DNA of 64,000 bases. It comes from Hymenobacter busanensis. Lineage in GTDB: Bacteria; Bacteroidota; Bacteroidia; Cytophagales; Hymenobacteraceae. The DNA is taken from contig NZ_VTWU01000002.1 in assembly GCF_008727865.1 (NCBI RefSeq), positions 558,001 to 622,000 on the forward strand. Direction: 5' to 3'. Both the position numbers and the translations under genes were made by a program. Under the pieces are notes generated by a model. It worked only from the letters and a program-made list of their open reading frames with translations, did not search any database and had not been told where the DNA came from. This document shows positions 1 through 64,000 of the stretch, in pieces; position 1 is the first letter of the stretch, and each line of letters opens with the position of its first letter.

Positions 1-660
1 ACCGCGGCTGTCATCAACGAAAAAGGCTGGAACACGCTGCGCCTGGAGCGGCGCGGAAAGCGCGTACGGTACTTCATCAACGGCACGCCGGTGGCCGACA
101 CCAAGTTTGCCGGGCTGTGGGGCCAGGGCATTGGGCTCGAAACCAACCGCGGCTCTACGGCGCGGCTGCGGCACCTGCGCGTGTGGCAACTAGAGCCCGA
201 AATGCCAGCGCCAGCCGCCACTCCTGCGCCGGCCGCGGCTATTGCGCCGGTGGCCACAGCCAGCACGGCGGAACCCGCCGATGCTGCCGAGGCCCTGGCC
301 GCCCCGCTGCGTGGCGGGCAGCGCCTGGCGCTGCGCAACGTATTTTTCGTGCAAGGCCAACCCGAACTGCTGGGCACCAGCAAACCCGAGCTGGCGCGGC
401 TGGCCAAGGCGCTCAACAACCAGTCGGCCTTGCGCATCCGGCTGGAAGGCCACACCGACAACCAAGGTCCGGAAGACAAAAACCAGCTTCTGAGCGAACA
501 GCGCGCCCAAGCTATCAAGACTTTCTTGGTGAAGTACGGTGTAGCGGCCGAGCGGCTCGAAACCGTTGGTTACGGCCCCACACGCCCCGTGGCACCAAAC
601 GACACCGAAGCCCACCGCCGGCAGAACCGGCGGGTGGAGTGCGTGGTCGTGGAGCAGTAA
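1..660 (+). CDS. OmpA-family protein, C-terminal part (5' end outside window)
   Basis: The reading frame is open from base 1, so the true start lies upstream of the window. The first ~60 visible residues (N-E-K-G-W-N-T-L-R-L-E... to F-I-N-G) look like the end of a beta-sandwich, concanavalin/LamG-like domain. An Ala/Pro-rich linker follows, then a complete OmpA-like peptidoglycan-binding domain over roughly the last 120 residues. That domain has the ligand motif GHTDNQG, the helix LSEQRAQAIKTFL and the closing NRRVE. Proteins of this family anchor the outer membrane to peptidoglycan in the periplasm. The pairing of a sugar-binding-like fold with an OmpA domain is inferred from the visible fragment only. 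Confidence 0.88.
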   Translation, partial: TAAVINEKGWNTLRLERRGKRVRYFINGTPVADTKFAGLWGQGIGLETNRGSTARLRHLRVWQLEPEMPAPAATPAPAAAIAPVATASTAEPADAAEALAAPLRGGQRLALRNVFFVQGQPELLGTSKPELARLAKALNNQSALRIRLEGHTDNQGPEDKNQLLSEQRAQAIKTFLVKYGVAAERLETVGYGPTRPVAPNDTEAHRRQNRRVECVVVEQ

Positions 661-686
661 CGGCCTGTTTCTTCCTTCGCGCGGCG

Positions 687-1766
687 CTACAGCCGACTGG
701 CGCGGGCGCGCAGCAGCATATCGGCCAGCACGAGGTTGGTCATGGCGTCTACAATGGGCACGGCGCGGGGCAGCACACACGGGTCGTGGCGGCCACGGCC
801 GGCTAGCTCCACGGCTTCGCCTTGGTCGTTGATGGTTTGCTGAGGCTGCAAAATGGTGGCCACGGGCTTGAACGCCACGCGGAAATACACGTCCTGCCCG
901 TTGCTGATGCCGCCCTGAATACCGCCCGAATGATTGGTGCGGGTACGCACCCGGCCGGCCTCATCGGTGTAGAAGGCATCGTTGTGCTCCGAGCCAAACA
1001 GCAGCGTGCCCGCAAATCCCGACCCGTATTCGAAGCCCTTCACTGCGTTGATGCTCAGCATGGCCTTGCCCAGCTCGGCGTGCAGCTTGTCGAACACCGG
1101 TTCGCCCAACCCCGTGGGCACCCCCGTCGCCACGCCCGTAATGATGCCGCCCACCGTATCGTGCCGGTCGCGGGTCTGCCGAATGAGGTCGGCCATGCGC
1201 GCTGCTGTTTCGGGGTGCGGGCAGCGCACCAGGTTGGTATCGATCAGGCTTAAATCGAGCTGCTCGTAGCTCACCGGCACCGCCACGGCCCCCACCTGCG
1301 ACACGTAGCTGCGCACGCGCACGCCGTGGTGCGCTAGCAGCGCCGCCGCCACCGCGCCGGCTGCCACGCGGGCCGCCGTTTCGCGGGCCGACGAGCGGCC
1401 GCCGCCGCGGTAGTCGCGGTGGCCGTACTTCTGGTCGTAGGTATAATCGGCGTGCGAAGGGCGGTAGGCGTGCTGGATGTGGGAATAGTCGTGGCTGCGC
1501 TGGTCCTGGTTGCGGATAAACAGCCCGATGGGCGTGCCCGTGCTACGGCCCTCAAACAGCCCCGACAATACCTCCACCGTATCGGCTTCGCTGCGCGGCG
1601 TCGTCAGCTCCGATTGGCCCGGCCGGCGGCGGTCCAGCGCCGCTTGAATGGCCGCCGCCTCGATGGGCAAGCCCGCAGGACAGCCATCGATGACTACGCC
1701 AATGCCCGGCCCGTGCGACTCGCCGAAAGTGCTGATGCGGAACAACTGTCCGTAGGAATTGCTCAT
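687..1766 (-). CDS. aroC: Chorismate synthase
   Basis: Converts 5-enolpyruvylshikimate-3-phosphate to chorismate, the last common step of aromatic amino acid synthesis, using reduced FMN; cytosolic. The protein is 359 aa from the ATG at 1766 and begins [19 protein letters not shown], the family's N-terminal signature. Further conserved blocks include [14 protein letters not shown] and [13 protein letters not shown]. An in-frame GTG-type start 33 bases upstream would add residues that do not match the family, so it was not used. It lies 66 bases downstream of batD on the same strand. A near-consensus -7 box (TAGCTTCG, 1814-1821) suggests it may also have its own promoter. Confidence 0.96.
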
Positions 1767-1832
1767 GCCCAAAAATGCAGTAATGAAACCCGGCTGCATG
1801 CAGCACGGCCCGGCGAAGCTACAACCGGATTG

Positions 1833-3350
1833 CTACCGTCGGCCGGCCCGCCACCACCCAATCACCGTGAGAAGGCCCAAAACAGCCAGTACTGCATAGG
1901 CATAACGGCGCGTTTGCTGCGGCGTATCCAGTGGCCGCAGTGTGTTGTCGGCGGCCGGAATTTGCTGGGCGTAGAACGGGTCCGTGCGGATGTAGGCCGC
2001 CGTAGCCGGTGCCGAGCGGGTGGCTTCGCCCCGCACGGCCAGCACCAACTCGGGCCGCAGCGTGTCGTAGCGGGCGTGGTTGAGGTCGAACACGGGCAGC
2101 GCAAAAACCCGCCGCAAGGAATAGGTGCCCGGCTGGCGGGCTACCAGCCGGTAGCTCCACACCTTGCGGCCACCCACGCGGCCGTTTTGCCGGGTTATTT
2201 CCTGCCTGACGTCGGGGCCGTACAATTCCAGGCCGGGCGGCAGGGTGGCGGTAGGTTCGGGTAGAGCGGTCAGGTTGCCCTCGCCCTCCACAGTCAGGGT
2301 GTAGGTGTAGGCCTGCCCGGTACGAAACGCGGTTCGGTCGATGCCTTCGAGCAGCCGATAACGCCCAACCGACGAAACCCCACTGGCTGCCGGCAAGGGG
2401 CGGACCGTAACCGTGCGCGGCGTGCTGCGGTAGGTTTTGTAGCCCGCCATGCGGTTGTCGGCTCCGGCTACGGGACGCTTGGCCACGCGGTATTTCTTCA
2501 TTTCCAGGCTGAGCGCGGGGAACTGCAGCGGCTGCGCGTTGAGCGGGTAGAATACCGTTTCGTAGAGGCGGTAGCGCAAAAACGGCTTGCCGCCCACCCG
2601 CACCGAATCGGGTACGATATCGGCCTCATCGAACGACTCTTCCCAGGCTGTGGGCTGCCGCAGCTGTTGTAGAAGCACGGGCAACTGCTCGGCAAAGCGG
2701 TGAAAGTCGAGCAGGCCCTGGTCGGCGGGCGCCAGGTAGAAATACAGCCCGATGTGCACCGGCTCGCCCACCCAGGCCGTAGTTTTATCGGGCACCACGG
2801 CCAGAAACGCCTGATCCTGCGGCTCTACGTACTCCTGCCCTTTGGGCTTGCCCAGCAGCTGGTCGAGCAACCCAATGCCTTGCAACGGCTTGGTGGGCGC
2901 CGCCCCGGCATTGGGCGCAGCACTGGCGGCCGGCTGCGGCAGCACGTGCAGCTTGGCCCCCAGGGACTTCACCACCTGCCCGTTCACCGTCAGCGAAAAA
3001 GGCTTCACGTCGAAGTCTCCTTCGGCGAAGGCAGCGTAGCGCTGGGTGAGCAGCAGCTCTACCGTAGCCTTGCCGTTCACGATGCGCGTAGTCGTCGTCG
3101 ACGACTTGCCGCTTTTCTTAAAGCCCTCGAGGTCGGGGAAGGCGGAATACCGCTCCAGCTTGGCGCCGCGCAGGCGCAGGGCAATGGTGAAGTATTCGTT
3201 GACGGGAAACGTGGTGCGGCCCAGCTCCAACGACGCCTGCTGACTCGGCGCAGGCACCACAGCAGCTGGGGCGCTGGCAGGCGGCGTTTGGGCTTGCATT
3301 TGCCGGCCCCACAAGCCTACCCACAGGAAAAGAACCAAAAACCGCAGCAT
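1833..3350 (-). CDS. batD: BatD-family protein
   Basis: 505 aa with an N-terminal signal peptide (residues 1-20, cleavage near MQA-QT), a long beta-rich periplasmic part and a C-terminal membrane segment (about residues 480-500) ending in basic residues. The motif FPVNEYFTIALRLRG and the repeated beta-sandwich layout match BatD (Bacteroides aerotolerance), which usually travels with a MoxR ATPase and the VWA proteins BatA and BatB. Here it stands apart: the upstream neighbour is a 0.7-kb gene-free gap, the downstream neighbour is aroC, and the window's only MoxR gene is ~36 kb away. A perfect -7 box lies only five bases before the ATG, suggesting a leaderless mRNA. The biochemical role of BatD is not settled. 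Confidence 0.85.
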   Translation of the reverse strand: MLRFLVLFLWVGLWGRQMQAQTPPASAPAAVVPAPSQQASLELGRTTFPVNEYFTIALRLRGAKLERYSAFPDLEGFKKSGKSSTTTTRIVNGKATVELLLTQRYAAFAEGDFDVKPFSLTVNGQVVKSLGAKLHVLPQPAASAAPNAGAAPTKPLQGIGLLDQLLGKPKGQEYVEPQDQAFLAVVPDKTTAWVGEPVHIGLYFYLAPADQGLLDFHRFAEQLPVLLQQLRQPTAWEESFDEADIVPDSVRVGGKPFLRYRLYETVFYPLNAQPLQFPALSLEMKKYRVAKRPVAGADNRMAGYKTYRSTPRTVTVRPLPAASGVSSVGRYRLLEGIDRTAFRTGQAYTYTLTVEGEGNLTALPEPTATLPPGLELYGPDVRQEITRQNGRVGGRKVWSYRLVARQPGTYSLRRVFALPVFDLNHARYDTLRPELVLAVRGEATRSAPATAAYIRTDPFYAQQIPAADNTLRPLDTPQQTRRYAYAVLAVLGLLTVIGWWRAGRR

Positions 3351-3355
3351 CTAGT

Positions 3356-3363
3356 CAAACCTA
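3356..3363 (-). promoter_or_regulatory. -7 promoter box of batD
   Basis: On the minus strand the box reads TAGGTTTG, a full match to the Bacteroidota TAnnTTTG element. It is followed by ACTAG and then the batD ATG at 3350, so transcription would begin at or next to the start codon. No clear TTTG -33 box is present at the usual spacing. Confidence 0.5.
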
Positions 3364-4082
3364 CGCAGAAATCGGCGAAAAGAGGCTGTAAACGCGCTTT
3401 TCGCAGCAACGGCAAAACTGCCGCAAGCGCTACGCTTCACCCTTCCCCTTCGGGTCCATTCAAGCGGCGGCGCTATTCCAGGCTGTAAAGGTCCTGCTCT
3501 GTTTCGCGCCCACAATTTCTGTTGCTTTAGCTCCGGGTAACGTACCGAACAATCTGCTGCCAAAACCCATGTAGCGCCGCTCAATGTTGCTTTACACCGG
3601 CGGCCGCCACGGCAGCGCCGCGGCTACGACGGCAAGGATGACCTTTCAGCCAGCACGGTGGGCGTCGGAAGTGGCGACTTTGGGGTGCCCACATCGACGC
3701 GCCGGAGTAGCCCGAAGTAGCAGTTTATGCCCAACGGTGAGTTGGTCCCCATACCAGCTTTTTCATGCGTGCCTGTACTCCATCAGTAAAATAGGAGAAT
3801 CTGTTCCGGATTGATTTATAAAAAAAACCGCAGGCGGAGCATTTTTTTTCGGGTCTTCGATTCAGCAGGAAAAACCAGCCCCTTGGCGCGAAAAACGGCC
3901 TTTCGCCTTGGCAACACCTCCTTTTACATAAGAAAATTCCTTGACACCTGCAAACCGTTTACCAACGGATTGCCGTAAGTGCTGCCATACTCCCCAACCC
4001 CCTCTGTTTCTGATTAGTTGACAGGCTCCTGACAGAGGCTGAACGGGACTCCCTTGCGTTTTTCACCCAACATTTTATCCTC
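3364..4082. other. Gene-free stretch (~720 bp) before the ferritin-like cluster
   Basis: No open frame here has convincing protein character; the frames on both strands are short and of low complexity. The left half is G+C-rich. The right half (about 3780-4060) is A+T-richer and contains an A-run and a T-run flanking a weak hairpin near 3832-3850. It also has two TTGAC-like motifs (about 3952 and 4018) but no TAnnTTTG box at a sensible distance. It must hold the promoter of the ferritin-like cluster, but I cannot place it. Confidence 0.5.
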
Positions 4083-4799
4083 ATGTCCAAACACCTGCAA
4101 ACGCCCGAAACTGGCCAGGACCTCGGCGGTGCGCTTCAGAAGCCCATCCAGCGCCGCTCGTTTCTGCTCTACACCGGCGCCACCGTCGCGGCTACCGGCC
4201 TGCTGCTCGCTGGCTGCGACGATGACGACGACAACGGCACCACCACCACCGTCAACTTAGGCTCGGGTGATGTAGGCGTATTGAACTATGCTTATGCGCT
4301 GGAACAGCTGGAAGCCGCGTTTTACGCCCAAGTAGTGGCTACGCCCTATTCCGGTATTACGGCAGATGAGCGCACCGGCCTGACCGCCATTGCCAAGCAC
4401 GAGGCCATTCACCGCGACTTTTTCAAAGCGGCTATTACCTCGGTGGCAGCCAGCCAGATTATTCCGGGCCTGACGCCGGACTTCAGCAAAGTCAACTTCG
4501 CCGACCGCAACTCGGTGCTGACTACGGCGAAGACGTTTGAAGATCTGGGCGTGGCAGCATACAACGGTGCTGGCGCCCTCATCAAGGACAACACCTACCT
4601 GCTGCTTGCCGGCAAGATTGTGTCGGTGGAAGCACGGCACGCCGGTTACATCCGCGACTTGCTCAGCAACGGCGACTTTGCCGGCAGCGACGTGGTAAAT
4701 GCCTCGGGCCTCGACCGCGCCCTGTCGGTAGCCGATGTGCTGGCGGCCGCCCAGCCCTTCATCAAAGAGAAGATTTCGGGCGACAACGTGGGCAAATAG
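4083..4799 (+). CDS. Ferritin-like domain lipoprotein with Tat signal (pair 1, first gene)
   Basis: 238 aa. A twin-arginine motif (RRSF, residues 24-28), a hydrophobic stretch and the lipobox LLAGC (Cys45) indicate Tat export followed by lipidation; an Asp run follows the cysteine. The mature part is a four-helix ferritin-like domain with a complete set of likely di-iron ligands: E74/E77 (LEQLEAAFY), E107 and H110 (HEAIH), E153 (FEDLGVAAY), E183 and H186 (VEARH). Relatives are annotated only as ferritin-like domain proteins, near desiccation-related proteins; a role in iron or oxidant handling at the cell surface is inferred. The next gene, 39 bases downstream, encodes a longer relative. Confidence 0.85.
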   Translation: MSKHLQTPETGQDLGGALQKPIQRRSFLLYTGATVAATGLLLAGCDDDDDNGTTTTVNLGSGDVGVLNYAYALEQLEAAFYAQVVATPYSGITADERTGLTAIAKHEAIHRDFFKAAITSVAASQIIPGLTPDFSKVNFADRNSVLTTAKTFEDLGVAAYNGAGALIKDNTYLLLAGKIVSVEARHAGYIRDLLSNGDFAGSDVVNASGLDRALSVADVLAAAQPFIKEKISGDNVGK

Positions 4800-4838
4800 C
4801 CCGGCGTGTTCCTTTTTTCCATCTGCATCCCTTTCGCC

Positions 4839-5690
4839 ATGAACCTGTTTAAAATAATCGCAGACCTCGAAAAGGTAGACCCGGAAATGACCGCGCGTCT
4901 TACCCACCGCCGCAGCGCCCTCACCCTACTGGGCGACCTGAGCAAGAAATTTGCGTTGGCAGCCGCCCCTATTGCCATCGGCTCGGCCTTCAACAAAGCC
5001 ATGGGCCAGAACACGCTGTCGGCCGTGAACGACGTGCTGAATTTTGCCCTCACGCTGGAATACCTCGAGGAAGATTTCTACGCCCAAGCGTTGGCCGCAC
5101 CCACGCTGGCCGCCAACCTGACCACTGGCAGCGCCGCACGCAACGCCATTCAGACCATCAAAAACCACGAAACGGCCCACGTTACGCTGCTGAAAGGCGC
5201 CCTGGGCACGGCTGCGGTTGCGCGGCCTGCCAGCTTCAACTTCGGTACCGCGTTTGCCACCTACGCCTCGTTCCTCACGTTTGCGCAGGCTTTTGAAGAT
5301 ACCGGCGTGCGGGCCTACAAAGGCCAGGCTGGTACGCTCAAAACGGCCGGCAACCCCAACAACGTGCTGCAAACCGCCCTGCAGATTCACTCGGTGGAAG
5401 CCCGCCATGCTGCGCACGTGCGCTACATGCGCCGCGCCGTCGATCCGCTGGCCGCCAGCCAATACGGCTGGGTGACCAACGCGGAAGCCAACGGTGCCCC
5501 GGCGGCCGTATACAACGCTGGCAACCCGGCCACCACGTTTCCGGCTGAAAGCAACTTCACCCAAGCCGCACTCGATCTGCGCACTCAGTTGGGCACTACT
5601 TACACGGCGGCCGAAGTAAGCGAAGCCTTCGACGAGGCCCTGGACAACACCACGGTGCTGGCCATTGCCCGCTCGGCTGCAACCTTCTAG
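4839..5690 (+). CDS. Ferritin-like domain protein (pair 1, second gene)
   Basis: 283 aa from the ATG at 4839; an in-frame start 33 bases earlier would lie just 6 bases past the preceding stop and adds only hydrophobic noise. The N-terminal ~57 residues contain an Arg-Arg pair (residues 24-25) and an Ala-rich stretch ending in AMGQ, consistent with a Tat signal and cleavage without lipidation. Likely metal ligands are complete: E74/E77 (LEYLEEDFY), E111 and H114 (HETAH), E153 (FEDTGVRAY), E187 and H190 (VEARH). The C-terminal ~80 residues are an extension that the lipoprotein partner lacks. It is co-directional and closely spaced with the preceding gene and followed by a terminator, so the two probably form an operon and may act as partners. 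Confidence 0.85.
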   Translation: MNLFKIIADLEKVDPEMTARLTHRRSALTLLGDLSKKFALAAAPIAIGSAFNKAMGQNTLSAVNDVLNFALTLEYLEEDFYAQALAAPTLAANLTTGSAARNAIQTIKNHETAHVTLLKGALGTAAVARPASFNFGTAFATYASFLTFAQAFEDTGVRAYKGQAGTLKTAGNPNNVLQTALQIHSVEARHAAHVRYMRRAVDPLAASQYGWVTNAEANGAPAAVYNAGNPATTFPAESNFTQAALDLRTQLGTTYTAAEVSEAFDEALDNTTVLAIARSAATF

Positions 5691-5711
5691 CCGTAGCTGT
5701 TCTCTTCGTAG

Positions 5712-5747
5712 CAAAGGCGCCCCACACCGGGCGCCTTTGTTGTTTTT
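5712..5747 (+). terminator. Rho-independent terminator after ferritin pair 1
   Basis: A 10-bp perfect stem (CAAAGGCGCC, 5712-5721, with its complement at 5730-5739) and an 8-base loop, followed by a T-rich tail to 5747. It separates the two ferritin-like pairs into independent transcription units. Confidence 0.85.
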
Positions 5748-5796
5748 ATCGGTAGCCAGCACCCCGGCCCACCGGCCTAATGTGTGTCGGATGAGC

Positions 5797-5804
5797 TACC
5801 TTTG
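5797..5804 (+). promoter_or_regulatory. -7 promoter box for ferritin pair 2
   Basis: TACCTTTG is a perfect match to TAnnTTTG, 54 bases before the ATG at 5859 and just after the terminator of pair 1. No convincing TTG -33 box is seen. Confidence 0.55.
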
Positions 5805-5858
5805 ACGTTCTACTTTGGCCCGCTGCTTTCACCTGCGGCCGGATTTCACTAGTGCCTC

Positions 5859-6548
5859 ATGCCCAACGCCTCTTTCTCTTCTGTTGAGCCCGCCCGCCGC
5901 CGCTTTTTGCGCTCGGCCGGTACGGCCGTAGCTGCCTCATTGGTGCTAGCGGCCTGCGGCGACGACAATACGCCCACCCCAGTCCCTACGGTACTGTCGC
6001 TCGGCAGCGGCGACATGGGTTTGCTCAGCTATTTCTTGCGCCTCAAGCAGGTGCAGGCCGCTTTCTACGAAAAGGTAACCACTGCTCCGCCGGCTTCTCT
6101 GCCTGCTGCGGAGCTGGATTTGCTCAAGGAAATTCTGCTGCACAAGCAAATTCAGCGCGACTACCTCGCCAATTTGCTCAGCCAAAACAGCCAAAATGGC
6201 CTGCTTACTGGCGTGGAAATTTCCTTCAGCAGCCTTTCCCTTACGACGCGGGCGGAAGTGCTGGAAGCAGCGCGCAAGTTTGAGGACCTGGGCGTAGCCG
6301 CCATGAACGGCGCCGGCAAGTACTTCTCCTCTACCACCTTCCTGGCGGTGGCCAGCCGTCTGGCTTCGGTAGAAGCTCGCCACGCCACCGCCGTGCGCGA
6401 CTTGATACAGCCCAGCTCGTTTGCGGCCTCCGACGTGGTGGATGCCGAAGGCCTGGGCGTGAGCAGCACACCTACTGCCGTGGTTACCGAGCTGAACAAA
6501 TACGTGTCTCCCCTTCCTTTCTCGGCTGCTTCGCTTCCGAACAGCTAA
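5859..6548 (+). CDS. Ferritin-like lipoprotein with degenerate di-iron site (pair 2, first gene)
   Basis: 229 aa. Arg run RRR at residues 13-15, hydrophobic stretch and lipobox LAAC (Cys33) indicate Tat export and lipidation, as in the first gene of pair 1. The fold is clearly the same, but the first two helices have lost their acidic and histidine ligands: the helix-1 block reads LKQVQAAFY (K63, Q66 in place of two Glu) and helix 2 reads HKQIQ (K96, Q99 in place of E and H). Helices 3 and 4 keep E142 (FEDLGVAAM) and E172/H175 (VEARH). It therefore probably cannot form a normal di-iron centre and may be a structural or regulatory subunit of the intact protein encoded next. That role is inference. 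Confidence 0.83.
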   Translation: MPNASFSSVEPARRRFLRSAGTAVAASLVLAACGDDNTPTPVPTVLSLGSGDMGLLSYFLRLKQVQAAFYEKVTTAPPASLPAAELDLLKEILLHKQIQRDYLANLLSQNSQNGLLTGVEISFSSLSLTTRAEVLEAARKFEDLGVAAMNGAGKYFSSTTFLAVASRLASVEARHATAVRDLIQPSSFAASDVVDAEGLGVSSTPTAVVTELNKYVSPLPFSAASLPNS

Positions 6549-6561
6549 TCCGCCGCTTCGC

Positions 6562-7389
6562 ATGAACTTCCTGACATTTCTTGATGCGCTGGGCGAAGCT
6601 GACACGCCCGGCACTTTGCCCCGCCGCGCTACGCTGCACCAGTTGGGCCGCGCCGCGGCTGCCGCGCTGCCCTTGGCCGTAGGCACTGCGCTGGCTACCC
6701 CGGCAGTGGCCCAGCGCGCCGGCACGCCCCTCGACTTTTTGTTGCTCGCCCTACGCCTCGAATGGCTGGAGCGGGAGTTCTATACCCGCGCTACTTCTGC
6801 GTCGGCCAACCTGCCGGGCCTCTCGGCCGATTTGCAGGTGCTAAAAGGCCACGAAACGCTGCACGCCACCAAGCTGGAAGGCTTCGTGCGGGCTTCGGGT
6901 GGTACCGTACCGGCTCAGCCCAACTACGATTTCACGGCGGGCGGCGGCGACCCAACGAAGGCCATTTTTGCCACCGACGTGTTTACCAATCCCGTGACGT
7001 TTCTGAGCGTGGCGCAGGTACTGGAAGACGCCGGCGTGCGGGCCTACAAAGCGTTGTTCAGCACCTTCATTACCGACCGTACCATTCTTGATGTGCTCGT
7101 GCGCATTCACACGGTGGAAGCCCGGCATGCGGCCCATATCCGCAAGCTGCGCAACCAAAAAGCGTGGGTGAGCAAGCTCGATGGCGGAGGGCCGGTGCCC
7201 GGCAAAACCGATTTCGTGTATGCCGGCGAAGACAACGTGAAGCAACCCACTACGGCCACCGCTACCCTCGACATCACCACCCTCGATGCCTACAAAGATG
7301 CCGCGAAGCTCGCCCCGGTTACCGAGGCGTTCGACGAAGCCTTTGCCTCGACCAGCGTGCAACAACTCCTGGGGCTGTTTACTTATTAG
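6562..7389 (+). CDS. Ferritin-like domain protein (pair 2, second gene)
   Basis: 275 aa, starting 13 bases after the previous stop. Residues 20-52 look like a Tat signal: PRRATLHQLGR, an Ala-rich hydrophobic stretch and cleavage after PAVA. Likely metal ligands are all present: E67/E70 (LEWLEREFY), E98 and H101 (HETLH), E155 (LEDAGVRAY), E186 and H189 (VEARH). Like the second gene of pair 1 it has a C-terminal extension of ~75 residues, ending in a conserved EAFDEAF block, so the two pairs look like copies of one ancestral gene pair. A strong terminator follows. Confidence 0.85.
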   Translation: MNFLTFLDALGEADTPGTLPRRATLHQLGRAAAAALPLAVGTALATPAVAQRAGTPLDFLLLALRLEWLEREFYTRATSASANLPGLSADLQVLKGHETLHATKLEGFVRASGGTVPAQPNYDFTAGGGDPTKAIFATDVFTNPVTFLSVAQVLEDAGVRAYKALFSTFITDRTILDVLVRIHTVEARHAAHIRKLRNQKAWVSKLDGGGPVPGKTDFVYAGEDNVKQPTTATATLDITTLDAYKDAAKLAPVTEAFDEAFASTSVQQLLGLFTY

Positions 7390-7407
7390 CGGCGTCGCCT
7401 TTTCCTA

Positions 7408-7447
7408 AAAAAGCCCCGCCTCGCTAGCCGAGTAGCGGGGCTTTTTG
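7408..7447 (+). terminator. Rho-independent terminator after ferritin pair 2
   Basis: A 12-bp perfect stem with arms AAAAAGCCCCGC (7408-7419) and its complement (7435-7446). The T-run within and after the right arm gives termination on the plus strand; the A-run on the left makes it potentially bidirectional. Confidence 0.88.
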
Positions 7448-7479
7448 TTACTGAATGAAATAAAGTTCCTCCTCCCCCC

Positions 7480-7511
7480 TTGCATTTAGCGCCGCATTAG
7501 TTGTATCTTTC
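7480..7511 (+). promoter_or_regulatory. Bacteroidota-type promoter of the 64-aa gene
   Basis: TTG at 7480-7482 and TATCTTTC at 7504-7511, with 21 bases between, one mismatch from TAnnTTTG and slightly long in spacing. The downstream ATG is at 7627, leaving a leader of roughly 110 bases. Confidence 0.4.
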
Positions 7512-7626
7512 TTCGTAATCCCGCCGCGCTTCGGTAGGAGGTTTGCCTTCGTTGCGGTTTTCCGTAAAAGGACGCGCTTCCCCTACCTACACAACCAAAT
7601 TTCCCCACCTATTTTACACGACTCCC

Positions 7627-7821
7627 ATGTTGGAATACGTGAAAACCATTCTGCTCAAAGTCAGCTTCGACCGGATGCTGTTTGAGAAAGAATTACGCAA
7701 AGCACTTCGGGCGCTGGTGCCCGAAGAGGTTACCCAACTAAAAGCTTGGTGCTACACGCAATTCGCGAAGCTTTACCGCCGCGTGCTCAAGCGCGTTTTT
7801 GCCCAGGTAAAAATGGCCTAG
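7627..7821 (+). CDS. Small conserved hypothetical protein (64 aa)
   Basis: Begins [21 protein letters not shown] from the ATG at 7627. The upstream in-frame residues run through the leader and look non-coding. The protein is helical, amphipathic and rich in Lys, Arg and Leu with no signal peptide, so it is probably cytosolic. I do not recognise a function. Its stop codon overlaps the queG stop on the opposite strand by four bases (convergent tail-to-tail). Confidence 0.7.
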
Positions 7822-8798
7822 TCCGGCTCGGTGGCCGGCGGCGTCGCTGTTACGGAGTCGCCGGCCACAAACCGGATGTTGCGGGTGAGGCCTGCGTAGC
7901 CGGTGCGCTTCACGGCTGAGCGCCGAAACAACTCGTTGAACACTTCGTGGGTAATTTCCTGCCAGTCGGCAGCCCGCATTTCCTTTAGCTGGGGATGCGG
8001 CTGGAATTGCTCTTCCTCCGTGGCCCGCGCAAAGCGGTTCCAGGGGCACACGTCCTGGCAGATGTCGCAGCCGAAGACCCAATTGCCAAACTGACCTTGC
8101 ACCGAGGCCGGCAGCTGGTCTTTCAGCTCGATGGTGAAATAGCTGATGCATTTGCTGCCGTCGACCACATAGGGCTCCACAATGGCATTGGTAGGGCACG
8201 CATCGAGGCAGCGGGTACAGGAGCCGCAATAGTCGCGGATGGGGCCGTCGTAGTCCAGTTCCACGTCCACAATCAGCTCGGCAATGAAGTAGAACGAGCC
8301 GGCACCGGGCGTGATGAGGTTGCTGTTTTTGCCTACCCAGCCCAAACCGCTTTTCTTGGCCCAGGCTTTATCCAGCACCGGCGCTGAATCGACAAATGCC
8401 CGGCCGCCTACCTTGCCGATGTGCGCCTGCATGTCCTGCAGCAGCGTTTTGAGCTTGCCCTTGATGACGTGGTGGTAGTCGGCGCCGTAGGCGTACTTGC
8501 TGATGTGCAGCGTATCAGCAGGCTGTTGGTTTTCTTCGGCGGGGTAGTAGTTCAGTAGCAGCGAAATAACCGACTTCGCGCCCTCCACCAAGCGGCGCGG
8601 GTCGAGGCGCTTGTCGAAGTGGTTTTCCATCCAGCGCATTTCGCCCTGCATGCCTCGGGCCAGCCATTGCTCCAGCCGCGGCGCCTCTTCCTCCAGAAAA
8701 TCAGCCTTGGAGATACCGCAGGCCATAAAGCCCAGCTCTGCCGCCCGGCGCTTGATAAAGCCGGTCCATTCAAGGCGGGTCAGGTCGGAAGCTTGCAT
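7818..8798 (-). CDS. queG: Epoxyqueuosine reductase
   Basis: 326 aa. Reduces epoxyqueuosine to queuosine in tRNA, the final step of queuosine synthesis, using cobalamin and two [4Fe-4S] clusters. The two cluster motifs are visible: [12 protein letters not shown] (with further Cys) and [11 protein letters not shown]. The cobalamin-binding N-terminal half contains the family blocks [15 protein letters not shown] and [15 protein letters not shown]. Length fits the short form of the family, without the C-terminal HEAT repeats. A -7-like box lies five bases upstream of the ATG, suggesting a leaderless transcript. Confidence 0.95.
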
Positions 8799-8803
8799 GA
8801 GGG

Positions 8804-8811
8804 CAAAGGTC
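8804..8811 (-). promoter_or_regulatory. -7-like box directly before queG
   Basis: The minus strand reads GACCTTTG, one mismatch from TAnnTTTG, then CCCTC and the queG ATG. If used, transcription would begin at the start codon. Confidence 0.35.
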
Positions 8812-8824
8812 GTTCAGCCGGCAA

Positions 8825-8854
8825 CAAAAAAGCGCGCCCGAGGAGTTCGGGCGC
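8825..8854 (-). terminator. Rho-independent terminator of the 82-aa gene
   Basis: An 8-bp perfect stem (8834-8841 with 8847-8854). On the minus strand it is followed by a run of six T residues. It lies 77 bases past the stop of the minus-strand gene at 8931-9179 and supports that gene being transcribed. Confidence 0.7.
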
Positions 8855-8930
8855 ACAGAGCTAAACGGAATACCAAATTTTCTGCGCTACAACGCCACTA
8901 TCCTATAGCCAATTTGAAGCCCGCCAAATA

Positions 8931-9179
8931 TTACCTCTCAAATACCAGATCAGTTAAAAGAATCCACAAGGAGTTCTTAACGGGGTTATGATTTTCTAAT
9001 CCATAATCGTCCAAATTATCCTCGAACAACACCAGCACCCTCCCACCGTAATGTTCGCGGGCATCAATAATTCTACCCCGTTTGCCTATTAGTCGCCAAT
9101 AATTTTCCCTTCTCTCAACATCAGACTTAGCTACAGTTCTTCCCAGAAATGATTTCAATCTTACTTGTTGCTGTTTCAT
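8931..9179 (-). CDS. Hypothetical protein (82 aa), A+T-rich
   Basis: The protein contains GKRGRIIDAREHYGGRVLVLF and ends in a hydrophobic SLWILLTDLVFER. It has no signal peptide. The strand-and-turn pattern could suit a small beta-barrel, SH3-like fold, but this is a guess. I recall similar unnamed Bacteroidota proteins but no function. Base composition is markedly A+T-richer than all neighbours, pointing to recent acquisition. It starts with ATG at 9179 and has its own terminator. Confidence 0.6.
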   Translation of the reverse strand: MKQQQVRLKSFLGRTVAKSDVERRENYWRLIGKRGRIIDAREHYGGRVLVLFEDNLDDYGLENHNPVKNSLWILLTDLVFER

Positions 9180-9260
9180 AAGGGCTACGGCATTTCCGTT
9201 GGTACATCTGCGGCTGCTATTGCACTTGGAGCTTATTAGTGAAACAAATGGCGGCAGCAG

Positions 9261-9301
9261 AAAAAAAAGCCGAAGGCAACGTTTTTACAGCTGCCTTCGG
9301 C
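9261..9301 (-). terminator. Rho-independent terminator of ruvB
   Basis: A 10-bp stem (GCCGAAGGCA, 9269-9278, with 9292-9301), followed on the minus strand by eight T residues (9261-9268 on the complement). It lies 21 bases past the ruvB stop. Confidence 0.88.
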
Positions 9302-9322
9302 CAATTTGCTAAATCAATACGC

Positions 9323-10372
9323 TTATTCCTGTGCAAACAAGTCGCCGGCTACGTTGCCGCGCATGTGCTGCGGCATGGGGCGGCCGAGGTGCTTGTAGGC
9401 GGCTTCGGTGGCTTCGCGGCCGCGCGAGGTGCGCTTGATGTAACCTTCCTGAATCAGGAACGGCTCGTACACTTCCTCAATCGTCTCGCCTTCTTCGCCG
9501 CAAGCCGTGGCAATGGTGCTGATGCCGACGGGGCCGCCCTTGAACTTGTCGATGATGGTCGACAGGATGCGCTTGTCCATGTCGTCGAGGCCGTGGTGGT
9601 CGACGTCGAGGGCGTTGAGGGCAAACTGGGCAATGTCGACGGTGATGGTGCCGGTGCCTTTGATCTGGGCGAAGTCGCGGGTGCGGCGCAGCAGGTTGTT
9701 GGCAATACGGGGCGTACCGCGCGAGCGGCGGGCAATTTCAAAGGCGGCGTCCTCGTGAATGGGCGTGGCCAGGATTTCGGCCGAACGCTGCACAATGCCG
9801 GTCAGCAGCTTGGCATCGTAATACTCCAGACGCGAGCTGATGCCGAAACGGGCCCGCAGCGGCGAGGTGAGCATGCCCGAGCGCGTGGTGGCGCCGATGA
9901 GCGTGAAAGGCGACAACGAAATCTGCACCGAACGGGCATTCGGACCCGAATCGAGCATGATGTCGATGCGGTAGTCCTCCATGGCCGAGTACAGGTATTC
10001 TTCCACCACGGGGTTGAGGCGGTGAATTTCGTCGATGAAGAGCACGTCGTGCGGCTCCAAGTTGGTGAGCAGGCCCGCCAAGTCGGAAGGCTTGTCGAGC
10101 ACCGGGCCGGAAGTCATCTTGATGCCGGCGCCCAACTCATTGGCTATGATGTGCGACAGGGTGGTTTTGCCGAGGCCGGGAGGCCCGTGGAGCAGCACGT
10201 GGTCGAGGGCGTCGCCACGCTGGCGTGCGGCGGCCACGAACACCTTTAGGTTCTCCACCACCTTGTCCTGGCCCGTAAAGTCGGCGAAGGACAACGGACG
10301 CAGGGCCTTGTCGATTTCTTTTTCCGTGGCATCCATGTGGGACGTGCCGCCGGTCATGTACGGTTCGCGCAT
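9323..10372 (-). CDS. ruvB: Holliday junction branch-migration helicase RuvB
   Basis: 349 aa AAA+ motor that drives branch migration with RuvA in recombinational repair. Walker [10 protein letters not shown], Walker B LFIDEIHR and the RuvB signature [13 protein letters not shown] are visible; the C-terminal winged helix contains [10 protein letters not shown]. The start is the ATG at 10372 (MREPYMTGG); the open frame runs further upstream, but family length (~340 aa) and sequence argue against using it. ruvA and ruvC are not in the window, so the resolvasome genes are dispersed here. Confidence 0.96.
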
Positions 10373-10587
10373 ACGAAACGAGGAAAGTTCGTGGGTCGAG
10401 GTTTTCAGTGGTAAAGTAACACCCGCGCCCGCCAAAACGTCCCGAACGCACAATATTTTTAGCAATATTTTTACTTACCCACAGAGCTAGCCAATTTCAT
10501 TAGTAATTCACGCTGGGCGTAGTTGCAATAGCTATTTTATTAGCCCTCATTCTTACCTTATTCTTCCATTCACTAGCCGAAATTGAT

Positions 10588-11625
10588 ATGTCTGAACCGA
10601 CCGAGCCTGCTGCCGGTGCCAATGCCCTGCCGCCCGATTTTTACGAAAAGCTGGCGCCATGCCTCAACATGTGCGGCATGGGATGCATGCAGCTCTTCAC
10701 CCGGCCCAACGACCCGTTGCCGCAGGAAATTACGGCCCTCACGGGGCTCGACATGGCCGAAACGCGCATGATTTCGGCTATTAACAGCAACGACACCCTG
10801 AGCCGGCAGTTTATGGAAGAGCCCGGTATGCTTTACATGTACCTGCTGGTGGGCCGACTGGCATTGGAGAGTCCATTGGCAGAGCCGGTGCTCCATTACC
10901 TCAAGCAAAGCGCCGGCTTCAACGACCAGCAATTGACCGGCTTGCACGAGCACGCCCTGAACTTCGGCGCCACCATGGTGGAACTGGTGGGCAATTATGT
11001 GGCCAGCAGTGATGAGGACGCTTCGGCGTTGGAACTGCTGCGCCTGCAAGTGGAGGGCGCGTTTGCCCGCCTCACCGACACGCTCACGATAGTCGATGTG
11101 ACCCAGCCCGAGGCCGCCGAGCCCGAAGAAAACCTGCTGCTTGATCTGGACGCTGAACCGGTACTCGAAATCGGCTTTCTGGAGCCGCAGCTGCAAATGC
11201 TGCGGCTAGCGGTGAACCTCACCAAGCTGCTGCCGCTGATTTCAGACTCCGCCTTTGCCCAGGCCTTGCCCGCGTTGCGCGGCTGCCCCGCGCCCGCGCT
11301 GGATGCGTTGGCTGACCGCTTGAGCGAGGCAGAAGCCGAGGCCCGCATTCCGTTGTCGTTGCCCGAGTTGGTGGTGCTGTATCAGGCCACGCAAGTGCTG
11401 GCCATGGCCCTGCTCTCGAACGTGCTGGACGTGTTGCGGTGGCAAGAGGTAATGGGCGATGCGGAACGCGAAACGCCCATGTCGGCCGAGGATTTCAGCC
11501 AGAGCCAGGAAATCATCTGCTCCATGATTTCGGGCTTCGTGGAGTTCGTGCAGGAAAACTTCGCCGACGAACCGGTAATTGCGGAAGTGCGGGCGGAAAC
11601 CGTGGCCCTGGCCGACTTGCTGTAG
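10588..11625 (+). CDS. Hypothetical protein (345 aa), cysteine-containing N-terminus
   Basis: I do not recognise this family. The protein is acidic and almost wholly helical, with no signal peptide or membrane segment, so likely cytosolic. Near the N-terminus three cysteines are spaced C-x3-C-x3-C (C25, C29, C33, in CLNMCGMGCMQ), which could bind a metal. Residues ~160-190 form an acidic linker (EAAEPEEN...) between two helical halves. The 215-bp region upstream, shared with ruvB on the other strand, is A+T-rich and presumably carries divergent promoters. It ends 22 bases before a convergent gene. Confidence 0.72.
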   Translation: MSEPTEPAAGANALPPDFYEKLAPCLNMCGMGCMQLFTRPNDPLPQEITALTGLDMAETRMISAINSNDTLSRQFMEEPGMLYMYLLVGRLALESPLAEPVLHYLKQSAGFNDQQLTGLHEHALNFGATMVELVGNYVASSDEDASALELLRLQVEGAFARLTDTLTIVDVTQPEAAEPEENLLLDLDAEPVLEIGFLEPQLQMLRLAVNLTKLLPLISDSAFAQALPALRGCPAPALDALADRLSEAEAEARIPLSLPELVVLYQATQVLAMALLSNVLDVLRWQEVMGDAERETPMSAEDFSQSQEIICSMISGFVEFVQENFADEPVIAEVRAETVALADLL

Positions 11626-11647
11626 AGTAGACTGCGGCCATTCGCGG

Positions 11648-11992
11648 CTACTCGTGCAGCAGCACTTCAATGTTGAGGTAGAGCCAGTCGTCTTCCCAAG
11701 ATTTGTGGGTGAGGCGGGCCGAAATGTGCTTGCCGGCGTCGAGGAGCCGCGCCACCGTTTCGTTGCGGCCTTCGGGCAGATAGCCAAGCCACACGCCGCC
11801 GGCCTCGGGGCGGGTGTGCACCTGCACGGCCCAGTCGTCGAAGGTGCTGTCGGCCTCGCGGCGCAGCTCCAGGGGCTGGTTCAGTTGCAGGCTGGGCTCG
11901 TGCTGGGCCAGGTTGTCGCGGTGCGAGGTGCCGGCAACGAGGCACTCCAGCAGGATGAGGGGCTCGGCGGCGGAAGCGGAGGCGTGGGGCAT
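11648..11992 (-). CDS. Stand-alone HIRAN-like domain protein
   Basis: 114 aa from the ATG at 11992 (MPHASASAAEP); the frame continues upstream but the extra residues look non-coding and overlap the divergent gene's leader. The sequence follows the HIRAN pattern: an opening LVAGTSHRD strand, then LRREADSTFDDWAVQVHT, GVWLGYLPEGRNETVARLL and AGKHISA. HIRAN domains bind 3' DNA ends and usually sit in helicases such as HLTF, but bacterial stand-alone copies exist. A DNA-related role is inferred from the family. Confidence 0.68.
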   Translation of the reverse strand: MPHASASAAEPLILLECLVAGTSHRDNLAQHEPSLQLNQPLELRREADSTFDDWAVQVHTRPEAGGVWLGYLPEGRNETVARLLDAGKHISARLTHKSWEDDWLYLNIEVLLHE

Positions 11993-12110
11993 GGGGCGGG
12001 GCTTGAAGCTGCAAAATAGCAAGCAGCCAGCAGCTTTGACCACGGACTTGCCTCCTCGCGTATAGGTTGGCGGCTCCGGCGTTATTTTGGGGCCGTACTT
12101 TTCGCCCTCG

Positions 12111-12572
12111 ATGTATAGCAAAACCGAAGTTGCGCAGCTTCGCCAAGCGTTCTGGACCACGTTTGGCCAATACATGCAGCCCGTGCCTTCGGCCGAAGGC
12201 CTGCCGACGAACTGGGTCAACTACAAAACCGGCCTCAAACACGTGTATTTCCGCCTGCACGCTGACGGCAAACGGGCCCACGTAGCCATTGACATCACCC
12301 ACCGCGACGCGGGCGTGCGGGAGTTGTTTTTCGAGCAGTTTCGGGAAGTGCGCCCGATGTTGGAAGAAGCTACCGGCGAAGCCTGGACCTGGGAGGCCGA
12401 AACCCAGGACGAGAACGGCCAGCCCATTGCACGCATTTCGCAGGAACTGGCGCCGGTGAACCTGTTCAACCGCGACGATTGGCCCCGGCTGATTTCATTT
12501 TTCAAGCCGCGCATCATAGCCCTGGACGAGTTCTGGTCGATGGGGCAATACGCGTTTGAGGCGCTACGGTAG
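12111..12572 (+). CDS. DUF4268-family protein
   Basis: 153 aa from the ATG at 12111 (MYSKTEVAQLRQAFW). The motif RQAFWTTFGQYM, the block HVAIDITHRD and the C-terminal RLISFFKPRIIALDEFW are typical of DUF4268 proteins, a family of unknown function sometimes found near restriction systems and sometimes free-standing as here. No signal peptide or membrane segment. The box TACTTTTC ends seven bases before the ATG, so the mRNA may be leaderless or nearly so. Confidence 0.75.
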   Translation: MYSKTEVAQLRQAFWTTFGQYMQPVPSAEGLPTNWVNYKTGLKHVYFRLHADGKRAHVAIDITHRDAGVRELFFEQFREVRPMLEEATGEAWTWEAETQDENGQPIARISQELAPVNLFNRDDWPRLISFFKPRIIALDEFWSMGQYAFEALR

Positions 12573-12596
12573 CCCGCGTCAGCTTCGGCAGTGGCG

Positions 12597-12890
12597 CTAG
12601 TTGCCGGCGGGCTGCTGCGGCCTGTGCGGCTCCCTTGCAGCTTTGGCTTTAGCCCAGAGCCGCGCAACGAGCCGAATCAGCAGCAGCGCGAGGGCCAAGC
12701 CCAGCCAAACGAAGGGCATCAGCAGCGCCCAAGTGCCGCAGAGGTTGCCTTTGCAGCCGTTTTTGTAGAATGCCGGAATGAGCCAGGCGCCGGCCAGCGC
12801 GCACAACCCCAGCCAGACGAGCGTGTACCGCCAGCCCAGCAGGTAGATGATAACGCCTAGAACCAGGGCAGCCAGCAGAAACTCTTTCAT
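12597..12890 (-). CDS. Small membrane protein (97 aa)
   Basis: Three hydrophobic segments (about residues 3-20, 25-42 and 55-75) separated by a loop with two cysteines (NGCKGNLCG), then a basic Pro-rich tail. Function unknown. The gene is separated from the upstream acyl-CoA dehydrogenase gene by a terminator, so it must use its own promoter. The frame is supported by the clean ATG at 12890 and a consistent hydrophobic pattern. Confidence 0.65.
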   Translation of the reverse strand: MKEFLLAALVLGVIIYLLGWRYTLVWLGLCALAGAWLIPAFYKNGCKGNLCGTWALLMPFVWLGLALALLLIRLVARLWAKAKAAREPHRPQQPAGN

Positions 12891-12904
12891 AGGTCACCCT
12901 GTAC

Positions 12905-12945
12905 GCAAAAAGCCCCGCCGACGGCAAGGTCGACGGGGCTTTTTG
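12905..12945 (-). terminator. Terminator of the acyl-CoA dehydrogenase gene
   Basis: A 13-bp perfect inverted repeat (12905-12917 with 12933-12945) with A-run and T-run at the outer ends of the stem, so it can terminate in either direction. Its position, 15 bases past the stop at 12960, fits the minus-strand dehydrogenase gene. Confidence 0.85.
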
Positions 12946-12959
12946 CAAAGTCGAGGCGC

Positions 12960-14192
12960 CTATTTAAACGCCTGGATGCCGGTAATATCGGCCCCGGTGA
13001 TGAGCAAGTGAATGTCGTGGGTGCCTTCGTAGGTGATGACCGACTCCAGGTTCATCATGTGGCGCATGATGGGGTATTCGCCGGTAATACCCATGCCGCC
13101 GTGAATCTGGCGCGCCTCGCGGGCAATGTGCAGGGCCATGTCCACCGAGTTACGCTTGGCCATCGAAATCTGGGCCGAGGTGGCTTTGCCCTCGTTTTTG
13201 AGCACCCCGAGGCGCCACACCATCAGCTGGGCCTTGGTGATTTCCGTAATCATTTCGGCCAGTTTCTTCTGTTGCAGCTGGAACGAGGCAATGGGCTTGC
13301 CGAACTGCTCCCGCTCCAGCGAGTATTTCAGGGCCGACTCGTAGCAGTCGATGGCCACGCCGATGGCACCCCAGGCAATGCCGTAGCGGGCCGAGTCGAG
13401 GCAGCCGAGCGGGCCTTTCAGGCCTTCCACGTTGGGCAGCAGGTTTTCCTTGGGCACCTTCACGTTGTCGAACACCAGTTCGCCGGTGATGCTGGCGCGC
13501 AGGCTCCACTTGTTGTGGATTTCGGGGGCGGTGAAGCCTTCCATGCCTTTCTCCACGATGACGCCGCGGATGCGGCCTTCGTCGTTTTTGGCCCACACCA
13601 CGGCTACCTGGCTCTGGGGCGAGTTGCTGATCCACAGCTTGGCGCCGTTGAGCAGGTAGTAGTCGCCCATGTCCTTGATGGTGGTGGTCATGCCACCGGG
13701 GTTCGAGCCGTGGTCGGGTTCGGTAAGGCCGAAGCAGCCGAGCCACTCACCCGAAGCGAGCTTGGGCAGGTATTTCTTGCGCTGTTCCTCCGAGCCGTAG
13801 GCGTAGATGGGATACATCACCAGGGACCCTTGCACCGAGGCGGTGGAGCGCATGCCGGAGTCGCCGCGCTCAATTTCCTGCATGATCAGGCCGTAGCTGA
13901 TGTAGTCCAGCCCGCCGCCGCCGTACTCGGTCGGAATCGTCGGGCCGAAGGCGCCGACTTCGCCAAACTTGCGCACGATTTCCGAGGGGAAATGTGCTTG
14001 TTGGGCCCACTTCTCGATGTTGGGGCTGATTTCCTTCTTCACGAAGTCGCGGATGCTCTGGCGAATGAGCTTGTGCTCTTCGGTCAGCAAACCATCGATA
14101 TCGTAGTAATCGGTGAAGCCGGCGGCGTTGGTCGAACCGCGGTGCTGGGCGGCCTTGGCTTTGGGCGAGAGTACGTCAGCTTGGGAAGACAT
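12960..14192 (-). CDS. Acyl-CoA dehydrogenase, glutaryl-CoA dehydrogenase type
   Basis: 410 aa FAD enzyme. The catalytic glutamate is in TYEGTHDIH (about E389), the pattern characteristic of glutaryl-CoA dehydrogenases, which oxidise and decarboxylate glutaryl-CoA to crotonyl-CoA in lysine and tryptophan breakdown. Other family blocks: CFGLTEPDHGSNPGGM (flavin and substrate loop) and GGMGITGEYPIMRHMMN. Cytosolic. It is a single-gene unit with a perfect -7 box upstream and a terminator downstream. The exact acyl substrate is inferred from the motif; a general short-chain enzyme is the alternative. Confidence 0.9.
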   Translation of the reverse strand: MSSQADVLSPKAKAAQHRGSTNAAGFTDYYDIDGLLTEEHKLIRQSIRDFVKKEISPNIEKWAQQAHFPSEIVRKFGEVGAFGPTIPTEYGGGGLDYISYGLIMQEIERGDSGMRSTASVQGSLVMYPIYAYGSEEQRKKYLPKLASGEWLGCFGLTEPDHGSNPGGMTTTIKDMGDYYLLNGAKLWISNSPQSQVAVVWAKNDEGRIRGVIVEKGMEGFTAPEIHNKWSLRASITGELVFDNVKVPKENLLPNVEGLKGPLGCLDSARYGIAWGAIGVAIDCYESALKYSLEREQFGKPIASFQLQQKKLAEMITEITKAQLMVWRLGVLKNEGKATSAQISMAKRNSVDMALHIAREARQIHGGMGITGEYPIMRHMMNLESVITYEGTHDIHLLITGADITGIQAFK

Positions 14193-14221
14193 GGGTAGGG
14201 AAACGGATTGGGTTGGAAGCT

Positions 14222-14229
14222 CAAAGATA
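14222..14229 (-). promoter_or_regulatory. -7 promoter box of the acyl-CoA dehydrogenase gene
   Basis: On the minus strand TATCTTTG, a perfect match to TAnnTTTG, 29 bases before the ATG at 14192. No clear -33 box. Confidence 0.55.
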
Positions 14230-14413
14230 GGTATTTCGGGATGCAGAACCGGCCGCCGCGGCGGGTGTTTTGCGCCTCTGCCGGGGCCCGTCGACTGCTA
14301 TAACCGCTTCAGCCGGCAGAAAATGCCGCGGTGTGCCGTTACCAAATCATCTTTCCAGCGCGCAAATTCGTAGCCTTAGCCCACGCTACCGCTCCACACC
14401 TTTCCCACTCCCC

Positions 14414-16150
14414 ATGAGTACCCACAAAAAGCTAAACGAACTGGAGGCAACCGCCATTTGCGGCAACGACATTTCCTCTTCGTGCCTGTACGTATCGGCG
14501 CTGGCTATAGCCTATGCCGGGCAGTATGCGTGGGTGTCGCTGCTGCTGGTGGGGGCGGTGCTGTTTCTGTTCCGGCGCATCTACGGCGAAGTGGTGGGCG
14601 CCTTGCCGCTCAACGGCGGCGCCTACAACGTGCTGCTGAACACCACGAGCAAGGCCAACGCCTCGTTGGCAGCGGCCCTCACCATCCTGTCGTACATGGC
14701 CACGGCGGTTATTTCGGCCTCCGAAGCCATGCACTACTTACACGCGCTGTGGGAGGGCCTGCCGGTACTGCCGGCCACCATGGGCCTGCTGGGCTTGTTT
14801 CTGGTGCTCACGCTGCTGGGCATGTCGGAGTCGGCGAAGGTGGCGGTGCTCATTTTCGTGGTGCACCTCACCTCCCTCACCGTGCTGGTGGCGGTGGCCA
14901 TTTGGTACCTGTTCAATCACGGCACCGATACCCTGTCGCTGAACTTCCACACGCCACTGAAAGGCAGCCTGCTATCGGCCTTGTTTTTTGGGTTCAGCGC
15001 GGCCATGCTGGGCATTTCGGGGTTCGAAAGCTCGGCCAACTTTGTGGAAGAACAGGCCCCGGGCGTATTTCAGAAGACGCTGCGCAACATGTGGGTGGTG
15101 GTGAGTTTTTTCAACCCGCTGCTGGCGTTTCTGGCCGTGGCGGTGCTGCCGCTCGTCACGGTGGGGCAGCATACCGAAACGCTGCTGTCGTACCTCGGCG
15201 GCGTGGCCGGCGGGCCGTGGCTGGCCGCCCTCATTTCCATCGATGCCGTGGCGGTGCTCAGCGGCGCGGTGCTCACCTCGTTTGTGGGCGTGAGCGGGCT
15301 GATGAAGCGCATGGCGCTGGACCGCATCTGGCCGCCGCTGTTTCTGAAGGAAAACAAGCGGGGCAGCAACTACGTCATCCTGCTCTCGTTTTTCGCGCTT
15401 TGCATCAGCATTCTGCTCATCACGCGGGGGCAACTGGGGCCGCTGGCGGGCGTGTACACCATTTCGTTTTTGTCGGTCATGGCGTTTTTTGCTATCGGCA
15501 ACTTCCTGCTGAAGGGCAAGCGGGCCCGGCTGCCGCGGCCGGTATACGCGTCCATCGGGGCGGTTGTGCTGGCGTTTTTGGGCGTGGTCATCGGTTTGTT
15601 TGGCAACATCAAGCTGCACCCCGATTACCTGGTGGTGTTTCTGCAATACTTTGTGCCCACCATGCTGCTGGTGGTAGTAATGCTGGAGCGGGTGGCCATT
15701 CTGAAATTGATTTTGGCTGCCGTGCAGCGGGCGGCCAAGCGCTACGGCACCTTGTCGCGCTTGGGGCGCATCACGCTCAAGCGCATGCTGCGCGAGCTGA
15801 ACCAACAGGAATTCGTGTTTTTCACCAAGGGCGACAACGTGTCGAACCTCAACAAGGTCATGGCCTACGTGGTGGAAAACGAATTCACCAACAAGCTCAA
15901 GATTGTGACCCTGCTGCGCGAAGGCGAAGAAGTGTCGCCCGACCTGCTGCGCGACGTGGAAGTGCTCGACCGCGCCTACGAGCAGATTGACGTGGAGTTT
16001 GTAACCCGCCGCGGCACGTTCAGCCCCCAGCTCATCGACGAGTTGTCGGCCGAATGGGGCATTCCCAAGAACTTTATGTTCATCGGTTCGCCCGGCGACC
16101 AGTTCCCTCACCAGATTTCGGAACTGGGCGGCGTGCGGCTGATTATCTGA
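14414..16150 (+). CDS. APC-superfamily permease with C-terminal cytosolic domain
   Basis: 578 aa from the ATG at 14414 (MSTHKKLNELEATAICGND). Residues ~20-440 hold about 12 hydrophobic segments. The first unit has GNDISSSCLYVSAL and LPLNGGAYNVLLN; the sixth helix region has GFSAAMLGISGFESSANFVEE, which fits the unwound substrate site of APC amino-acid transporters. The last ~130 residues are soluble, with a strand-helix pattern (EFVFFTKGDNVSNLNK, KLKIVTLLREGEEVSP) resembling a UspA- or ferredoxin-like sensory domain. Substrate unknown. It stands alone between a divergent dehydrogenase gene and an FRG-domain gene. Confidence 0.83.
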   Translation: MSTHKKLNELEATAICGNDISSSCLYVSALAIAYAGQYAWVSLLLVGAVLFLFRRIYGEVVGALPLNGGAYNVLLNTTSKANASLAAALTILSYMATAVISASEAMHYLHALWEGLPVLPATMGLLGLFLVLTLLGMSESAKVAVLIFVVHLTSLTVLVAVAIWYLFNHGTDTLSLNFHTPLKGSLLSALFFGFSAAMLGISGFESSANFVEEQAPGVFQKTLRNMWVVVSFFNPLLAFLAVAVLPLVTVGQHTETLLSYLGGVAGGPWLAALISIDAVAVLSGAVLTSFVGVSGLMKRMALDRIWPPLFLKENKRGSNYVILLSFFALCISILLITRGQLGPLAGVYTISFLSVMAFFAIGNFLLKGKRARLPRPVYASIGAVVLAFLGVVIGLFGNIKLHPDYLVVFLQYFVPTMLLVVVMLERVAILKLILAAVQRAAKRYGTLSRLGRITLKRMLRELNQQEFVFFTKGDNVSNLNKVMAYVVENEFTNKLKIVTLLREGEEVSPDLLRDVEVLDRAYEQIDVEFVTRRGTFSPQLIDELSAEWGIPKNFMFIGSPGDQFPHQISELGGVRLII

Positions 16151-16240
16151 GTTCTGGTTTTCAGCCATTTCCGCTTTCGGTAGCCCGCTACATGCGCACC
16201 GCTGTTGCGGGCGGTGTAGCTTCGCTGCCGGGTGCTGCGT

Positions 16241-17131
16241 ATGCTTGGCAGCCGCTCGTTTCATTCCCGCAACTCCGTGGCTATTTCCCCTCTCGTTCCC
16301 CCCGTCGACATTGAAGTGCAGTCCTGGGAAGAGCTGCAGCACGTGCTGTTTCGCGACACCTGGGACGGCCGCATCGGGCGGTTCCGCTCGCCGTTTGTGT
16401 ACCGCGGCGTCCGCTCCCGCGACTACACCCTCACCACCAGCCTGCAGCGCCTCGGCGGGCAGTACCACGAGCTGGAGCACCACTTGCTGCGCAACTTCCG
16501 CAAGTACGCCCACGACACGCCCATGATGGACACGGCCTCGGTGTGGAACTGGCTGGCCGTGGCCCAGCACCACGGCCTGCCCACGCGCCTGCTCGACTGG
16601 ACGTACTCGCCCTACGTGGCCCTGCATTTCGCCACCGACGACCTCGAAGCCTACGACCGTGACGGGGTAATCTGGGCCATGAACTACGTGAAAGCCGCCG
16701 AGTACCTGCCGTTGCGGTTGCGCGAAGCCCTGCACAACGAAGGCTCCAACGTGTTTACGCCCGAGTTGCTGCAACCCGTGTGCACCACCCTGCGCGAACT
16801 GGCCGACATGCAGCCCGAACACCCGTTTGTGCTTTTTCTGGAGCCGCCGTCACTCGATGCGCGCATCTTGCACCAGTACGCCCTGTTTTCGATGATGTCG
16901 ACCTCGCAGGCCATTCTGCCGGAGTGGCTGGAGCAGCACCCCGAGTTGTTTTTCCGCATCATTCTGCCGGCCCGCCTCAAGTGGGAAGTGCGCGACAAGC
17001 TCGACCAGGCCAACATCACCGAGCGCGTGCTGTTCCCGGGCCTGGGCGGCCTCAGCCGCTGGCTGCACCGCCACTACAGCCCCGCTCCCAACAAAGATGC
17101 CCACTCCGGCCTAGACCAAATTTCGGGGTAG
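16241..17131 (+). CDS. FRG-domain protein
   Basis: 296 aa from the ATG at 16241; a GTG nine bases earlier is possible. The N-terminal half shows the FRG domain: SPFVYRGVRSRDYTLTTSLQR, then WLAVAQHHGLPTRLLDWTYSP and ALHFATDD. FRG domains (named for a conserved F/Y-R-G) are of unknown activity, common in phage-related and defence-like loci, and have been compared with ADP-ribosylating folds. The C-terminal half keeps family-like blocks (ARILHQYALFSMMST, FRIILPARLKWEVRDKL). No mobile-element genes surround it. Function not assignable from sequence. Confidence 0.82.
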   Translation: MLGSRSFHSRNSVAISPLVPPVDIEVQSWEELQHVLFRDTWDGRIGRFRSPFVYRGVRSRDYTLTTSLQRLGGQYHELEHHLLRNFRKYAHDTPMMDTASVWNWLAVAQHHGLPTRLLDWTYSPYVALHFATDDLEAYDRDGVIWAMNYVKAAEYLPLRLREALHNEGSNVFTPELLQPVCTTLRELADMQPEHPFVLFLEPPSLDARILHQYALFSMMSTSQAILPEWLEQHPELFFRIILPARLKWEVRDKLDQANITERVLFPGLGGLSRWLHRHYSPAPNKDAHSGLDQISG

Positions 17132-17234
17132 CTTCTTACCGCCCCGCGGCATCATTGTCCCACCAAGCCGGCGCGTTGCCCAGGCAGCGCATACGGCCGG
17201 GGCCCACGCTTTCTGTTGTCTTGATTCAGCGCTT

Positions 17235-18071
17235 ATGATCATTGCCCAGTTCAGCGACACCCACATCAAAGACGGCAGCGAGGAAGGTGTGGCCGGCATG
17301 CAAGCCGCCGTGGCGCATATACTGCAGTTGCCCGCTTTGCCTGATGTGGTGGTAATAACGGGCGACTGCACCGACGGCGGTACCGCTACGGAATACGCGC
17401 GGTTTTGGGAGTTGCTGCAGCCGCTGCCCATGCCGGTATATGTGATTCCCGGCAACCACGACCACCGCCAGCGGCTGCACGACACGGTAGGAGCACAAGG
17501 CCGGCAGCCGCTGCCGGGCTTCATGCAGTACACGGTAGAGGCGGGCCCGCTGCGCCTGCTGATGCTCGACACCCTCCTGCCCGGCTCCGATGCCGGCGAG
17601 CTGTGCCCGCAGCGCCTGCAGTGGCTGGAGGACCGCCTCGCGGAAGCTCCTGATAAGACGACGCTGGTGTTCATGCACCACCCGCCCTTCCGCACCGGCC
17701 AAGCGCCTTTCGACCGGATTGGCCTGCGCGATGCCGCCGCTTTCGGGGCCATTATTGCCCGTCACGCGCAAGTGGAGCGCGTAGCGGCCGGGCACGTACA
17801 CGCCGGAGTGCAGCGCCGTTTTCAGGGTACCGTTGCCGTTACGTGCCCGTCGGTCATGCACCAGCTGCTGCCCGATTTTCGGCAGCCCGAGCGCCTGATT
17901 GTGGCCACCGAGCCGCCGGCTATGTTGCTGCACGTGTGGCAAGAGGGCATTGGCTTACTTACCTACACGAGCCCCATTGCCCCACCAAGCGCCATTATTG
18001 AGCTGCACAACGGCACCGACTGGCTTACTCCGCCGCGGGAAGTCAGAGCGAGGGGCATCCAAGGCCAGTAG
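17235..18071 (+). CDS. Metallophosphoesterase, CpdA/Icc-like phosphodiesterase
   Basis: 278 aa. The complete two-metal phosphoesterase signature is visible in order: SDTH (D-x-H), GDCTDGG (GD), GNHDHR (GNHD), HHPP and GHVHAG (GHxH). This arrangement matches class III cyclic-nucleotide phosphodiesterases such as CpdA/Icc, which hydrolyse cAMP, though cAMP signalling in Bacteroidota is uncertain and other phosphodiesters are possible. No signal peptide, so cytosolic. The start MIIAQFSDTHIKDG is the natural N-terminus. The gene is a single unit followed by a repeat-bearing spacer. Confidence 0.88.
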   Translation: MIIAQFSDTHIKDGSEEGVAGMQAAVAHILQLPALPDVVVITGDCTDGGTATEYARFWELLQPLPMPVYVIPGNHDHRQRLHDTVGAQGRQPLPGFMQYTVEAGPLRLLMLDTLLPGSDAGELCPQRLQWLEDRLAEAPDKTTLVFMHHPPFRTGQAPFDRIGLRDAAAFGAIIARHAQVERVAAGHVHAGVQRRFQGTVAVTCPSVMHQLLPDFRQPERLIVATEPPAMLLHVWQEGIGLLTYTSPIAPPSAIIELHNGTDWLTPPREVRARGIQGQ

Positions 18072-18080
18072 TCCAAGAGC

Positions 18081-18168
18081 AGCGTGTTGGGGATTTTAGG
18101 TTTTGGTCATGCTTCGGCAAGCTCAGCATGACGTTCTAAGCGGCTGGTAAATGAATTCCAAACACGCT
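18081..18168. repeat. Palindromic intergenic element with REP-like core
   Basis: Outer arms at 18081-18095 and 18154-18168 are inverted copies matching at 13 of 15 positions. Inside, 18106-18113 and 18125-18132 form a perfect 8-bp palindrome (GTCATGCT/AGCATGAC). The core, read on the complement from 18137, matches the element at 40565-40599 in about 28 of 31 bases, so this is a dispersed repeat. It lies between the phosphodiesterase and hrpB genes. Confidence 0.7.
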
Positions 18169-18244
18169 TAACTTCTGTAAGCAGCCAGACTTCACCGGCC
18201 CAAGTCAAACACAGGCGGTCCATGCTTACCGAAACAAGCTTTTG

Positions 18245-20788
18245 CTACCGGCCTTCCAGCCGCTTTTTGGTGAGCTTGGTGGGTACATGGGTTAGCGGGT
18301 CATCGGGCCAGGGGTGCTTGGGGTAACGGCCACGCAGGTCCTTGCGCACATCGAAGTAGCCGGTTTGCCAGAAGCTGCGCAGGTCACGGGTAACCTGGGC
18401 CGGGCGGCCGCCCGGGGAAAGCAGGTGCAGGGTCAGGGGTACGCGGCCGTTGGCAATGCGCGGCGTATCGAGCAAACCGAATACCTCCTGCAGTTTCACG
18501 GCCAGCACGGGCGCGGCCGGGTCGCTGTAGTCGACGCGAATGTGGGAGCCGCTGGGCACTTCGAGGTGGGCCGGAGCGAGGCGCTCCAGGTCCTGCCGCT
18601 GCGCCCAGCCGCCGGGCAGGCGGCCCAGCAACAGCTCGTTCCAGTCGAGGCGGCCTACATCAGCCAGGCTGTGCAAGCCCGCCAGATGCGGCCCCAGCCA
18701 CTCGTCGAGTTCGGCCTGTAGCACTTCGTCCGACACCTCTGGCCAGTCGGCCGGAAACTGCTGGTGCAGGAATACCAGCCGCTGCCGAAGCTGCTGGGCG
18801 CTTTCGGGCCAGGGCAGCTGCGCCACACCCGCCGCGCGCACGGCATCTTGCAAGGCCTGGGTCACCAGCTCGGCACTGGGCTGCAATAAGGCAGCATCGC
18901 TCAGCACCAGCGCCCCCAACCGCCGCACACGCCGCGCCACTACCTTTCCGGAGGCGGCATCGAAACGCACCTCGTCGCGGTTGTCAATTTGCTCGGGGAA
19001 CAGCTGCTCGACTTCGGCCAACGACACCGGCGCGGCCAAACTCGCCCGCGGCGCGGTGGCAGTGCCGTCGAGGTAGGCTATGGCAAAAAACTGGTCCTGC
19101 GCACTAAAGAACTCGGCTGGCAGCGTGGCCCGCTGGCCCGTAACGAGGCGGACGCGCTCGGGCGTTTCGCGCTGTGCCAGCCGGTCGGGATAAGCCAGTG
19201 CGGCCAATATTCCGGCCCCATCGGGTTCGATGTGCTGCCCGCTTATGCCGGCCCGGCCGCGCAAAGCCGCCGCGGCTTCGCGCACCCGGCGCACGGCCCC
19301 GGCATCGGCTACTAGTCCCGGCAATGGCGAACGACCCGAGTGCAGCGCTTCCAGCCGCAGGCGCAGATCGGGCGGTGCGGGTTGGCCGGGGTCGGTGGCG
19401 CGCAGCATGTCGCGCTCGGCCAGCAAGGCTGCAAGCAGGCAAGCCGTGGCCCCGTGGTTCAGCTCGCGGCCGCGCACCACCAAATGCCCCAGGCGTGGGG
19501 GCAAACCCAGGCGGGCCAGCTCGCGGCCGTGGCTGGTGGCTTGCCCCGAAGGCAGCACCGCACCCAGGCGCACCAGCAGTTCGCGGGCCTGGGCCAGGGC
19601 CGGTGTCGGCGGCGCATCGAGCCAGCGCAGCGCACCAGCCTCGGCGCCCCACAGCGCCAGTTCCAGAGCCAGGCCGCTGAGGTCGGCGGTGAGCATTTCG
19701 GCCGGCAGATGCGCCGGCAGTTGCTGGTGCTCGGCTTCCGTCCAGAGACGCAAACACACGCCGGGGCCAAGGCGGCCGGCGCGGCCCCGCCGCTGGTCGG
19801 CAGCGGCTTGGCTCACGGGCACGGTTTCGAGGGTGGTGAGGCCGGTGCGCGGCACAAAACGGGGCACGCGGGCATACCCGCCGTCGACCACTACGCGCAC
19901 GCCTTCGATGGTGAGGCTGGTTTCGGCAATGCTGGTGGCCAGCACCACTTTGCGGCGGCCGGCCGGCGCGGGACGCAGAGCGGCATCCTGCTGCTCCAGC
20001 GGCAGTTCGCCGTGCAGCACGTGCATGTCTACCGCATCGGGCAAGCCCGGCCCGAGGCGCTCGGCCACGCGGCGCTGGTCGGCTAGGCCGGGCAAAAACA
20101 CGAGGATGTCGCCGGGGTGCTGGGCCAGGGCTTCGCGCACGACGGCGGGCGTAAGGTCGGCCAGCCGCTCGTGCGGGCGCGACGACCCCCCCGCGGCCCG
20201 GCGCGGGCTTAGGTACTGCGTCTCGATGGGGTGCATGAACCCGGCGCTGGTAACCACCGGCGCCTCGAGCCACGGGCCGAGGCGCGCGGCATCGAGTGTG
20301 GCCGACATGACGAGCAGGCGCAAATCGGGCCGCAACACGGCCTGGGCGTCGAGGGCCAGGGCCAGGCCGAGGTCGGCTTGCAGGCTACGCTCGTGAAACT
20401 CATCGAAGAGCACGGCGGCAATGCCTTCCAGCGCGGGGTCGTCTTGCACGAGGCGCGTGAGTATGCCCTCCGTTACCACCTCAATGCGGGTGTGCGCCGA
20501 CACCTTGTTTTCGAGCCGCACGCGGTAGCCCACGGTGTGGCCCACCGGCTCACCGAGCAGCTGGGCCATGCGGGTGGCAGCGGCGCGGGCGGCCAATCGG
20601 CGGGGTTCCAGCACCAGAATTTTGCCCTCGGCCCGCCAAGGCGCTTCGAGCAAGGCCAACGGCACGACCGTGGTTTTGCCGGCACCCGGCGGGGCCTGCA
20701 GCACGGCGCGGTTGCCGGTTTCCAGGGCCGCGAGTAGCTCGGGCAGCGCGGCGCGAATGGGTAGATCGGGGAGCAGAAAATTGGGCAA
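18245..20788 (-). CDS. hrpB: ATP-dependent helicase HrpB
   Basis: 847 aa DEAH/RHA-family helicase. Walker A is APPGAGKTT and the motif-II box is DEFH (VLFDEFHERS), the variant typical of HrpB rather than HrpA. Motif III SAT appears as VMSATLDAARL, and motif VI as DQRRGRAGRLGPG. A long C-terminal HrpB-type region follows (PGGWAQRQDLERLAP, the block near the end). Length fits the family (~810-850 aa). Bacterial HrpB is thought to act on RNA, but its substrate is not settled. A GACCTTTG -7-like box lies at 20814-20821 on the minus strand, giving a leader of about 20 bases. Confidence 0.95.
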   Translation of the reverse strand: MPNFLLPDLPIRAALPELLAALETGNRAVLQAPPGAGKTTVVPLALLEAPWRAEGKILVLEPRRLAARAAATRMAQLLGEPVGHTVGYRVRLENKVSAHTRIEVVTEGILTRLVQDDPALEGIAAVLFDEFHERSLQADLGLALALDAQAVLRPDLRLLVMSATLDAARLGPWLEAPVVTSAGFMHPIETQYLSPRRAAGGSSRPHERLADLTPAVVREALAQHPGDILVFLPGLADQRRVAERLGPGLPDAVDMHVLHGELPLEQQDAALRPAPAGRRKVVLATSIAETSLTIEGVRVVVDGGYARVPRFVPRTGLTTLETVPVSQAAADQRRGRAGRLGPGVCLRLWTEAEHQQLPAHLPAEMLTADLSGLALELALWGAEAGALRWLDAPPTPALAQARELLVRLGAVLPSGQATSHGRELARLGLPPRLGHLVVRGRELNHGATACLLAALLAERDMLRATDPGQPAPPDLRLRLEALHSGRSPLPGLVADAGAVRRVREAAAALRGRAGISGQHIEPDGAGILAALAYPDRLAQRETPERVRLVTGQRATLPAEFFSAQDQFFAIAYLDGTATAPRASLAAPVSLAEVEQLFPEQIDNRDEVRFDAASGKVVARRVRRLGALVLSDAALLQPSAELVTQALQDAVRAAGVAQLPWPESAQQLRQRLVFLHQQFPADWPEVSDEVLQAELDEWLGPHLAGLHSLADVGRLDWNELLLGRLPGGWAQRQDLERLAPAHLEVPSGSHIRVDYSDPAAPVLAVKLQEVFGLLDTPRIANGRVPLTLHLLSPGGRPAQVTRDLRSFWQTGYFDVRKDLRGRYPKHPWPDDPLTHVPTKLTKKRLEGR

Positions 20789-21008
20789 AACAGAACGGAT
20801 TCAGACCAGCTTGGCAAAGGTCGGCACTCGGCGGCTGATTGCGGAAAGTCTGCTTCCGCGGGAGTTGCGTTCGGCTGCCTGTACTGAAGTCGAACCGCGC
20901 GTTTCACCGTCCGGCAGCACGCCTGCCAAATTATTTTGCACTGCTATTTGCCTTATATAATTAAACCTACATATTACCAGCAGTTAGCTCAAACTAAATC
21001 GTTTACGC

Positions 21009-21842
21009 ATGAATCCTCCTCAACCAGTCGGGCCAGTCGGGCCCTTGGGGCCACCCCCTCCTTCCTATCCGGGCCAGTTGCTCAAGAAGGGCATCCACAA
21101 CAAGCCTATGGTTACGCTGCTCCAGCAACGCCTGCTGCAGTTGGGCTGCGGGCCGCTGGAAGTTGACGGCGACTTTGGCAAGCAAACCGAAGCCGCCGTG
21201 CGCCAGTTTCAGATGCGCTTCGCCGACCAGGACGGCCTGCCGCTCAAAATCGACGGCGAAGTAGGTTCGCTGACGTGGGCGGCGCTGTTTGGCCAGCAAA
21301 GCGTGTCGCAGACGCTCACGCCGCAACCGGGCCACCCGCTGCTGGTGCGGATGCTGCAGCTGGCCGCCGCCGAAGTAGGCGTGCTGGAAGAGCCGCCCGG
21401 CTCCAACCGCGGCGCCCGCGTCGATCAATACATTACCCGCACCGGCCTCAACCCCAACGCCGGGAATTTTGCCTGGTGCATGTGCTTCGTGTACTGGTGT
21501 TTCGACGAGGCCGCCAAGCAGCTGAAGGTGGCCAACCCCTGCATCAAAACGGCCGGGGTGCGCGACCATTGGACCAAGGCGAAGAAAAAAGGCATCCGTA
21601 CCATCACGCCGGATCAGGCTGTGCAAGAGCCCGCGCTGGTGCGGCCGGGGCAGCTGTTTTGCCTATACCATTCGGCCACCACGGGCCACATCGGCATCGT
21701 CGAGTCGGTCATTGGCGGCAAGCTCACTACCATCGAGGGCAACACCAACACCGGCGGTTCGCGCGAAGGTATTGGGGTGTTTCGGCGCACCCTGCGGCCC
21801 ATCAGCAGCGTCAACCTGGGCTTTATCGATTACAACGCCTAG
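21009..21842 (+). CDS. Peptidoglycan-binding and CHAP-domain hydrolase without signal peptide
   Basis: 277 aa. After a Pro-rich start (residues 1-22) comes a PG_binding_1 domain (about 30-95; LQLGCGPLEVDGDFGKQTEAA is its hallmark). Then a CHAP-type amidase/peptidase domain (about 115-275) with likely nucleophile C157 in AWCMCFVYW, H227 in TGHIGIVE and an EGNTN block at 243-247. This architecture is that of phage endolysins and of cell-wall effectors. There is no signal peptide, so release would need lysis or a dedicated secretion route. The next gene, a lipase-like hydrolase, starts 39 bases downstream on the same strand, suggesting an operon. Confidence 0.85.
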   Translation: MNPPQPVGPVGPLGPPPPSYPGQLLKKGIHNKPMVTLLQQRLLQLGCGPLEVDGDFGKQTEAAVRQFQMRFADQDGLPLKIDGEVGSLTWAALFGQQSVSQTLTPQPGHPLLVRMLQLAAAEVGVLEEPPGSNRGARVDQYITRTGLNPNAGNFAWCMCFVYWCFDEAAKQLKVANPCIKTAGVRDHWTKAKKKGIRTITPDQAVQEPALVRPGQLFCLYHSATTGHIGIVESVIGGKLTTIEGNTNTGGSREGIGVFRRTLRPISSVNLGFIDYNA

Positions 21843-21881
21843 CCGTTCGGCTCGGCGTTTCACTCATTTTTCTTGCTCGAT

Positions 21882-23594
21882 ATGGCAGCGCGCTTTCGTA
21901 TCAAACCCCCTTTTTACCCCATTGTGTACGTGCGCGGCTACGCCATGTCGGGCTCCGAGCGCACCGATACGTTTCACGACGGCTACTACGGGTTCGGCTC
22001 TACCTCGGTGCGCCGGCTGCAAGGCCCGCCCGACCCCGACCGCTACCTGCAGGCCGATGTATTCGAAGGCCAGTTGGTGCGCTTTATCAAGGATTTTGGC
22101 TACGCCGACGCCATCAACCGCGGCAACCGCATCGACAGCCTGGCGGCCGAAATGGCGGCTGATGCGGATGCCGAGGTGCGCCCGCCCTACCGCATGAACC
22201 TGCGCAACCCCTCGCGCAGCCTCTGGATTTCGCGCTTCTACGACTCCGACGTGCTCGGCAACCGCCTGCGCGGTATTGAGGAGCACGCTGCCGATCTGCT
22301 GTCGCTCATCACCGAAATCATTCCGGCCCAGTTGGAATCGTGCGACGTGGACCTGGGCCCGAAGCGTGCCGACTACAAGGTGATTCTGCTGGCCCACTCG
22401 ATGGGTGGGCTGGTGTGCCGCACCGTGATGCAAAACCTGCTGCCTACCAGCAAGCTGCCCAAAGCCGACCGCGACCCAAAACGCTGGATTCACCGCCTCG
22501 TGACGATGGGCACGCCCCACCGCGGCATCGACCTGAGCGTGCTGCCCAACGGCGTGGAGCAGTGGCTGGCCAACACCTTGAACGCCAACGACAGCGGCAT
22601 TTTTCAGCCCGACCAAATGCGCCGCTACCTGCGCCTGACGGGCTACTCCGACCGCGAAGTACACAGCCTGGGCGACCCCGCCGACCCGCTGCACTTTCCG
22701 GCCAAGCGCTGCCTGTGCATCGTGGGCAGCAACTACCGCGACTACAGCGTGGCCAACGGCTTGGCCAAAGTGGCGACCGGCTCGTTTAGCGACGGGCTGG
22801 TGAAGCAAAGCAACGCCTACGCCGTGGAGGGCCGCGCTGCCCCAGACGGCTCGTTTCCGCCGGAGCGCACCGCCTTCTACGCCAACGTACACCGCGCCCA
22901 CTCCGGCTACGAGGGCATCGTGAATTCCTACGAAAGCTGGGAAAACATTCACCGCTTCCTCTTTGGCGACGTGCTGGCCGACGTGGCCCTGCGCGACCTG
23001 CGGCTGCATACCGCCCCGCCTGACAAGGCCCGGCAGGAGCGCGTCACGTACGACATCGAGTTCAGCCTAAGCGTGAAGGGCACCCAAACCAAGCTGCACG
23101 AGCGGCGCCAGGACCCGTGCGAAAACGCCATGCGCTACGAACACGCCGCGCTGGCCCAGGCCAACGCGCCCATTGCGCTGCACACGGTGTTTCTGAACTC
23201 CAACCTGAAAAAAGACGCCTCGGAGCCGTTTCTGCACTTTGTGCTGATGCTGCGCGTAACCGAGCACCGCGTGCGCGAAGCCGCCGGCTTGGGCGGGCTT
23301 TTCGACAAGGTGAAGCACTTGGTGGGCGTGGAGGCCGACTACCTGCCGCTGCCGGTGTACAGCGAAACCGCCGAAATCCGCGTCGGCGACCTTGACCCCA
23401 CGTCGCCGGGCTTTGAGGTGCAGTACCGCTGGGCCTCGGATGCCGCCGTGGGCGCCGCCTGGCGCACGGCCAACAAAACCAAGACCGACTCTGGCCTGCA
23501 GTATTTTATCGAGCTGCGGGAAGCCAACTCGCTCAGCGGCAAGCTCGCCATCAGCGCCCGTCGCTGGCCCGACCGCAGCCTCACGCTGGACTAG
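21882..23594 (+). CDS. Lipase/esterase-like alpha/beta hydrolase with C-terminal beta domain
   Basis: 570 aa from the ATG at 21882 (MAARFRIKPPFYPIVYVRGYAM). An oxyanion-type opening (YPIVYVRGYAMSG), the nucleophile elbow AHSMGGLV (S173) and the following TMGTPHRGID block identify a lipase/PGAP1-like hydrolase covering residues ~1-330. The last ~200 residues are beta-rich (VTYDIEFSLSVKGTQTKLHE and EIRVGDLDPTSPGFEVQYRW) and have no domain I recognise. No signal peptide or membrane segment. Encoded directly after a peptidoglycan hydrolase, it could be a phospholipase partner, but the substrate is unknown. Confidence 0.8.
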   Translation: MAARFRIKPPFYPIVYVRGYAMSGSERTDTFHDGYYGFGSTSVRRLQGPPDPDRYLQADVFEGQLVRFIKDFGYADAINRGNRIDSLAAEMAADADAEVRPPYRMNLRNPSRSLWISRFYDSDVLGNRLRGIEEHAADLLSLITEIIPAQLESCDVDLGPKRADYKVILLAHSMGGLVCRTVMQNLLPTSKLPKADRDPKRWIHRLVTMGTPHRGIDLSVLPNGVEQWLANTLNANDSGIFQPDQMRRYLRLTGYSDREVHSLGDPADPLHFPAKRCLCIVGSNYRDYSVANGLAKVATGSFSDGLVKQSNAYAVEGRAAPDGSFPPERTAFYANVHRAHSGYEGIVNSYESWENIHRFLFGDVLADVALRDLRLHTAPPDKARQERVTYDIEFSLSVKGTQTKLHERRQDPCENAMRYEHAALAQANAPIALHTVFLNSNLKKDASEPFLHFVLMLRVTEHRVREAAGLGGLFDKVKHLVGVEADYLPLPVYSETAEIRVGDLDPTSPGFEVQYRWASDAAVGAAWRTANKTKTDSGLQYFIELREANSLSGKLAISARRWPDRSLTLD

Positions 23595-23601
23595 CCCGCC
23601 G

Positions 23602-23928
23602 CTAGTACACCGCCACGCTTGGGTCGACGCGCTGTGACCAAGCGTGGATACCGCCGCGCAGGTTCAGCAGATTGGTGCGCTCGTGGCGGTGCTGCAGGTA
23701 GGCCAGCGCCTGCATAGAGCGCACGCCGTGGTGGCAAATGAGTACCACGGGCCGGTCGTCGTCAATTTCTTCGGCGCGGCGCGGCAAGTCGCCGAGCGGG
23801 ATGAGCGCGCTGCCTTCGATGCGGCAGTAGGCGTATTCCTCGGGCTGCCGCACGTCAATCAGCTGGAGGGTTTCACCGGCGGCCAGCCGGTCGCGGAGCT
23901 GTTCGGGCGTGAGTTCGGGAAGCGGCAT
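23602..23928 (-). CDS. Rhodanese-like domain protein
   Basis: 108 aa single rhodanese domain from the ATG at 23928 (MPLPELTPEQLRDRL). The block LQLIDVRQPEEYAYCRIEG and the active-site loop ICHHGVRS with the persulfide-carrying cysteine are present, and the domain closes with NLRGGIHAWS. Such proteins carry sulfur in the cytosol; the small size matches GlpE-type sulfurtransferases. It is divergent from pnuC, with back-to-back promoter boxes between them. Confidence 0.9.
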   Translation of the reverse strand: MPLPELTPEQLRDRLAAGETLQLIDVRQPEEYAYCRIEGSALIPLGDLPRRAEEIDDDRPVVLICHHGVRSMQALAYLQHRHERTNLLNLRGGIHAWSQRVDPSVAVY

Positions 23929-23963
23929 ACCGGGTAAAAACAAACAAAAAACGTGGGAAGGCA

Positions 23964-23971
23964 CAAAAGTA
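23964..23971 (-). promoter_or_regulatory. -7 promoter box of the rhodanese gene
   Basis: Minus strand TACTTTTG, a full TAnnTTTG match 35 bases before the ATG at 23928. Confidence 0.5.
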
Positions 23972-23984
23972 GCCTAACGGGCAT

Positions 23985-23992
23985 TAGCTTTG
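23985..23992 (+). promoter_or_regulatory. -7 promoter box of pnuC
   Basis: TAGCTTTG, a full TAnnTTTG match. It overlaps the first in-frame TTG of the pnuC frame (23990), which therefore cannot be the start; this decides for a downstream start codon. Confidence 0.5.
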
Positions 23993-24025
23993 GTAGCGGC
24001 TGCCCACCCACAGCCTTTTTGCGCG

Positions 24026-24688
24026 TTGTCCACCCCCTTCAGTCTCCTCACTCTCCTGCTTTCTTCGTGGTTTGACCTCTGGACGGCGGCGGCTGGCAAC
24101 AGCCCCGTCGAATGGGTGGCCGTACTCACGGGGCTGGCCTGTGTGTGGCTGGCAGCGCGCAACACCGTCTGGAATTTCCCGGTGGCCATCGTCAGCTGCC
24201 TGATTTACGTGCTGGTGTACCACCGCGTGCAGCTCTACTCCGACCGCAACCTGCAGCTGGTGTTTGTGTTGATGAGCGTGTACGGCTGGTACCAATGGCT
24301 GCGCGGCGGCCCCCAACACGCCGAGCTGCCCATTAGCCGCACGCGTCCCGCCGAATGGCTCTGGCTGACGGCTGGCGTAGCGGCATACACCAGCGGCTTC
24401 GGCTACTACCTGCAGCACTACACCGACGCGGCCTTCCCCTACGTCGACAGCTTCACCACCGGCCTGAGTTTGGCCGCTCAGTACCAACTGGTGCGCAAGC
24501 GACTGGAAAACTGGCTGGTGTGGCTGCTTGCCGACGCTATCTACGTACCCATGCTCTGGCTCAAGGGCTTGGCGCCCACCTCGGGTTTGTATTTCGTGTA
24601 CCTGATTCTGGCGGCCTACGGGTACTGGGAATGGCGCCGCACGATGCGCAGCCAAACGGTTTCACCCCTTTCCACCCTTGCCCGCTGA
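24026..24688 (+). CDS. pnuC: PnuC-family vitamin-precursor transporter
   Basis: 220 aa inner-membrane protein with about seven hydrophobic segments. PnuC hallmarks include WLAARNTVWNFPVAIVSCLIY, YGWYQWLRGG and a closing YGYWEWRRT. PnuC proteins import nicotinamide riboside by facilitated diffusion, trapped by phosphorylation; PnuT relatives import thiamin. The start is uncertain: no ATG lies near the N-terminus, the TTG at 23990 overlaps the -7 box, so the TTG at 24026 is the best candidate. The stop overlaps the ATG of the NadR-like kinase gene (TGATG), showing translational coupling. Confidence 0.85.
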   Translation: MSTPFSLLTLLLSSWFDLWTAAAGNSPVEWVAVLTGLACVWLAARNTVWNFPVAIVSCLIYVLVYHRVQLYSDRNLQLVFVLMSVYGWYQWLRGGPQHAELPISRTRPAEWLWLTAGVAAYTSGFGYYLQHYTDAAFPYVDSFTTGLSLAAQYQLVRKRLENWLVWLLADAIYVPMLWLKGLAPTSGLYFVYLILAAYGYWEWRRTMRSQTVSPLSTLAR

Positions 24689-25260
24689 TGCTGCGTATTG
24701 CCTTGACCGGCCCCGAATCGACGGGCAAAACCACCCTGAGCCGGCAGCTAGCCGAGCAATACCACACGGTGTGGGCCGCCGAATACGCCCGCGAATACCT
24801 CGAAAGCCGCAACCTGGGCAGCCACTACACCTTGGCCGACCTCGAAATAATAGCCCGCGGGCAGCTGGCGGCCGAGGAAGCTGCCGTAGCCCAAGCCGAA
24901 GCCGCGGGCCTGCCCGTGGTGTTTTGCGACACCGAGCTGCTGGTGATTAAAGTGTGGGCCGAGCACGCCTTTGGCGCCTGCCCCGAGTGGATTTTGAACG
25001 AGATTGAGCACCGCCACTACGACTTGGTGCTGCTGCTGGGCGTGGATATTCCGTGGGAACCGGACCCCTTGCGCGAGCATCCGCAGCTGCGCCAGCATTT
25101 CTACGAGCTGTACCGCAGCGAATTGGACAGCCGCTTGTCCAACTTCGCCGAAATCAGCGGCGACGCTTGCCGCCGGCTGGAACAGGCCCGCTTTCTGGTC
25201 GACGAACTGCTGCTCAGCCACGGCTTTGTGCCGCCTCAGCCCGCCGCGCTGGAATCGTAG
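24688..25260 (+). CDS. NadR-like ATP-binding kinase (ribosylnicotinamide kinase type)
   Basis: 190 aa P-loop protein (AAA_28 family). Walker A is LTGPESTGKTTLSRQL; downstream blocks are EYAREYLESR and VVFCDTELLVIKVW, typical of the kinase half of NadR without the adenylyltransferase half. It would phosphorylate nicotinamide riboside (or a similar vitamin precursor) brought in by PnuC, trapping it in the cytosol and feeding NAD synthesis. The ATG overlaps the pnuC stop. The PnuC-kinase pairing supports the NAD role, but a thiamin-related role cannot be excluded given the TPP-controlled receptor 2.4 kb downstream. Confidence 0.88.
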   Translation: MLRIALTGPESTGKTTLSRQLAEQYHTVWAAEYAREYLESRNLGSHYTLADLEIIARGQLAAEEAAVAQAEAAGLPVVFCDTELLVIKVWAEHAFGACPEWILNEIEHRHYDLVLLLGVDIPWEPDPLREHPQLRQHFYELYRSELDSRLSNFAEISGDACRRLEQARFLVDELLLSHGFVPPQPAALES

Positions 25261-25305
25261 CCCCAGGCTGCCGCACATCGGCCCGGAGTGCGTTATTTGC
25301 GGGCT

Positions 25306-26187
25306 ATGACCTATTTCCTCGAAAACGACCGGTGCCGGGTAGGCATAAACCAGCACGGGGCCGAGCTCAGCAGCTTCGTCCGCAAAGACTTGGGCGGCCT
25401 CGAATACCTCTGGCAAGCCGATGCCGCGGTGTGGGCCCGCCACGCGCCGGTGCTGTTCCCCATCGTCGGCCGCCTGCCCGAGGACACCTACTACCACAAC
25501 GGCCAGGCGTACCGCCTGCCGCAGCACGGTTTCGCCCGCGACCGGGAATTTGCGCTGGTTCAGCAGTCGGCCGACCACCTGGTGTTTCGCCTCACCGACG
25601 ACGAGGCTAGCCACGCCGCGTACCCGTTTGCCTTTGAGCTGGACATCAGCTACCACTTGGTTGACAGTACGCTGCACGTGGGTTGGCGCGTGCACAACCC
25701 CAGCGCGGCGCAGGAGTTGCTGTTCAGCATTGGCGCGCATCCGGCTTTCCGCTGCCCGCTGCTGCCGGACGAGCAGTTCGAGGACTACGCCTTCCGCGTC
25801 GACCACCCCGTGCAGTTCGACCAGTACCTGCTGGCCGGCGGCTTGCTCACGGGCGAAACCGAACCCGTATTTTCCGGGCCGGCCACGGAACTGCCACTGA
25901 CCTACCCGCTATTCGAGCGCGACGCCTTGGTGCTGAAACACTACGATTTCACCCAGATTACGCTCGCCAGCGCCCGTTCGCCGCGGGCAGTGCGCATGAA
26001 GTTCGAGGGCTTTCCGTACCTCGGCCTCTGGACGAAAGGCGCAGGCGCCCCTTTTGTATGCATCGAGCCCTGGCACGGCGTGGCCAGCTCGGTTGGTGCG
26101 CCCAGTGAGTTGCGTGATAAGGAAGGTATTCTGACGCTGGCGCCCGGCCGTGCGTTTGAGGCCAGCTACAGCATCAGCGCCGAATAA
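25306..26187 (+). CDS. Aldose 1-epimerase family protein (LacX-like)
   Basis: 293 aa from the ATG at 25306 (MTYFLENDRCRVGINQHGAELSS). The galactose-mutarotase-like beta-sandwich is indicated by GAELSSFVRKD, FPIVGRLPED, LPQHGFARDREF, the IGAHPAFRCPL block and CIEPWHGVASS. These include the conserved His residues and the Glu expected to act in ring opening. Members interconvert sugar anomers, but the substrate of this subgroup is not known. It sits 45 bases after the NadR-like kinase and four bases before a GNAT gene, probably one transcript. Confidence 0.88.
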   Translation: MTYFLENDRCRVGINQHGAELSSFVRKDLGGLEYLWQADAAVWARHAPVLFPIVGRLPEDTYYHNGQAYRLPQHGFARDREFALVQQSADHLVFRLTDDEASHAAYPFAFELDISYHLVDSTLHVGWRVHNPSAAQELLFSIGAHPAFRCPLLPDEQFEDYAFRVDHPVQFDQYLLAGGLLTGETEPVFSGPATELPLTYPLFERDALVLKHYDFTQITLASARSPRAVRMKFEGFPYLGLWTKGAGAPFVCIEPWHGVASSVGAPSELRDKEGILTLAPGRAFEASYSISAE

Positions 26188-26191
26188 GGAC

Positions 26192-26635
26192 ATGCCGGCT
26201 TCTGCCTTCGACATTCGCCGCATTTCGGCGGAGCAAACCTATGCCTTACGCCACGCGGTGCTTTGGCCCGACAAGCCGCTGGATTATGTGCGGGTGGAAA
26301 ACGACGCGGCCGGTTTCCATTTCGGCGCCTTGCGTGGCGAAGAGTTGGTAGCCGTCATTTCGCTGTTTGTAACCGGGCACGAAGCCCGCTTCCGCAAGTT
26401 TGCCACCCGGCCCGACTGTCAGCACCGAGGCATCGGCTCAGCCTTGCTGCGGCACACGTTCGCTGAAGCGCTGATGCGCGGTGCCACCCATATATGGTGC
26501 GATGCGCGGCAGGAGGCGGCCGGTTTTTACTACCGTTTTGGCATGCGGCAGACCGGGGAGCCTTTTTTCAAAGGTGCGGTTCCGTACGTGCGCATGCGGG
26601 CAACACTCGATTTTAGTGCTGTCGGCTGCGTTTGA
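26192..26635 (+). CDS. GNAT-family N-acetyltransferase
   Basis: 147 aa from the ATG at 26192, four bases after the epimerase stop. The acetyl-CoA-binding motif A is KFATRPDCQHRGIGSALLRH (R/Q-x-x-G-x-G/A), followed by ATHIWCDARQEAAGFYYRFGM, the usual closing strand and helix of GNAT enzymes. The acceptor is unknown. Cytosolic. Confidence 0.85.
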   Translation: MPASAFDIRRISAEQTYALRHAVLWPDKPLDYVRVENDAAGFHFGALRGEELVAVISLFVTGHEARFRKFATRPDCQHRGIGSALLRHTFAEALMRGATHIWCDARQEAAGFYYRFGMRQTGEPFFKGAVPYVRMRATLDFSAVGCV

Positions 26636-26647
26636 GAAGCTTCTGGT

Positions 26648-26887
26648 TTACTGCAAGGCCGGCTCGGTGGGGCGTACTGGGCGCCGCCGGTTGTAGTCAG
26701 GCTCCCAGTCGTTGATGGGGCGCGAAATGCCCGGCGGCAGGTCCAGGTCGGGGAGGCCGTCGTCGAGCGGTTCGCCGCCGTCATCGTCGTTGTCGGCGGA
26801 AGGCGGGCGGGAGTATTTGCGGCGCGGCATCACCATGAAGTAGGCCAGGATGGTGAGAACCACGAGTGTGTATACAAGGCTAATCAT
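26648..26887 (-). CDS. Small single-span membrane protein (79 aa)
   Basis: MISLVYTLVVLTILAYFMVM forms one membrane segment at the N-terminus. A basic PRRKY stretch, an acidic Asp-rich linker (DNDDDGG) and a Pro-rich tail follow. The start is the ATG at 26887; the frame continues upstream but the additional residues run into A+T-poor leader sequence. Function unknown. It is convergent with the GNAT gene and divergent from the TPP riboswitch. Confidence 0.55.
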   Translation of the reverse strand: MISLVYTLVVLTILAYFMVMPRRKYSRPPSADNDDDGGEPLDDGLPDLDLPPGISRPINDWEPDYNRRRPVRPTEPALQ

Positions 26888-27084
26888 GGCGCAATCAGGC
26901 TTGGGTGGCGGGGCAGACTCCCTCCCCGTATAGGCGCTAACGAAGCAGGCCGGGCCGTGGTTTTGCTTCGCGGCGGCTTTTTTTGCCCGCCCACCCGGCC
27001 TCGTCATCGGCTTGACTATCAAGTTAGAAAGCATTTGCCCGAGAAGCAAATAGCCCGGGCTTGCGCCTTTGCCGCGTCGCGCTC

Positions 27085-27092
27085 TACCTTTG
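27085..27092 (+). promoter_or_regulatory. -7 promoter box ahead of the TPP riboswitch
   Basis: TACCTTTG, a perfect TAnnTTTG match. A TTG at 27061-27063 gives a 21-base spacer. Transcription would start near 27099, immediately before the riboswitch. Confidence 0.6.
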
Positions 27093-27101
27093 CCCCGCGT
27101 T

Positions 27102-27187
27102 TAGGGGTGCTCCACCGCTATAGAGGCGGCGCGGGGCTGAGATTATACCCATTGAACCTGATTCGGCTAATACCGGCGAAGGGAACA
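27102..27187 (+). ncRNA. TPP riboswitch (THI element)
   Basis: The conserved blocks occur in order: GGGGTGC (27104-27110), GGGGCTGAGA (27133-27142), ACCC (27147-27150), GAACCTGAT (27154-27162), then the TAATACCGGCGAAGGGA block (27168-27184). Together these are the full thiamin pyrophosphate aptamer. It lies in the leader of the TonB-dependent receptor gene, 75 bases before its start. A possible expression platform is the ACCCCT at 27220-27225, complementary to AGGGGT at 27103-27108 in the aptamer's 5' strand. It predicts repression of the receptor when TPP is abundant. Confidence 0.96.
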
Positions 27188-27261
27188 AACGGTACGCGAA
27201 CGAGAAAGCCGCAGCTCCGACCCCTGGGGCGCGGATTCGTTCCACCTTTTCATTTTTCACC

Positions 27262-29775
27262 TTGTTCAAATTTCACTCCCTGCCCGGGGCGGCCTTTCTG
27301 CTGCTGCTCGGGCACGCGGCATGGGCACAAGGCCCCGTGTCCGGCACCATCACCGATGGCCGCAATGGCCAGGCGCTGCCTGGCGCCACCATCACCCTCG
27401 ACGGTGCCCCGGCCGGCGTCGCCGATGCCAGTGGCGCCTTCAGCCTGCCGGCTGTGCCGGCCGGCGCGCACGAGCTGCGCGTCACGTTTATCGGCTACCA
27501 GGCCAGCACCCGCCGCGTGCTGGGGCAGGCCGCGCCGCAACAGGTGGGCGTAGCGCTGCCGCCGGCCGATGTGCTGACCGGCGAAGCGGTGGTAACGGCC
27601 ACCCGCGCCAACGAGCGGACCGCCACCGCCTACACCAACCTGAGCCGCGAAGAGCTGCAGAAGCGCAACTTCGGTCAAGACATTCCCTACCTGCTCGACC
27701 AGACGCCTTCGGTGGTCGTCAGCTCCGATGCCGGCGCGGGGGTGGGCTACACCGGCATCCGCATCCGGGGGGTAGATGTGACGGGCATCAACGTGACCAT
27801 CAACGGCGTGCCGCTCAACGATGCGGAGTCGCACGGGGCGTTTTTCGTGAATACGCCGGACCTAGCTTCGTCGATTCAGGACATACAGGTACAGCGCGGC
27901 GTGGGCACCAGCACCAACGGCGGCGCGGCTTTTGGCGCCAGCCTGAACATTCGCACGCTGAGCGTAAACCGCGACCCGTACGCCGAAACCCAGAACACCT
28001 ACGGCTCCTTCAACACTTGGCGCAACACGGTGTCGTTCGGCTCGGGCTTGGTGGGCGGCAAGTACACCTTCGACGGCCGCCTCTCACGCATCAGTTCCGA
28101 TGGCTACATCGACCGGGCTTCGTCGGACTTGAAGTCGTACTACTTCGCGGCGGGCTACCAGCAGAAAAACACCATGCTGAAGTTCGTGACCTTTTCGGGC
28201 CGCGAGAAAACCTACCAGGCCTGGGACGGCGCACCGGAAGCCCTGGTAAACGGCGACGCGGCCGCCCTGGAGAAATACATTGCCTTCAACTACATCGAAG
28301 GAGCCGACGCCGAGAACCTGCGCAGAGCCGGCCGCCGCTACAACGTATACACCTACGACAACCAGGTGGACAATTACCAGCAAAACCACTACCAACTGCA
28401 CTTCTCGCAGGGGCTGGGCCAGAGCTGGAACTTGGGCGTGGCCTTGCACCTCACGCGCGGCTTTGGCTACTACGAGCAGTTCCGGGCCGATAACAAGCTG
28501 GCCAACTACGGGCTGCCGCCCGTGGTGGTGGGCACAGCTCCGAACACCGTCACCATCAGCCGCACCGACCTCATTCGGCGCAAGTGGCTCGACAACTACT
28601 TCTACGGCGCTACCTACGCCCTTAACTACCAGCCCCACGGCGACGACCGGCTGAGCGCCACGCTCGGCGGCGGCTGGAACCGCTACGCCGGCGACCATTA
28701 CGGCGAGGTTATCTGGGCCCGCTACGCGTCTACGTCCAGCATCCGGCAGCGCTACTACTTCAACGAGGCCGAGAAAACCGATTTCAACGTTTTCGCCAAG
28801 GCTACCTACCAAGTTGCCCCCCGCGTGGGCTTGTTTGCCGACTTGCAATTGCGCACCATCGATTACCAAATCAAGGGCGTTGATGATGACAAGCGCGACG
28901 TGACCACCCGCGCCAGCTACACCTTCTTCAACCCCAAGGCCGGCCTCACCTTCACCGTAGCCGATGGGCAGCAGCTTTACAGCAGCTTTGCCGTGGGCCA
29001 CCGCGAACCGGTGCGCTCCGACTTTACCGACCGCCCTGCCGACGACCGGGCCCGCGCCGAACGCCTGCACGACGTGGAGGCCGGCTACCGATTCCGGTTT
29101 GCGCGGCCCGTGGCGGGACTATCGGCCGTGCGCGGCGAGGTGAACTACTTCTACATGAACTACCGCAACCAGCTGGTGGCCACCGGGCAGCTCAACGACG
29201 TGGGTACCGCTCTGCGCACCAATATCCCGAGCAGCTACCGCACCGGCGTGGAACTGACGGTCGCCGCCGTGCTGGGTGCCGAGCGCCTGAGCTTGAACAG
29301 CACACTTACGCTCAGCCGCAACCGCCTGCGCCGTTTCCAGGAAACCATCTACGTGTACGACCAAGACTACAACGTGCTGGAAACGCAACTGGTAGAGCGC
29401 AGCAATTCCGCCATTTCCTACTCGCCATCGGTAGTGTCGGCCACCACGGCCGAAACGCAAGTGCTGAAAGGCCTGCGCGTGGCGCTGCTCTACAAAACCG
29501 TGAGCCGCCAGTACCTCGACAACTCAGCCAGCGCCGCCCGCAGCCTGAAGCCCTACCAGGTAGCCGACCTGCGCCTGCGCTACTCCGTGCAGCCGTCGTT
29601 TGTGCGCGAACTGGAGTTTAGCGTGCTAGTGGGCAACCTCTTCAACCAGCGCTATGCGGCGGCCGGCTATACCTACGGCGGCCTTTACCAGCTGGGCGAA
29701 GAGCGGCTGGTATTCAACTTCCTCTCGCCGCAGGCCACACGCAATTTCCTGGCGACGGTGGGCATCAAGTTCTAA
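27262..29775 (+). CDS. TonB-dependent receptor, predicted thiamin uptake
   Basis: 837 aa outer-membrane receptor. Signal peptide at residues ~1-22 (cleavage near AWA-QG), then a carboxypeptidase-regulatory-like domain (about 25-110; SGTITDGRNGQALPGATITL). A plug domain (about 120-240) follows with VGYTGIRIRGVDVTGINVTI and GTSTNGGAAFGASLNIRT, then a 22-strand barrel closing at LATVGIKF. The apparent start is a TTG at 27262, since the riboswitch and leader end just before it. TPP control indicates import of thiamin or a precursor across the outer membrane, powered by TonB; this substrate is inferred from the riboswitch. Confidence 0.94.
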   Translation: MFKFHSLPGAAFLLLLGHAAWAQGPVSGTITDGRNGQALPGATITLDGAPAGVADASGAFSLPAVPAGAHELRVTFIGYQASTRRVLGQAAPQQVGVALPPADVLTGEAVVTATRANERTATAYTNLSREELQKRNFGQDIPYLLDQTPSVVVSSDAGAGVGYTGIRIRGVDVTGINVTINGVPLNDAESHGAFFVNTPDLASSIQDIQVQRGVGTSTNGGAAFGASLNIRTLSVNRDPYAETQNTYGSFNTWRNTVSFGSGLVGGKYTFDGRLSRISSDGYIDRASSDLKSYYFAAGYQQKNTMLKFVTFSGREKTYQAWDGAPEALVNGDAAALEKYIAFNYIEGADAENLRRAGRRYNVYTYDNQVDNYQQNHYQLHFSQGLGQSWNLGVALHLTRGFGYYEQFRADNKLANYGLPPVVVGTAPNTVTISRTDLIRRKWLDNYFYGATYALNYQPHGDDRLSATLGGGWNRYAGDHYGEVIWARYASTSSIRQRYYFNEAEKTDFNVFAKATYQVAPRVGLFADLQLRTIDYQIKGVDDDKRDVTTRASYTFFNPKAGLTFTVADGQQLYSSFAVGHREPVRSDFTDRPADDRARAERLHDVEAGYRFRFARPVAGLSAVRGEVNYFYMNYRNQLVATGQLNDVGTALRTNIPSSYRTGVELTVAAVLGAERLSLNSTLTLSRNRLRRFQETIYVYDQDYNVLETQLVERSNSAISYSPSVVSATTAETQVLKGLRVALLYKTVSRQYLDNSASAARSLKPYQVADLRLRYSVQPSFVRELEFSVLVGNLFNQRYAAAGYTYGGLYQLGEERLVFNFLSPQATRNFLATVGIKF

Positions 29776-29800
29776 GTGCCGGGTTCGTTTTCCGCCAGCG

Positions 29801-29832
29801 CAGCCCCGATGCCGCCCGGTGTCGGGGCTGTT
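29801..29832 (+). terminator. Probable terminator after the TonB-dependent receptor gene
   Basis: A 9-bp perfect stem (CAGCCCCGA, 29801-29809, with 29822-29830) and a 12-base loop. The T-tract after it is short, so efficiency is uncertain. Confidence 0.5.
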
Positions 29833-29903
29833 GCGTGCTATCCGGCGGCATTAAAAGGGTCTTAAATCGACGCACGGCGTAACAATTCGGTAACAAGGCA
29901 CGG

Positions 29904-29911
29904 TAGCTTTG
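29904..29911 (+). promoter_or_regulatory. -7 promoter box of the DUF2490 gene
   Basis: TAGCTTTG, a perfect TAnnTTTG match, 26 bases before the ATG at 29937. No good TTG -33 box. Confidence 0.5.
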
Positions 29912-29936
29912 CACACGCTTACCCATTGCCCTTTTG

Positions 29937-30740
29937 ATGCGCCACCTGTCTGCCCGTTTTGTTGCCGTTCTTCTTTTTGGGTTTCTGTGTTTTACCGCAG
30001 CATCCGTTTTTGCCCAAACGCCCCTGCCCGCGGGCCGTGTGGCCGACCACAACCACCACGTGTGGCTGGTGTACAACGGCGACTTTCAACTGGTGAAACG
30101 CTGGGGCGTGCACACCGAAGCGCAGTGGCGCCGCGCCAACTGGATCAGCGACCCGCAACAGAACTTCGTGCGCGCCGGCATCAACTACCACGCCACCGAT
30201 AACCTGCTGCTTACCGCCGGCTACGCCTTCGCCGACACGCACCCCTACGGCGACTACCCGGCGGCTTCGGCTTTTCCCGAGCACCGCCTGTACCAGCAAG
30301 TACTGCTGAAAGACAACGACGGATGGCTGCAACTGCAACACCGCTACCGGCTGGAGCAGCGCTGGGTGCGCTTTGCGGGCCAGGATATCTACACCTACCT
30401 CAACCGGGTACGCTACCAGTTGCGGCTGGCAGCCCCGTTGGTAGGCGCCAAAATAACGCCCCGCACGCCCTATGTGGTGGCATCCGATGAGTTGTTTGTC
30501 AACTTCGGCCAGAACGTAACCAACAACTTCTTCGACCAGAACCGGCTGTATGGCGCGTTTGGCTACGTGGTGAAGAAAGGCGTGAGCGTGGAGGCGGGCT
30601 ACATGCACCAGTTGGTGCAGCAGCGCAATGGCCGTGTGTTCGAGCACAACCACACCATGCAACTGGGCCTGACGCTGAACCTGGATTTCCGGCGCACACC
30701 CGTGACGCCCGCCGAAGCCGCTCCGGGCGCGTCGCAGTAA
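29937..30740 (+). CDS. DUF2490-family protein, probable outer-membrane beta-barrel
   Basis: 267 aa from the ATG at 29937 (a TTG lies three bases earlier). Signal peptide about residues 1-26 (cleavage near VFA-QT). The mature protein is a series of amphipathic strands with Trp/Tyr girdles and the DUF2490 pattern (NHHVWLVYNGDFQLVKRWGV, FVRAGINYHAT, GAFGYVVKKGVSVEAGYMHQ). It ends in barrel-like MQLGLTLNLDF. These proteins resemble small outer-membrane porin-like barrels; no substrate is known. It has its own promoter, so it is probably not part of the thiamin unit. Confidence 0.82.
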   Translation: MRHLSARFVAVLLFGFLCFTAASVFAQTPLPAGRVADHNHHVWLVYNGDFQLVKRWGVHTEAQWRRANWISDPQQNFVRAGINYHATDNLLLTAGYAFADTHPYGDYPAASAFPEHRLYQQVLLKDNDGWLQLQHRYRLEQRWVRFAGQDIYTYLNRVRYQLRLAAPLVGAKITPRTPYVVASDELFVNFGQNVTNNFFDQNRLYGAFGYVVKKGVSVEAGYMHQLVQQRNGRVFEHNHTMQLGLTLNLDFRRTPVTPAEAAPGASQ

Positions 30741-30773
30741 GGTTAAGCGAATGTAAAGCCAGCCCCTACAGGC

Positions 30774-30802
30774 TTGCCAACCAATAAATCATCCTACCTT
30801 TA
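30774..30802 (+). promoter_or_regulatory. Promoter of guaB
   Basis: TTG at 30774-30776 and TACCTTTA at 30795-30802 with an 18-base spacer, a close match to the Bacteroidota TTTG/TAnnTTTG promoter. It also shows that the in-frame TTG at 30774 is promoter sequence, not the guaB start. Confidence 0.65.
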
Positions 30803-30836
30803 CCCGGCAAAAGGTCCCACTTCTTTTCCTTTTGCC

Positions 30837-32315
30837 ATGGCTGCCGACTCTGTCGCCAAAATTGCCTTCGAGGCCCTGACCTACGACGACGTACTGCTGC
30901 TGCCGGCGTACTCCGAGGTATTGCCCCGCGACGCGGACACCAGCACCCGCCTCACCCGCCGCATCCGGCTCAACATTCCCTTCGTTTCGGCCGCCATGGA
31001 TACGGTGACCGAGTACGAGCTGGCTATTGCGCTGGCGCAGGAAGGCGGCATCGGCATCATCCACAAAAACATGAGCATCAAGGCGCAGGCCGAGCAGGTC
31101 CGGCGCGTGAAACGCTCGGAAAGCGGCATGGTGCTCGACCCCATTACGCTGGGCGAAGGCGCTACGCTGGCCGACGCGCAACACCTGATGCGCAAAAACA
31201 AGATTGGTGGCATTCCCATCGTCGACGGAGAGCGGCGCTTGCAAGGCATCCTGACCTCGCGCGACCTGCGCTTCGAGAAGGATCTGACGCGCTCCGTCAC
31301 CACGGTAATGACGCCCGGCGCCCGCCTCATCACCGCCCAAGCCGGTACCGATTTAGCCCGCGCCGAGGAAATCCTGCACGAAAGCAAAGTTGAGAAGCTG
31401 CCGGTGGTCGACGCCGACGGCCGCCTTGCCGGCCTCATCACCTACCGCGACATTCGCAAGCGCCGCTCCCGCCCCCGCGCCTGCAAAGACGAGCTGGGCC
31501 GGCTGCGCGTGGGGGCTGCCGTGGGCGTAACGCCCGACACGCTGGAGCGCGTAGCGGCTCTGGTGGAAGCCGGCGTCGACGTAGTGAGCATCGACACCGC
31601 CCACGGCCACTCCAAAGGCGTGCTCGACATGGTACGCACCGTGAAGCAGCGCTTCCCCAACCTGGAGCTGATAGCCGGTAACGTGGCCACCGCCGCCGGC
31701 GCCCGCGCCCTAGCCGATGCCGGGGCCGACGCCGTGAAAGTGGGCGTGGGCCCGGGCTCCATTTGCACCACCCGCATCATTGCCGGCATTGGCGTGCCGC
31801 AGCTCTCGGCCGTGCTGGAAGCCGTGCGCGGCCTCGAAGGCACCGACGTGCCCGTTATTGCCGACGGCGGCGTGAAATTCTCCGGCGACGCCGTGAAGGC
31901 CCTGGCCGGTGGCGCGGGCTCGGTCATGATTGGCTCGTTGCTGGCCGGCACCGAAGAGGCACCCGGCGACATCATCATCTACGAAGGCCGCAAGTACAAA
32001 ACCTACCGCGGCATGGGCTCGGTAGAAGCCATGGAAGACGGCTCGAAAGACCGGTATTTCCAAGATGCCGAGGACGACGTGAAGAAACTGGTGCCCGAGG
32101 GCATTGTAGGCCGCGTGCCCTTCAAAGGCGGCGTAGCCGAAGTGCTCTACCAACTGGTAGGCGGCCTGCGTGCCGGCATGGGCTACGTAGGCGCCGCCGA
32201 CATGACGGCCCTGCACCAGGCTCAAATGGTGCGCATTACGGGCGCCGGCCTGCGCGAGTCGCACCCCCACGACGTGCAGATTACGCGGGAAGCACCCAAC
32301 TACAGCAGCCGCTAG
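30837..32315 (+). CDS. guaB: IMP dehydrogenase
   Basis: 492 aa. Oxidises IMP to XMP with NAD, the first committed step to GMP; cytosolic tetramer. The start is the ATG at 30837 ([21 protein letters not shown]). A TIM barrel is split by a CBS pair (about residues 95-215). The catalytic loop [11 protein letters not shown] places the active-site cysteine near residue 309, and the flap region contains [10 protein letters not shown]. Length fits the family exactly. It is transcribed alone between a clear promoter and a strong terminator. Confidence 0.97.
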
Positions 32316-32346
32316 CTAAACCAGCAGCGCAGCATTTGCGTTAGGC

Positions 32347-32385
32347 AACACCGCCGCCGTTCGGAACCGAGCGGCGGCGGTGTTT
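32347..32385 (+). terminator. Rho-independent terminator of guaB
   Basis: A 13-bp perfect stem (AACACCGCCGCCG, 32347-32359, with 32372-32384) and 12-base loop; the T residues are in and after the right arm. Confidence 0.85.
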
Positions 32386-32498
32386 CTACAAGCGGCCCGC
32401 CTGAGTAGGCGTTTTCTGTGGCGGCTTGTATCTTCGGGCTTCGGCACGCCTGCTTTCTACGCGGCTCCGCCGTACAACATCCGCTGCTTTTTCGCTGC

Positions 32499-34586
32499 AT
32501 GACCCCCTTCCCCCGGAAGCTTAACTCGGCATTGTTACCCGGCGCCGCCCTGTGCTGGCTGGCCATGCTGGTCGGGGCGGTCTTGCGCGCCAGTCCGGAG
32601 TTGGCCCAGCAGTGGGGCACGGTACCCGACGGGGCTTTGCTCGGCGCGCACGCCGGCATGACTCTGTTCTTGTTTCTGCACGAACGCAACCACCTCTCGC
32701 GCCTCCGCGGTACCGAGTTTGTGGCCCTGCTGCGGCGGCTGATGATGGGTGCCGGGTTACTGGCAGCGGCCGGCGCCGTGGTGCATTTCGCCGCGCAGGC
32801 GCTGGGCCTCATCCCCGTAGCCAGTAATACGGTGCCGCTCAACGTGCTTTACGTGGTCAACATCGGCGTTACCACGTTTTTCCTGGCCCGGGCCTACAAT
32901 ACCTGGCGGTCCTTGGTTTTTTTCCGCGCTACGCACACCACGCGCCAGCGCTGGTATTGGTTTGAATTGCTGCTGGGTATTGCGTTGGTTCTGCGCTTGT
33001 TCATTCCCGGCAATGCGCTGGTCTACCTCGCGGTGCCGCTGCTGGGGCTGGCCATCTTGGGCGTTTACCTCGGCTCACACCAGCAGTGGGTGGCCTACAT
33101 CAGCCGCAAGCACCGCTGGGCCGCTGTGGGCCTGCAGCTGATGGCGCTGGTCGTATGCGTGCTGCTGATGGTGTATTTCCTCTCCACGCAGCAAGACACC
33201 ACTTTGGTAGCGCCGTTCGGCCAACGTGCGTTCCTGTTGCTGATGACCGCTTTTTCCGCGTTCTACTCGTTCGTCGGCCTGATGGTCACATTCGTGACGC
33301 TGCCCACCGCTACCGTCTTTGAGCAGAAGCGCGAGGAAATTCTCAGCATGCAACGCCTGGCCCAGTTCATTCAGAAAGGCCAGAGCGAGCAGGAGGTGTA
33401 CTCGCTGCTCTTCGATTCGGCGGTGCAAACCGTGGATGCCGACGCGGCCTGGCTCGACCTCCACGAAGCCACGGCAAACCCCGCCCTGTCGCACCGCATC
33501 GACGCGACGACCAGCCGCCGCATCTGCGACTTGCTCACCGATTACAACATCGGGCATATCGATTACCTCAACAACGACCTGCCCAACAGCGCCGGCTTCC
33601 GCGCCCTCAACCTGCCCTACGGGTCGTTAATTGTCATGCCGTTGCGCACCAGTCAGTCGCACGTGGGCACGCTGTATCTGCTCAAGCACAACACCCAGGG
33701 CTTTGACCGCGAAAACCTGGGGCTGCTGCAAACCTTCACGGGCCAAACGGTGGTGCGCATCGAAAACCTGCGCCTGATGGAGGAGTCGCTGCACAACGAG
33801 CTGGTGAAGGAAGAGCTGAAAATTGCCAGCCTGGTGCAGGAAAGCCTCATTCCGAAGGTGCTGCCAGCCGACAGCTGGTTTGAGATTCGCTGGCACAGCC
33901 AAGCGGCGCGCGAGGTGGGCGGCGACTTCTACGACTTTCTGCAGCTGAGCGCCTCGCGCATTGCCATCATCATCGGCGACGTATCGGGCAAGGGCACTAC
34001 GGCGGCCTTCCACGTAGCGCAGCTGAAGGGCATTTTTCACACGCTGATGCTCCTCGATCAGCCCGAGAAAGGCCAGCCCCTGCAGCCCAGCAAGTTCATG
34101 ACCATGGCCAACCAGGCCCTGAGTCATTGCCTGGAGCGCAGTTCGTTCATCACGGCCTCGTTCTACATCATCGACTACAAAGAACGCGGCTTTGCCTTTG
34201 CGCGGGCCGGCCACTGCCACACGCTCTACTACAATGCCGTGACGGAGGAAACGTTCTACTTCCAGACGGCGGGGCTGGGCCTGGGCATCCTGCGCGATGC
34301 TTCCTACGAGAAGCGCATCAAGAACATGTACTACGACTACAACCCCGGCGACGTGATGGTGATGTACACCGACGGGATTGTGGAAGCGCGCGACGTGAAC
34401 GGCGAAGAATACGGCGAAGACCGCCTGCGCGAGCTGCTGGGCCGCACGTTCTACCTCGACGCCGAAGAAATCAAGCAGGCCATCGTCGACGACGTGGAGC
34501 AGTTCAGCCACGGCCTGCCCCCGCACGACGACCAAACCCTGCTCATTGTCAAATTCAAGAGCACCCAACCCGAGGTGCTGGCCTGA
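32499..34586 (+). CDS. Membrane PP2C (SpoIIE-type) serine phosphatase with GAF domain
   Basis: 695 aa from the ATG at 32499 (MTPFPRKLNSALLPG). About eight hydrophobic segments occupy residues ~10-285. A GAF-like domain (about 310-440) and a SpoIIE PP2C domain (about 450-690) follow, with VGGDFYDF, IGDVSGKGTTAA, YTDGIVEARD and HDDQTLLIVKF carrying the metal-binding aspartates. Such phosphatases dephosphorylate a STAS anti-sigma-factor antagonist. The next two genes encode exactly that antagonist and a HATPase switch kinase, so this is the input of a partner-switching module sensing a membrane or ligand signal. A TATCTTCG box at 32429-32436 is the likely promoter. Confidence 0.9.
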   Translation: MTPFPRKLNSALLPGAALCWLAMLVGAVLRASPELAQQWGTVPDGALLGAHAGMTLFLFLHERNHLSRLRGTEFVALLRRLMMGAGLLAAAGAVVHFAAQALGLIPVASNTVPLNVLYVVNIGVTTFFLARAYNTWRSLVFFRATHTTRQRWYWFELLLGIALVLRLFIPGNALVYLAVPLLGLAILGVYLGSHQQWVAYISRKHRWAAVGLQLMALVVCVLLMVYFLSTQQDTTLVAPFGQRAFLLLMTAFSAFYSFVGLMVTFVTLPTATVFEQKREEILSMQRLAQFIQKGQSEQEVYSLLFDSAVQTVDADAAWLDLHEATANPALSHRIDATTSRRICDLLTDYNIGHIDYLNNDLPNSAGFRALNLPYGSLIVMPLRTSQSHVGTLYLLKHNTQGFDRENLGLLQTFTGQTVVRIENLRLMEESLHNELVKEELKIASLVQESLIPKVLPADSWFEIRWHSQAAREVGGDFYDFLQLSASRIAIIIGDVSGKGTTAAFHVAQLKGIFHTLMLLDQPEKGQPLQPSKFMTMANQALSHCLERSSFITASFYIIDYKERGFAFARAGHCHTLYYNAVTEETFYFQTAGLGLGILRDASYEKRIKNMYYDYNPGDVMVMYTDGIVEARDVNGEEYGEDRLRELLGRTFYLDAEEIKQAIVDDVEQFSHGLPPHDDQTLLIVKFKSTQPEVLA

Positions 34587-34600
34587 CGTAGAGAGATGCT

Positions 34601-34930
34601 ATGAAAATTGTACAGAACGCAGACTCCAACACCCTCACGCTCGGCCTCGACGGCGAGCTTGACGCCAGCTCGTCGGTATTGCTTGACGCCGAGCTTACCC
34701 AGCCCGATATCCTGCGCCACCAGAAGGTCATGATTGACTGCCAAAAGCTCAATTATATCTCGTCGGCTGGTTTGGGCGTGTTTATTTCGCACCTGCAGCG
34801 CTTTCAGGACGCGGGGGTGAAACTCGTGTTTTTCAACATGCAGGAGAAGGTCCACAACGTATTCGAAATCCTCGGTCTCGACTCGCTCATGACCATCGTG
34901 CCCACCCAGCAGGAAGCCGCCGCCCTGTAA
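34601..34930 (+). CDS. STAS-domain anti-sigma-factor antagonist
   Basis: 109 aa, 14 bases after the phosphatase gene. The SpoIIAA/RsbV-like motif DCQKLNYISSAGLGVFISH contains the serine expected to be phosphorylated by the partner kinase and released by the phosphatase. Cytosolic. In its unphosphorylated form it would bind the HATPase kinase encoded next. Confidence 0.92.
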   Translation: MKIVQNADSNTLTLGLDGELDASSSVLLDAELTQPDILRHQKVMIDCQKLNYISSAGLGVFISHLQRFQDAGVKLVFFNMQEKVHNVFEILGLDSLMTIVPTQQEAAAL

Positions 34931-34959
34931 TTTTCCCTGCCGCACGCCCCACACCACCC

Positions 34960-35370
34960 ATGAACCACTCCCTTCGCGTCAGCTGCAGCCGCCAGAACCT
35001 GAAAGTGGTGCGCGACTTTGTGGGGGAATTTCTCGCCGAGTACGGGCTGTCGGCCATTCTCCAGAACCAGATCATCCTGGCCGTCGACGAAATCGTGGCC
35101 AACCTCATCATCCATTCCAACCACGAAGACGAGAGCAAATTCCTCGACATTCGGCTGGCGGTGGAAAACAACGAGTTTCGGTTTGAGGCCGAAGACGGCG
35201 GTGCCTCGTTTTCGCCCTCCGGCTACCAAGACCCCGACATGGAGGAGCACATCCGCCAGGCCAAGAAGGGCGGCGTGGGCATTGCCCTGGTCAACCGCAT
35301 TATGGACCACGTGGAATACTCCAGCGTGGGCACGCGCAACTTTTGCCGCCTTACCAAGCGTTTGGGCTGA
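34960..35370 (+). CDS. HATPase switch kinase (RsbW/SpoIIAB-like)
   Basis: 136 aa GHKL ATPase. The N-box is ILAVDEIVANLIIHS, the G1 box is EDGGASFSP and the G2 box GGVGIALVNRIMDHVEY. Family members phosphorylate a STAS antagonist and sequester a sigma factor or another target. No sigma factor gene is adjacent, so the output target is unknown and may not be a sigma factor. It lies 29 bases after the STAS gene and is followed by a terminator, completing a three-gene operon. Confidence 0.9.
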   Translation: MNHSLRVSCSRQNLKVVRDFVGEFLAEYGLSAILQNQIILAVDEIVANLIIHSNHEDESKFLDIRLAVENNEFRFEAEDGGASFSPSGYQDPDMEEHIRQAKKGGVGIALVNRIMDHVEYSSVGTRNFCRLTKRLG

Positions 35371-35417
35371 GCTAGGCCTTCGGCAGGCGCCGAAATTTGC
35401 GTAACATTGCGACTAGC

Positions 35418-35462
35418 AGCCGTCCGCGGCCGGTCCCGCCGGCTTGACGGACGGCTCTTTTG
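35418..35462 (+). terminator. Terminator of the partner-switching operon
   Basis: A 9-bp stem (AGCCGTCCG, 35418-35426, with 35448-35456), a G+C-rich inner part with a second short pairing, and a short T-run. It ends 18 bases before the next start codon. Confidence 0.7.
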
Positions 35463-35479
35463 TGTCACTCATATTTAGT

Positions 35480-37807
35480 ATGCGCAGCAACCGCATTCTG
35501 TTCTCGAGCGCCGCGTTGGCGACGACGATTCTGGCCGCGTGCCAAGCTTCTAAACCTACCACCGCTACCACTTCTCAGCCGGTTCTGATGTCGTTGGGCA
35601 CTCATGAGGTGCCGGCGTCGGAGTTTGCGTACGTGTACCGCAAAAACAACGGTACCGCCCCCGACGCCAACACCAAGCAGAGCGTGCAGGAGTACCTCGA
35701 CCTCTACACCAATTTCAAGCTGAAAGTGCTGGAAGCCGAAGCCAAAGGCCTCGACACCACCCGCGCCTTCAAAGCGGAATTGGACGGGTACCGCCAGCAA
35801 CTGGCCCAGCCTTACCTGACGGAGAAAAGCGTGACCGACCACCTGGTGCGCGAAGCCTACGACCACCTGCAAAAGGAAGTCAACGCCTCGCACATCCTGA
35901 TTCGCATTGCGCCCGAAGCCGACCCGAAGGACACGCTGGTAGCCTACAACAAGATTGTGGCCCTGCGCCAGCGCGTGACCGGCGGCGAAGACTTCGAAAA
36001 AGTAGCCCGCGAAACCTCTGAAGACCCTTCGGCCCGCGAAAACGGCGGCCGTTTGGGCTACTTCACGGCCATGCAAATGGTGTATCCGTTTGAAGCCGCA
36101 GCCTACAAAACGCCCGTGGGCCAAGTGTCGCAGCCCATTCGCACGCGCTTTGGCTACCACATCATCAAGGTCAACGACATGCGCCAGGCGCAGGGCGAAA
36201 TCAAGGTGGCTCACCTCATGATTCGCGCCACGCCCGGCATGCCCAAAGCCGACTCGGTAACGGCCAAGAAAAAGGTTGATGAACTCTACAGCCGCCTGAA
36301 AAAGGGTGAGAACTGGGAGAAAACCGTAGCGCAATTCTCGGAAGACGCCGGCTCGGCGGCCAACGGCGGCGAGTTGCCGCCCTTCGGCACCGGCCGCATG
36401 ATTCCCTCGTTCGAGGAAGCCGCATTCAAGCTCCAGAAGTCCGGCGACCTGTCGGCCCCGGTGCAAACGCCCTACGGCTGGCACATCATCAAGCTGATTG
36501 AAAAGCAGCCGCTGGCTTCGTTTGAGCAAATGGAGCCGAGCCTGAAGCAGAAAGTTGCCAAAGACTCCCGCTCGGAGCTGAACCGCGCCGCTTTCCTCAA
36601 GCGCGTGCGCGTGGAAGACAAGTTTACGGAAGTGCCTACGGTGCGCGACGCCGTGCTGGCCCAGGCCGATACGGCGCTGGTAAACGGCCGCTTCAAAGCC
36701 GATACCTACCTGGCGAAGTTCAGCGCGGCTCCGGCCGGCAAAGCCAGCAAGAAAACCACCGCGGTAAGCGCCACCACGCCGCTCTTCACCATCGGCACCC
36801 AGGCCTACACGGTGAAGGACTTCGCTACTTACGTAGAGCAGCACCAGCAGCCGCGCCCCAATACCACGCCGGCCTACGTGGCTCAGCTGCAGTACGACCA
36901 GTTTGCCGACCAAAGCCTGCTCGACTACGAGCGCACCAACCTCGAAAACAAGCACGAAGACTACCGCATGCTCGTGAAAGAGTACCGCGATGGTATCCTG
37001 CTGTTTCAACTGATGGACGAGAAAGTGTGGTCGAAGGCCATTGAGGACACCGTGGGTCTGCAGAAGTACTTCGCCGCCAACCAGGCCAAGTACCAGTGGG
37101 AACCCCGCGTGCAGGGCACCGTTGTCAGCGCCGCCTCGCCGGAGCTGCTCAAGCAGGCCCAGCAGCTGATGGCCAAGGGCCGCTACACCGTAAAGCGCAA
37201 CTTTCCTGCTACGCTGGCTTTCCAGCCCGGCCGCGACGCCCTCACCAAGCCGGCGGCTACGCAGCTCAACAGCATGGTAGAGCCGCTGGTGCGCGACACC
37301 ACCCTGACCGTGCGCGTAATCGGCCAGGTGAAAGCCGGCGAGAACAAAGCCCTGGCCCAGCAGCGGGCCCAGCGGGTAGCCGATGTGCTGAAGCGCAAAG
37401 GCGTGCCGGCCAACCGCGTGAGCGTGGCCACGTCCACTCGCCCTGCCGCCGGCGTGGCGCAGCTGGAAGTGACGACCACTGCCTTGGTTGGCGTAGAAGA
37501 AATGATGAACGAGAAGAACCCGCTGGCCGTGCAAGTGCAGCAGCGCGCCTTCCCGAAAGGTGAAAACAAGGTAGTCGACGGTGTGCCGCAGCAACCCGGC
37601 ACCTACACCGCCCAGCAGGATGGCCGCTACTACGCCGTGATGGTGGAGAAGGTATTGCCCGCCGGCCCCAAAACGCTGGCCGAAGCCCGCGGCCAAGCCA
37701 CTTCCGACTACCAGAATTACCTGGAGCAGGAATGGATTAAAGAGTTGCGCCAGAAATACCCGGTGAAAGTAAACGAAGCCGAAGTAAGCAAGCTGGTAAC
37801 GAAGTAA
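35480..37807 (+). CDS. Peptidyl-prolyl isomerase lipoprotein with two PpiC domains and an OmpA-like segment
   Basis: 775 aa from the ATG at 35480. Signal with lipobox (ATTILAAC, Cys22). After a helical N-terminal chaperone-like region, two parvulin domains are visible: the first around residues 140-235 (NASHILIRIAP ... GGRLGYFTAM ... TRFGYHIIKV), the second around 245-350 (VAHLMIRATP ... NGGELPPFGTG ... PYGWHIIKL). Residues ~575-650 resemble a degenerate OmpA domain (LAFQPGRDALTK, LAQQRAQRVADVLKRKG) but lack the GHTD ligand motif. It likely folds or escorts outer-membrane proteins in the periplasm. A SurA-like gene follows 0.3 kb downstream. Confidence 0.9.
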   Translation: MRSNRILFSSAALATTILAACQASKPTTATTSQPVLMSLGTHEVPASEFAYVYRKNNGTAPDANTKQSVQEYLDLYTNFKLKVLEAEAKGLDTTRAFKAELDGYRQQLAQPYLTEKSVTDHLVREAYDHLQKEVNASHILIRIAPEADPKDTLVAYNKIVALRQRVTGGEDFEKVARETSEDPSARENGGRLGYFTAMQMVYPFEAAAYKTPVGQVSQPIRTRFGYHIIKVNDMRQAQGEIKVAHLMIRATPGMPKADSVTAKKKVDELYSRLKKGENWEKTVAQFSEDAGSAANGGELPPFGTGRMIPSFEEAAFKLQKSGDLSAPVQTPYGWHIIKLIEKQPLASFEQMEPSLKQKVAKDSRSELNRAAFLKRVRVEDKFTEVPTVRDAVLAQADTALVNGRFKADTYLAKFSAAPAGKASKKTTAVSATTPLFTIGTQAYTVKDFATYVEQHQQPRPNTTPAYVAQLQYDQFADQSLLDYERTNLENKHEDYRMLVKEYRDGILLFQLMDEKVWSKAIEDTVGLQKYFAANQAKYQWEPRVQGTVVSAASPELLKQAQQLMAKGRYTVKRNFPATLAFQPGRDALTKPAATQLNSMVEPLVRDTTLTVRVIGQVKAGENKALAQQRAQRVADVLKRKGVPANRVSVATSTRPAAGVAQLEVTTTALVGVEEMMNEKNPLAVQVQQRAFPKGENKVVDGVPQQPGTYTAQQDGRYYAVMVEKVLPAGPKTLAEARGQATSDYQNYLEQEWIKELRQKYPVKVNEAEVSKLVTK

Positions 37808-37845
37808 TGCCAGCGCCTCAGCCACTTTGCTGAACCAACGCCTAG

Positions 37846-37880
37846 GGTGCCACGGCTGCCAGTCGTGGCACCTCTGTTTT
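37846..37880 (+). terminator. Terminator after the PpiC lipoprotein gene
   Basis: A 9-bp perfect stem (GGTGCCACG, 37846-37854, with 37864-37872) with a 9-base loop and TCTGTTTTT tail. The remaining ~215 bp to the next gene show nothing else distinct. Confidence 0.8.
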
Positions 37881-38096
37881 TACGCGGCCGTCATTGCCCG
37901 CCGATTGCGGCCCCACGCGTGCAACTTTCCTCGCGCGGGCCGGCTCCTTGCCGGGAAGCGCGGGGCGGCTTTTTGTCTGCCGAGCGAATTATGTTGAAAT
38001 TTACCGGCTGCTTTGGCTGTTGCGCAGAGTAGAGTTGGTCGTTAGGCTTTGGCGTGCCGCCCGAGCCGTTCGAACCCCGGATTTTGTAACGTGAAC

Positions 38097-39476
38097 ATGA
38101 CGCATTCTTTTCGTACCGCCGCCGCGGCTTTCCTGATGGCGCTAACGGCCGTAGCGGCCCAGGCCCAAGTGGTTGCCGGTTTGGGGCGTGGCACCAAGCA
38201 AGTTGTCGACGGCATCATTGTGAAGGTGGACAACCAGATTGTCCTGCGCTCCGACCTGGAGGCCATTTATGCCCAACAGCAACAGCAGGCCGAAGGCAAG
38301 CCCTTGCCACCCAACCTGCGCTGCGAGATTCTCCAGTCGCTCACCCTCAACAAGCTGCTGCTGGCCAAGGCCGAAACCGATTCGGTGGTGGTGGACGACG
38401 CGCAGGTAAACAACGAGCTGAACCGCCGCATGAGCTACTTCATCCAGCAAATCGGCTCGGAGAAAAAACTGGAAGAGTACTACAACAAGCCCCTGCGCCA
38501 GCTCAAGGAAGAGTTGCGCACCCAGGTGCACGAACAACTGGTGCAGCAAAAGATGCAGGACCAGATTTCGGGCAAAGTAACCGTGACGCCCCGCGAAGTG
38601 CGCCAGTTTTTCTCGCGCATTCCCAAGGACAGCATCCCGTATTACTCCACCGAAGTAGAAGTCGGTCAGATTATTAAGCTGGCCAAGCCCGACGATAAAG
38701 CCGAGCAAGCCACCGTGGCCAAGCTCAACGAGCTGCGGGCCCGCATTCTGGCCGGCGAGAGTTTCGAGGCCTTGGCCAAGGAGTTTTCCGAAGACCCCGG
38801 CTCGGCCAAAGAAGGCGGCTACCTCGGCTTCTTCAAGCGCCGCGAGTTGGTGCCCGAGTACGAAGCCGCCGCGTTGCGCATGGAGCCCGGCGGGTTGTCG
38901 CCGGTGGTGAAGTCGCAGTTCGGCTACCACCTCATCCAGCTCATCGAGAAGAAAGGCGACAGTTTCAGCTCGCGCCACATTCTGCTGAAGCCCGCGACGG
39001 GTAACAACAACGTCTCGGCCGCCGCCGCCGAGCTGGCCAAGCTGCGCGTGCGCATTCTGGCCGACAGCATTTCGTTTGCCAAAGCCGCCAAGGACGTTTC
39101 GGACGATAAGCAGAGCGGCGCCAACGGCGGCCTGCTGGCCAACCGCCGCGACGGTGGCAGCCGCCTCCCGCTCGACCAGCTCGACCCGGCCATCTTCTTC
39201 ACCATCGACACCATGAAGGTGGGCCACATCACGCCGCCCCTGCCCTACCGCACCGAAGACGGCAAAGACGCCGTGCGGATTCTGTGGCTGAAATCGAACA
39301 CCGCGCCGCACCAGGCCAACCTGAAGGACGACTACCAGAAGATTGCCACGGCGGCCCTGAACGAAAAGAAAAACAAGGCGCTGGACGCGTGGTTTGAGAA
39401 AAACCGCGGCTCGGTATACCTCGAAGTCGACCCCGAATTCACGGGCTGTTCCGTGCTTTCGGCTGAAAATAAGTAG
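38097..39476 (+). CDS. SurA-like periplasmic peptidyl-prolyl isomerase
   Basis: 459 aa from the ATG at 38097 (MTHSFRTAAAAFLMALT). Signal peptide about residues 1-23 (cleavage near AQA-QV). A SurA N-terminal chaperone domain (VVDGIIVKVDNQIVLRSDLE) is followed by two parvulin regions: one near 185-290 (EVGQIIKLAKPD ... EGGYLGFFKR ... SQFGYHLIQLIE), a second near 295-400 (SRHILLKP ... NGGLLANRRDG). This order is that of SurA, the chaperone for outer-membrane protein assembly. It lies between the PpiC lipoprotein and MoxR genes. Confidence 0.93.
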   Translation: MTHSFRTAAAAFLMALTAVAAQAQVVAGLGRGTKQVVDGIIVKVDNQIVLRSDLEAIYAQQQQQAEGKPLPPNLRCEILQSLTLNKLLLAKAETDSVVVDDAQVNNELNRRMSYFIQQIGSEKKLEEYYNKPLRQLKEELRTQVHEQLVQQKMQDQISGKVTVTPREVRQFFSRIPKDSIPYYSTEVEVGQIIKLAKPDDKAEQATVAKLNELRARILAGESFEALAKEFSEDPGSAKEGGYLGFFKRRELVPEYEAAALRMEPGGLSPVVKSQFGYHLIQLIEKKGDSFSSRHILLKPATGNNNVSAAAAELAKLRVRILADSISFAKAAKDVSDDKQSGANGGLLANRRDGGSRLPLDQLDPAIFFTIDTMKVGHITPPLPYRTEDGKDAVRILWLKSNTAPHQANLKDDYQKIATAALNEKKNKALDAWFEKNRGSVYLEVDPEFTGCSVLSAENK

Positions 39477-39585
39477 TTGCTCGTATTCGGTTTGCCGTTG
39501 TTGGGCTGGCCGCCGCAACCTGTGGCAGCACGCGCCCGACAATAGCCGACTGATACCCCGTAACTGACCCTTGATACCTCCTCGA

Positions 39586-40551
39586 ATGCGACAATACTCA
39601 TCGGATAAAGAAGCAGCCGACGCGCTGGCGCAGGCCTACAAAACGCTGCGCCAGGAAATTGGGAAGGTGATTGTAGGGCAAGACGAGGTGGTGCGGCTGT
39701 TGCTGACGGCCGTATTTTCGCAGGGCCACGCGCTGCTGGTGGGTGTGCCGGGCTTGGCGAAAACGCTGCTGGTGCAAACCGTGGCCGATGCGCTGGACCT
39801 CTCGTTCAACCGCATTCAGTTTACGCCTGACCTGATGCCCTCCGACATCGTGGGCTCGGAGACGCTCAACAACCAGCGCGAGTTTCACTTCGTGAAAGGC
39901 CCCGTGTTTGCCAACATCATTCTGGCCGACGAAATCAACCGCACGCCGCCCAAAACGCAGGCTGCCTTGTTGGAATCGATGCAGGAATACGCCGTGACGG
40001 TGGCCGGGCAGCGCTACCCGCTGCAGAAGCCGTTTTTCGTGCTGGCCACGCAAAACCCCATCGAGCAGGAAGGCACCTACCCGCTGCCCGAGGCCCAGTT
40101 GGACCGCTTCATGTTCAACATCACGCTGGACTACCCTAGCTACGAGGCCGAACTGCAGATTGTGAAAAACACCACAGCCGACATCAAGCCGACGGTGCAG
40201 AAAATTTTGCACGCCGACGACATTGAGGCGTTCCAGCACCTGGTGCGCCGCGTGCCCGTCACCGACAACGTGATAGAGTACGCCGTGAGCCTGGTGCACA
40301 AAACCCGTCCCAACACCCAGCGCGCCGCCCCCCGGGCCACGCAGCTGCTGGAGTGGGGCGCCGGCCCGCGCGCTTCGCAGCACCTCATTGTGGGCGCCAA
40401 GTGCAACGCCCTGCTCAACGGCAAATACTCGCCCGACATCGAAGACGTGCGCGCCGTGGCCCCGGCCATTCTGCGCCACCGCATTGTGCGGAACTTCAAG
40501 GCCGAAGCCGAAGGCACCACCGTCGACCAGATTGTGCAGGAATTACTGTAA
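39586..40551 (+). CDS. MoxR-family AAA+ ATPase
   Basis: 321 aa from the ATG at 39586 (MRQYSSDKEAAD); a TTG 15 bases upstream is less likely. Walker A is GVPGLAKTLL, Walker B is IILADEINRTPPKTQ, and sensor 1 is LATQNPIEQEGTYPLPEAQLD, all typical of MoxR. These ATPases remodel or load metal cofactors into client proteins, normally with VWA partners such as BatA and BatB, which are not in the window. The genomic link to SurA-type chaperones suggests a role in envelope quality control. Confidence 0.93.
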   Translation: MRQYSSDKEAADALAQAYKTLRQEIGKVIVGQDEVVRLLLTAVFSQGHALLVGVPGLAKTLLVQTVADALDLSFNRIQFTPDLMPSDIVGSETLNNQREFHFVKGPVFANIILADEINRTPPKTQAALLESMQEYAVTVAGQRYPLQKPFFVLATQNPIEQEGTYPLPEAQLDRFMFNITLDYPSYEAELQIVKNTTADIKPTVQKILHADDIEAFQHLVRRVPVTDNVIEYAVSLVHKTRPNTQRAAPRATQLLEWGAGPRASQHLIVGAKCNALLNGKYSPDIEDVRAVAPAILRHRIVRNFKAEAEGTTVDQIVQELL

Positions 40552-40564
40552 ATGACATTTTCCC

Positions 40565-40599
40565 GAACGTCATGCTGAGCTGGTCGAGGCATGACGTTC
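40565..40599. repeat. REP-like palindrome, second copy
   Basis: Perfect 11-bp arms (GAACGTCATGC, 40565-40575, with 40589-40599) around a 13-base loop. It matches the core of the element at 18081-18168 in inverted orientation, with about 28 of 31 bases identical. It lies between the MoxR gene and the next gene and could act as a transcript-end structure. Confidence 0.8.
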
Positions 40600-40628
40600 C
40601 GCTTTTTGCTCTTTCTGCCCTTACCCTC

Positions 40629-41084
40629 ATGGAAGTACAAGGCTACTACGACAACTTTCCGCGCAACCTGCACATGGTGGACGACGCCCTGCGTGCGGGC
40701 CTCGACTTGCGCACCACGGCACTGGAAGTGTCGCTGCCGCTGGAAATCTACGTGCTGAGCGAAGTGCTCAACCAAGCCGGCGGCCAGTTCCGCCTCAGCA
40801 CCGACGGGCTCAACCGCGTGGCCGAGTTCAAGCAGCAGTACGACGCCGCGTTCGATGCCACCAACGCGGCCATGCAGCGCATTCTGGACGACGCCAAGGC
40901 CTACATGCGCACGCCCGAAGGCCGCGTACTGACCAAGGAAATGCTCATTCGTCGGCTGGAGTTTTTCAACGAAGCCGCCCGCCAGGTAAACGTGATGCGC
41001 ACCCAACAGTCGCTTGGCAGCCCGGCGCAGTACAAGCACCCGCACCTGAGCGAAGCCGCCCTCATTTCAACGCTGCCGAAGTAG
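40629..41084 (+). CDS. Hypothetical protein (151 aa)
   Basis: Start at the ATG at 40629 (MEVQGYYDNFPRNLHMVDDAL); upstream in-frame sequence overlaps the REP palindrome. The protein is helical with no signal peptide or membrane segment and contains conserved-looking blocks LPLEIYVLSEVLNQAGGQFR and RRLEFFNEAARQVNVMR. I do not recognise the family. It probably shares the MoxR transcript and is closed by a strong terminator. Confidence 0.68.
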   Translation: MEVQGYYDNFPRNLHMVDDALRAGLDLRTTALEVSLPLEIYVLSEVLNQAGGQFRLSTDGLNRVAEFKQQYDAAFDATNAAMQRILDDAKAYMRTPEGRVLTKEMLIRRLEFFNEAARQVNVMRTQQSLGSPAQYKHPHLSEAALISTLPK

Positions 41085-41105
41085 ACTTTACGGCGCAGAA
41101 TAAAC

Positions 41106-41139
41106 AGCAAGCCCGCCCAAACAGGCGGGCTTGCTCTAT
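41106..41139 (+). terminator. Terminator after the 151-aa gene
   Basis: A 12-bp perfect stem (AGCAAGCCCGCC, 41106-41117, with 41124-41135), 6-base loop and short T-rich tail. Confidence 0.8.
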
Positions 41140-41165
41140 TTACGACTGGTACCGGCTTATAAACT

Positions 41166-41675
41166 ATGCTCCTCTCCAAGGAAGCCCTGCGGCGCTTCTT
41201 TTACAACCAACAGATAACGCCTGCAGCGGTCCTGGTACTGTTGGTCTATGCTCTCCTGTCGGGTTTCCTGTTCTGGAGTTTTCTGTCAGAACCCCACGCG
41301 CTTGAATTCAGGCCGCTTTTGCTGGTTTACACCCTTGGTACCCAGTTCTGGTTTCTCCTCTTTGGCTTCAGGCAACTACGTAACATAACGCTGTACCTCA
41401 CCTGGTGCTGCTGGGGCTTGGCTCACCTGCTGGCCTATTTTGCGCTTAACCATACGTCAGGCTATGAAGGCCCGCTGCGCAATACGCTGGTCCTACTGTT
41501 GCTATTTCAAGGGCTTCGCTACCTGAGTCTCCGCCTACGACAAGTAGACTTCATTCCAGCAGTAGGCAAGCCACCTTGGTATGTCGACGGACGACGCGCA
41601 ACGGGAGTCGACTTCTTGTTGACACATCTATACATGGGCATCATTCTGCTGCTTTTTCTGCTCTCGCTGCTCTAA
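41166..41675 (+). CDS. Integral membrane protein (169 aa)
   Basis: Four or five hydrophobic segments (about residues 18-38, 48-68, 72-92, 104-118 and 152-168) with short basic loops (LRLRQ, DGRRATG). No conserved family was recognised. Start is the ATG at 41166. Codon use and base composition are less G+C-rich than the neighbours. Function unknown. Confidence 0.68.
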   Translation: MLLSKEALRRFFYNQQITPAAVLVLLVYALLSGFLFWSFLSEPHALEFRPLLLVYTLGTQFWFLLFGFRQLRNITLYLTWCCWGLAHLLAYFALNHTSGYEGPLRNTLVLLLLFQGLRYLSLRLRQVDFIPAVGKPPWYVDGRRATGVDFLLTHLYMGIILLLFLLSLL

Positions 41676-41745
41676 GCAGAAACCCCCGACTGCACGACGC
41701 AACCGGGGCTTGCATTCTGATGGGCGTATGGCGCAATCCAATGCC

Positions 41746-42630
41746 TTACCCCAGGTGCTGCCACTGGTCTTGCTTGCGGATTTCGGCGTGGCCGTCCATG
41801 GCATGCTCCAGTTTTAGCTCACCTTTGGGTTCCTTTTTGAGGCTGCCGGGCACTTCGGCGCCGTGCGGCCCTTTGGAGTTGGTTACGCCGCCGTCCACAA
41901 AATACAGGGCGCCGGTTACGTAGCTGGCCTCGTCGGAGGCCAAGAACAGGTACACGTTGGCCACTTCTTCGGGGGTGCCACGGCGGCCCATCGGTGGGCC
42001 ATCCACCACACCTTTCTCCATCTTGGCCGACATCGGCCCGGTTTCCTTGTGCGTCCAGGCCGTGTCAATGGGGCCGGGGCACACGCAGTTGGCGCGCACG
42101 CCTTCTTTGGCCTGTTCCGTCGACACGCCCTTCATGAAGGCGTGGATAAAAGCCTTGGTGCCGCCGTAGGGCGTGTTTTCGGCAATGCCCATCCAGCCCG
42201 CCTCCGAACCCGCCGACACGATGTTGCCGTGCGTTTTTTGCAGTTCCGGCACCGCCGCCCGCGTCATCATGAAGCAGGAGTAGATGTTGTTTTTGACCAT
42301 GTACTGAAAAGCATCTACCGGGTACTTGTCGATGGTGGCCGTGGCGGGGAAGGTGCCGGCGTTGTTGATGAGAATGTCCAGCTTGCCGTATTGCTGCACT
42401 GCCAGCCTCACACAGGCCTCGGCCGTTTCCTGCACCGACAAGTCGCCGGTGAAAGCCACAGCGCGGCCACCGGTCTGGCTGATTTCCTCCACAACCTCGT
42501 GCACGGGGTCTTCCACGAAACCGGCCACCACCACGGCGGCGCCCTCCTTGGCAAATCGTTTGGCCACGGCCTCGCCGATGCCCGTGCCGCCGCCCGTTAC
42601 AATGGCTACTTTGCCTTCCAATCGGTTCAT
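41746..42630 (-). CDS. Short-chain dehydrogenase/reductase
   Basis: 294 aa classical SDR with NAD(P)-binding TGGGTGIG (residues 12-19), the structural motif INNAG, a catalytic serine in SAGSEAGWM and the catalytic YGGTK (Y-x3-K). The late block CPGPIDTAW and the closing YFVDGGVTN are also typical. It runs about 40 residues longer than usual at the C-terminus, with a charged tail. The tail and substrate are unassigned; the closest general type is a glucose 1-dehydrogenase-like SDR. Cytosolic. Confidence 0.9.
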   Translation of the reverse strand: MNRLEGKVAIVTGGGTGIGEAVAKRFAKEGAAVVVAGFVEDPVHEVVEEISQTGGRAVAFTGDLSVQETAEACVRLAVQQYGKLDILINNAGTFPATATIDKYPVDAFQYMVKNNIYSCFMMTRAAVPELQKTHGNIVSAGSEAGWMGIAENTPYGGTKAFIHAFMKGVSTEQAKEGVRANCVCPGPIDTAWTHKETGPMSAKMEKGVVDGPPMGRRGTPEEVANVYLFLASDEASYVTGALYFVDGGVTNSKGPHGAEVPGSLKKEPKGELKLEHAMDGHAEIRKQDQWQHLG

Positions 42631-42850
42631 ACTATCAGGTGTTTTGGGGTGGGTAGAATGGGCTGCTGCGTTTCAGCAACCGAGACTAACGCTAACGCAG
42701 CCCATTGCCGGAGGTTTTTTCAACGAGTGATAGGCATGAAGAGCAAGGAAGAAGTCATTCCAAGACCGCCCATGCCGGGTACCCATCCCCCGTTTTTCCC
42801 GTACCTCCGGTGTTGCCCATTGCCCTTCCTTCATTGATCCTGGATCATTG

Positions 42851-43384
42851 ATGCTGCTGCCTGTTCCACCGGCTGCGCCGATTACCACGGCCCGGCTTCT
42901 GCTTCGCCCCTACTCGCCCGCCGATGCGCCGGCGTTTTTTGCGGTGCTCGACGCCGACCGCCGCCGGCTGCAACTGGCCTTCCCGCGCCGCGTAGCCGCC
43001 GTGCGCACCCTCGCCGATGCCCAGCAAACCCTCTACTCCTACGCCGCCAACTGGCGCCAGCGCCGCCTGCTGGTGTGGGGCATCTGGCTACGCGAATCGG
43101 GGCTCTACCTGGGCGACATCAGCCTGCAGCCCGACACGGCCCGCGCCCGCATAGGCGAAATCGGCTACTACTTGGCCCGCTCGGCCGAGGGCCACGGCTA
43201 CGCCCGCGAGGCTCTGCACGCCATCGTGCACTATGCTTTCGGCCCAGCCCTCGATTCCCGCCAGCTCATCCTGCGCTGCCGCCCCGACAATGCCCGCAGT
43301 CAGGCCACCGCCGAAGCCGTGGGCTTCCGCCGCAGCCCGCAGCAAGGCGAACCGGGCATTTGGCAATACGAGCTGCGGCGCTAA
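42851..43384 (+). CDS. GNAT-family N-acetyltransferase (RimJ/RimL-like)
   Basis: 177 aa from the ATG at 42851; the TTG three bases earlier is a less likely start. The N-terminal TARLLLRPYSPADAPAFF is typical of the RimJ/RimL group. Motif A is GEIGYYLARSAEGHGYAREAL, followed by LRCRPDNARSQATAEAVGF. Members acetylate protein N-termini or small amines; the acceptor here is unknown. Confidence 0.87.
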   Translation: MLLPVPPAAPITTARLLLRPYSPADAPAFFAVLDADRRRLQLAFPRRVAAVRTLADAQQTLYSYAANWRQRRLLVWGIWLRESGLYLGDISLQPDTARARIGEIGYYLARSAEGHGYAREALHAIVHYAFGPALDSRQLILRCRPDNARSQATAEAVGFRRSPQQGEPGIWQYELRR

Positions 43385-43408
43385 ACGTCACACCAACCAA
43401 CGGCAATC

Positions 43409-43444
43409 GACCCTGCTCGCGGACGATTGGCCGCGGGCAGGGTC
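43409..43444. terminator. Hairpin between convergent genes
   Basis: Arms 43409-43422 and 43431-43444 pair over 14 positions with one mismatch, loop of 8 bases. There is no T-run on either side, so it is only a probable transcript end for the GNAT gene and the convergent outer-membrane-protein gene. Confidence 0.4.
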
Positions 43445-43474
43445 AGACTGCTTCGAGGCCGCGGATGCCTTGTT

Positions 43475-44620
43475 CTACTCCCGGCGCAGGGTGGTCAGGA
43501 AAAACTCGGTGTTGAAGTTGATGTAGGTGCCGAAGGAAAACTCGAAGTAGCGGTTGGTGAAGTCGTAGAAGGGCTCGAAGCGGGTGGAAAGCGTGAGGCC
43601 CTTGGTAAGTTGGTAGTCGCTGAAAAACCGTGCAATGAGCAGTTCCCGACGCTTTTCGGTGTAGCCGGGGCTGTTCACGGTATAGGAAATCGACTGATAA
43701 AGCGGGCCGCCCTGCGGGGCAATGAAGCCGTTGCCCCGCCAGTACCCGAGCTGTAGCTTGGTCAAGCGCGTATCCACCCCGGCGTTCAGGTACAGGCCGG
43801 TGCCGCTTTTGTAGGGCAGCACCTTCGTAAAGGAATAGTCGTGGTAGTACACGCCGTAGGCATCGGCGTGCACGGCGTGGAAAAACGACGAGGCCAGTTC
43901 CTTGCGCACCCGCACGCCGCTGGCCACGTTGAAGAGCGTCGTCAGGGGTTTGTCGAGGGTATCAATCTGGCCGCCGCGGTGAATGGCCAGAAACTGAAAC
44001 GGTACCCGCACCAGCCAACCGCGCGTCGAGTCGTTCACAACTTTCGCATCGGCCACGAGGCCCCCGGCTACTTCTTCCTGAAAGTTGCTGAAGCGGTACT
44101 GCTGCCGCTGCCAATCCACCCACGCATCGAGGCTGATGCGGCGGGTGTTGAGCTGGTACTGCATGCCCTCCTCCAGCCGGTTGAGCATTACGCGTTCGAA
44201 GTCGAAGATGGGCTCGATGTAGCCGTGGTTGAGGTGCGCGTCGATGTTGCCAAATACAATGCGGTGCGGGCCGTGCTGGTAGATGGCTGTGAACAACGGC
44301 CGCACCTGGCGCAACCGCGGCGTGCCGTAGTCCTTCCACAAAAACACGCCCGCTTCTAGCCGAATTTCGGCGCTGGGAAAGTACACCAGGCGCGGGGCCA
44401 GCTGGGTGCCGTAGTAGGTGCGGCCCTCAAAAATCTTGTTGAAATACTCGTTGTCCTTCGTGAACAGGAACCCTTGCACCGCCAGGCGGAGCTGATTCTG
44501 GTAGTCGGCCCGTACCGCCGGGCGGTACTGAAACGCCCGGTTGTCGAGCTGGGCCCATGCTAACTGATTTATAAAACACAGAATGCCAATAGCTAAACCT
44601 TTTAGCAAATATTTTCTCAT
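43475..44620 (-). CDS. Secreted protein, probable outer-membrane beta-barrel (381 aa)
   Basis: Start at the ATG at 44620 ([19 protein letters not shown]), giving a clear signal peptide with cleavage near AWA-QL; the longer frame upstream runs into the recA promoter region. The mature part alternates hydrophobic and polar residues in many short aromatic-rich strands ([27 protein letters not shown]-like turns) and closes with an aromatic strand ending TTLRRE. No family was recognised. The signal-peptide coding region is noticeably A+T-rich. It is divergent from recA. Confidence 0.72.
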
Positions 44621-44781
44621 ATATTTATTGCGCAACTGGCACAAAAGCGGGGGCACTTGTGTTAGAAAAAGCCGCCCGCAATAGACGCAACGGGGTTTTT
44701 CCCGTAGCAATTGCTAGCTTGGCGGCACCGCCTCATCAGCGACATTCAAACCTACATCATATCTTCCCAACGCACGCACAC

Positions 44782-45870
<1,089 letters not shown>

Positions 45871-45889
45871 GCTTGCTTCTTTAGAAACG

Positions 45890-45924
45890 AAAAGCCCGCT
45901 GCACAATGTGCAGCGGGCTTTTTT
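45890..45924 (+). terminator. Rho-independent terminator of recA
   Basis: A 15-bp perfect stem (45890-45904 with 45908-45922), a 3-base loop, and a T-run continuing past the stem. Confidence 0.92.
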
Positions 45925-45938
45925 GTTGGTATTCGTGC

Positions 45939-46034
45939 TATGTAGCGCTACTTTCCGTTCGCGGACTGTAGGGTAGGTATTGAGGTATCAGGCTATCGTT
46001 CGGGGCTACGCGACCGGAAAGCTCGCGCTACATA
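45939..46034. repeat. Imperfect palindromic intergenic element
   Basis: Arms at 45939-45963 and 46009-46034 are near-perfect inverted copies of about 25 bases (TATGTAGCGC at the outer end, CGCG at the inner). Each arm can also fold on itself. The centre holds ~45 bases with no open frame. It looks like a short non-autonomous interspersed element of the type common in such genomes. It fills most of the recA to DUF3108 spacer, in which no other gene is seen. Confidence 0.65.
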
Positions 46035-46177
46035 TCGAAAGCGTGCTATACTTTTCGGCCATACAATTTCACTCTGACAGTCTTCTACTTAGCAACCGAA
46101 CGGAAACCGAATCAATATTCGTTGCGGTACATACTTGTCAGGATTCGGCGGCGCTTCCGCTTGGCTTGGCGGCATGT

Positions 46178-46185
46178 TATATTTG
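46178..46185 (+). promoter_or_regulatory. -7 promoter box of the DUF3108 gene
   Basis: TATATTTG, a perfect TAnnTTTG match. It lies inside the longest possible reading frame of the downstream gene and so rules out the upstream start codons. Confidence 0.55.
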
Positions 46186-46235
46186 CTTGGCACCCGCTTT
46201 GCGTAGGGCCAGCCTCCACTCACTCTGTTTCCCGC

Positions 46236-47078
46236 GTGTTTCCCTTTCTCACCCCACGCCGCTGGCTGTTTCTTCCCCTTGCGCTGCTTTTCCTGGCCGT
46301 GCTGGGCCTCACGGCCTATTCGCCCAACGACACGGTGCCGCGGGCGGTACGCAACGAAAGCTTTAAACGGGGCGAAGAAATACGCTACAAAGTGCACTAT
46401 GGGCTGATAACGGCCGCCGAGGCCGTGATTGAAGTATCCGACGACCTGCACCGCATCAACGACCGGCCCTGCTACAAAGCCACCGTGACGGGGCGTACCA
46501 ACGGCTCCTTCGACCTGTTTCTGAAGGTGCGCGACACGTGGCGGTCCTACATCGACACGACGAGCATGTTGCCGCAGCGTTTCTTCCGCAACATCGAGGA
46601 AAACAACTACCGCAAGAAGGAAACCGTGGACTTCGACCACACCCGCGACATGGTGGACGTGGAATCGAAAAAGAAAGACAAGGAAGTGAAGCGCAGCACT
46701 TTCAAGGTGCCCGACAACGTGCAGGACCTCGTCAGCGGCTTCTACTTCCTGCGCACCGTCGATTTCAGCAACCGCAAAGTGGGCGACCAGGTGAACGTAA
46801 AGGGCTTTTTCGACAACGAGGTGTTCGACATGACGGTGACCTACAAGGGCCGCCAGAACGTGGAAACCAAGGCCGGCACCATCCGTGCCATTCGCCTCAC
46901 GCCCAAAATGCCCAAAAACAAGCTTTTCCGCGGCGAAGACGCTATTTCCGTGTATTTCTCCGACGACCGAAACAAGATTCCGGTGCTCTTCGAGGCCGAA
47001 ATGTTCGTGGGCTCGGTGAAGGTGGATATGTACAAGTACAGCGGCCTAAAAAACCGCTTGGCGCTGGTGAAGGAGTAG
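46236..47078 (+). CDS. DUF3108-family exported protein
   Basis: 280 aa from the GTG at 46236, chosen because the -7 box at 46178 precedes it and because it gives a proper signal/anchor (RRWLFLPLALLFLAVLGLTAY). The mature part contains the DUF3108 features: FKRGEEIRYKVHYGLITAAEA, then KATVTGRTNGSFDLFLKVRD, FDHTRDMVD and IPVLFEAEMFVGSVKVDM. DUF3108 proteins are periplasmic or outer-membrane-associated lipocalin-like barrels of unknown role. The gene is a single unit before the two-component pair. Confidence 0.85.
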   Translation: MFPFLTPRRWLFLPLALLFLAVLGLTAYSPNDTVPRAVRNESFKRGEEIRYKVHYGLITAAEAVIEVSDDLHRINDRPCYKATVTGRTNGSFDLFLKVRDTWRSYIDTTSMLPQRFFRNIEENNYRKKETVDFDHTRDMVDVESKKKDKEVKRSTFKVPDNVQDLVSGFYFLRTVDFSNRKVGDQVNVKGFFDNEVFDMTVTYKGRQNVETKAGTIRAIRLTPKMPKNKLFRGEDAISVYFSDDRNKIPVLFEAEMFVGSVKVDMYKYSGLKNRLALVKE

Positions 47079-47130
47079 CCGCGCGGCGGAGGTCACAAAA
47101 ACGTAACACGCCCGCTGTCAGGCTTAGCGG

Positions 47131-47138
47131 TATTTTTG
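47131..47138 (+). promoter_or_regulatory. -7 promoter box of the response-regulator gene
   Basis: TATTTTTG, a perfect TAnnTTTG match, 41 bases before the GTG start at 47179. Confidence 0.5.
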
Positions 47139-47178
47139 CGGCGGAACGCGTGTTCGTTCCGCTTAGCTGCTTACTGCC

Positions 47179-47889
47179 GTGCAACAGCCCTCTGCTTCCG
47201 CATCTACTGTGTACAAAGTGTTGGTAGTCGACGACGACCCCGACATTGTGGAACTGCTGGAGTACAACCTGCGCAAGGAAGGCTACGAGGTGGCCACGGC
47301 CTCGGACGGCCGCAAGGCCCTGGAAGTAGCCCCGCAATTTGCCCCCGATATTGTGCTGCTCGACGTGATGATGCCGCACCTCGACGGCATTGCGGCCTGC
47401 CGCGAGCTGCGCGCCCAGCCGCGCTTCAAAGACACCTATATCCTGTTTCTGACGGCCCGCGCCGAGGAATTCTCGGAAGTAGCCGCCTTCGAAGCCGGCG
47501 CCGACGACTACCTGACCAAGCCCATCAAGCCCCGCGCCCTGATGAGCCGCCTCGCCGCCGTGGTGCGCCGCGACCTGGAGCCCGCCACGCCGCAATCCGA
47601 TGTCATCGACATCAACGGCCTGCGCATTGACCGCACGGGCTTTGCCGTGTACCAGGAAGGCCGCAAAATCTCCCTCCCGAAGAAGGAATTTGAGTTGCTG
47701 GCGTTTCTAGCCGCCTCGCCCCACAAGGTATTCGGCCGCGACGAGCTGCTGCAGAACATCTGGGGCAACGACGTGTTTGTGCTGGCCCGCACCGTGGATG
47801 TGCACGTGCGCAAAGTGCGCGAGAAAGTAGGCGACCATCATATCCAGACCATCAAGGGCGTCGGCTACAAGTTCAACGCCGATAACTGA
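47179..47889 (+). CDS. Two-component response regulator, OmpR/PhoB family
   Basis: 236 aa; start GTG at 47179. Receiver domain (about 12-130) with acidic pair VVDDDPD, phospho-acceptor Asp in IVLLDVMMP, and Lys in YLTKPIKP. Winged-helix DNA-binding domain (about 140-235) with KKEFELLAFLAASPHKVF, ARTVDVHVRKVREKVG and the closing IKGVGYKF. It is followed by a sensor kinase gene, separated by a palindromic heptamer element. A PhoB-like role in phosphate or envelope response is inferred only from family. Confidence 0.95.
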   Translation: MQQPSASASTVYKVLVVDDDPDIVELLEYNLRKEGYEVATASDGRKALEVAPQFAPDIVLLDVMMPHLDGIAACRELRAQPRFKDTYILFLTARAEEFSEVAAFEAGADDYLTKPIKPRALMSRLAAVVRRDLEPATPQSDVIDINGLRIDRTGFAVYQEGRKISLPKKEFELLAFLAASPHKVFGRDELLQNIWGNDVFVLARTVDVHVRKVREKVGDHHIQTIKGVGYKFNADN

Positions 47890-47891
47890 TT

Positions 47892-47986
47892 CGGTTGCCA
47901 GTTCCCAGTTGCCGGTTGCCCGTTGTGAAGTGGTAGTAGCTTCCCGCAACTCCCAATTCGCAACCGGCAACTGGGAACTGCTAACT
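47892..47986. repeat. Palindromic element of tandem heptamers (element A)
   Basis: The left side is five tandem degenerate heptamers (CGGTTGC, CAGTTCC, CAGTTGC, CGGTTGC, CCGTTGT; 47892-47926). The right side is six heptamers of complementary type (CGCAACT, CCCAATT, CGCAACC, GGCAACT, GGGAACT, GCTAACT; 47945-47986). Positions 47899-47919 and 47960-47980 are perfect 21-bp inverted copies. The element sits between the response-regulator and sensor-kinase genes, so in the transcript it would form a long stable hairpin. Confidence 0.85.
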
Positions 47987-48117
47987 GACGATTTGCGACT
48001 TTTGAGGTGAAAATCAACCGTCATGCTACGGCGCCGGCCCGCGGGGTTGCGCGGCTTTCGGCGCGTCAGCACGCGCAGGAAGAGGTATTTTCAGCTCATG
48101 AATCGTCGTTGCCCTTC

Positions 48118-49182
48118 GTGTTCCGCCTGAATCTTTCGTCCCGCAGCATTGCCATCCTCATTGCACTGCTGGTGGGCGGCGTGCTCACGTTTTATGGGCA
48201 CCTAGCGCCCAAACTACCATTTCAGCAGGCGGTGCTGGCGGGCGGCATTACTGTTGCGGCCTGCTTCCTGCTGGTGTATCTATCGTTTGAGGCGTTGCTG
48301 TTTCGAGAAATCAACAACATCTACGCCGGGTTGGAGCACGTGAAGCGCAAGGAGTTTCGGCGGCTCTCGAACAAGTTCCTGTTTCGGCCCGACCCGCTCA
48401 AGCGCATGCGCGACGAAATCCTGGACATGGCCCAGCGCCGCCAGCAGGAAATCGACGAGCTGCGTCGCCTCCAGCACCTGCGCTCCGACTTCCTGGCCGA
48501 CGTGTCGCACGAGTTGAAAACGCCCATTTTCGCGGCCCAAGGCTTTGTGCATACGGTGCTCGACGCCGGCGAAGACGAGGTATTCATCCGCGAGAAATTC
48601 CTGCTGAAAGCCGCCTCTGCCCTCGATGCCCTCGACGCACTGGTACAGGACTTGGTCACGATTTCGCAGCTCGAAAAAGGCGTGGTGCGCATGCGCCGCC
48701 AAACGTTCGACCTGGCCTTGCTGGTGCGGGAAATCTTCGAGCAGTTGGAGCTGAAAGCCACCAAGCGTCAGATGACCCTTGAGCTGCTGCCTGCCGACTT
48801 GCCCCTGGAAGGCGTGCGTGTGCTGGCCGACCGCAACCGCATCCGGCAGGTGCTCATCAACCTCATCGACAACGCCCTGAAGTACGGCCGCGAGCAGGGC
48901 CACGTAACCGTAACGCTGCACGAGATGAGCAAGAGCGTGCGCATTGCGGTGTACGACGACGGCGAGGGCATTCCGGAAGAGCACCAGCGCCGGATTTTCG
49001 AGCGGTTCTACCGCATCGACAAAAGCCGCTCGCGCGAGTCGGGCGGTTCGGGCTTGGGCCTTGCCATTAGCAAGCACATTGTGGAGGCGCACAAATCCAC
49101 CATCCGGGTGCGCAGCGCCGTCGGCAAGGGCACCACGCTGGAATTTAAGCTGGCCAAACCCAAAGCGCCGGTGCGCGACTGA
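48118..49182 (+). CDS. Sensor histidine kinase, PhoR-like
   Basis: 354 aa from the GTG at 48118 (VFRLNLSSRSIAILIALLVGG); a GTG at 48007 would add 37 basic, poorly conserved residues and cannot be excluded. Two membrane segments (about 8-28 and 42-62) are followed by a linker. A HisKA domain has the phospho-His in FLADVSHELKTPIFA, and a HATPase domain has the N-box QVLINLIDNALKYG, then DDGEGIPEEH and SGGSGLGLAISKHI. It pairs with the response regulator just upstream. A bidirectional terminator follows. Confidence 0.93.
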   Translation: MFRLNLSSRSIAILIALLVGGVLTFYGHLAPKLPFQQAVLAGGITVAACFLLVYLSFEALLFREINNIYAGLEHVKRKEFRRLSNKFLFRPDPLKRMRDEILDMAQRRQQEIDELRRLQHLRSDFLADVSHELKTPIFAAQGFVHTVLDAGEDEVFIREKFLLKAASALDALDALVQDLVTISQLEKGVVRMRRQTFDLALLVREIFEQLELKATKRQMTLELLPADLPLEGVRVLADRNRIRQVLINLIDNALKYGREQGHVTVTLHEMSKSVRIAVYDDGEGIPEEHQRRIFERFYRIDKSRSRESGGSGLGLAISKHIVEAHKSTIRVRSAVGKGTTLEFKLAKPKAPVRD

Positions 49183-49198
49183 TACCTGCTGAGCACAG

Positions 49199-49232
49199 AA
49201 AAGGCCGTTCCCGAAACAGGAACGGCCTTTTC
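49199..49232. terminator. Bidirectional terminator between kinase and 61-aa genes
   Basis: A 13-bp perfect stem (AAAAGGCCGTTCC, 49199-49211, with 49219-49231) with A- and T-runs at opposite ends. It serves the plus-strand kinase gene and the convergent minus-strand gene. Confidence 0.85.
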
Positions 49233-49254
49233 ATTGGGTGAGTGGCGCAGCTTG

Positions 49255-49440
49255 CTATTTACTTGACTTGCGGCCCGAGCCGCCGGGATTTTTCCCGCCG
49301 CCATCATGCTTATTCACGGTGGCCCAGGCGCGGCTTTCGGCTTCTTTTTCCGATACGCCACGCTTTTCGTAGCCTTCTTCGATGTGCTCGGCTTGGCGCT
49401 TTTGCTTGTCGGTGTACTTGGATTTATCTCCTTGTGGCAT
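49255..49440 (-). CDS. Small conserved protein (61 aa), 'plasmid stabilization protein'-type
   Basis: Begins MPQGDKSKYTDKQKRQAEHIE at the ATG at 49440. The highly charged, helical sequence EEGYEKRGVSEKEAESRAWATVNK followed by a Gly/Lys-rich tail belongs to a widespread small-protein family often labelled plasmid stabilization protein, a label I regard as unproven. Nothing around it is plasmid-like. No signal peptide. Confidence 0.78.
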   Translation of the reverse strand: MPQGDKSKYTDKQKRQAEHIEEGYEKRGVSEKEAESRAWATVNKHDGGGKNPGGSGRKSSK

Positions 49441-49574
49441 GACTACAAAACGGTTAGGTTGTGGAAATGCGCAGCAACGCGTTTGTGTACGCAATTCCTC
49501 CGCGCGGGTTGAAGCTGACCAGACCCGGGAGTTACCCCAGCTTGGTATCTTCGTCCCAGTATTTTCCCTTCGCC

Positions 49575-49826
49575 ATGCGCCACGTAGCCGATATTCCGCA
49601 CCCCGACCTCAAAATCACGCTCTTGGCGTGGAACGGCAAGTATCTGCTTAAGCTCGAAAAGGGCATGCTGGAACAAACCTACAAAGTGAGCGAGCTGGAC
49701 CTAGTGGGCGGCGACGAGGAAATGCGCCAACTCCTCGACGACACCTTTGTGGCCGCCGCCGTGCGCCGCTTTGCCGACATGCGCGACGACCTGCAGGCCG
49801 CCCTGGAGCGCCACGATTTGCTCTAG
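49575..49826 (+). CDS. Hypothetical protein (83 aa)
   Basis: Start at the ATG at 49575 (MRHVADIPHPDLKITLLAWNG). It has a strand-rich first half (KITLLAWNGKYLLKLEKGMLEQTYKV) and an acidic helical second half (EEMRQLLDDTFVAAAVRRFADM). No signal peptide. The family is not recognised. A TATCTTCG box near 49544 could be its promoter. It is the first of four co-directional genes reaching to 52834. Confidence 0.7.
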   Translation: MRHVADIPHPDLKITLLAWNGKYLLKLEKGMLEQTYKVSELDLVGGDEEMRQLLDDTFVAAAVRRFADMRDDLQAALERHDLL

Positions 49827-49869
49827 CAGCCTACTTTTTTCTCACGATTTTTCCCAACGGTTCTTACCG

Positions 49870-50613
49870 ATGAAAACCCCACTCTCCCACCTGCTGGGCC
49901 TCTTGCTGACCATTGCGGCCCTTGCCCCTGGCAGCCGCGCCGTAGCCCAGGTATACGACGTGCGCACCAGCACCGTGAACGTAGACCGCCGCGAACGGCC
50001 GGCCTTGAAAGTACAGGTAGAAGGCAGCACGGCTCTGGTCCGCGAATACTTTCAGGACTTCATGAAAGAGAATTACAACATCCGCTTCAAGACCGGCGGC
50101 GTGTTGGGTATCGGCGGCAGCAAAGACGTGCTGACGGCCAAGCAAACGCCCGTTTCCAGCGTATCGGGCAAGCTCATCGATTTTTACGCCAACGTGGTAG
50201 CGCCTTCCGATACCACCACCGAGGTGCAAGTATTTGCGTCCTTCGACAACGGCACAACCTGGCTCGACCCTGAACGCACCCCTTCCGAATTTGCGGCCCT
50301 GCGCACCATCGTCAACAACTTCGCCCGCGAATCGCGCGCTTACTTCTACAAGGTACAGGTGCAGGAAGCCGAAAAGCTGCTGGTAGCGGCGCAGAACGAA
50401 AAAGTCCGGCTGGAGAAAGACATCAAAACCACCCAGGAAAACACCACCAGTAACCTGGCCAAAATTCAACAGCTTCAGCAGCAAAACGAGAAAAACGTAG
50501 CCCGCGTGAAGGACGACGAGGAAAAGCTGGTTCAGAGCACGGCCGCTTTGGAGCGCCAAAAAACCCTGCTGCAGCGCCGACGTGACCGTTTGGCCGGCCT
50601 CGACCGTAAATAG
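49870..50613 (+). CDS. Secreted protein with C-terminal coiled coil (247 aa)
   Basis: Start at the ATG at 49870. Signal peptide about residues 1-26 (cleavage near AVA-QV). A mixed alpha/beta central part includes FKTGGVLGIGGSKDVLTAK and VQVFASFDNGTTWLDPER. The last ~80 residues form a heptad coiled coil (AEKLLVAAQNEKVRLEKDI, IQQLQQQNEKNVARVK). No family was recognised; it should be periplasmic or surface-attached. The next gene starts 32 bases downstream. Confidence 0.75.
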   Translation: MKTPLSHLLGLLLTIAALAPGSRAVAQVYDVRTSTVNVDRRERPALKVQVEGSTALVREYFQDFMKENYNIRFKTGGVLGIGGSKDVLTAKQTPVSSVSGKLIDFYANVVAPSDTTTEVQVFASFDNGTTWLDPERTPSEFAALRTIVNNFARESRAYFYKVQVQEAEKLLVAAQNEKVRLEKDIKTTQENTTSNLAKIQQLQQQNEKNVARVKDDEEKLVQSTAALERQKTLLQRRRDRLAGLDRK

Positions 50614-50645
50614 TCTGCGGCTCATCCCCGGCCCCACCATCACCC

Positions 50646-51773
50646 ATGGACAACACCAATCCGTCGCCCCTCGACACGCTGCGCCAACTCAAAGAATGGC
50701 TTGATGCCGGCACCATCACGCCGCAAGAATTTGAAACGCTCAAACGCAAGCTACTTTTCGACGAGAAAACGCCTGCTTCCGCCCCAACCGTTAGCACGCC
50801 ACCGCCTGCGCCTACTCCCCCGCCCGCACCCCCACGCGCCGAGCCGCACGTGATTCCCCCTCCTGTCGACGACCCGCTGCTGCCGCCGGTGCTGGCAGAC
50901 GAGCCGGGCCAGCCGCAGCTGGAACCCGTGATTATGGATCCGGTGCACTACACGCCCACCGAGTCGGCCACGCCCAATGCTGTTTTTTCCACTGAAGACG
51001 CCTACGAGCCCGAGCCCCAGCGCAAACAACCGCTGGCTACCGTGCTCATTGTGGGCGGCATTGTGTTGCTGCTGGCCCTCACGGCCTACCTAATGCTGGG
51101 CAACCGCGAGTCGGAGCGGCTGGCCAGCACCACCCTCACCGCCGCCGATTCGGCTGCCGTAGCTGTGGAAGAAGGCCCCCAGGCCGAGCAGCTGGAACTG
51201 CCGCCCGTAGCGGCTCCCGAAACCGTGCGCCTGCAACCCGCCATTCCCATTGCTACCGATTCGGCTGCCGCAACAACTCCCGCTGTTGCCCCCGGCACTG
51301 CGGAGGCGTCGGCCGAAAACAGTGCTGCCGGAGAAGCCGCGGTGAAAGTCCGTGTGCAGCGCGCTCTCTCGGCTTTGTATGCCGACATGGAAGCTGCGCC
51401 GTTTAACGCAGCGCAGCACTTTGCGCCCCAAGTAGAGCGGTTTTATACGTTGCAGAACACCACGCCGGCCGCCATCGAAGAGGAATTGAACCGCTCGCAC
51501 TTCCCAGAGTTTCTCGAAAGCCAGATCAGCTACGACCCCGGCACGCTCCAAATCAGCCCCGTGGCTGAAGACGGTACCGTGATGGTGCAATACCAAGAGC
51601 GCGGCAAGAGCCTGCGCAAGTCGCGCAACCAGTACCAGCAGACTGTGGCGCAAGTGCGGGCGCGGCTCGATAAAAACGGCAAGCTCACGTATTTCCGGCA
51701 GGAGCGCCTACTAGAAAACACGTTTACCGACGCAGCCCAACCAGCACCGGCTACCGTGCCGCCCGCCCAATAA
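50646..51773 (+). CDS. SHOCT-domain membrane protein (375 aa)
   Basis: Residues 6-38 form a SHOCT domain (DTLRQLKEWLDAGTITPQEF, then ETLKRKLLF). A long Pro-rich linker follows (about 42-75), then one membrane segment (about 133-152; ATVLIVGGIVLLLALTAYLM). An Ala/Thr-rich spacer (about 155-230) and a C-terminal globular domain (about 235-360) with YTLQNTTPAAIEEELNRSHF complete it. Topology suggests a cytosolic SHOCT domain and an exported C-terminal domain. SHOCT is a short oligomerisation or targeting motif. The role is unknown; the neighbours are also envelope proteins. Confidence 0.78.
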   Translation: MDNTNPSPLDTLRQLKEWLDAGTITPQEFETLKRKLLFDEKTPASAPTVSTPPPAPTPPPAPPRAEPHVIPPPVDDPLLPPVLADEPGQPQLEPVIMDPVHYTPTESATPNAVFSTEDAYEPEPQRKQPLATVLIVGGIVLLLALTAYLMLGNRESERLASTTLTAADSAAVAVEEGPQAEQLELPPVAAPETVRLQPAIPIATDSAAATTPAVAPGTAEASAENSAAGEAAVKVRVQRALSALYADMEAAPFNAAQHFAPQVERFYTLQNTTPAAIEEELNRSHFPEFLESQISYDPGTLQISPVAEDGTVMVQYQERGKSLRKSRNQYQQTVAQVRARLDKNGKLTYFRQERLLENTFTDAAQPAPATVPPAQ

Positions 51774-51781
51774 CTCCATCC

Positions 51782-52834
51782 ATGCCCTTTCTGCAGCTGT
51801 TTTTCCGCTTGCGGTATAGCCTCGTGGTAGCTTGCCTGCTGCTGAGCGGGTGCATCAACCTGATCAAGCCCCACCACGAGTTTGCCGACGAGGACGACAT
51901 TCCCGCCTCCGCCCTCGACTACAGCCAGCCCGACAGTTGGGCCGCCCTGCCCACCCGCGCCGATGCCGCCGACCAAGTGCCCGAAGGCAGTACGCTACAG
52001 GACCGCCAGGCCCAAGCCGCGGCCGACGTGTTCTTCGTGCACCCCACCACGCTGTTTCGGCGCGAGTGGAACGCCGACCCGCGAAAAGACCGCCTCAACA
52101 GCTTCACCGACCGCGCTTCCATCCGAAAGCAGGCCTCGGTGTTCAACGCGGCCGCCCGCATCTACGCACCGCGCTACCGGCAGGCCACACTCATGTCGTT
52201 TTTCGACAGCACCGCCAACGGCCAGCAGGCCCTGGAACTGGCGTATCAGGACGTGCGCTCGGCGTTCCAGTACTACCTGAAACACTACAACCAGAAACGC
52301 CCCATCATCGTGGCGGGCCACAGCCAGGGTACCCAGCACGCCAAACGCCTGCTGCGCGAGTTCTTCGACCGTGACCCGGCCCTGCGCCGCCGCTTGGTCG
52401 CGGCTTACCTTATCGGCTTCAATGTGCCCGCCACCAGCTTTCAGGCCCTGAAGCCCTGCGCCGATTCGCTGCAAACCGGCTGCTACGTAACGTGGAATGC
52501 TGCCGAATGGGGCCACGGTTTTGCGCCCTGGCAGCATTCCGTGGTCGTCAATCCGCTTACCTGGACGATGGATACCACCACGGCCCCCGCAACGCTAAAC
52601 CGCGGTAGCGTACCCAACGACTTCGAGAGCATCGAGCCGCAGAAAGCCGACGCCAAGATTCACAACGGCGTGCTATGGGTGCACCCGCCCGAAGGCAACG
52701 GTTACCCACGCTTTCTGCTGCCCGGCCAACCGGCCTTGCACCACTCCTTCCACATCGTCGACTACGGCTTGTTCTACATGAACCTGCGCCGCAACGCCCT
52801 GGCGCGGGTGCAAGCGTGGCAGCGACGTAACTAG
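51782..52834 (+). CDS. DUF3089 alpha/beta-hydrolase lipoprotein
   Basis: 350 aa, starting eight bases after the SHOCT gene. Lipoprotein signal with lipobox LLLSGC (Cys22). DUF3089 features: ADVFFVHPTTLFRREWNADP, then ARIYAPRYRQATLMSFF, a hydrolase nucleophile elbow AGHSQGTQHAKRL, and a late HIVDYGLFYMNLR providing the likely catalytic His region. These are probable esterases/lipases anchored in the envelope. The end overlaps the stop of the convergent 103-aa gene by four bases. Confidence 0.87.
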   Translation: MPFLQLFFRLRYSLVVACLLLSGCINLIKPHHEFADEDDIPASALDYSQPDSWAALPTRADAADQVPEGSTLQDRQAQAAADVFFVHPTTLFRREWNADPRKDRLNSFTDRASIRKQASVFNAAARIYAPRYRQATLMSFFDSTANGQQALELAYQDVRSAFQYYLKHYNQKRPIIVAGHSQGTQHAKRLLREFFDRDPALRRRLVAAYLIGFNVPATSFQALKPCADSLQTGCYVTWNAAEWGHGFAPWQHSVVVNPLTWTMDTTTAPATLNRGSVPNDFESIEPQKADAKIHNGVLWVHPPEGNGYPRFLLPGQPALHHSFHIVDYGLFYMNLRRNALARVQAWQRRN

Positions 52835-53142
52835 CCTTGCTGAGACCCAGCTAGCTGGTCGTCAAAAACCTGACGCAGATGGTTTATTGCAATGTTTGGA
52901 TAGTTGCTATTGAATGCATCTACGCTTTGCCAGAAGTGCTGCTCATTGAATCCGGCGAAATCATTTGTTGCGGCCAAGGCTAAGTTGTGCAATAGGTAAG
53001 CCACCGCACCCGTGTAATTGCTGTAACTCTTCAGCTGTTCGACAGTCCAAACATCTGCATGGTTATCCGTCGGAGTAGTACGAATGCTCAATAGAAAATC
53101 GTAGAGCAAGTAACGATAAGCGCTTTTCTCGTGGTCAGTCAT
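52831..53142 (-). CDS. Hypothetical protein (103 aa), A+T-rich
   Basis: Start at the ATG at 53142 (MTDHEKSAYRYLLYDFLLSIR). An all-helical, acidic protein with no signal peptide; blocks YTGAVAYLLHNLALAATNDF and INHLRQVFDDQL. I do not recognise it. Base composition is much more A+T-rich than its neighbours. It could be an immunity- or regulator-like small protein, but nothing in the sequence proves that. It lies downstream of the tsf terminator on the same strand. Confidence 0.6.
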   Translation of the reverse strand: MTDHEKSAYRYLLYDFLLSIRTTPTDNHADVWTVEQLKSYSNYTGAVAYLLHNLALAATNDFAGFNEQHFWQSVDAFNSNYPNIAINHLRQVFDDQLAGSQQG

Positions 53143-53156
53143 ATGCCAAATAACAA

Positions 53157-53188
53157 AAAAGCCCGCTGGCGCAATGCCAGCGGGCTTT
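53157..53188 (-). terminator. Terminator of the rplM-rpsI-rpsB-tsf operon
   Basis: A 13-bp perfect stem (53158-53170 with 53176-53188), 5-base loop, and on the minus strand a T-run (complement of the A-run at 53154-53160). It lies 21 bases past the tsf stop. Confidence 0.88.
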
Positions 53189-53208
53189 CGAATTGTGGTT
53201 AATGATGC

Positions 53209-54048
53209 TTAAGCACCGATAGCCACACGCTTGAAGTCCGATACCGTCATGCCTTTCGACGTTTTGTCGAGCAGCTGGGCGATGGTCAGCGAACCGTCTT
53301 TCACGAATTCTTGGTTCAGCAGGGTATTCTCCTTGTAGAACTTGTTGAGCTTGCCTTGGGCAATTTTCTCCAGCATGGCCTCGGGCTTGCCTTCGGCACG
53401 CGCCTGCTCTTTGCCGATTTCGATTTCGCGCTCTACCGTAGCCGAATCCACACCGTCTTTGTCAACGGCTACGGGACGCATGGCTACGATTTGCATGGCT
53501 ACGTCGCGGCCTACGGCAGCCACGTCGGCGTTGCCTACGTTCTTCAGGCCCACCAGTACGCCTTTCTTGTTGTCGGAGTGGATGTACGAGGCTACTTTCT
53601 CAGCGGTCATGTTCTCGTAAGCCACCACATCCAGCTTCTCGCCGATTTTGCCCATCAGGTCGGTGATGTGGTCTTGCAGCGAGCGGCCATCGGCCTGGGC
53701 CGAAGCCAGCAGGTCTTCCTTGGTGCCGGCGTTGGTTTTCACGGCGGCGTCCAGGATTTGCTGAGCCAGGGCTTTGAAGTCGGCTACTTTCGAAACCGGC
53801 TCGGTTTCGCAAGCCAAGGCAATCAGCTTGCCATTGGTGCCGTCTTCGCTCACGCTAGCCAGTACCAAACCTTCCGACGTGGCGTTGTCCGAACGCTTGT
53901 CGGCAATTTTCTGGCCCTGCTTGCGCAGAATGTCGCGAGCGGCTTCGAAGTCGCCATCGGCTTCTACCAGCGCTTTTTTGCAATCCATCATGCCCGCACC
54001 GGTCATGGTGCGCAGCTTGTTCACGTCTGCGGCGGTAATTGCTGCCAT
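53209..54048 (-). CDS. tsf: Elongation factor Ts
   Basis: 279 aa nucleotide-exchange factor that recycles EF-Tu from GDP to GTP. The N-terminal UBA-like domain and the EF-Ts signature LRTMTGAGMMDCKKALVEADGD are at the start, followed by the two core subdomains (ALACETEPVSKVADFKALAQ; VGRDVAMQIVAMRP). It is the last gene of the ribosomal operon. The 157-bp gap from rpsB is unusually long for this pair because it contains a palindromic heptamer element. Confidence 0.97.
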   Translation of the reverse strand: MAAITAADVNKLRTMTGAGMMDCKKALVEADGDFEAARDILRKQGQKIADKRSDNATSEGLVLASVSEDGTNGKLIALACETEPVSKVADFKALAQQILDAAVKTNAGTKEDLLASAQADGRSLQDHITDLMGKIGEKLDVVAYENMTAEKVASYIHSDNKKGVLVGLKNVGNADVAAVGRDVAMQIVAMRPVAVDKDGVDSATVEREIEIGKEQARAEGKPEAMLEKIAQGKLNKFYKENTLLNQEFVKDGSLTIAQLLDKTSKGMTVSDFKRVAIGA

Positions 54049-54060
54049 TGTGTAGATCTG

Positions 54061-54197
54061 AGAGTTGAGAACTTAGATGTTAGAATGATGCGGAAAGCCC
54101 ACCGGGCCGGTAAAAGCAAGAAGAAGTTAGAAGCCGAGGCTGAAAAGAAGTACACTCTCCAGGTCTCTAACTTCTAACTTCTAAAATCTCACTTCTA
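54061..54197. repeat. Palindromic element of tandem heptamers inside rpsB-tsf (element B)
   Basis: Plus-strand left side: AGAGTTG, AGAACTT, AGATGTT, AGAATGA (54061-54088). Inner copies: AGAAGTT, AGAAGCC (54122-54135). Right side, complementary type: TCTAACT, TCTAACT, TCTAAAA, TCTCACT, TCTAC (54166-54198). The outer arms match over about 19 bases with three mismatches when inverted. The plan is the same as at 47892-47986, but the heptamer differs. The element is transcribed as part of the ribosomal operon and could fold into a long hairpin between rpsB and tsf. Confidence 0.8.
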
Positions 54198-54205
54198 CAA
54201 AAGAC

Positions 54206-54973
54206 CTATTCGTCGGCGTTCTGCTTTTCCTGGATGGCTTCTTCGTCAGCCTGCTTGCGGTCAGCGTCCTCTTTGTCCACCTTGCGCTCCGACAGACCTT
54301 CTTCGATGGCCTTGCTGATAGCACCCACGATCAGGGCTACCGACTTCGAGGCGTCGTCGTTGGCCGGAATGGCGAAGTCAACGAGTTCGGGGTTCGAGTT
54401 CGTGTCGCAGATGGCAAACACCGGGATACCTAGCTTGTGGGCTTCTTTCACGGCGATGTGCTCACGCTTCACGTCGACCACGAACAGAGCAGCGGGCAGG
54501 CGGCTCAGGTCGGCAATGCCACCCAGTACGCGCTCCAGCTTCTCCCGCTCACGCGACAGCATCAGACGCTCACGCTTGGCAATAGCAGCGTAGGCGGTGT
54601 TTTCCTTCACCATCTTGTCGATGGTGCTCATTTTCTTCAGCGACTTGCGCACGGTGGCGAAGTTGGTGAGCATGCCGCCCAGCCAACGGTCGGTCACGTA
54701 CGGCATTTTGAGGCGCTTGGCCTCTTCCGTTACGATTTCCTGCGCCTGCTTCTTGGTGGCCACAAACATGATCTTGCGACCCGACTTGGCAATGTTGCGG
54801 ATGGCCGACGAGGCCTGGTCCAGCGACACCAAGGTTTTGTTCAGGTCGATGATGTGGATGCCGTTCTTCTCCATGAAGATGTACGGCGCCATTTTCGGGT
54901 CCCACTTGCGGGTAAGGTGACCAAAGTGGGCACCGGCATCCAGCAAGTCTTTATAGGTGATGGACTGAGCCAT
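54206..54973 (-). CDS. rpsB: 30S ribosomal protein S2
   Basis: 255 aa. Signature blocks: [21 protein letters not shown] at the N-terminus, then [12 protein letters not shown] and [19 protein letters not shown]. The late [20 protein letters not shown] and [16 protein letters not shown] regions are also conserved. An acidic-basic C-terminal tail is present. It sits 18 bases after rpsI and before tsf, the usual order. Confidence 0.98.
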
Positions 54974-54991
54974 AATGAAAATTCCTCTGGA

Positions 54992-55378
54992 TTAGCGTTT
55001 CGAGAACTGGAACGAACGACGAGCCTTGCGGCGGCCCGGCTTCTTGCGCTCCACCATGCGGGGGTCGCGGGTCAGGAAGCCTTCCTTCTTCAGGGCCGGA
55101 CGGGTTTCGGCGTTTTCTTCAACCAAGGCCTTCGAAATGGCCAGGCGAATTGCTTCGGCCTGGGCGCTGATGCCTCCGCCGCGCACGTTTACGCGCACGT
55201 CGTACTTACCCACGGCATCGAGCGTGGTGAAGGGCTGGTTGACGATGGTTTCCAGGAGCTCGTTGCTGAAGTACGACTTCATGTCCCGGTCGTTGATAGT
55301 GATATTCCCTTGCCCGGCTTGCACGTAGATGCGAGCCACCGAGGTTTTTCTTCTACCAGAGGTGTTGATGATTTCCAT
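54992..55378 (-). CDS. rpsI: 30S ribosomal protein S9
   Basis: 128 aa from the ATG at 55378 (MEIINTSGRRKTSVARIYV); the longer frame adds a non-family extension. Conserved RGGGISAQAEAIRLAISKAL and the basic C-terminal tail ending SFQFSKR, which reaches the ribosomal P site. Second gene of the operon, 49 bases after rplM. Confidence 0.97.
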   Translation of the reverse strand: MEIINTSGRRKTSVARIYVQAGQGNITINDRDMKSYFSNELLETIVNQPFTTLDAVGKYDVRVNVRGGGISAQAEAIRLAISKALVEENAETRPALKKEGFLTRDPRMVERKKPGRRKARRSFQFSKR

Positions 55379-55427
55379 GAGTTGACGAATCAATGAAACG
55401 CGGCCCGGCAAAGGGCAACGCTGTTTT

Positions 55428-55880
55428 TTAGAGGTTGGTCAGCGAAACCGTGGTGGGCTGCTGGGCCTGGTGCGGGTGCTCGGCGCCGGGGTACACGAAC
55501 AGGTTGCGGAACTGGGCCGCGCCAAGGCGGTTGCCTTGCAGCATGCCTTTCACCGCGTGCTCGATAACCGAAGCCGAGTTCTTGGCCTTCTTGTCGCGCA
55601 GGTTGATGCTGCGCTGACCGCCAGGGTAGCCCGTGTGGCGCAGGTAGATTTTGTCCGTCAGTTTCTTGCCGGTCACGCGCAGTTTGTCGGCGTTGATGAC
55701 AATGACGTTGTCGCCGCAGTCGGCGTTGGGGGTGAACGAGGGCTTGTGCTTGCCACGCAGCATGTTGGCAATCTGGCTGGCCACTCGTCCGAGCGTGTTG
55801 TCGCTGGCGTCAACAATGACCCAGGCCTTATCGGCCGAGGCTTTGTTCACCGAGCGCGTCTTGAAGCTCAGATGATCCAT
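55428..55880 (-). CDS. rplM: 50S ribosomal protein L13
   Basis: 150 aa from the ATG at 55880. Signature blocks: WVIVDASDNTLGRVASQIA, LRGKHKPSFTPNADCGD, VRVTGKKL-like strand and YLRHTGYPGG. First gene of the ribosomal operon rplM-rpsI-rpsB-tsf. The 193-bp region upstream is shared with the divergent membrane-protein gene and should contain the operon promoter, which I could not place. Confidence 0.97.
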   Translation of the reverse strand: MDHLSFKTRSVNKASADKAWVIVDASDNTLGRVASQIANMLRGKHKPSFTPNADCGDNVIVINADKLRVTGKKLTDKIYLRHTGYPGGQRSINLRDKKAKNSASVIEHAVKGMLQGNRLGAAQFRNLFVYPGAEHPHQAQQPTTVSLTNL

Positions 55881-56040
55881 GGATCAAGAGGGTTGAGGGT
55901 TGGGTAAGTATTTACGAATCAGCCACAAACTCTGCGAAGAAGGCACAGGGTCCGGGAAAAACGGACACAAAGTTACTCCTTTTTGCTTGAGTTGCAATGC
56001 AGTAGCCTAGAATTGTACCGGGCGGCTTGGACTTTTGCGG

Positions 56041-56048
56041 TATCTTTG
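56041..56048 (+). promoter_or_regulatory. -7 promoter box of the GT-C-like gene
   Basis: TATCTTTG, a perfect TAnnTTTG match, 26 bases before the ATG at 56074. The nearest TTG upstream is too far for a canonical spacer. Confidence 0.55.
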
Positions 56049-56073
56049 AGCTTTGTACTTAGCCCATTAGCTC

Positions 56074-57543
56074 ATGCCCGAAGCCGCCGCAGCTTCTTTT
56101 GTTATTCCTCCGCGTACCGATGATTGGTGGGCCCGCCGCCTGCTGGCGGCGCTGCTGCTGCTCTCAGTGGCGGTGGCGTGCTTCACCAAAACCACCTACG
56201 ATTCGGGCGACAGTATTGCGCACTACCTCTTCGCGCGCTATGCCTTCGAGCACCCCGAAAACTTTCTGCACTCGTGGGCCAAGCCGGTGTACGTGCTGCT
56301 GACGGTGCTGCCGGCCCAAGCGGGTTTTCGCGGCATCATGCTGTTCAACTGCGGGGCCGTGGCGCTGGCCGCCTGGGCGGCCTACCGGCTGGCACGACGC
56401 CTGGAGTTGCCGTGGCCGTGGCTAGCCATCGTATTTACCTACGCCGCGCCCGATTATTTTCGAGCCCAGTTTTCGGGGCTTACCGAACCGCTGTTTAGCA
56501 CCGTGCTGGTGTGCGCGGCGGCACTCACGGCCGGCCGGCGCGTGGGCTGGGGCACGGTGCTGGTTTCGTTTCTGCCGCTGGTGCGCTCCGAGGGCTTCCT
56601 GATGCTGGGCGTGTGGCTGGTGTATTTGGCCCTCACGCAACAATGGCGGCACCTGCCCAAGCTGGGCATCGGCTTTGTGGTATTCAGCCTGATTGGCGGA
56701 CTGTTTTACCACGACTTCTGGTGGATGTTTACCCGCAACGCCTATCCGTATAAAGCGGCGCGCTACGGCTCGGGGGAGCTGCTGCATTTCGTCGTGAGCA
56801 CGCCGAAAGTAATTGGCTGGGCACTCACGGGGCTGTTTGCGGCGGGCATCGGCGCCAAAGTGCTGCTGTGGCTGCGACCCTGCCAGCGTCAGCGGCCGGC
56901 GGCGTTTCGGCGGGAGCTGTTTCTGGTGTACGGCAACGTGTTCGTGTACGGGGCAGCCCACAGCCTCTTTTGGTGGCTGGGCATTTTCGCCTCGTTTGGC
57001 ATGATTCGGGTGCTCAACGGCATCGTGCCGCTTATGGCACTGGTGGCGCTGCACGGCCTCGACGCCCTGAGCCGACAACTGCACCGCCCCGCGTTGCGCA
57101 ACTACGCGGCCACGCTGGTGGTGCTGGCCGTGGCCATTTACCCGCTCACGGGCGCCCGCAACGGCTTCCGCTGGCGCACCGATTTTCAGCAACTGCCCGA
57201 CCAGCGGCTGACCGAGCAAGCCGCCCGCTGGATCGACCAAACCTACCCGGCCGGCAACCCGCCCATCGCCTTTGAACATCCGTTGGTGGCCCTGGCCCTG
57301 GAAGCCGACCCGTTTGATAAAGCGCAACGGCACCACATCGAAAAGCTGAACCCCGCGCAACCGTTGCCGAGCGGCTCGTTGGTGGTGTGGGACGATTGGT
57401 TTGCCGTGATGGAAGGCGGCACCCAGCTAAAGCACCTGAGCGAGTCGCCGGCGTACCGGCTGCGGTGGCAAGGTAGCGTGCCGCGCGATGCGCGCCACCC
57501 CGAAGACGGCACTTACCACATGGCCGTGTTCGAGAAACGCTAG
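56074..57543 (+). CDS. GT-C-like integral membrane glycosyltransferase candidate
   Basis: 489 aa with about ten hydrophobic segments up to residue ~365 and a soluble C-terminal part of ~120 residues. An acidic motif in the first external loop (TTYDSGDSIAHYLFARYAFEH) and the block FSGLTEPLFSTVLVCAA resemble polyprenyl-phosphate-dependent GT-C enzymes (PMT/ArnT-like). The donor and acceptor are unknown, so the assignment is tentative. It is a single gene divergent from rplM, tail-to-tail with the pseudouridine synthase gene. Confidence 0.72.
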   Translation: MPEAAAASFVIPPRTDDWWARRLLAALLLLSVAVACFTKTTYDSGDSIAHYLFARYAFEHPENFLHSWAKPVYVLLTVLPAQAGFRGIMLFNCGAVALAAWAAYRLARRLELPWPWLAIVFTYAAPDYFRAQFSGLTEPLFSTVLVCAAALTAGRRVGWGTVLVSFLPLVRSEGFLMLGVWLVYLALTQQWRHLPKLGIGFVVFSLIGGLFYHDFWWMFTRNAYPYKAARYGSGELLHFVVSTPKVIGWALTGLFAAGIGAKVLLWLRPCQRQRPAAFRRELFLVYGNVFVYGAAHSLFWWLGIFASFGMIRVLNGIVPLMALVALHGLDALSRQLHRPALRNYAATLVVLAVAIYPLTGARNGFRWRTDFQQLPDQRLTEQAARWIDQTYPAGNPPIAFEHPLVALALEADPFDKAQRHHIEKLNPAQPLPSGSLVVWDDWFAVMEGGTQLKHLSESPAYRLRWQGSVPRDARHPEDGTYHMAVFEKR

Positions 57544-57552
57544 CCTGGCCGT

Positions 57553-58266
57553 TTAGCTGTACTGGCGCAGCGTATCCACGAGCACGCGGAAGTCCTTGGG
57601 GTAGTCGGCCTGTACGCTGATGGGTTCCCCGTCGAGACCGGCGAAGGTGAGCTGGTAGGCGTGCAGGGCGAAGCGCTTGATGAAGGGCTGCTCTTCGTCG
57701 CCCTGCTTCACGTTGAACTTGCGCTTGAGCGACGAGAGGTAGAAGTCCTCGCCGCCGTACATGGTGTCGCCCACGATGGGCGCCTGCAGGTACATTAGGT
57801 GGAGGCGAATCTGGTGCATGCGGCCGGTAATGGGCATGCACTCGAAGAGCGTGTGGCGGGCGAAGGTTTCGAGGGTGCGTACCAGCGTTTCGGCGTGCTT
57901 GCCGTTGAAGGCGAGGCGGGCTTTGCCCTTGGTGGTGGTTTCGATGCTGCGCTCCACGCGCAGGCCTTCGTAGTGGTGCACGCCCCAGCTCACGGCGTGG
58001 TACACCTTCTGCACCTTGCGGTCCTCAAACTGCATGGCCAGGTTGCGGTAGGCCTCGGGGTGCTTGGCCAGGGCCAGGGCGCCACTGGTTTCTTTGTCGA
58101 TGCGGTGGCCGGCCTGGATGTCGTCGTAGTGCTGGCGGGCAAGGCGCAGGATATTGGGTGCGCCACCTACCCGCTCGTCGAGCGTGGCCAGAAACGGCGG
58201 CTTGTTGATGACGAGGTAGTCCTCGTTTTCGAATATGATGAGGTCTTGAAAAGCAGGTAGCTTCAT
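57553..58266 (-). CDS. RluA-family pseudouridine synthase
   Basis: 237 aa from the ATG at 58266 (MKLPAFQDLIIFENEDYLV). The catalytic motif is GHRIDKETSGALALAK with the nucleophilic Asp (family consensus HRLDxxTSG). KPPFLATLDERVG precedes it, and TGRMHQIRLHLMYLQAPIVGD follows. There is no S4 domain at the N-terminus, as in RluA-type and TruC-type enzymes. It isomerises uridine in rRNA or tRNA; the target site is not predictable here. The longer upstream frame crosses a repeat and is not used. Confidence 0.93.
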   Translation of the reverse strand: MKLPAFQDLIIFENEDYLVINKPPFLATLDERVGGAPNILRLARQHYDDIQAGHRIDKETSGALALAKHPEAYRNLAMQFEDRKVQKVYHAVSWGVHHYEGLRVERSIETTTKGKARLAFNGKHAETLVRTLETFARHTLFECMPITGRMHQIRLHLMYLQAPIVGDTMYGGEDFYLSSLKRKFNVKQGDEEQPFIKRFALHAYQLTFAGLDGEPISVQADYPKDFRVLVDTLRQYS

Positions 58267-58270
58267 GAAT

Positions 58271-58326
58271 CGCAGATGACGCGGATGGGGCGCGGGTGCC
58301 GCAGATGCGACTGGCGCGGATGACGC
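58271..58326. repeat. Degenerate tandem repeat of a CGCRGATGA unit
   Basis: Four imperfect copies of a nine-base unit (CGCAGATGA at 58271, CGCGGATGG at 58280, then CGCAGATGC near 58300 and CGCGGATGA at 58315) with irregular spacers. It lies directly upstream of the pseudouridine synthase gene and resembles simple interspersed repeats in related genomes. Confidence 0.5.
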
Positions 58327-58401
58327 CGACCTTGCAGGCATTGCTGCATCGGCAAGACTAGCTGAACAAAGGCAGCGTACGAGTTGGTGCCGCAAAAATA
58401 G

Positions 58402-58432
58402 CGGAGCCACAACTTATTGGGTTGTGGCTCCG
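58402..58432 (-). terminator. Terminator of the YeiH-like gene
   Basis: A 12-bp perfect stem (58402-58413 with 58421-58432) and 7-base loop; on the minus strand it is followed by TATTTTT. It lies 30 bases past the stop at 58462. Confidence 0.85.
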
Positions 58433-58461
58433 TGCAAAAGAAGGGCAGCAGTTGCGGGTAT

Positions 58462-59490
58462 TTACGCCACCGTGTGCAGAATCACCCACAGCGACACGAC
58501 CGAAATGAAGACCCAGAGCAGCACGCCTTGGATAAACGGCTTGGCGCCGACCGCCTTCAGCACTTTCGTCGACAGGCCCGCCCCGATCAGAAACAGCGTA
58601 GCGGTGAGGCCGAGCTTGGCCAGGCCCACCAGCAGCGGCGCCACGGGCTTGAGCACCGGCACGTAGCTGACGAGCAGCATGGCGGCAATGAAGCCGAGGA
58701 TGAAATACGGCAGCTTGACTTTGGTGCCGGGCGTTTTGAAGAGCACCGCCGTGCCCAGTGCCACCGGAATGATCCAGAGGGCGCGGGCCAGCTTCACGGT
58801 GGTGGCAATCTGTAGGGCTTCGTTGCCGTAGTGGCTGGCGGCACCTACCACCGACGACGTGTCGTGAATGGCAATAGCGGCCCACAAGCCGAACTGATTC
58901 TGGCTCATGTTCAGCGCCTCGCCGACCACCGGAAACAGGAACAGGGCAATGGCATTGAGCACGAACACCGTGCCCAGCGCCACCGACATTTCCTCTTCCG
59001 AGGCTTTCACCACCGGGCCGACCGCCGCAATGGCCGAGCCGCCGCAGATGGCGGTGCCGCTGGCAATGAGGTGCGAAGTGCGCCGCGACACGCCCAGCCA
59101 GCGCCCCACGAAGTAGCCCAGCGTGAGCGTGCTGATGATGGAAGCCACGGTAAACAGCAGTCCTTCCTGGCTGGCCTGTAGCGCGGTTTTGGCATTCATA
59201 CCGAAGCCCAGGCCGATAACCGACCACTGCAGCAGCTTGCTGGTGTATTGCTTGCTCTGAGCAGGAAACGGGTTGCCGAAAACCAGCGCTACCGTCAGCC
59301 CCAGCGCCAAAGCCAGCGGCGGGGAGCCCCACGGCGTCAGGCACAAAAGCAGCGTGAGGCCAAACAGCACCTGCTGCGGCGTAACGAGCCAACGGCCGAA
59401 GTGGAACGGGCGGGTGAGCGAGGCAGCAAACCGGCTGCGGGCGTGGTCGGCTGGGGAAGGTTGGTAGGTTATGCGGTGGGCGGTCTTCAC
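58462..59490 (-). CDS. YeiH/UPF0324-family membrane transporter
   Basis: 342 aa with about ten membrane segments. Family blocks: WSVIGLGFGMNAKTALQ, then SGTAICGGSAIAAVGPVV (the hallmark of the family) and AAIAIHDTSSVVGAASHYG. Members are called putative sulfate or sulfite exporters; some are linked to taurine degradation. It lies 77 bases downstream of a LysR gene on the same strand, so the regulator and transporter are probably co-transcribed or locally linked, as for YeiE/YeiH in other bacteria. Confidence 0.92.
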   Translation of the reverse strand: MKTAHRITYQPSPADHARSRFAASLTRPFHFGRWLVTPQQVLFGLTLLLCLTPWGSPPLALALGLTVALVFGNPFPAQSKQYTSKLLQWSVIGLGFGMNAKTALQASQEGLLFTVASIISTLTLGYFVGRWLGVSRRTSHLIASGTAICGGSAIAAVGPVVKASEEEMSVALGTVFVLNAIALFLFPVVGEALNMSQNQFGLWAAIAIHDTSSVVGAASHYGNEALQIATTVKLARALWIIPVALGTAVLFKTPGTKVKLPYFILGFIAAMLLVSYVPVLKPVAPLLVGLAKLGLTATLFLIGAGLSTKVLKAVGAKPFIQGVLLWVFISVVSLWVILHTVA

Positions 59491-59543
59491 GGTTCTTCGG
59501 CGGCAAGAGGGGCGCCAAAAGTACGCTGATTACCAGCCGTTGG

Positions 59544-59581
59544 ATAATCACAAATACTTATAACCTATTACTTCTGGTTAT
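59544..59581. promoter_or_regulatory. Candidate LysR-type binding dyads upstream of the YeiH-like gene
   Basis: Two adjoining A+T-rich dyads: ATAA-N10-TTAT (59544-59561) and ATAACC-N10-GGTTAT (59560-59581, running into the lysR stop codon). They lie in the 77-bp gap between the LysR and YeiH-like genes, in an otherwise G+C-rich region. LysR-type regulators commonly bind such T-N11-A dyads. Use by this regulator is inference. Confidence 0.4.
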
Positions 59582-60479
59582 GCACGTCGCTCAACTGCCG
59601 GTGGGCGTAGGTGAGGAAGCGCTGCGCCGGCTGCGGCAGGGGCTGGCCCTGCACCCACACGGCATCGAGGCGGCGCGAGAGGTGCAAATCCTGCACCGGC
59701 ACGATTTCCAGGCGGCCGGCAGCTACTTCTTTCCCAATGGCGCGCTTCGACACAAACCCCAGCGCATCGGAGGCTTCGATGTAGGACTTGATGGCCTCGG
59801 TGTTGTCGAGGTAGAGCGCAACGGACAGCTGGGCGAGCTTGATTTTATGTTCGCGCAGGGCAAACTCCAGCACTTCCAGTGTGCCCGAGCCCCGTTCGCG
59901 CAGCACCAGCGGGTGCCGCAGTGCCTCGGCCAGCGGCACGGGCTGAGCAGGCGGTCCAGCGGCCGAGGCCCGGCGCAGGGCCACCAGCTCGTCGTGCAGC
60001 AGGAGTTCGTAGTGCAGGTCGCGGTTTTTCACCTGGCCTTCCACAAAGCCCAAGTCGATGTGGCCGCGCAGCAGGGCGTCGGCAATCTGCTCGGTGTTGG
60101 CGTTGAGCAGGGTCAGCTCGACGCGCGGGTAGGCGGCCTGAAAACCGGGCAGAATGGGCGGAATGATGTACTGCGCCAGCGTGGTGCTGGCCCCCAGGCG
60201 CAGACGGCCGGCGGCGGTGTCGTGCAGGGCGTGGAGCTGCTCGGTGAGTTGCTGGTGCAGGTCGGCCACGCGGTCGGCGTAGGCGAGCAGCAGCTGGCCG
60301 GCTTCGGTGAGGGACACGCGGTTGCCGCGCCGCTCAAACAGCCGCTGGCCGTAGCTGCGCTCCAGCTCGCGCACGTGCTTGGTGACGGCCGGCTGGGTGA
60401 CAAACAGCTCCTGCGCGGCCTTGGTGAAGCTCAGGTGCCGCGCCACCGCCTGAAACACGCGCAAACGAAAATCGGACAT
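59568..60479 (-). CDS. LysR-family transcriptional regulator
   Basis: 303 aa. N-terminal winged helix (about 1-60) with FQAVARHLSFTKAAQELFVTQPAVTKHVRELE, given here in parts: LSFTKAAQELF and QPAVTKHVREL. The C-terminal effector domain (about 90-300) includes LGASTTLAQYIIPPILPGF, typical of the CysB/CbbR-like group that responds to sulfur or metabolic ligands. Adjacent to a YeiH-like exporter, its likely target. A -7-like box sits only four bases before the ATG, suggesting a leaderless mRNA. Confidence 0.94.
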   Translation of the reverse strand: MSDFRLRVFQAVARHLSFTKAAQELFVTQPAVTKHVRELERSYGQRLFERRGNRVSLTEAGQLLLAYADRVADLHQQLTEQLHALHDTAAGRLRLGASTTLAQYIIPPILPGFQAAYPRVELTLLNANTEQIADALLRGHIDLGFVEGQVKNRDLHYELLLHDELVALRRASAAGPPAQPVPLAEALRHPLVLRERGSGTLEVLEFALREHKIKLAQLSVALYLDNTEAIKSYIEASDALGFVSKRAIGKEVAAGRLEIVPVQDLHLSRRLDAVWVQGQPLPQPAQRFLTYAHRQLSDVHNQK

Positions 60480-60483
60480 GGCC

Positions 60484-60491
60484 GCAAGGTA
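60484..60491 (-). promoter_or_regulatory. -7-like box directly before the LysR gene
   Basis: Minus strand TACCTTGC, near-consensus, followed by GGCC and the ATG at 60479. No TTG -33 box is seen. If functional it gives a leaderless transcript. Confidence 0.35.
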
Positions 60492-60654
60492 GAATAGAAC
60501 GCCGCACTCCCGGTTGGCCGAAACCGCGTGGGCGAGCTTCGGTGGAAGCCTGCCTGGCCTCCTGAGCGAAATCAGCGCGCCGCCCGCTCAACGCTTGTTG
60601 CCGGGCTTCGGCCGTTAGTGGCTACCTTGCTTATCCGATTTCCCGCCTGGTCTT

Positions 60655-62799
60655 ATGAAAAAATCTTTGCTGCTGGCCGCTTTGGCCGGCGCTTCCCTCC
60701 CGCTGTCGGCCCAACAGCAACTCCTCACGCCCGAACTGCTCTGGCAACTGGGCCGCTTGGGCGAAATGCAGGTGTCGCCGGACCGCAAAACCGTGGCCTT
60801 CACCGTGACGCGCTACGACCTGAACGTCAACAAAGGCAGCGCCGATATTTACACGGTGCCGGTGAACGGCGGCGCCGTGAAGCAGCTGACCACCACGCCC
60901 GCCAGCGAGAACACCCTCAACTGGCGACCCGACGGCAAGCTGACGTTCCTCTCCGACGAAGGCGGCAGCACGCAGCTCTACGCGATGAACGCCGACGGCT
61001 CGGGCAAGACAAAAATCAGTGACTTTCAGGACGAAAGCCTCTCGAACCTGAAGTACGCGCCCACCGGCAAATTCATTTTGTATACCCAGGACGTGAAGGT
61101 GCGCAAGAGCCTGCAGGACCTCTACCCCGACCTGCCCAAAGCCGACGCCAAGCTCTACGACGACCTGTTTTACCGCCACTGGACTTCGTGGGAAGATGAC
61201 AAAGCCTCGCACGTGTTTTTTCAGCCCGTGGCCAACGACGGCAAGCTCACCGGCTACGGCAAAGACGTGCAGGAAGGCGAGGTATTCGACTCGCCGGTGC
61301 GGCCGCTGGCCGGCTCCGAGCAGCTTGCCTTTTCGCCCGACGGCTACAAACTGGCCTACACCTCGCGCAAGCTCTCGGGCCGTGCCGAAGCCGTGAGTAC
61401 CAACTCCGACATTTACCTCTACGACCTGCGCAACAACGCCACCGAGAACCTGTCGAAGGGCATGGAGGGCTACGACATCGAGCCGGCCTTCTCGCCCAAC
61501 GGCACGCAGGTGGCCTGGCTGAGCATGGCCACGCCGGGCTTCGAGTCGGACCGCAACGGGATTGTGGTGCACAACCTGGCCACCGGCAAGCACGAGGACA
61601 TCACGAAAGGCTCGGAGCTGAGCGCCGGCAACCTGCGCTGGTCGCCCGACGGCAAGACGATTTACTTCGTGGCCGTGGTGGAAGGCACCGAACAGCTGTT
61701 TTCGGTGCCCAGCAAGGGCGGTAAAATCAGCCAGCTGACGAAGGGTCTCCAGAACTACAACGCCTTCGAGCTGGTGGGCGCCGACGCGGCCATCTGCAAC
61801 CGCACCACCCTCAGCACGCCCGCTGAAGTGGTGCGCGTGAACCTGAAAAACGGCAAGGAAACCGTACTCACGCAGCTCAACCAAGATGTGTTGGGCAACG
61901 TGAAGCCGGTGAAGGTGGAAAACCGCCGCGTGACGACCACCGACGGCAAGCAAATGCAGGTGTACGTCATCTTCCCGCCCGATTTCGACCCGAAGAAAAA
62001 GTACCCCACGCTGCTGTACTGCCAAGGGGGCCCGCAAAGCCCCATCACGCAGGCGTTCAGCTACCGGTGGAATTTCCCGCTGATGGCTTCGCAGGGCTAC
62101 ATTGTGGTGGCGCCCAACCGCCGCGGCCTGCCCGGATTCGGCCGGCAGTGGAACGACCAGATCAGCGGCGACTGGGGCGGCCAGCCGATTCAGGACTACC
62201 TCTCGGCCATCGATAAAATCTCGGAGGAGCCTTACGTGGACAAGGACCGGCGCGGCTGCGTGGGGGCCAGCTACGGCGGCTACTCGGTGTATTACTTGGC
62301 CGGCCAGCACAAGGGCCGCTTCAAGACGTTCATCGCCCACGCCGGTTTGTTCGACCTGACGAGCTGGTACCCGACGACCGAGGAAACTTTCTTCGCCCAC
62401 CACGATTTGGGCGGCGCGCCCTGGTCGCAGATTACCTCGCCCAACGAGCTGCAGCAGGCCGCCGACGTGGAGAAAATGGTGAATGGCGACCGGAAAGCCA
62501 CCACCAACACCAGCATCTACCGCACCTACACGCAGTTCAACCCGCAGCGCTTCGTGGGCAACTGGGATACGCCCATCCTCGTCATTCACGGCGGTAAAGA
62601 CTTCCGCGTGCCCGAGGGCCAGGGCATGGAGGCGTTTGGCTCGGCGCAGCTGCGCGGCATTCCCAGCCGCTTCCTGTACTTCCCCAACGAAGGCCACTGG
62701 ATTCAGAAGCCCCAGAACGCGGTGCTCTGGAAACGTGTGTTTTACGATTGGCTGGCCCGCACGCTGAAGCCCGAAACGGTAACCGGAATGGCCAAATAA
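60655..62799 (+). CDS. S9-family (prolyl oligopeptidase/acylaminoacyl-type) peptidase
   Basis: 714 aa. Signal peptide about residues 1-19 (cleavage near LSA-QQ), so periplasmic or secreted. A WD40-like/PD40 beta-propeller (about 40-420) with repeated SPDG/SPNG motifs (FSPDGYKLAYTS, RWSPDGKTIYFV) is followed by the alpha/beta hydrolase domain (about 440-714). The catalytic triad is visible: Ser in VGASYGGYSVYY (about residue 538), Asp in HGGKDFRVP (about 648) and His in NEGHW (about 680). It degrades short peptides; dipeptidyl-peptidase or acylaminoacyl specificity cannot be told apart here. A TACCTTGC box at 60623-60630 may be its promoter. Confidence 0.94.
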   Translation: MKKSLLLAALAGASLPLSAQQQLLTPELLWQLGRLGEMQVSPDRKTVAFTVTRYDLNVNKGSADIYTVPVNGGAVKQLTTTPASENTLNWRPDGKLTFLSDEGGSTQLYAMNADGSGKTKISDFQDESLSNLKYAPTGKFILYTQDVKVRKSLQDLYPDLPKADAKLYDDLFYRHWTSWEDDKASHVFFQPVANDGKLTGYGKDVQEGEVFDSPVRPLAGSEQLAFSPDGYKLAYTSRKLSGRAEAVSTNSDIYLYDLRNNATENLSKGMEGYDIEPAFSPNGTQVAWLSMATPGFESDRNGIVVHNLATGKHEDITKGSELSAGNLRWSPDGKTIYFVAVVEGTEQLFSVPSKGGKISQLTKGLQNYNAFELVGADAAICNRTTLSTPAEVVRVNLKNGKETVLTQLNQDVLGNVKPVKVENRRVTTTDGKQMQVYVIFPPDFDPKKKYPTLLYCQGGPQSPITQAFSYRWNFPLMASQGYIVVAPNRRGLPGFGRQWNDQISGDWGGQPIQDYLSAIDKISEEPYVDKDRRGCVGASYGGYSVYYLAGQHKGRFKTFIAHAGLFDLTSWYPTTEETFFAHHDLGGAPWSQITSPNELQQAADVEKMVNGDRKATTNTSIYRTYTQFNPQRFVGNWDTPILVIHGGKDFRVPEGQGMEAFGSAQLRGIPSRFLYFPNEGHWIQKPQNAVLWKRVFYDWLARTLKPETVTGMAK

Positions 62800-62812
62800 A
62801 GGCCCCGATGAT

Positions 62813-62865
62813 CCAACAAGCCACGGCCCCGTTTGCAGTGCGCAAACGGGGCCGTGGCTTGTTGG
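62813..62865 (+). terminator. Long perfect palindrome after the S9 peptidase gene
   Basis: A 24-bp perfect inverted repeat (62813-62836 with 62842-62865) with a 5-base loop, 14 bases after the stop. It lacks a T-run beyond the stem, so termination is likely but could also be an mRNA-stabilising hairpin or serve both convergent genes. Confidence 0.7.
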
Positions 62866-62885
62866 GGTGGCGCTACCGACTGCCT

Positions 62886-63251
62886 TTAGGCCGTTTTGCG
62901 AGCCAGCATTTCTTGGTTGCACCACTGTTCGGCGTCGAGCAGGGTGGGCACCACCGGCGGGTGCACCGCCGACAACGTTTCGAGTTCCTGCCGCACAGTG
63001 TCGTTGAGGTGGCAGAGGATGAGGCTCATGCCGTGTTTGCGCAGCTTGTTGTAGTAGAAGGTCAACAACTGGTTGGCGTCGGGCGGCAAGTGGTGCAAAT
63101 GGCTGCAGTCGACCCACACGCTGGACTTGCCGCTGCGCACGGCGCGGCGCAACGCCCAGTCGAGAGAGTCATCGTGCTCAATCTGATCAGGCAGGTCGTC
63201 GGCCAAAATGAGCAGGTAGCTATTGGGTAATATTTCGCGGTAAACCTCCAT
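62886..63251 (-). CDS. STAS-like domain protein (121 aa)
   Basis: Start at the ATG at 63251 (MEVYREILPNSYLLILADDLP). The strand-helix order and the block SSVWVDCSHLHHLPPDANQLL resemble STAS domains (compare DCQKLNYISSAGL in the partner-switching operon), followed by GMSLILCHLNDTVRQEL. The position of the usual phospho-serine is occupied by Pro-Pro, so it may not be phosphorylated. No kinase or phosphatase is adjacent, making it an orphan. Confidence 0.65.
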   Translation of the reverse strand: MEVYREILPNSYLLILADDLPDQIEHDDSLDWALRRAVRSGKSSVWVDCSHLHHLPPDANQLLTFYYNKLRKHGMSLILCHLNDTVRQELETLSAVHPPVVPTLLDAEQWCNQEMLARKTA

Positions 63252-63713
63252 TGGGGGTAGGGAGTGCGGTGAATTGGTGCGGTGGAGCAAGGGCGGCAGT
63301 ACAAGTAAACCAGCCGCGTGAAGCACGCGGCGCGAGCAAACGCATCAAGTCAGGGCAAGGCAGGGGGGTTATAGGTGGCTGCGGGGGCCGAAGCCCATCA
63401 ACTTCTCACTTCTCTCGGCAGCAGTCTACTTGCGCAGTGGCACGCAAGTCACTTATGTTCAATTCGTTCTTCGGGTTATACTCAAAAATTCGCCATATGG
63501 TTCCAATACTATATAGATTACCGGAAAGAACAGTATATATCCGTTTTTACCACCGTCTGCCGCGGGCACTACGGATACAGGCTCCAGAGCCGACGCACAC
63601 GTTTCGCAGCGGCGCAGGCACAGAGCAAGGACAACCGAAACAAGTATTCGGTTGCTCAACTGATTGAGTAAGAGTAGATACTAACGGCAGAGCCAACCAC
63701 AAAACAGGGCGGC
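63252..63713. other. Gene-free stretch (~460 bp)
   Basis: No convincing coding frame; short frames on both strands have no protein character. The left part is G+C-rich. The middle (about 63470-63560) is A+T-rich, with ATATAG and TATATATCC motifs that could be promoter sequence, although no TAnnTTTG box is clear. The region separates two minus-strand genes and should hold the promoter of the STAS-like gene. Confidence 0.5.
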
Positions 63714-64000
63714 CTAGTACAGCACGTCGTCAATGGGCTGGATTTTGGGCGGCAGCTCGGTTTCGCCCAGCATTTCGCGCAGGTCAATTTCGACGGCGCG
63801 GCATAGGGCCGTCATGGGCACGTCGTTCATTTGGTACTCAAACGGGTTTTCGCTCGTGTGCCCCACCGACTCGATAGTGTTGAACACCCACGCCACCAAC
63901 GTGGCAAAGGGCACCGTGAGCCACACCATGTAGTGGCCCAGGCTGTCGAACTCGCGCAGCAAACCCAGCGGCAGCAGCAGGGCAAACAGGCACACAAACA
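63714..64000 (-). CDS. Bestrophin-family channel, C-terminal part (5' end outside window)
   Basis: The frame is open to the window edge, so the gene starts beyond base 64000. The visible ~95 residues have a hydrophobic segment (FALLLPLGLL) and FATLVAWVFNTIESVGHTSENPFE, then NDVPMTALCRAVEIDLREMLG. This is the conserved C-terminal region of bacterial bestrophin-like (YneE) anion or cation channels of the inner membrane. Confidence 0.85.
   Translation of the reverse strand, partial: FVCLFALLLPLGLLREFDSLGHYMVWLTVPFATLVAWVFNTIESVGHTSENPFEYQMNDVPMTALCRAVEIDLREMLGETELPPKIQPIDDVLY

Follow-up and report, generated by a model that had tools for sequence, protein, structure and literature searches.

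In 23S rRNA, intervening sequences (IVS) form stem-loops whose borders are complementary, and inside lies an ORF for S23p, the intervening-sequence protein (IVP). According to Warrier et al. 2016 (PMC4990558), their distribution is sporadic, they are termed selfish or parasitic, and S23p, crystallized as a homopentamer, is without known function. The spacer between rpsB and tsf studied here is likewise a stem-loop, and an S23p/IVP ORF is found only in relatives of its element. IVS lie in rRNA genes, whereas this element and its kind lie between protein genes; they differ from IVS as described there also in their arms of tandem 7- or 8-mers, and in that, in the genomes examined, copies without the ORF are more numerous than coding ones.

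Heptamer repeats are known from cyanobacteria, Beggiatoaceae, Xanthomonas and Bacteroidetes, and no origin for them is agreed on (PMC4679880, PMC4692102). TAACTGA repeats occur in Beggiatoaceae, cyanobacteria and five Bacteroidetes (MacGregor 2015, PMC4679880). Like the elements described below, they are tandem heptamers just 5' of start codons, one set being reversed right after a stop codon, and neighbouring heptamer types share gaps; they were, however, presented as direct repeats of a single unit. The GGGAATC / GGGGA(C/T)T repeats of Xanthomonas and Nostoc (Rehm et al. 2015, PMC4692102) also resemble our elements: they lie between aligned genes, with the G-rich strand past stop codons and the antisense ahead of start codons, and inverted pairs number 70 in one Xanthomonas and 75 in another, with runs of four units the most frequent. 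They were interpreted as quadruplex sequences without a tie to mobile elements, and IVP terms were not found in the available text of either paper. The rpsB-tsf element has the intergenic tandem heptamers of the cyanobacterial STRR / TAACTGA-type repeats, with an AGAAGTT-type unit that differs from the published TAACTGA and GGGAATC.

The IVP family, PF05635, is described as resembling Avd of diversity-generating retroelements, which is needed for retrohoming (PMC10053308); among proteins having a known partner, Avd is the closest to IVP. The NCBIfam Avd model matched IVP protein weakly, below the model's cut-off. Unlike diversity-generating retroelements, most IVP-bearing genomes of the genus lack a PF00078 reverse transcriptase. 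A resident reverse transcriptase as the driver was further weakened by the absence of PF00078 from 21 of 40 family genomes, including the one studied here; 18 of these 21 carry IVP genes.

REP elements, which go with RAYT transposases, and MITEs are likewise short, palindromic and intergenic; both are numerous, and their coding partner is less frequent. IVP elements share these traits, and the rpsB-tsf element has terminal inverted repeats, as MITEs do; the protein differs from that of REP/RAYT systems, and we know of no tandem-heptamer arms in either REP/RAYT or MITE systems. New here is the link of the palindromes to IVP genes, heptamer repeats and the IVP family each being already known. 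We found no statement of that link among the best matches listed from the open-access PMC literature or in passages of PMC4853749, PMC5524665, PMC4692102, PMC3542288, PMC10053308 and PMC4679880, and do not claim its absence from print. IVP genes inside heptamer palindromes join two puzzles, the origin of the heptamer repeats and the function of IVP.

The rpsB-tsf spacer and other palindromes of the genome

The window, i.e., the whole 64-kb stretch of DNA analysed, comes from genome G000 (G and L numbers denote genomes and loci). Two palindromes in it are considered here, with the following parts:

54206-54973, minus strand: rpsB, upstream gene (TIGR01011)
53209-54048, minus strand: tsf, downstream gene (TIGR00116)
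54051-54084, no strand assigned: palindrome arm of degenerate AGA-type tandem heptamers (stem and lag-7 tests, 0/1000 shuffles)
54085-54165, no strand assigned: loop of 81 nt with extra heptamers at about 54121-54134 and without an IVP gene (sequence and RNA fold)
54097-54107, minus strand: small putative terminator-like hairpin GCCCGGTGGGC, then TTT in the tsf direction (position by sequence)
54166-54199, no strand assigned: opposite inverted arm with two consecutive exact TTCTAAC units (stem test; period-7 tandem repeat at 54166-54197)
47891-47928, no strand assigned: arm 1 of the companion element, unit GTTGCCA (stem test)
47951-47988, no strand assigned: arm 2 of the companion element (stem test)

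The stop-to-start gap between rpsB and tsf is 157 nt in G000. Its arms are complementary at 28 of 34 positions (ungapped stem score 22), and its lag-7 score was 13.0, the remaining lags from 4 to 12 giving at most 5.6; each score was reached in 0/1000 dinucleotide shuffles. Since the arms end a few bases from both genes, the palindrome covers nearly the entire gap. Each arm is a run of degenerate AGAAGTT-like heptamers, of which AGA is by eye the most constant portion. The heptamer palindrome that an earlier note had described from the sequence was confirmed, together with its inverted arms; the AGAAGTT and TCTAACT that it gave for the two sides are, however, the same unit on opposite strands, hence a single degenerate heptamer in inverted arrangement. 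The companion element (47891-47988) is, as that note held, alike in plan with a different unit; its stem score was 24, and its stem and lag-7 scores were each reached in 0/1000 shuffles.

As RNA, the rpsB-tsf gap folded at -52.9 kcal/mol (z -4.2; 0/200 shuffles folded as well), and in the best fold the 5' arm paired mainly with the heptamers in the loop, not with the 3' arm. A search of Rfam with positions 47800-54300 gave three sub-threshold matches, none on either element. DNA similar to the tsf region was found in 35 plasmid records; among the 20 listed, the annotated ones were tsf. The element has the two inverted tandem-heptamer arms and the G-rich 5' arm of the IVP-bearing elements described below. 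It lacks a PF05635 gene of its own between the arms, present in relatives with its unit class (L391, L400), and was therefore classed as an ORF-less form. The whole-genome family search of G000 found no IVP gene near rpsB-tsf, giving only C4:160464, outside the window.

A hairpin similar to that at 54097-54107 is present in the rpsB-tsf gap of G003. Hairpins followed by T-runs lie after rpsB in many Cytophagales, of the form GGGAACATTC...GTTCCC or AGCCCGTAGCC...GCTATGGGCT (L098-L109, the rpsB-tsf gaps of G001, G002 and G004-G007; L021-L028), which gives the impression, judging by sequence, that a conserved terminator or attenuator stands between rpsB and tsf.

Similar palindromes are dispersed in G000. 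The pattern AGTTNNN x3 gave 15 matches (reversed control, 1), and TTAGAAN x3, allowing 3 mismatches at most, gave 19 (control, 2). By our own grouping of match lists, the GTTGCCA class is found at ~25 places, TTAGAAG, the class of the rpsB-tsf element, at ~9 and GTTAGCT at ~5. The pattern GTTNNNN x4 with one mismatch was not enriched in total (45+54 vs 46+49 for the control) and served only as a list of places; 40 G000 places were read, at least one of which (L144) looks like a chance match. A fixed test for gaps of 60-300 nt (stem at least 11, best period 7-9) was passed by 8/229 gaps in a 464-kb sample, composed of the window and twenty 20-kb stretches on a grid, and by none in five shuffled passes; two of the eight belong to the window, the count outside being 6/198. 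The best period of gaps passing the test was 7 in five, 8 in three, 6 in one and 10 in one. In 17 passing codirectional G000 gaps the median distance is 3 nt from the stop codon to the beginning of the 5' arm and 13 nt from the end of the 3' arm to the called start; genes in the fetched DNA were predicted by a home-made program based on codon usage, which overlooked some starts (L116). The names atpF, atpH, ftsA, ftsZ, murC, rpsB and tsf come from profile matches; others (nusB etc.) are our own reading.

Pooling and two simple explanations failed. In a lag spectrum pooled over all gaps the period-7 signal was too diluted to appear, and when a pooled test scaled arm length with the period, periods 5 and 6 gave at least as many matches as period 7. 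Stop codons in all frames were rejected as the cause of the 7-nt period because GTTGCCA arrays hold none. A core common to all loops was also rejected: GTTC...GAAC was only mildly enriched (25 vs 12 and 23 vs 14 of 94), and the idea was retained for the octamer family only.

The same gaps in sister genomes

The flanks of 14 G000 elements were mapped in the seven other genomes of the genus, and 12 gaps were fetched (24 sites prepared); L129 and L138 were mapped and left unfetched, and A2 was fetched in 4/7 and A3 in 6/7 of the other genomes. Over 11 intergenic sites, i.e., omitting the intragenic B7, 43/73 sister-genome gaps at the same gene pairs passed the fixed test, often with a different unit. 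The atpF-atpH gap holds a heptamer palindrome in 8/8 genomes with four different units: GTTAGCT in G000 and G007, TTGAGTA in G003, G005 and G006, GTTGTCA in G001 and G002, and a TTAGGGC-like one in G004. Heptamers and octamers are mixed at ftsA-ftsZ, where 5/8 genomes pass, and at site L127, where 7/8 do. Sites L147 and L149 fail in all genomes including G000, and several sister-genome gaps contain unrelated palindromes. The rpsB-tsf gap measures ~148-278 nt in the seven sister genomes (tsf starts extrapolated via protein alignments); by eye, the AGA class is present in G000 and G003, GTTG-class arms lie downstream of the conserved hairpin in G001, G004 and G007, and G002, G005 and G006 carry a different palindromic repeat. 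Units change at fixed sites, and the inverted symmetry is retained.

These comparisons bear on several points of the earlier note. A heptamer that differs between genomes at the same site, which it had suggested looking for, was seen at, e.g., atpF-atpH and rpsB-tsf, and simple descent with no other heptamer variants, which it named as contrary evidence, is at odds with the four units at atpF-atpH. Its gap of 157 bases is exact, but the expansion of a normally tight operon that it read into this figure is contradicted by the sister gaps. The proposed mechanism that makes palindromes, instead of copies of one element, agrees with a plan kept while the unit changes (atpF-atpH, 8/8); copies nevertheless exist, namely the GTTGCCA and TTAGAAG classes above and an octamer family with 106 matches in G001.

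Site L146 is occupied only in G000, the other genomes having ~44 nt there (four fetched, three inferred from match lengths). The element replaced this 44-nt spacer and is not a clean insertion, and visual inspection of the L146 and murC sites revealed no target-site duplication. In murC, G000, G001 and G002 have a stretch longer by 30 nt with AACTGGC-like units, which five sister genomes lack; heptamer arrays within reading frames are found at L112:1040-1090 (murC), L119, L122 and L130. A further palindromic repeat, GTCATCCTGAGCGCAGCGAAGGACC..., lies inside the heptamer loops of L121, L128, L131, L132 and L134 (~850-1250), and it replaces the heptamer palindrome in the A3 gaps of G002 (L246), G003 (L249), G005 (L248) and G006 (L245).

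Among 61 passing elements of 97 gap sequences, pairing was 0.83 in register vs 0.68 one unit off, a contrast inflated by the choice of register for the best stem; some elements have perfect arms (31/31, 33/33, 29/29 and 32/32). Comparison of homologous copies, over overlapping genome pairs, gave 41 stem positions changed on both sides with complementarity kept, 58 two-sided changes not pairing in both copies and 265 one-sided changes; mirrored changes were most numerous at sites L147 and L118. G.U and A.C oppositions in stems numbered 73 vs 54, with no clear preference (binomial p 0.11). Because one-sided changes dominate and G.U is not clearly preferred, the arm symmetry looks, on this comparison, renewed at birth or by correction at the DNA level more than maintained as RNA. 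The 5' arm has more G than C in 57/61 passing ORF-less elements, the reverse being found in 1, and in 69/77 IVP elements.

IVP genes between inverted arms

Site L127 holds an ORF-less palindrome in G000; in G005 the gap is much longer, with an ORF between heptamer arms. The encoded protein scored 132.5 bits against PF05635 (23S rRNA intervening-sequence protein; cut-off 33.8), and it also matched TIGR02436 'four helix bundle protein' and the solved chain 2gsc, XCC0516 of Xanthomonas campestris (E 1.5e-24). ORF-less and IVP-bearing versions occupy the same gap of sister genomes, and the earlier reading, confined to the palindromes, was incomplete: in relatives, the arms enclose an IVP gene.

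PF05635 was found at 23 places in 7/8 genus genomes; the profile search gave no match in G004, although this genome has heptamer palindromes. Arms were scored as the best ungapped stem between the stretches before and after the gene, at a score of at least 12. In the genus, inverted arms flank 22/23 IVP loci vs 2/113 other short genes, and the best period is 7 or 8 in all 23. In the family, 29/29 new loci have arms vs 1/58 displaced controls, with period 7 in all, and in Bacteroidota 26/30 loci tested vs 3/60 controls (period 7 in 19, 8 in 7, 9 in 2, other in 2). The loci tested were mostly the best-scoring ones, and the 82 loci of these three sets reduce by homology to 37 sites, 32 of them with a positive member. 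On mostly cyanobacterial plasmids (10 of 27 plasmid records) arms flank 8/10 loci vs 2/20 controls, among them (TAGGGAG)n and (GGGAACA)n of Nostoc and (GGGTGTA)n of Calothrix; a Pseudanabaena locus, although bordered on either side by long heptamer arrays, scores low in this ungapped test, and a gemmatimonad locus fails it. The arms have a median length of 31 nt, i.e., 4-5 units (77 IVP loci), and in the genus flanks the IVP start and stop codons often lie within or beside them. The architecture, the placement from stop to start codon and the fact that, in Bacteroidota and on cyanobacterial plasmids alike, the arms go with IVP genes are all direct observations.

In a set of 395 Bacteroidota genomes, PF05635 matched in 298 and a strict AGTT-class palindrome in 89, the control pattern being equal or higher in several (G201: 0 vs 8). 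IVP was present in 81/89 genomes with such a palindrome vs 217/306 others (Fisher p 4e-5, hand count), which is weak support because the pattern detects one unit class and relatedness is uncorrected.

Some contexts recur. One gene pair is shared by 21/29 family loci (within L375-L400), with IVP arms of many different units; by our own reading its downstream gene is acetyl-CoA acetyltransferase-like. On three cyanobacterial plasmids (L365, L370, L373) the IVP gene lies between CRISPR genes, in the order cas6 - IVP - cas4 on two and cas10 - IVP - cmr3 on the third.

The units of ORF-less palindromes also surround IVP genes: the rpsB-tsf class at L391 and L400, GTTAGCT at L378, and GTTGTCA-like units at L314, L315, L319, L388, L393 and L398. 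The single IVP gene of G000 has AAATGGCT arms, a unit other than that of the rpsB-tsf element, and two ORF-less palindromes of the AAATGGCT type occur in the 464-kb sample (L156, L168). With a G001 element as query, the octamer family gave, besides the matches in G001, 92 in G002, 74 in G005 and 12 in G006 (both strands counted). Among the matches listed there are 26 distinct ORF-less places, 13 with the 5' inner core and 16 with the 3' core; in controls the cores were found 0 times in 400 kb of G000 and once each in 62 kb of the family's own flanks. The IVP locus L326 (G005) contains the octamer 3' core exactly and the 5' core one base short, so that one IVP element and one ORF-less family have inner sequence in common. 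At the same site, L327 (G002) is similar but has its 3' core within a full palindrome past the gene, and L317 and L329 have neither core. This gap holds an IVP gene in four genomes (L317 in G006, L326, L327, and L329 in G001) with at least two arm units, and the L317 copy has an internal stop.

Another gap holds an IVP gene in both G000 and G007 with different units (L316, L333). Arm similarity at shared sites is 0.66 at IVP identities of at least 90% and 0.035 in the fifties, a drop which indicates a drifting unit within a constant plan. At unrelated sites arm similarity is low, four pairs at 70-79% IVP identity (mean 0.47) being the exception.

A putative IVP hairpin element and its alternatives

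The rpsB-tsf spacer probably holds an IVP hairpin element in its ORF-less form. The complete element would consist of two inverted arms of tandem 7- or 8-mers flanking a gene for an IVP / four-helix-bundle protein (PF05635, TIGR02436), with a G-rich, C-poor 5' arm and a 3' arm of opposite composition. The IVP protein would recognise the tandem-unit hairpin and promote its copying, both in cis and for ORF-less copies, and insertions would survive mostly in intergenic gaps, where they are tolerated. Slippage between units and strand-switching between arms would homogenise the array, and in a homogenised array the unit could drift while period and symmetry persist. Both the mobility of the element and the enzyme responsible are what we infer from these patterns. 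Several observations count against this reading. No movement was observed, and neither exact ends nor target duplications were found; the one site occupied only in G000 (L146) is a replaced spacer, the single IVP gene of G000 has a different unit from the rpsB-tsf element, G004 has palindromes and no IVP match, and two of the four IVP loci at the L326 site lack the octamer core. The S23p pentamer and arms of 4-5 units together suggest one unit per IVP subunit.

Recurrence at the same gaps (43/73) could also mean a host function. The palindromes may be intercistronic mRNA hairpins under selection for translational coupling, mRNA stability or termination, with IVP as an RNA-binding regulator or chaperone of hairpins, its own included, and no part of a mobile element. 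Besides the recurrence, the arms close to stop and start codons (medians of 3 and 13 nt in the 17 codirectional gaps), the strong computed RNA fold and the 41 two-sided stem changes that stayed complementary agree with this explanation. We nevertheless regard it as unlikely: the 265 one-sided and 58 non-pairing two-sided changes far exceed the mirrored ones, G.U is not clearly preferred over A.C (73 vs 54, p 0.11), some arrays lie within reading frames (L112 in murC), and dispersed families with a shared core resemble copies of an element.

Less probable again is that the host's own mutational processes, by slippage together with strand-switching at hairpins, make the palindromes, with IVP genes as passengers preferring such hairpins. 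It would account for palindromes that far outnumber IVP genes per genome and for the other palindromic repeats inside heptamer loops (L121, L128, L131, L132, L134), but not readily for IVP genes nearly always inside arms in two phyla, the arms often containing the start or stop codon, nor for the non-repeat inner core that ORF-less copies have in common with an IVP element; symmetric slippage, moreover, would not be expected to give the uniform G-rich-first polarity. That the rpsB-tsf palindrome is a chance sequence, or a single element inherited by simple descent, is already contradicted and scarcely credible: G000 and G003 do have the element in common, but the shuffles (0/1000), the dispersed unit classes and the change of unit at one and the same gap among sister genomes speak against it.

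The IVP hairpin element may reach further than this spacer. The heptamer repeats of Bacteroidota and cyanobacteria, and probably TAACTGA and GGGAATC as well, could all be arms of mobile hairpins that form a single class, so far unrecognised. Its sole gene would be IVP, whose ring would read about one unit per subunit; its unit would drift fast and in concert in both arms, with the period of 7 or 8 and the symmetry kept; and the 23S rRNA intervening sequences would be the special case that landed in rRNA. We are evenly divided on this wider proposal. The link between IVP and the palindromes supplies an element class, a candidate recognition protein and ORF-less derivatives, and gaps between essential genes (atpF-atpH, ftsA-ftsZ, rpsB-tsf) are shaped by such elements in these bacteria.

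A palindrome with a longer unit, AATGTGCTGATGTG..., was observed in G000 at L153:1620-1739. Its likeness to the 9-mer type found in G002 at site L116 suggests that there may be further families, built on units neither 7 nor 8 nt long.
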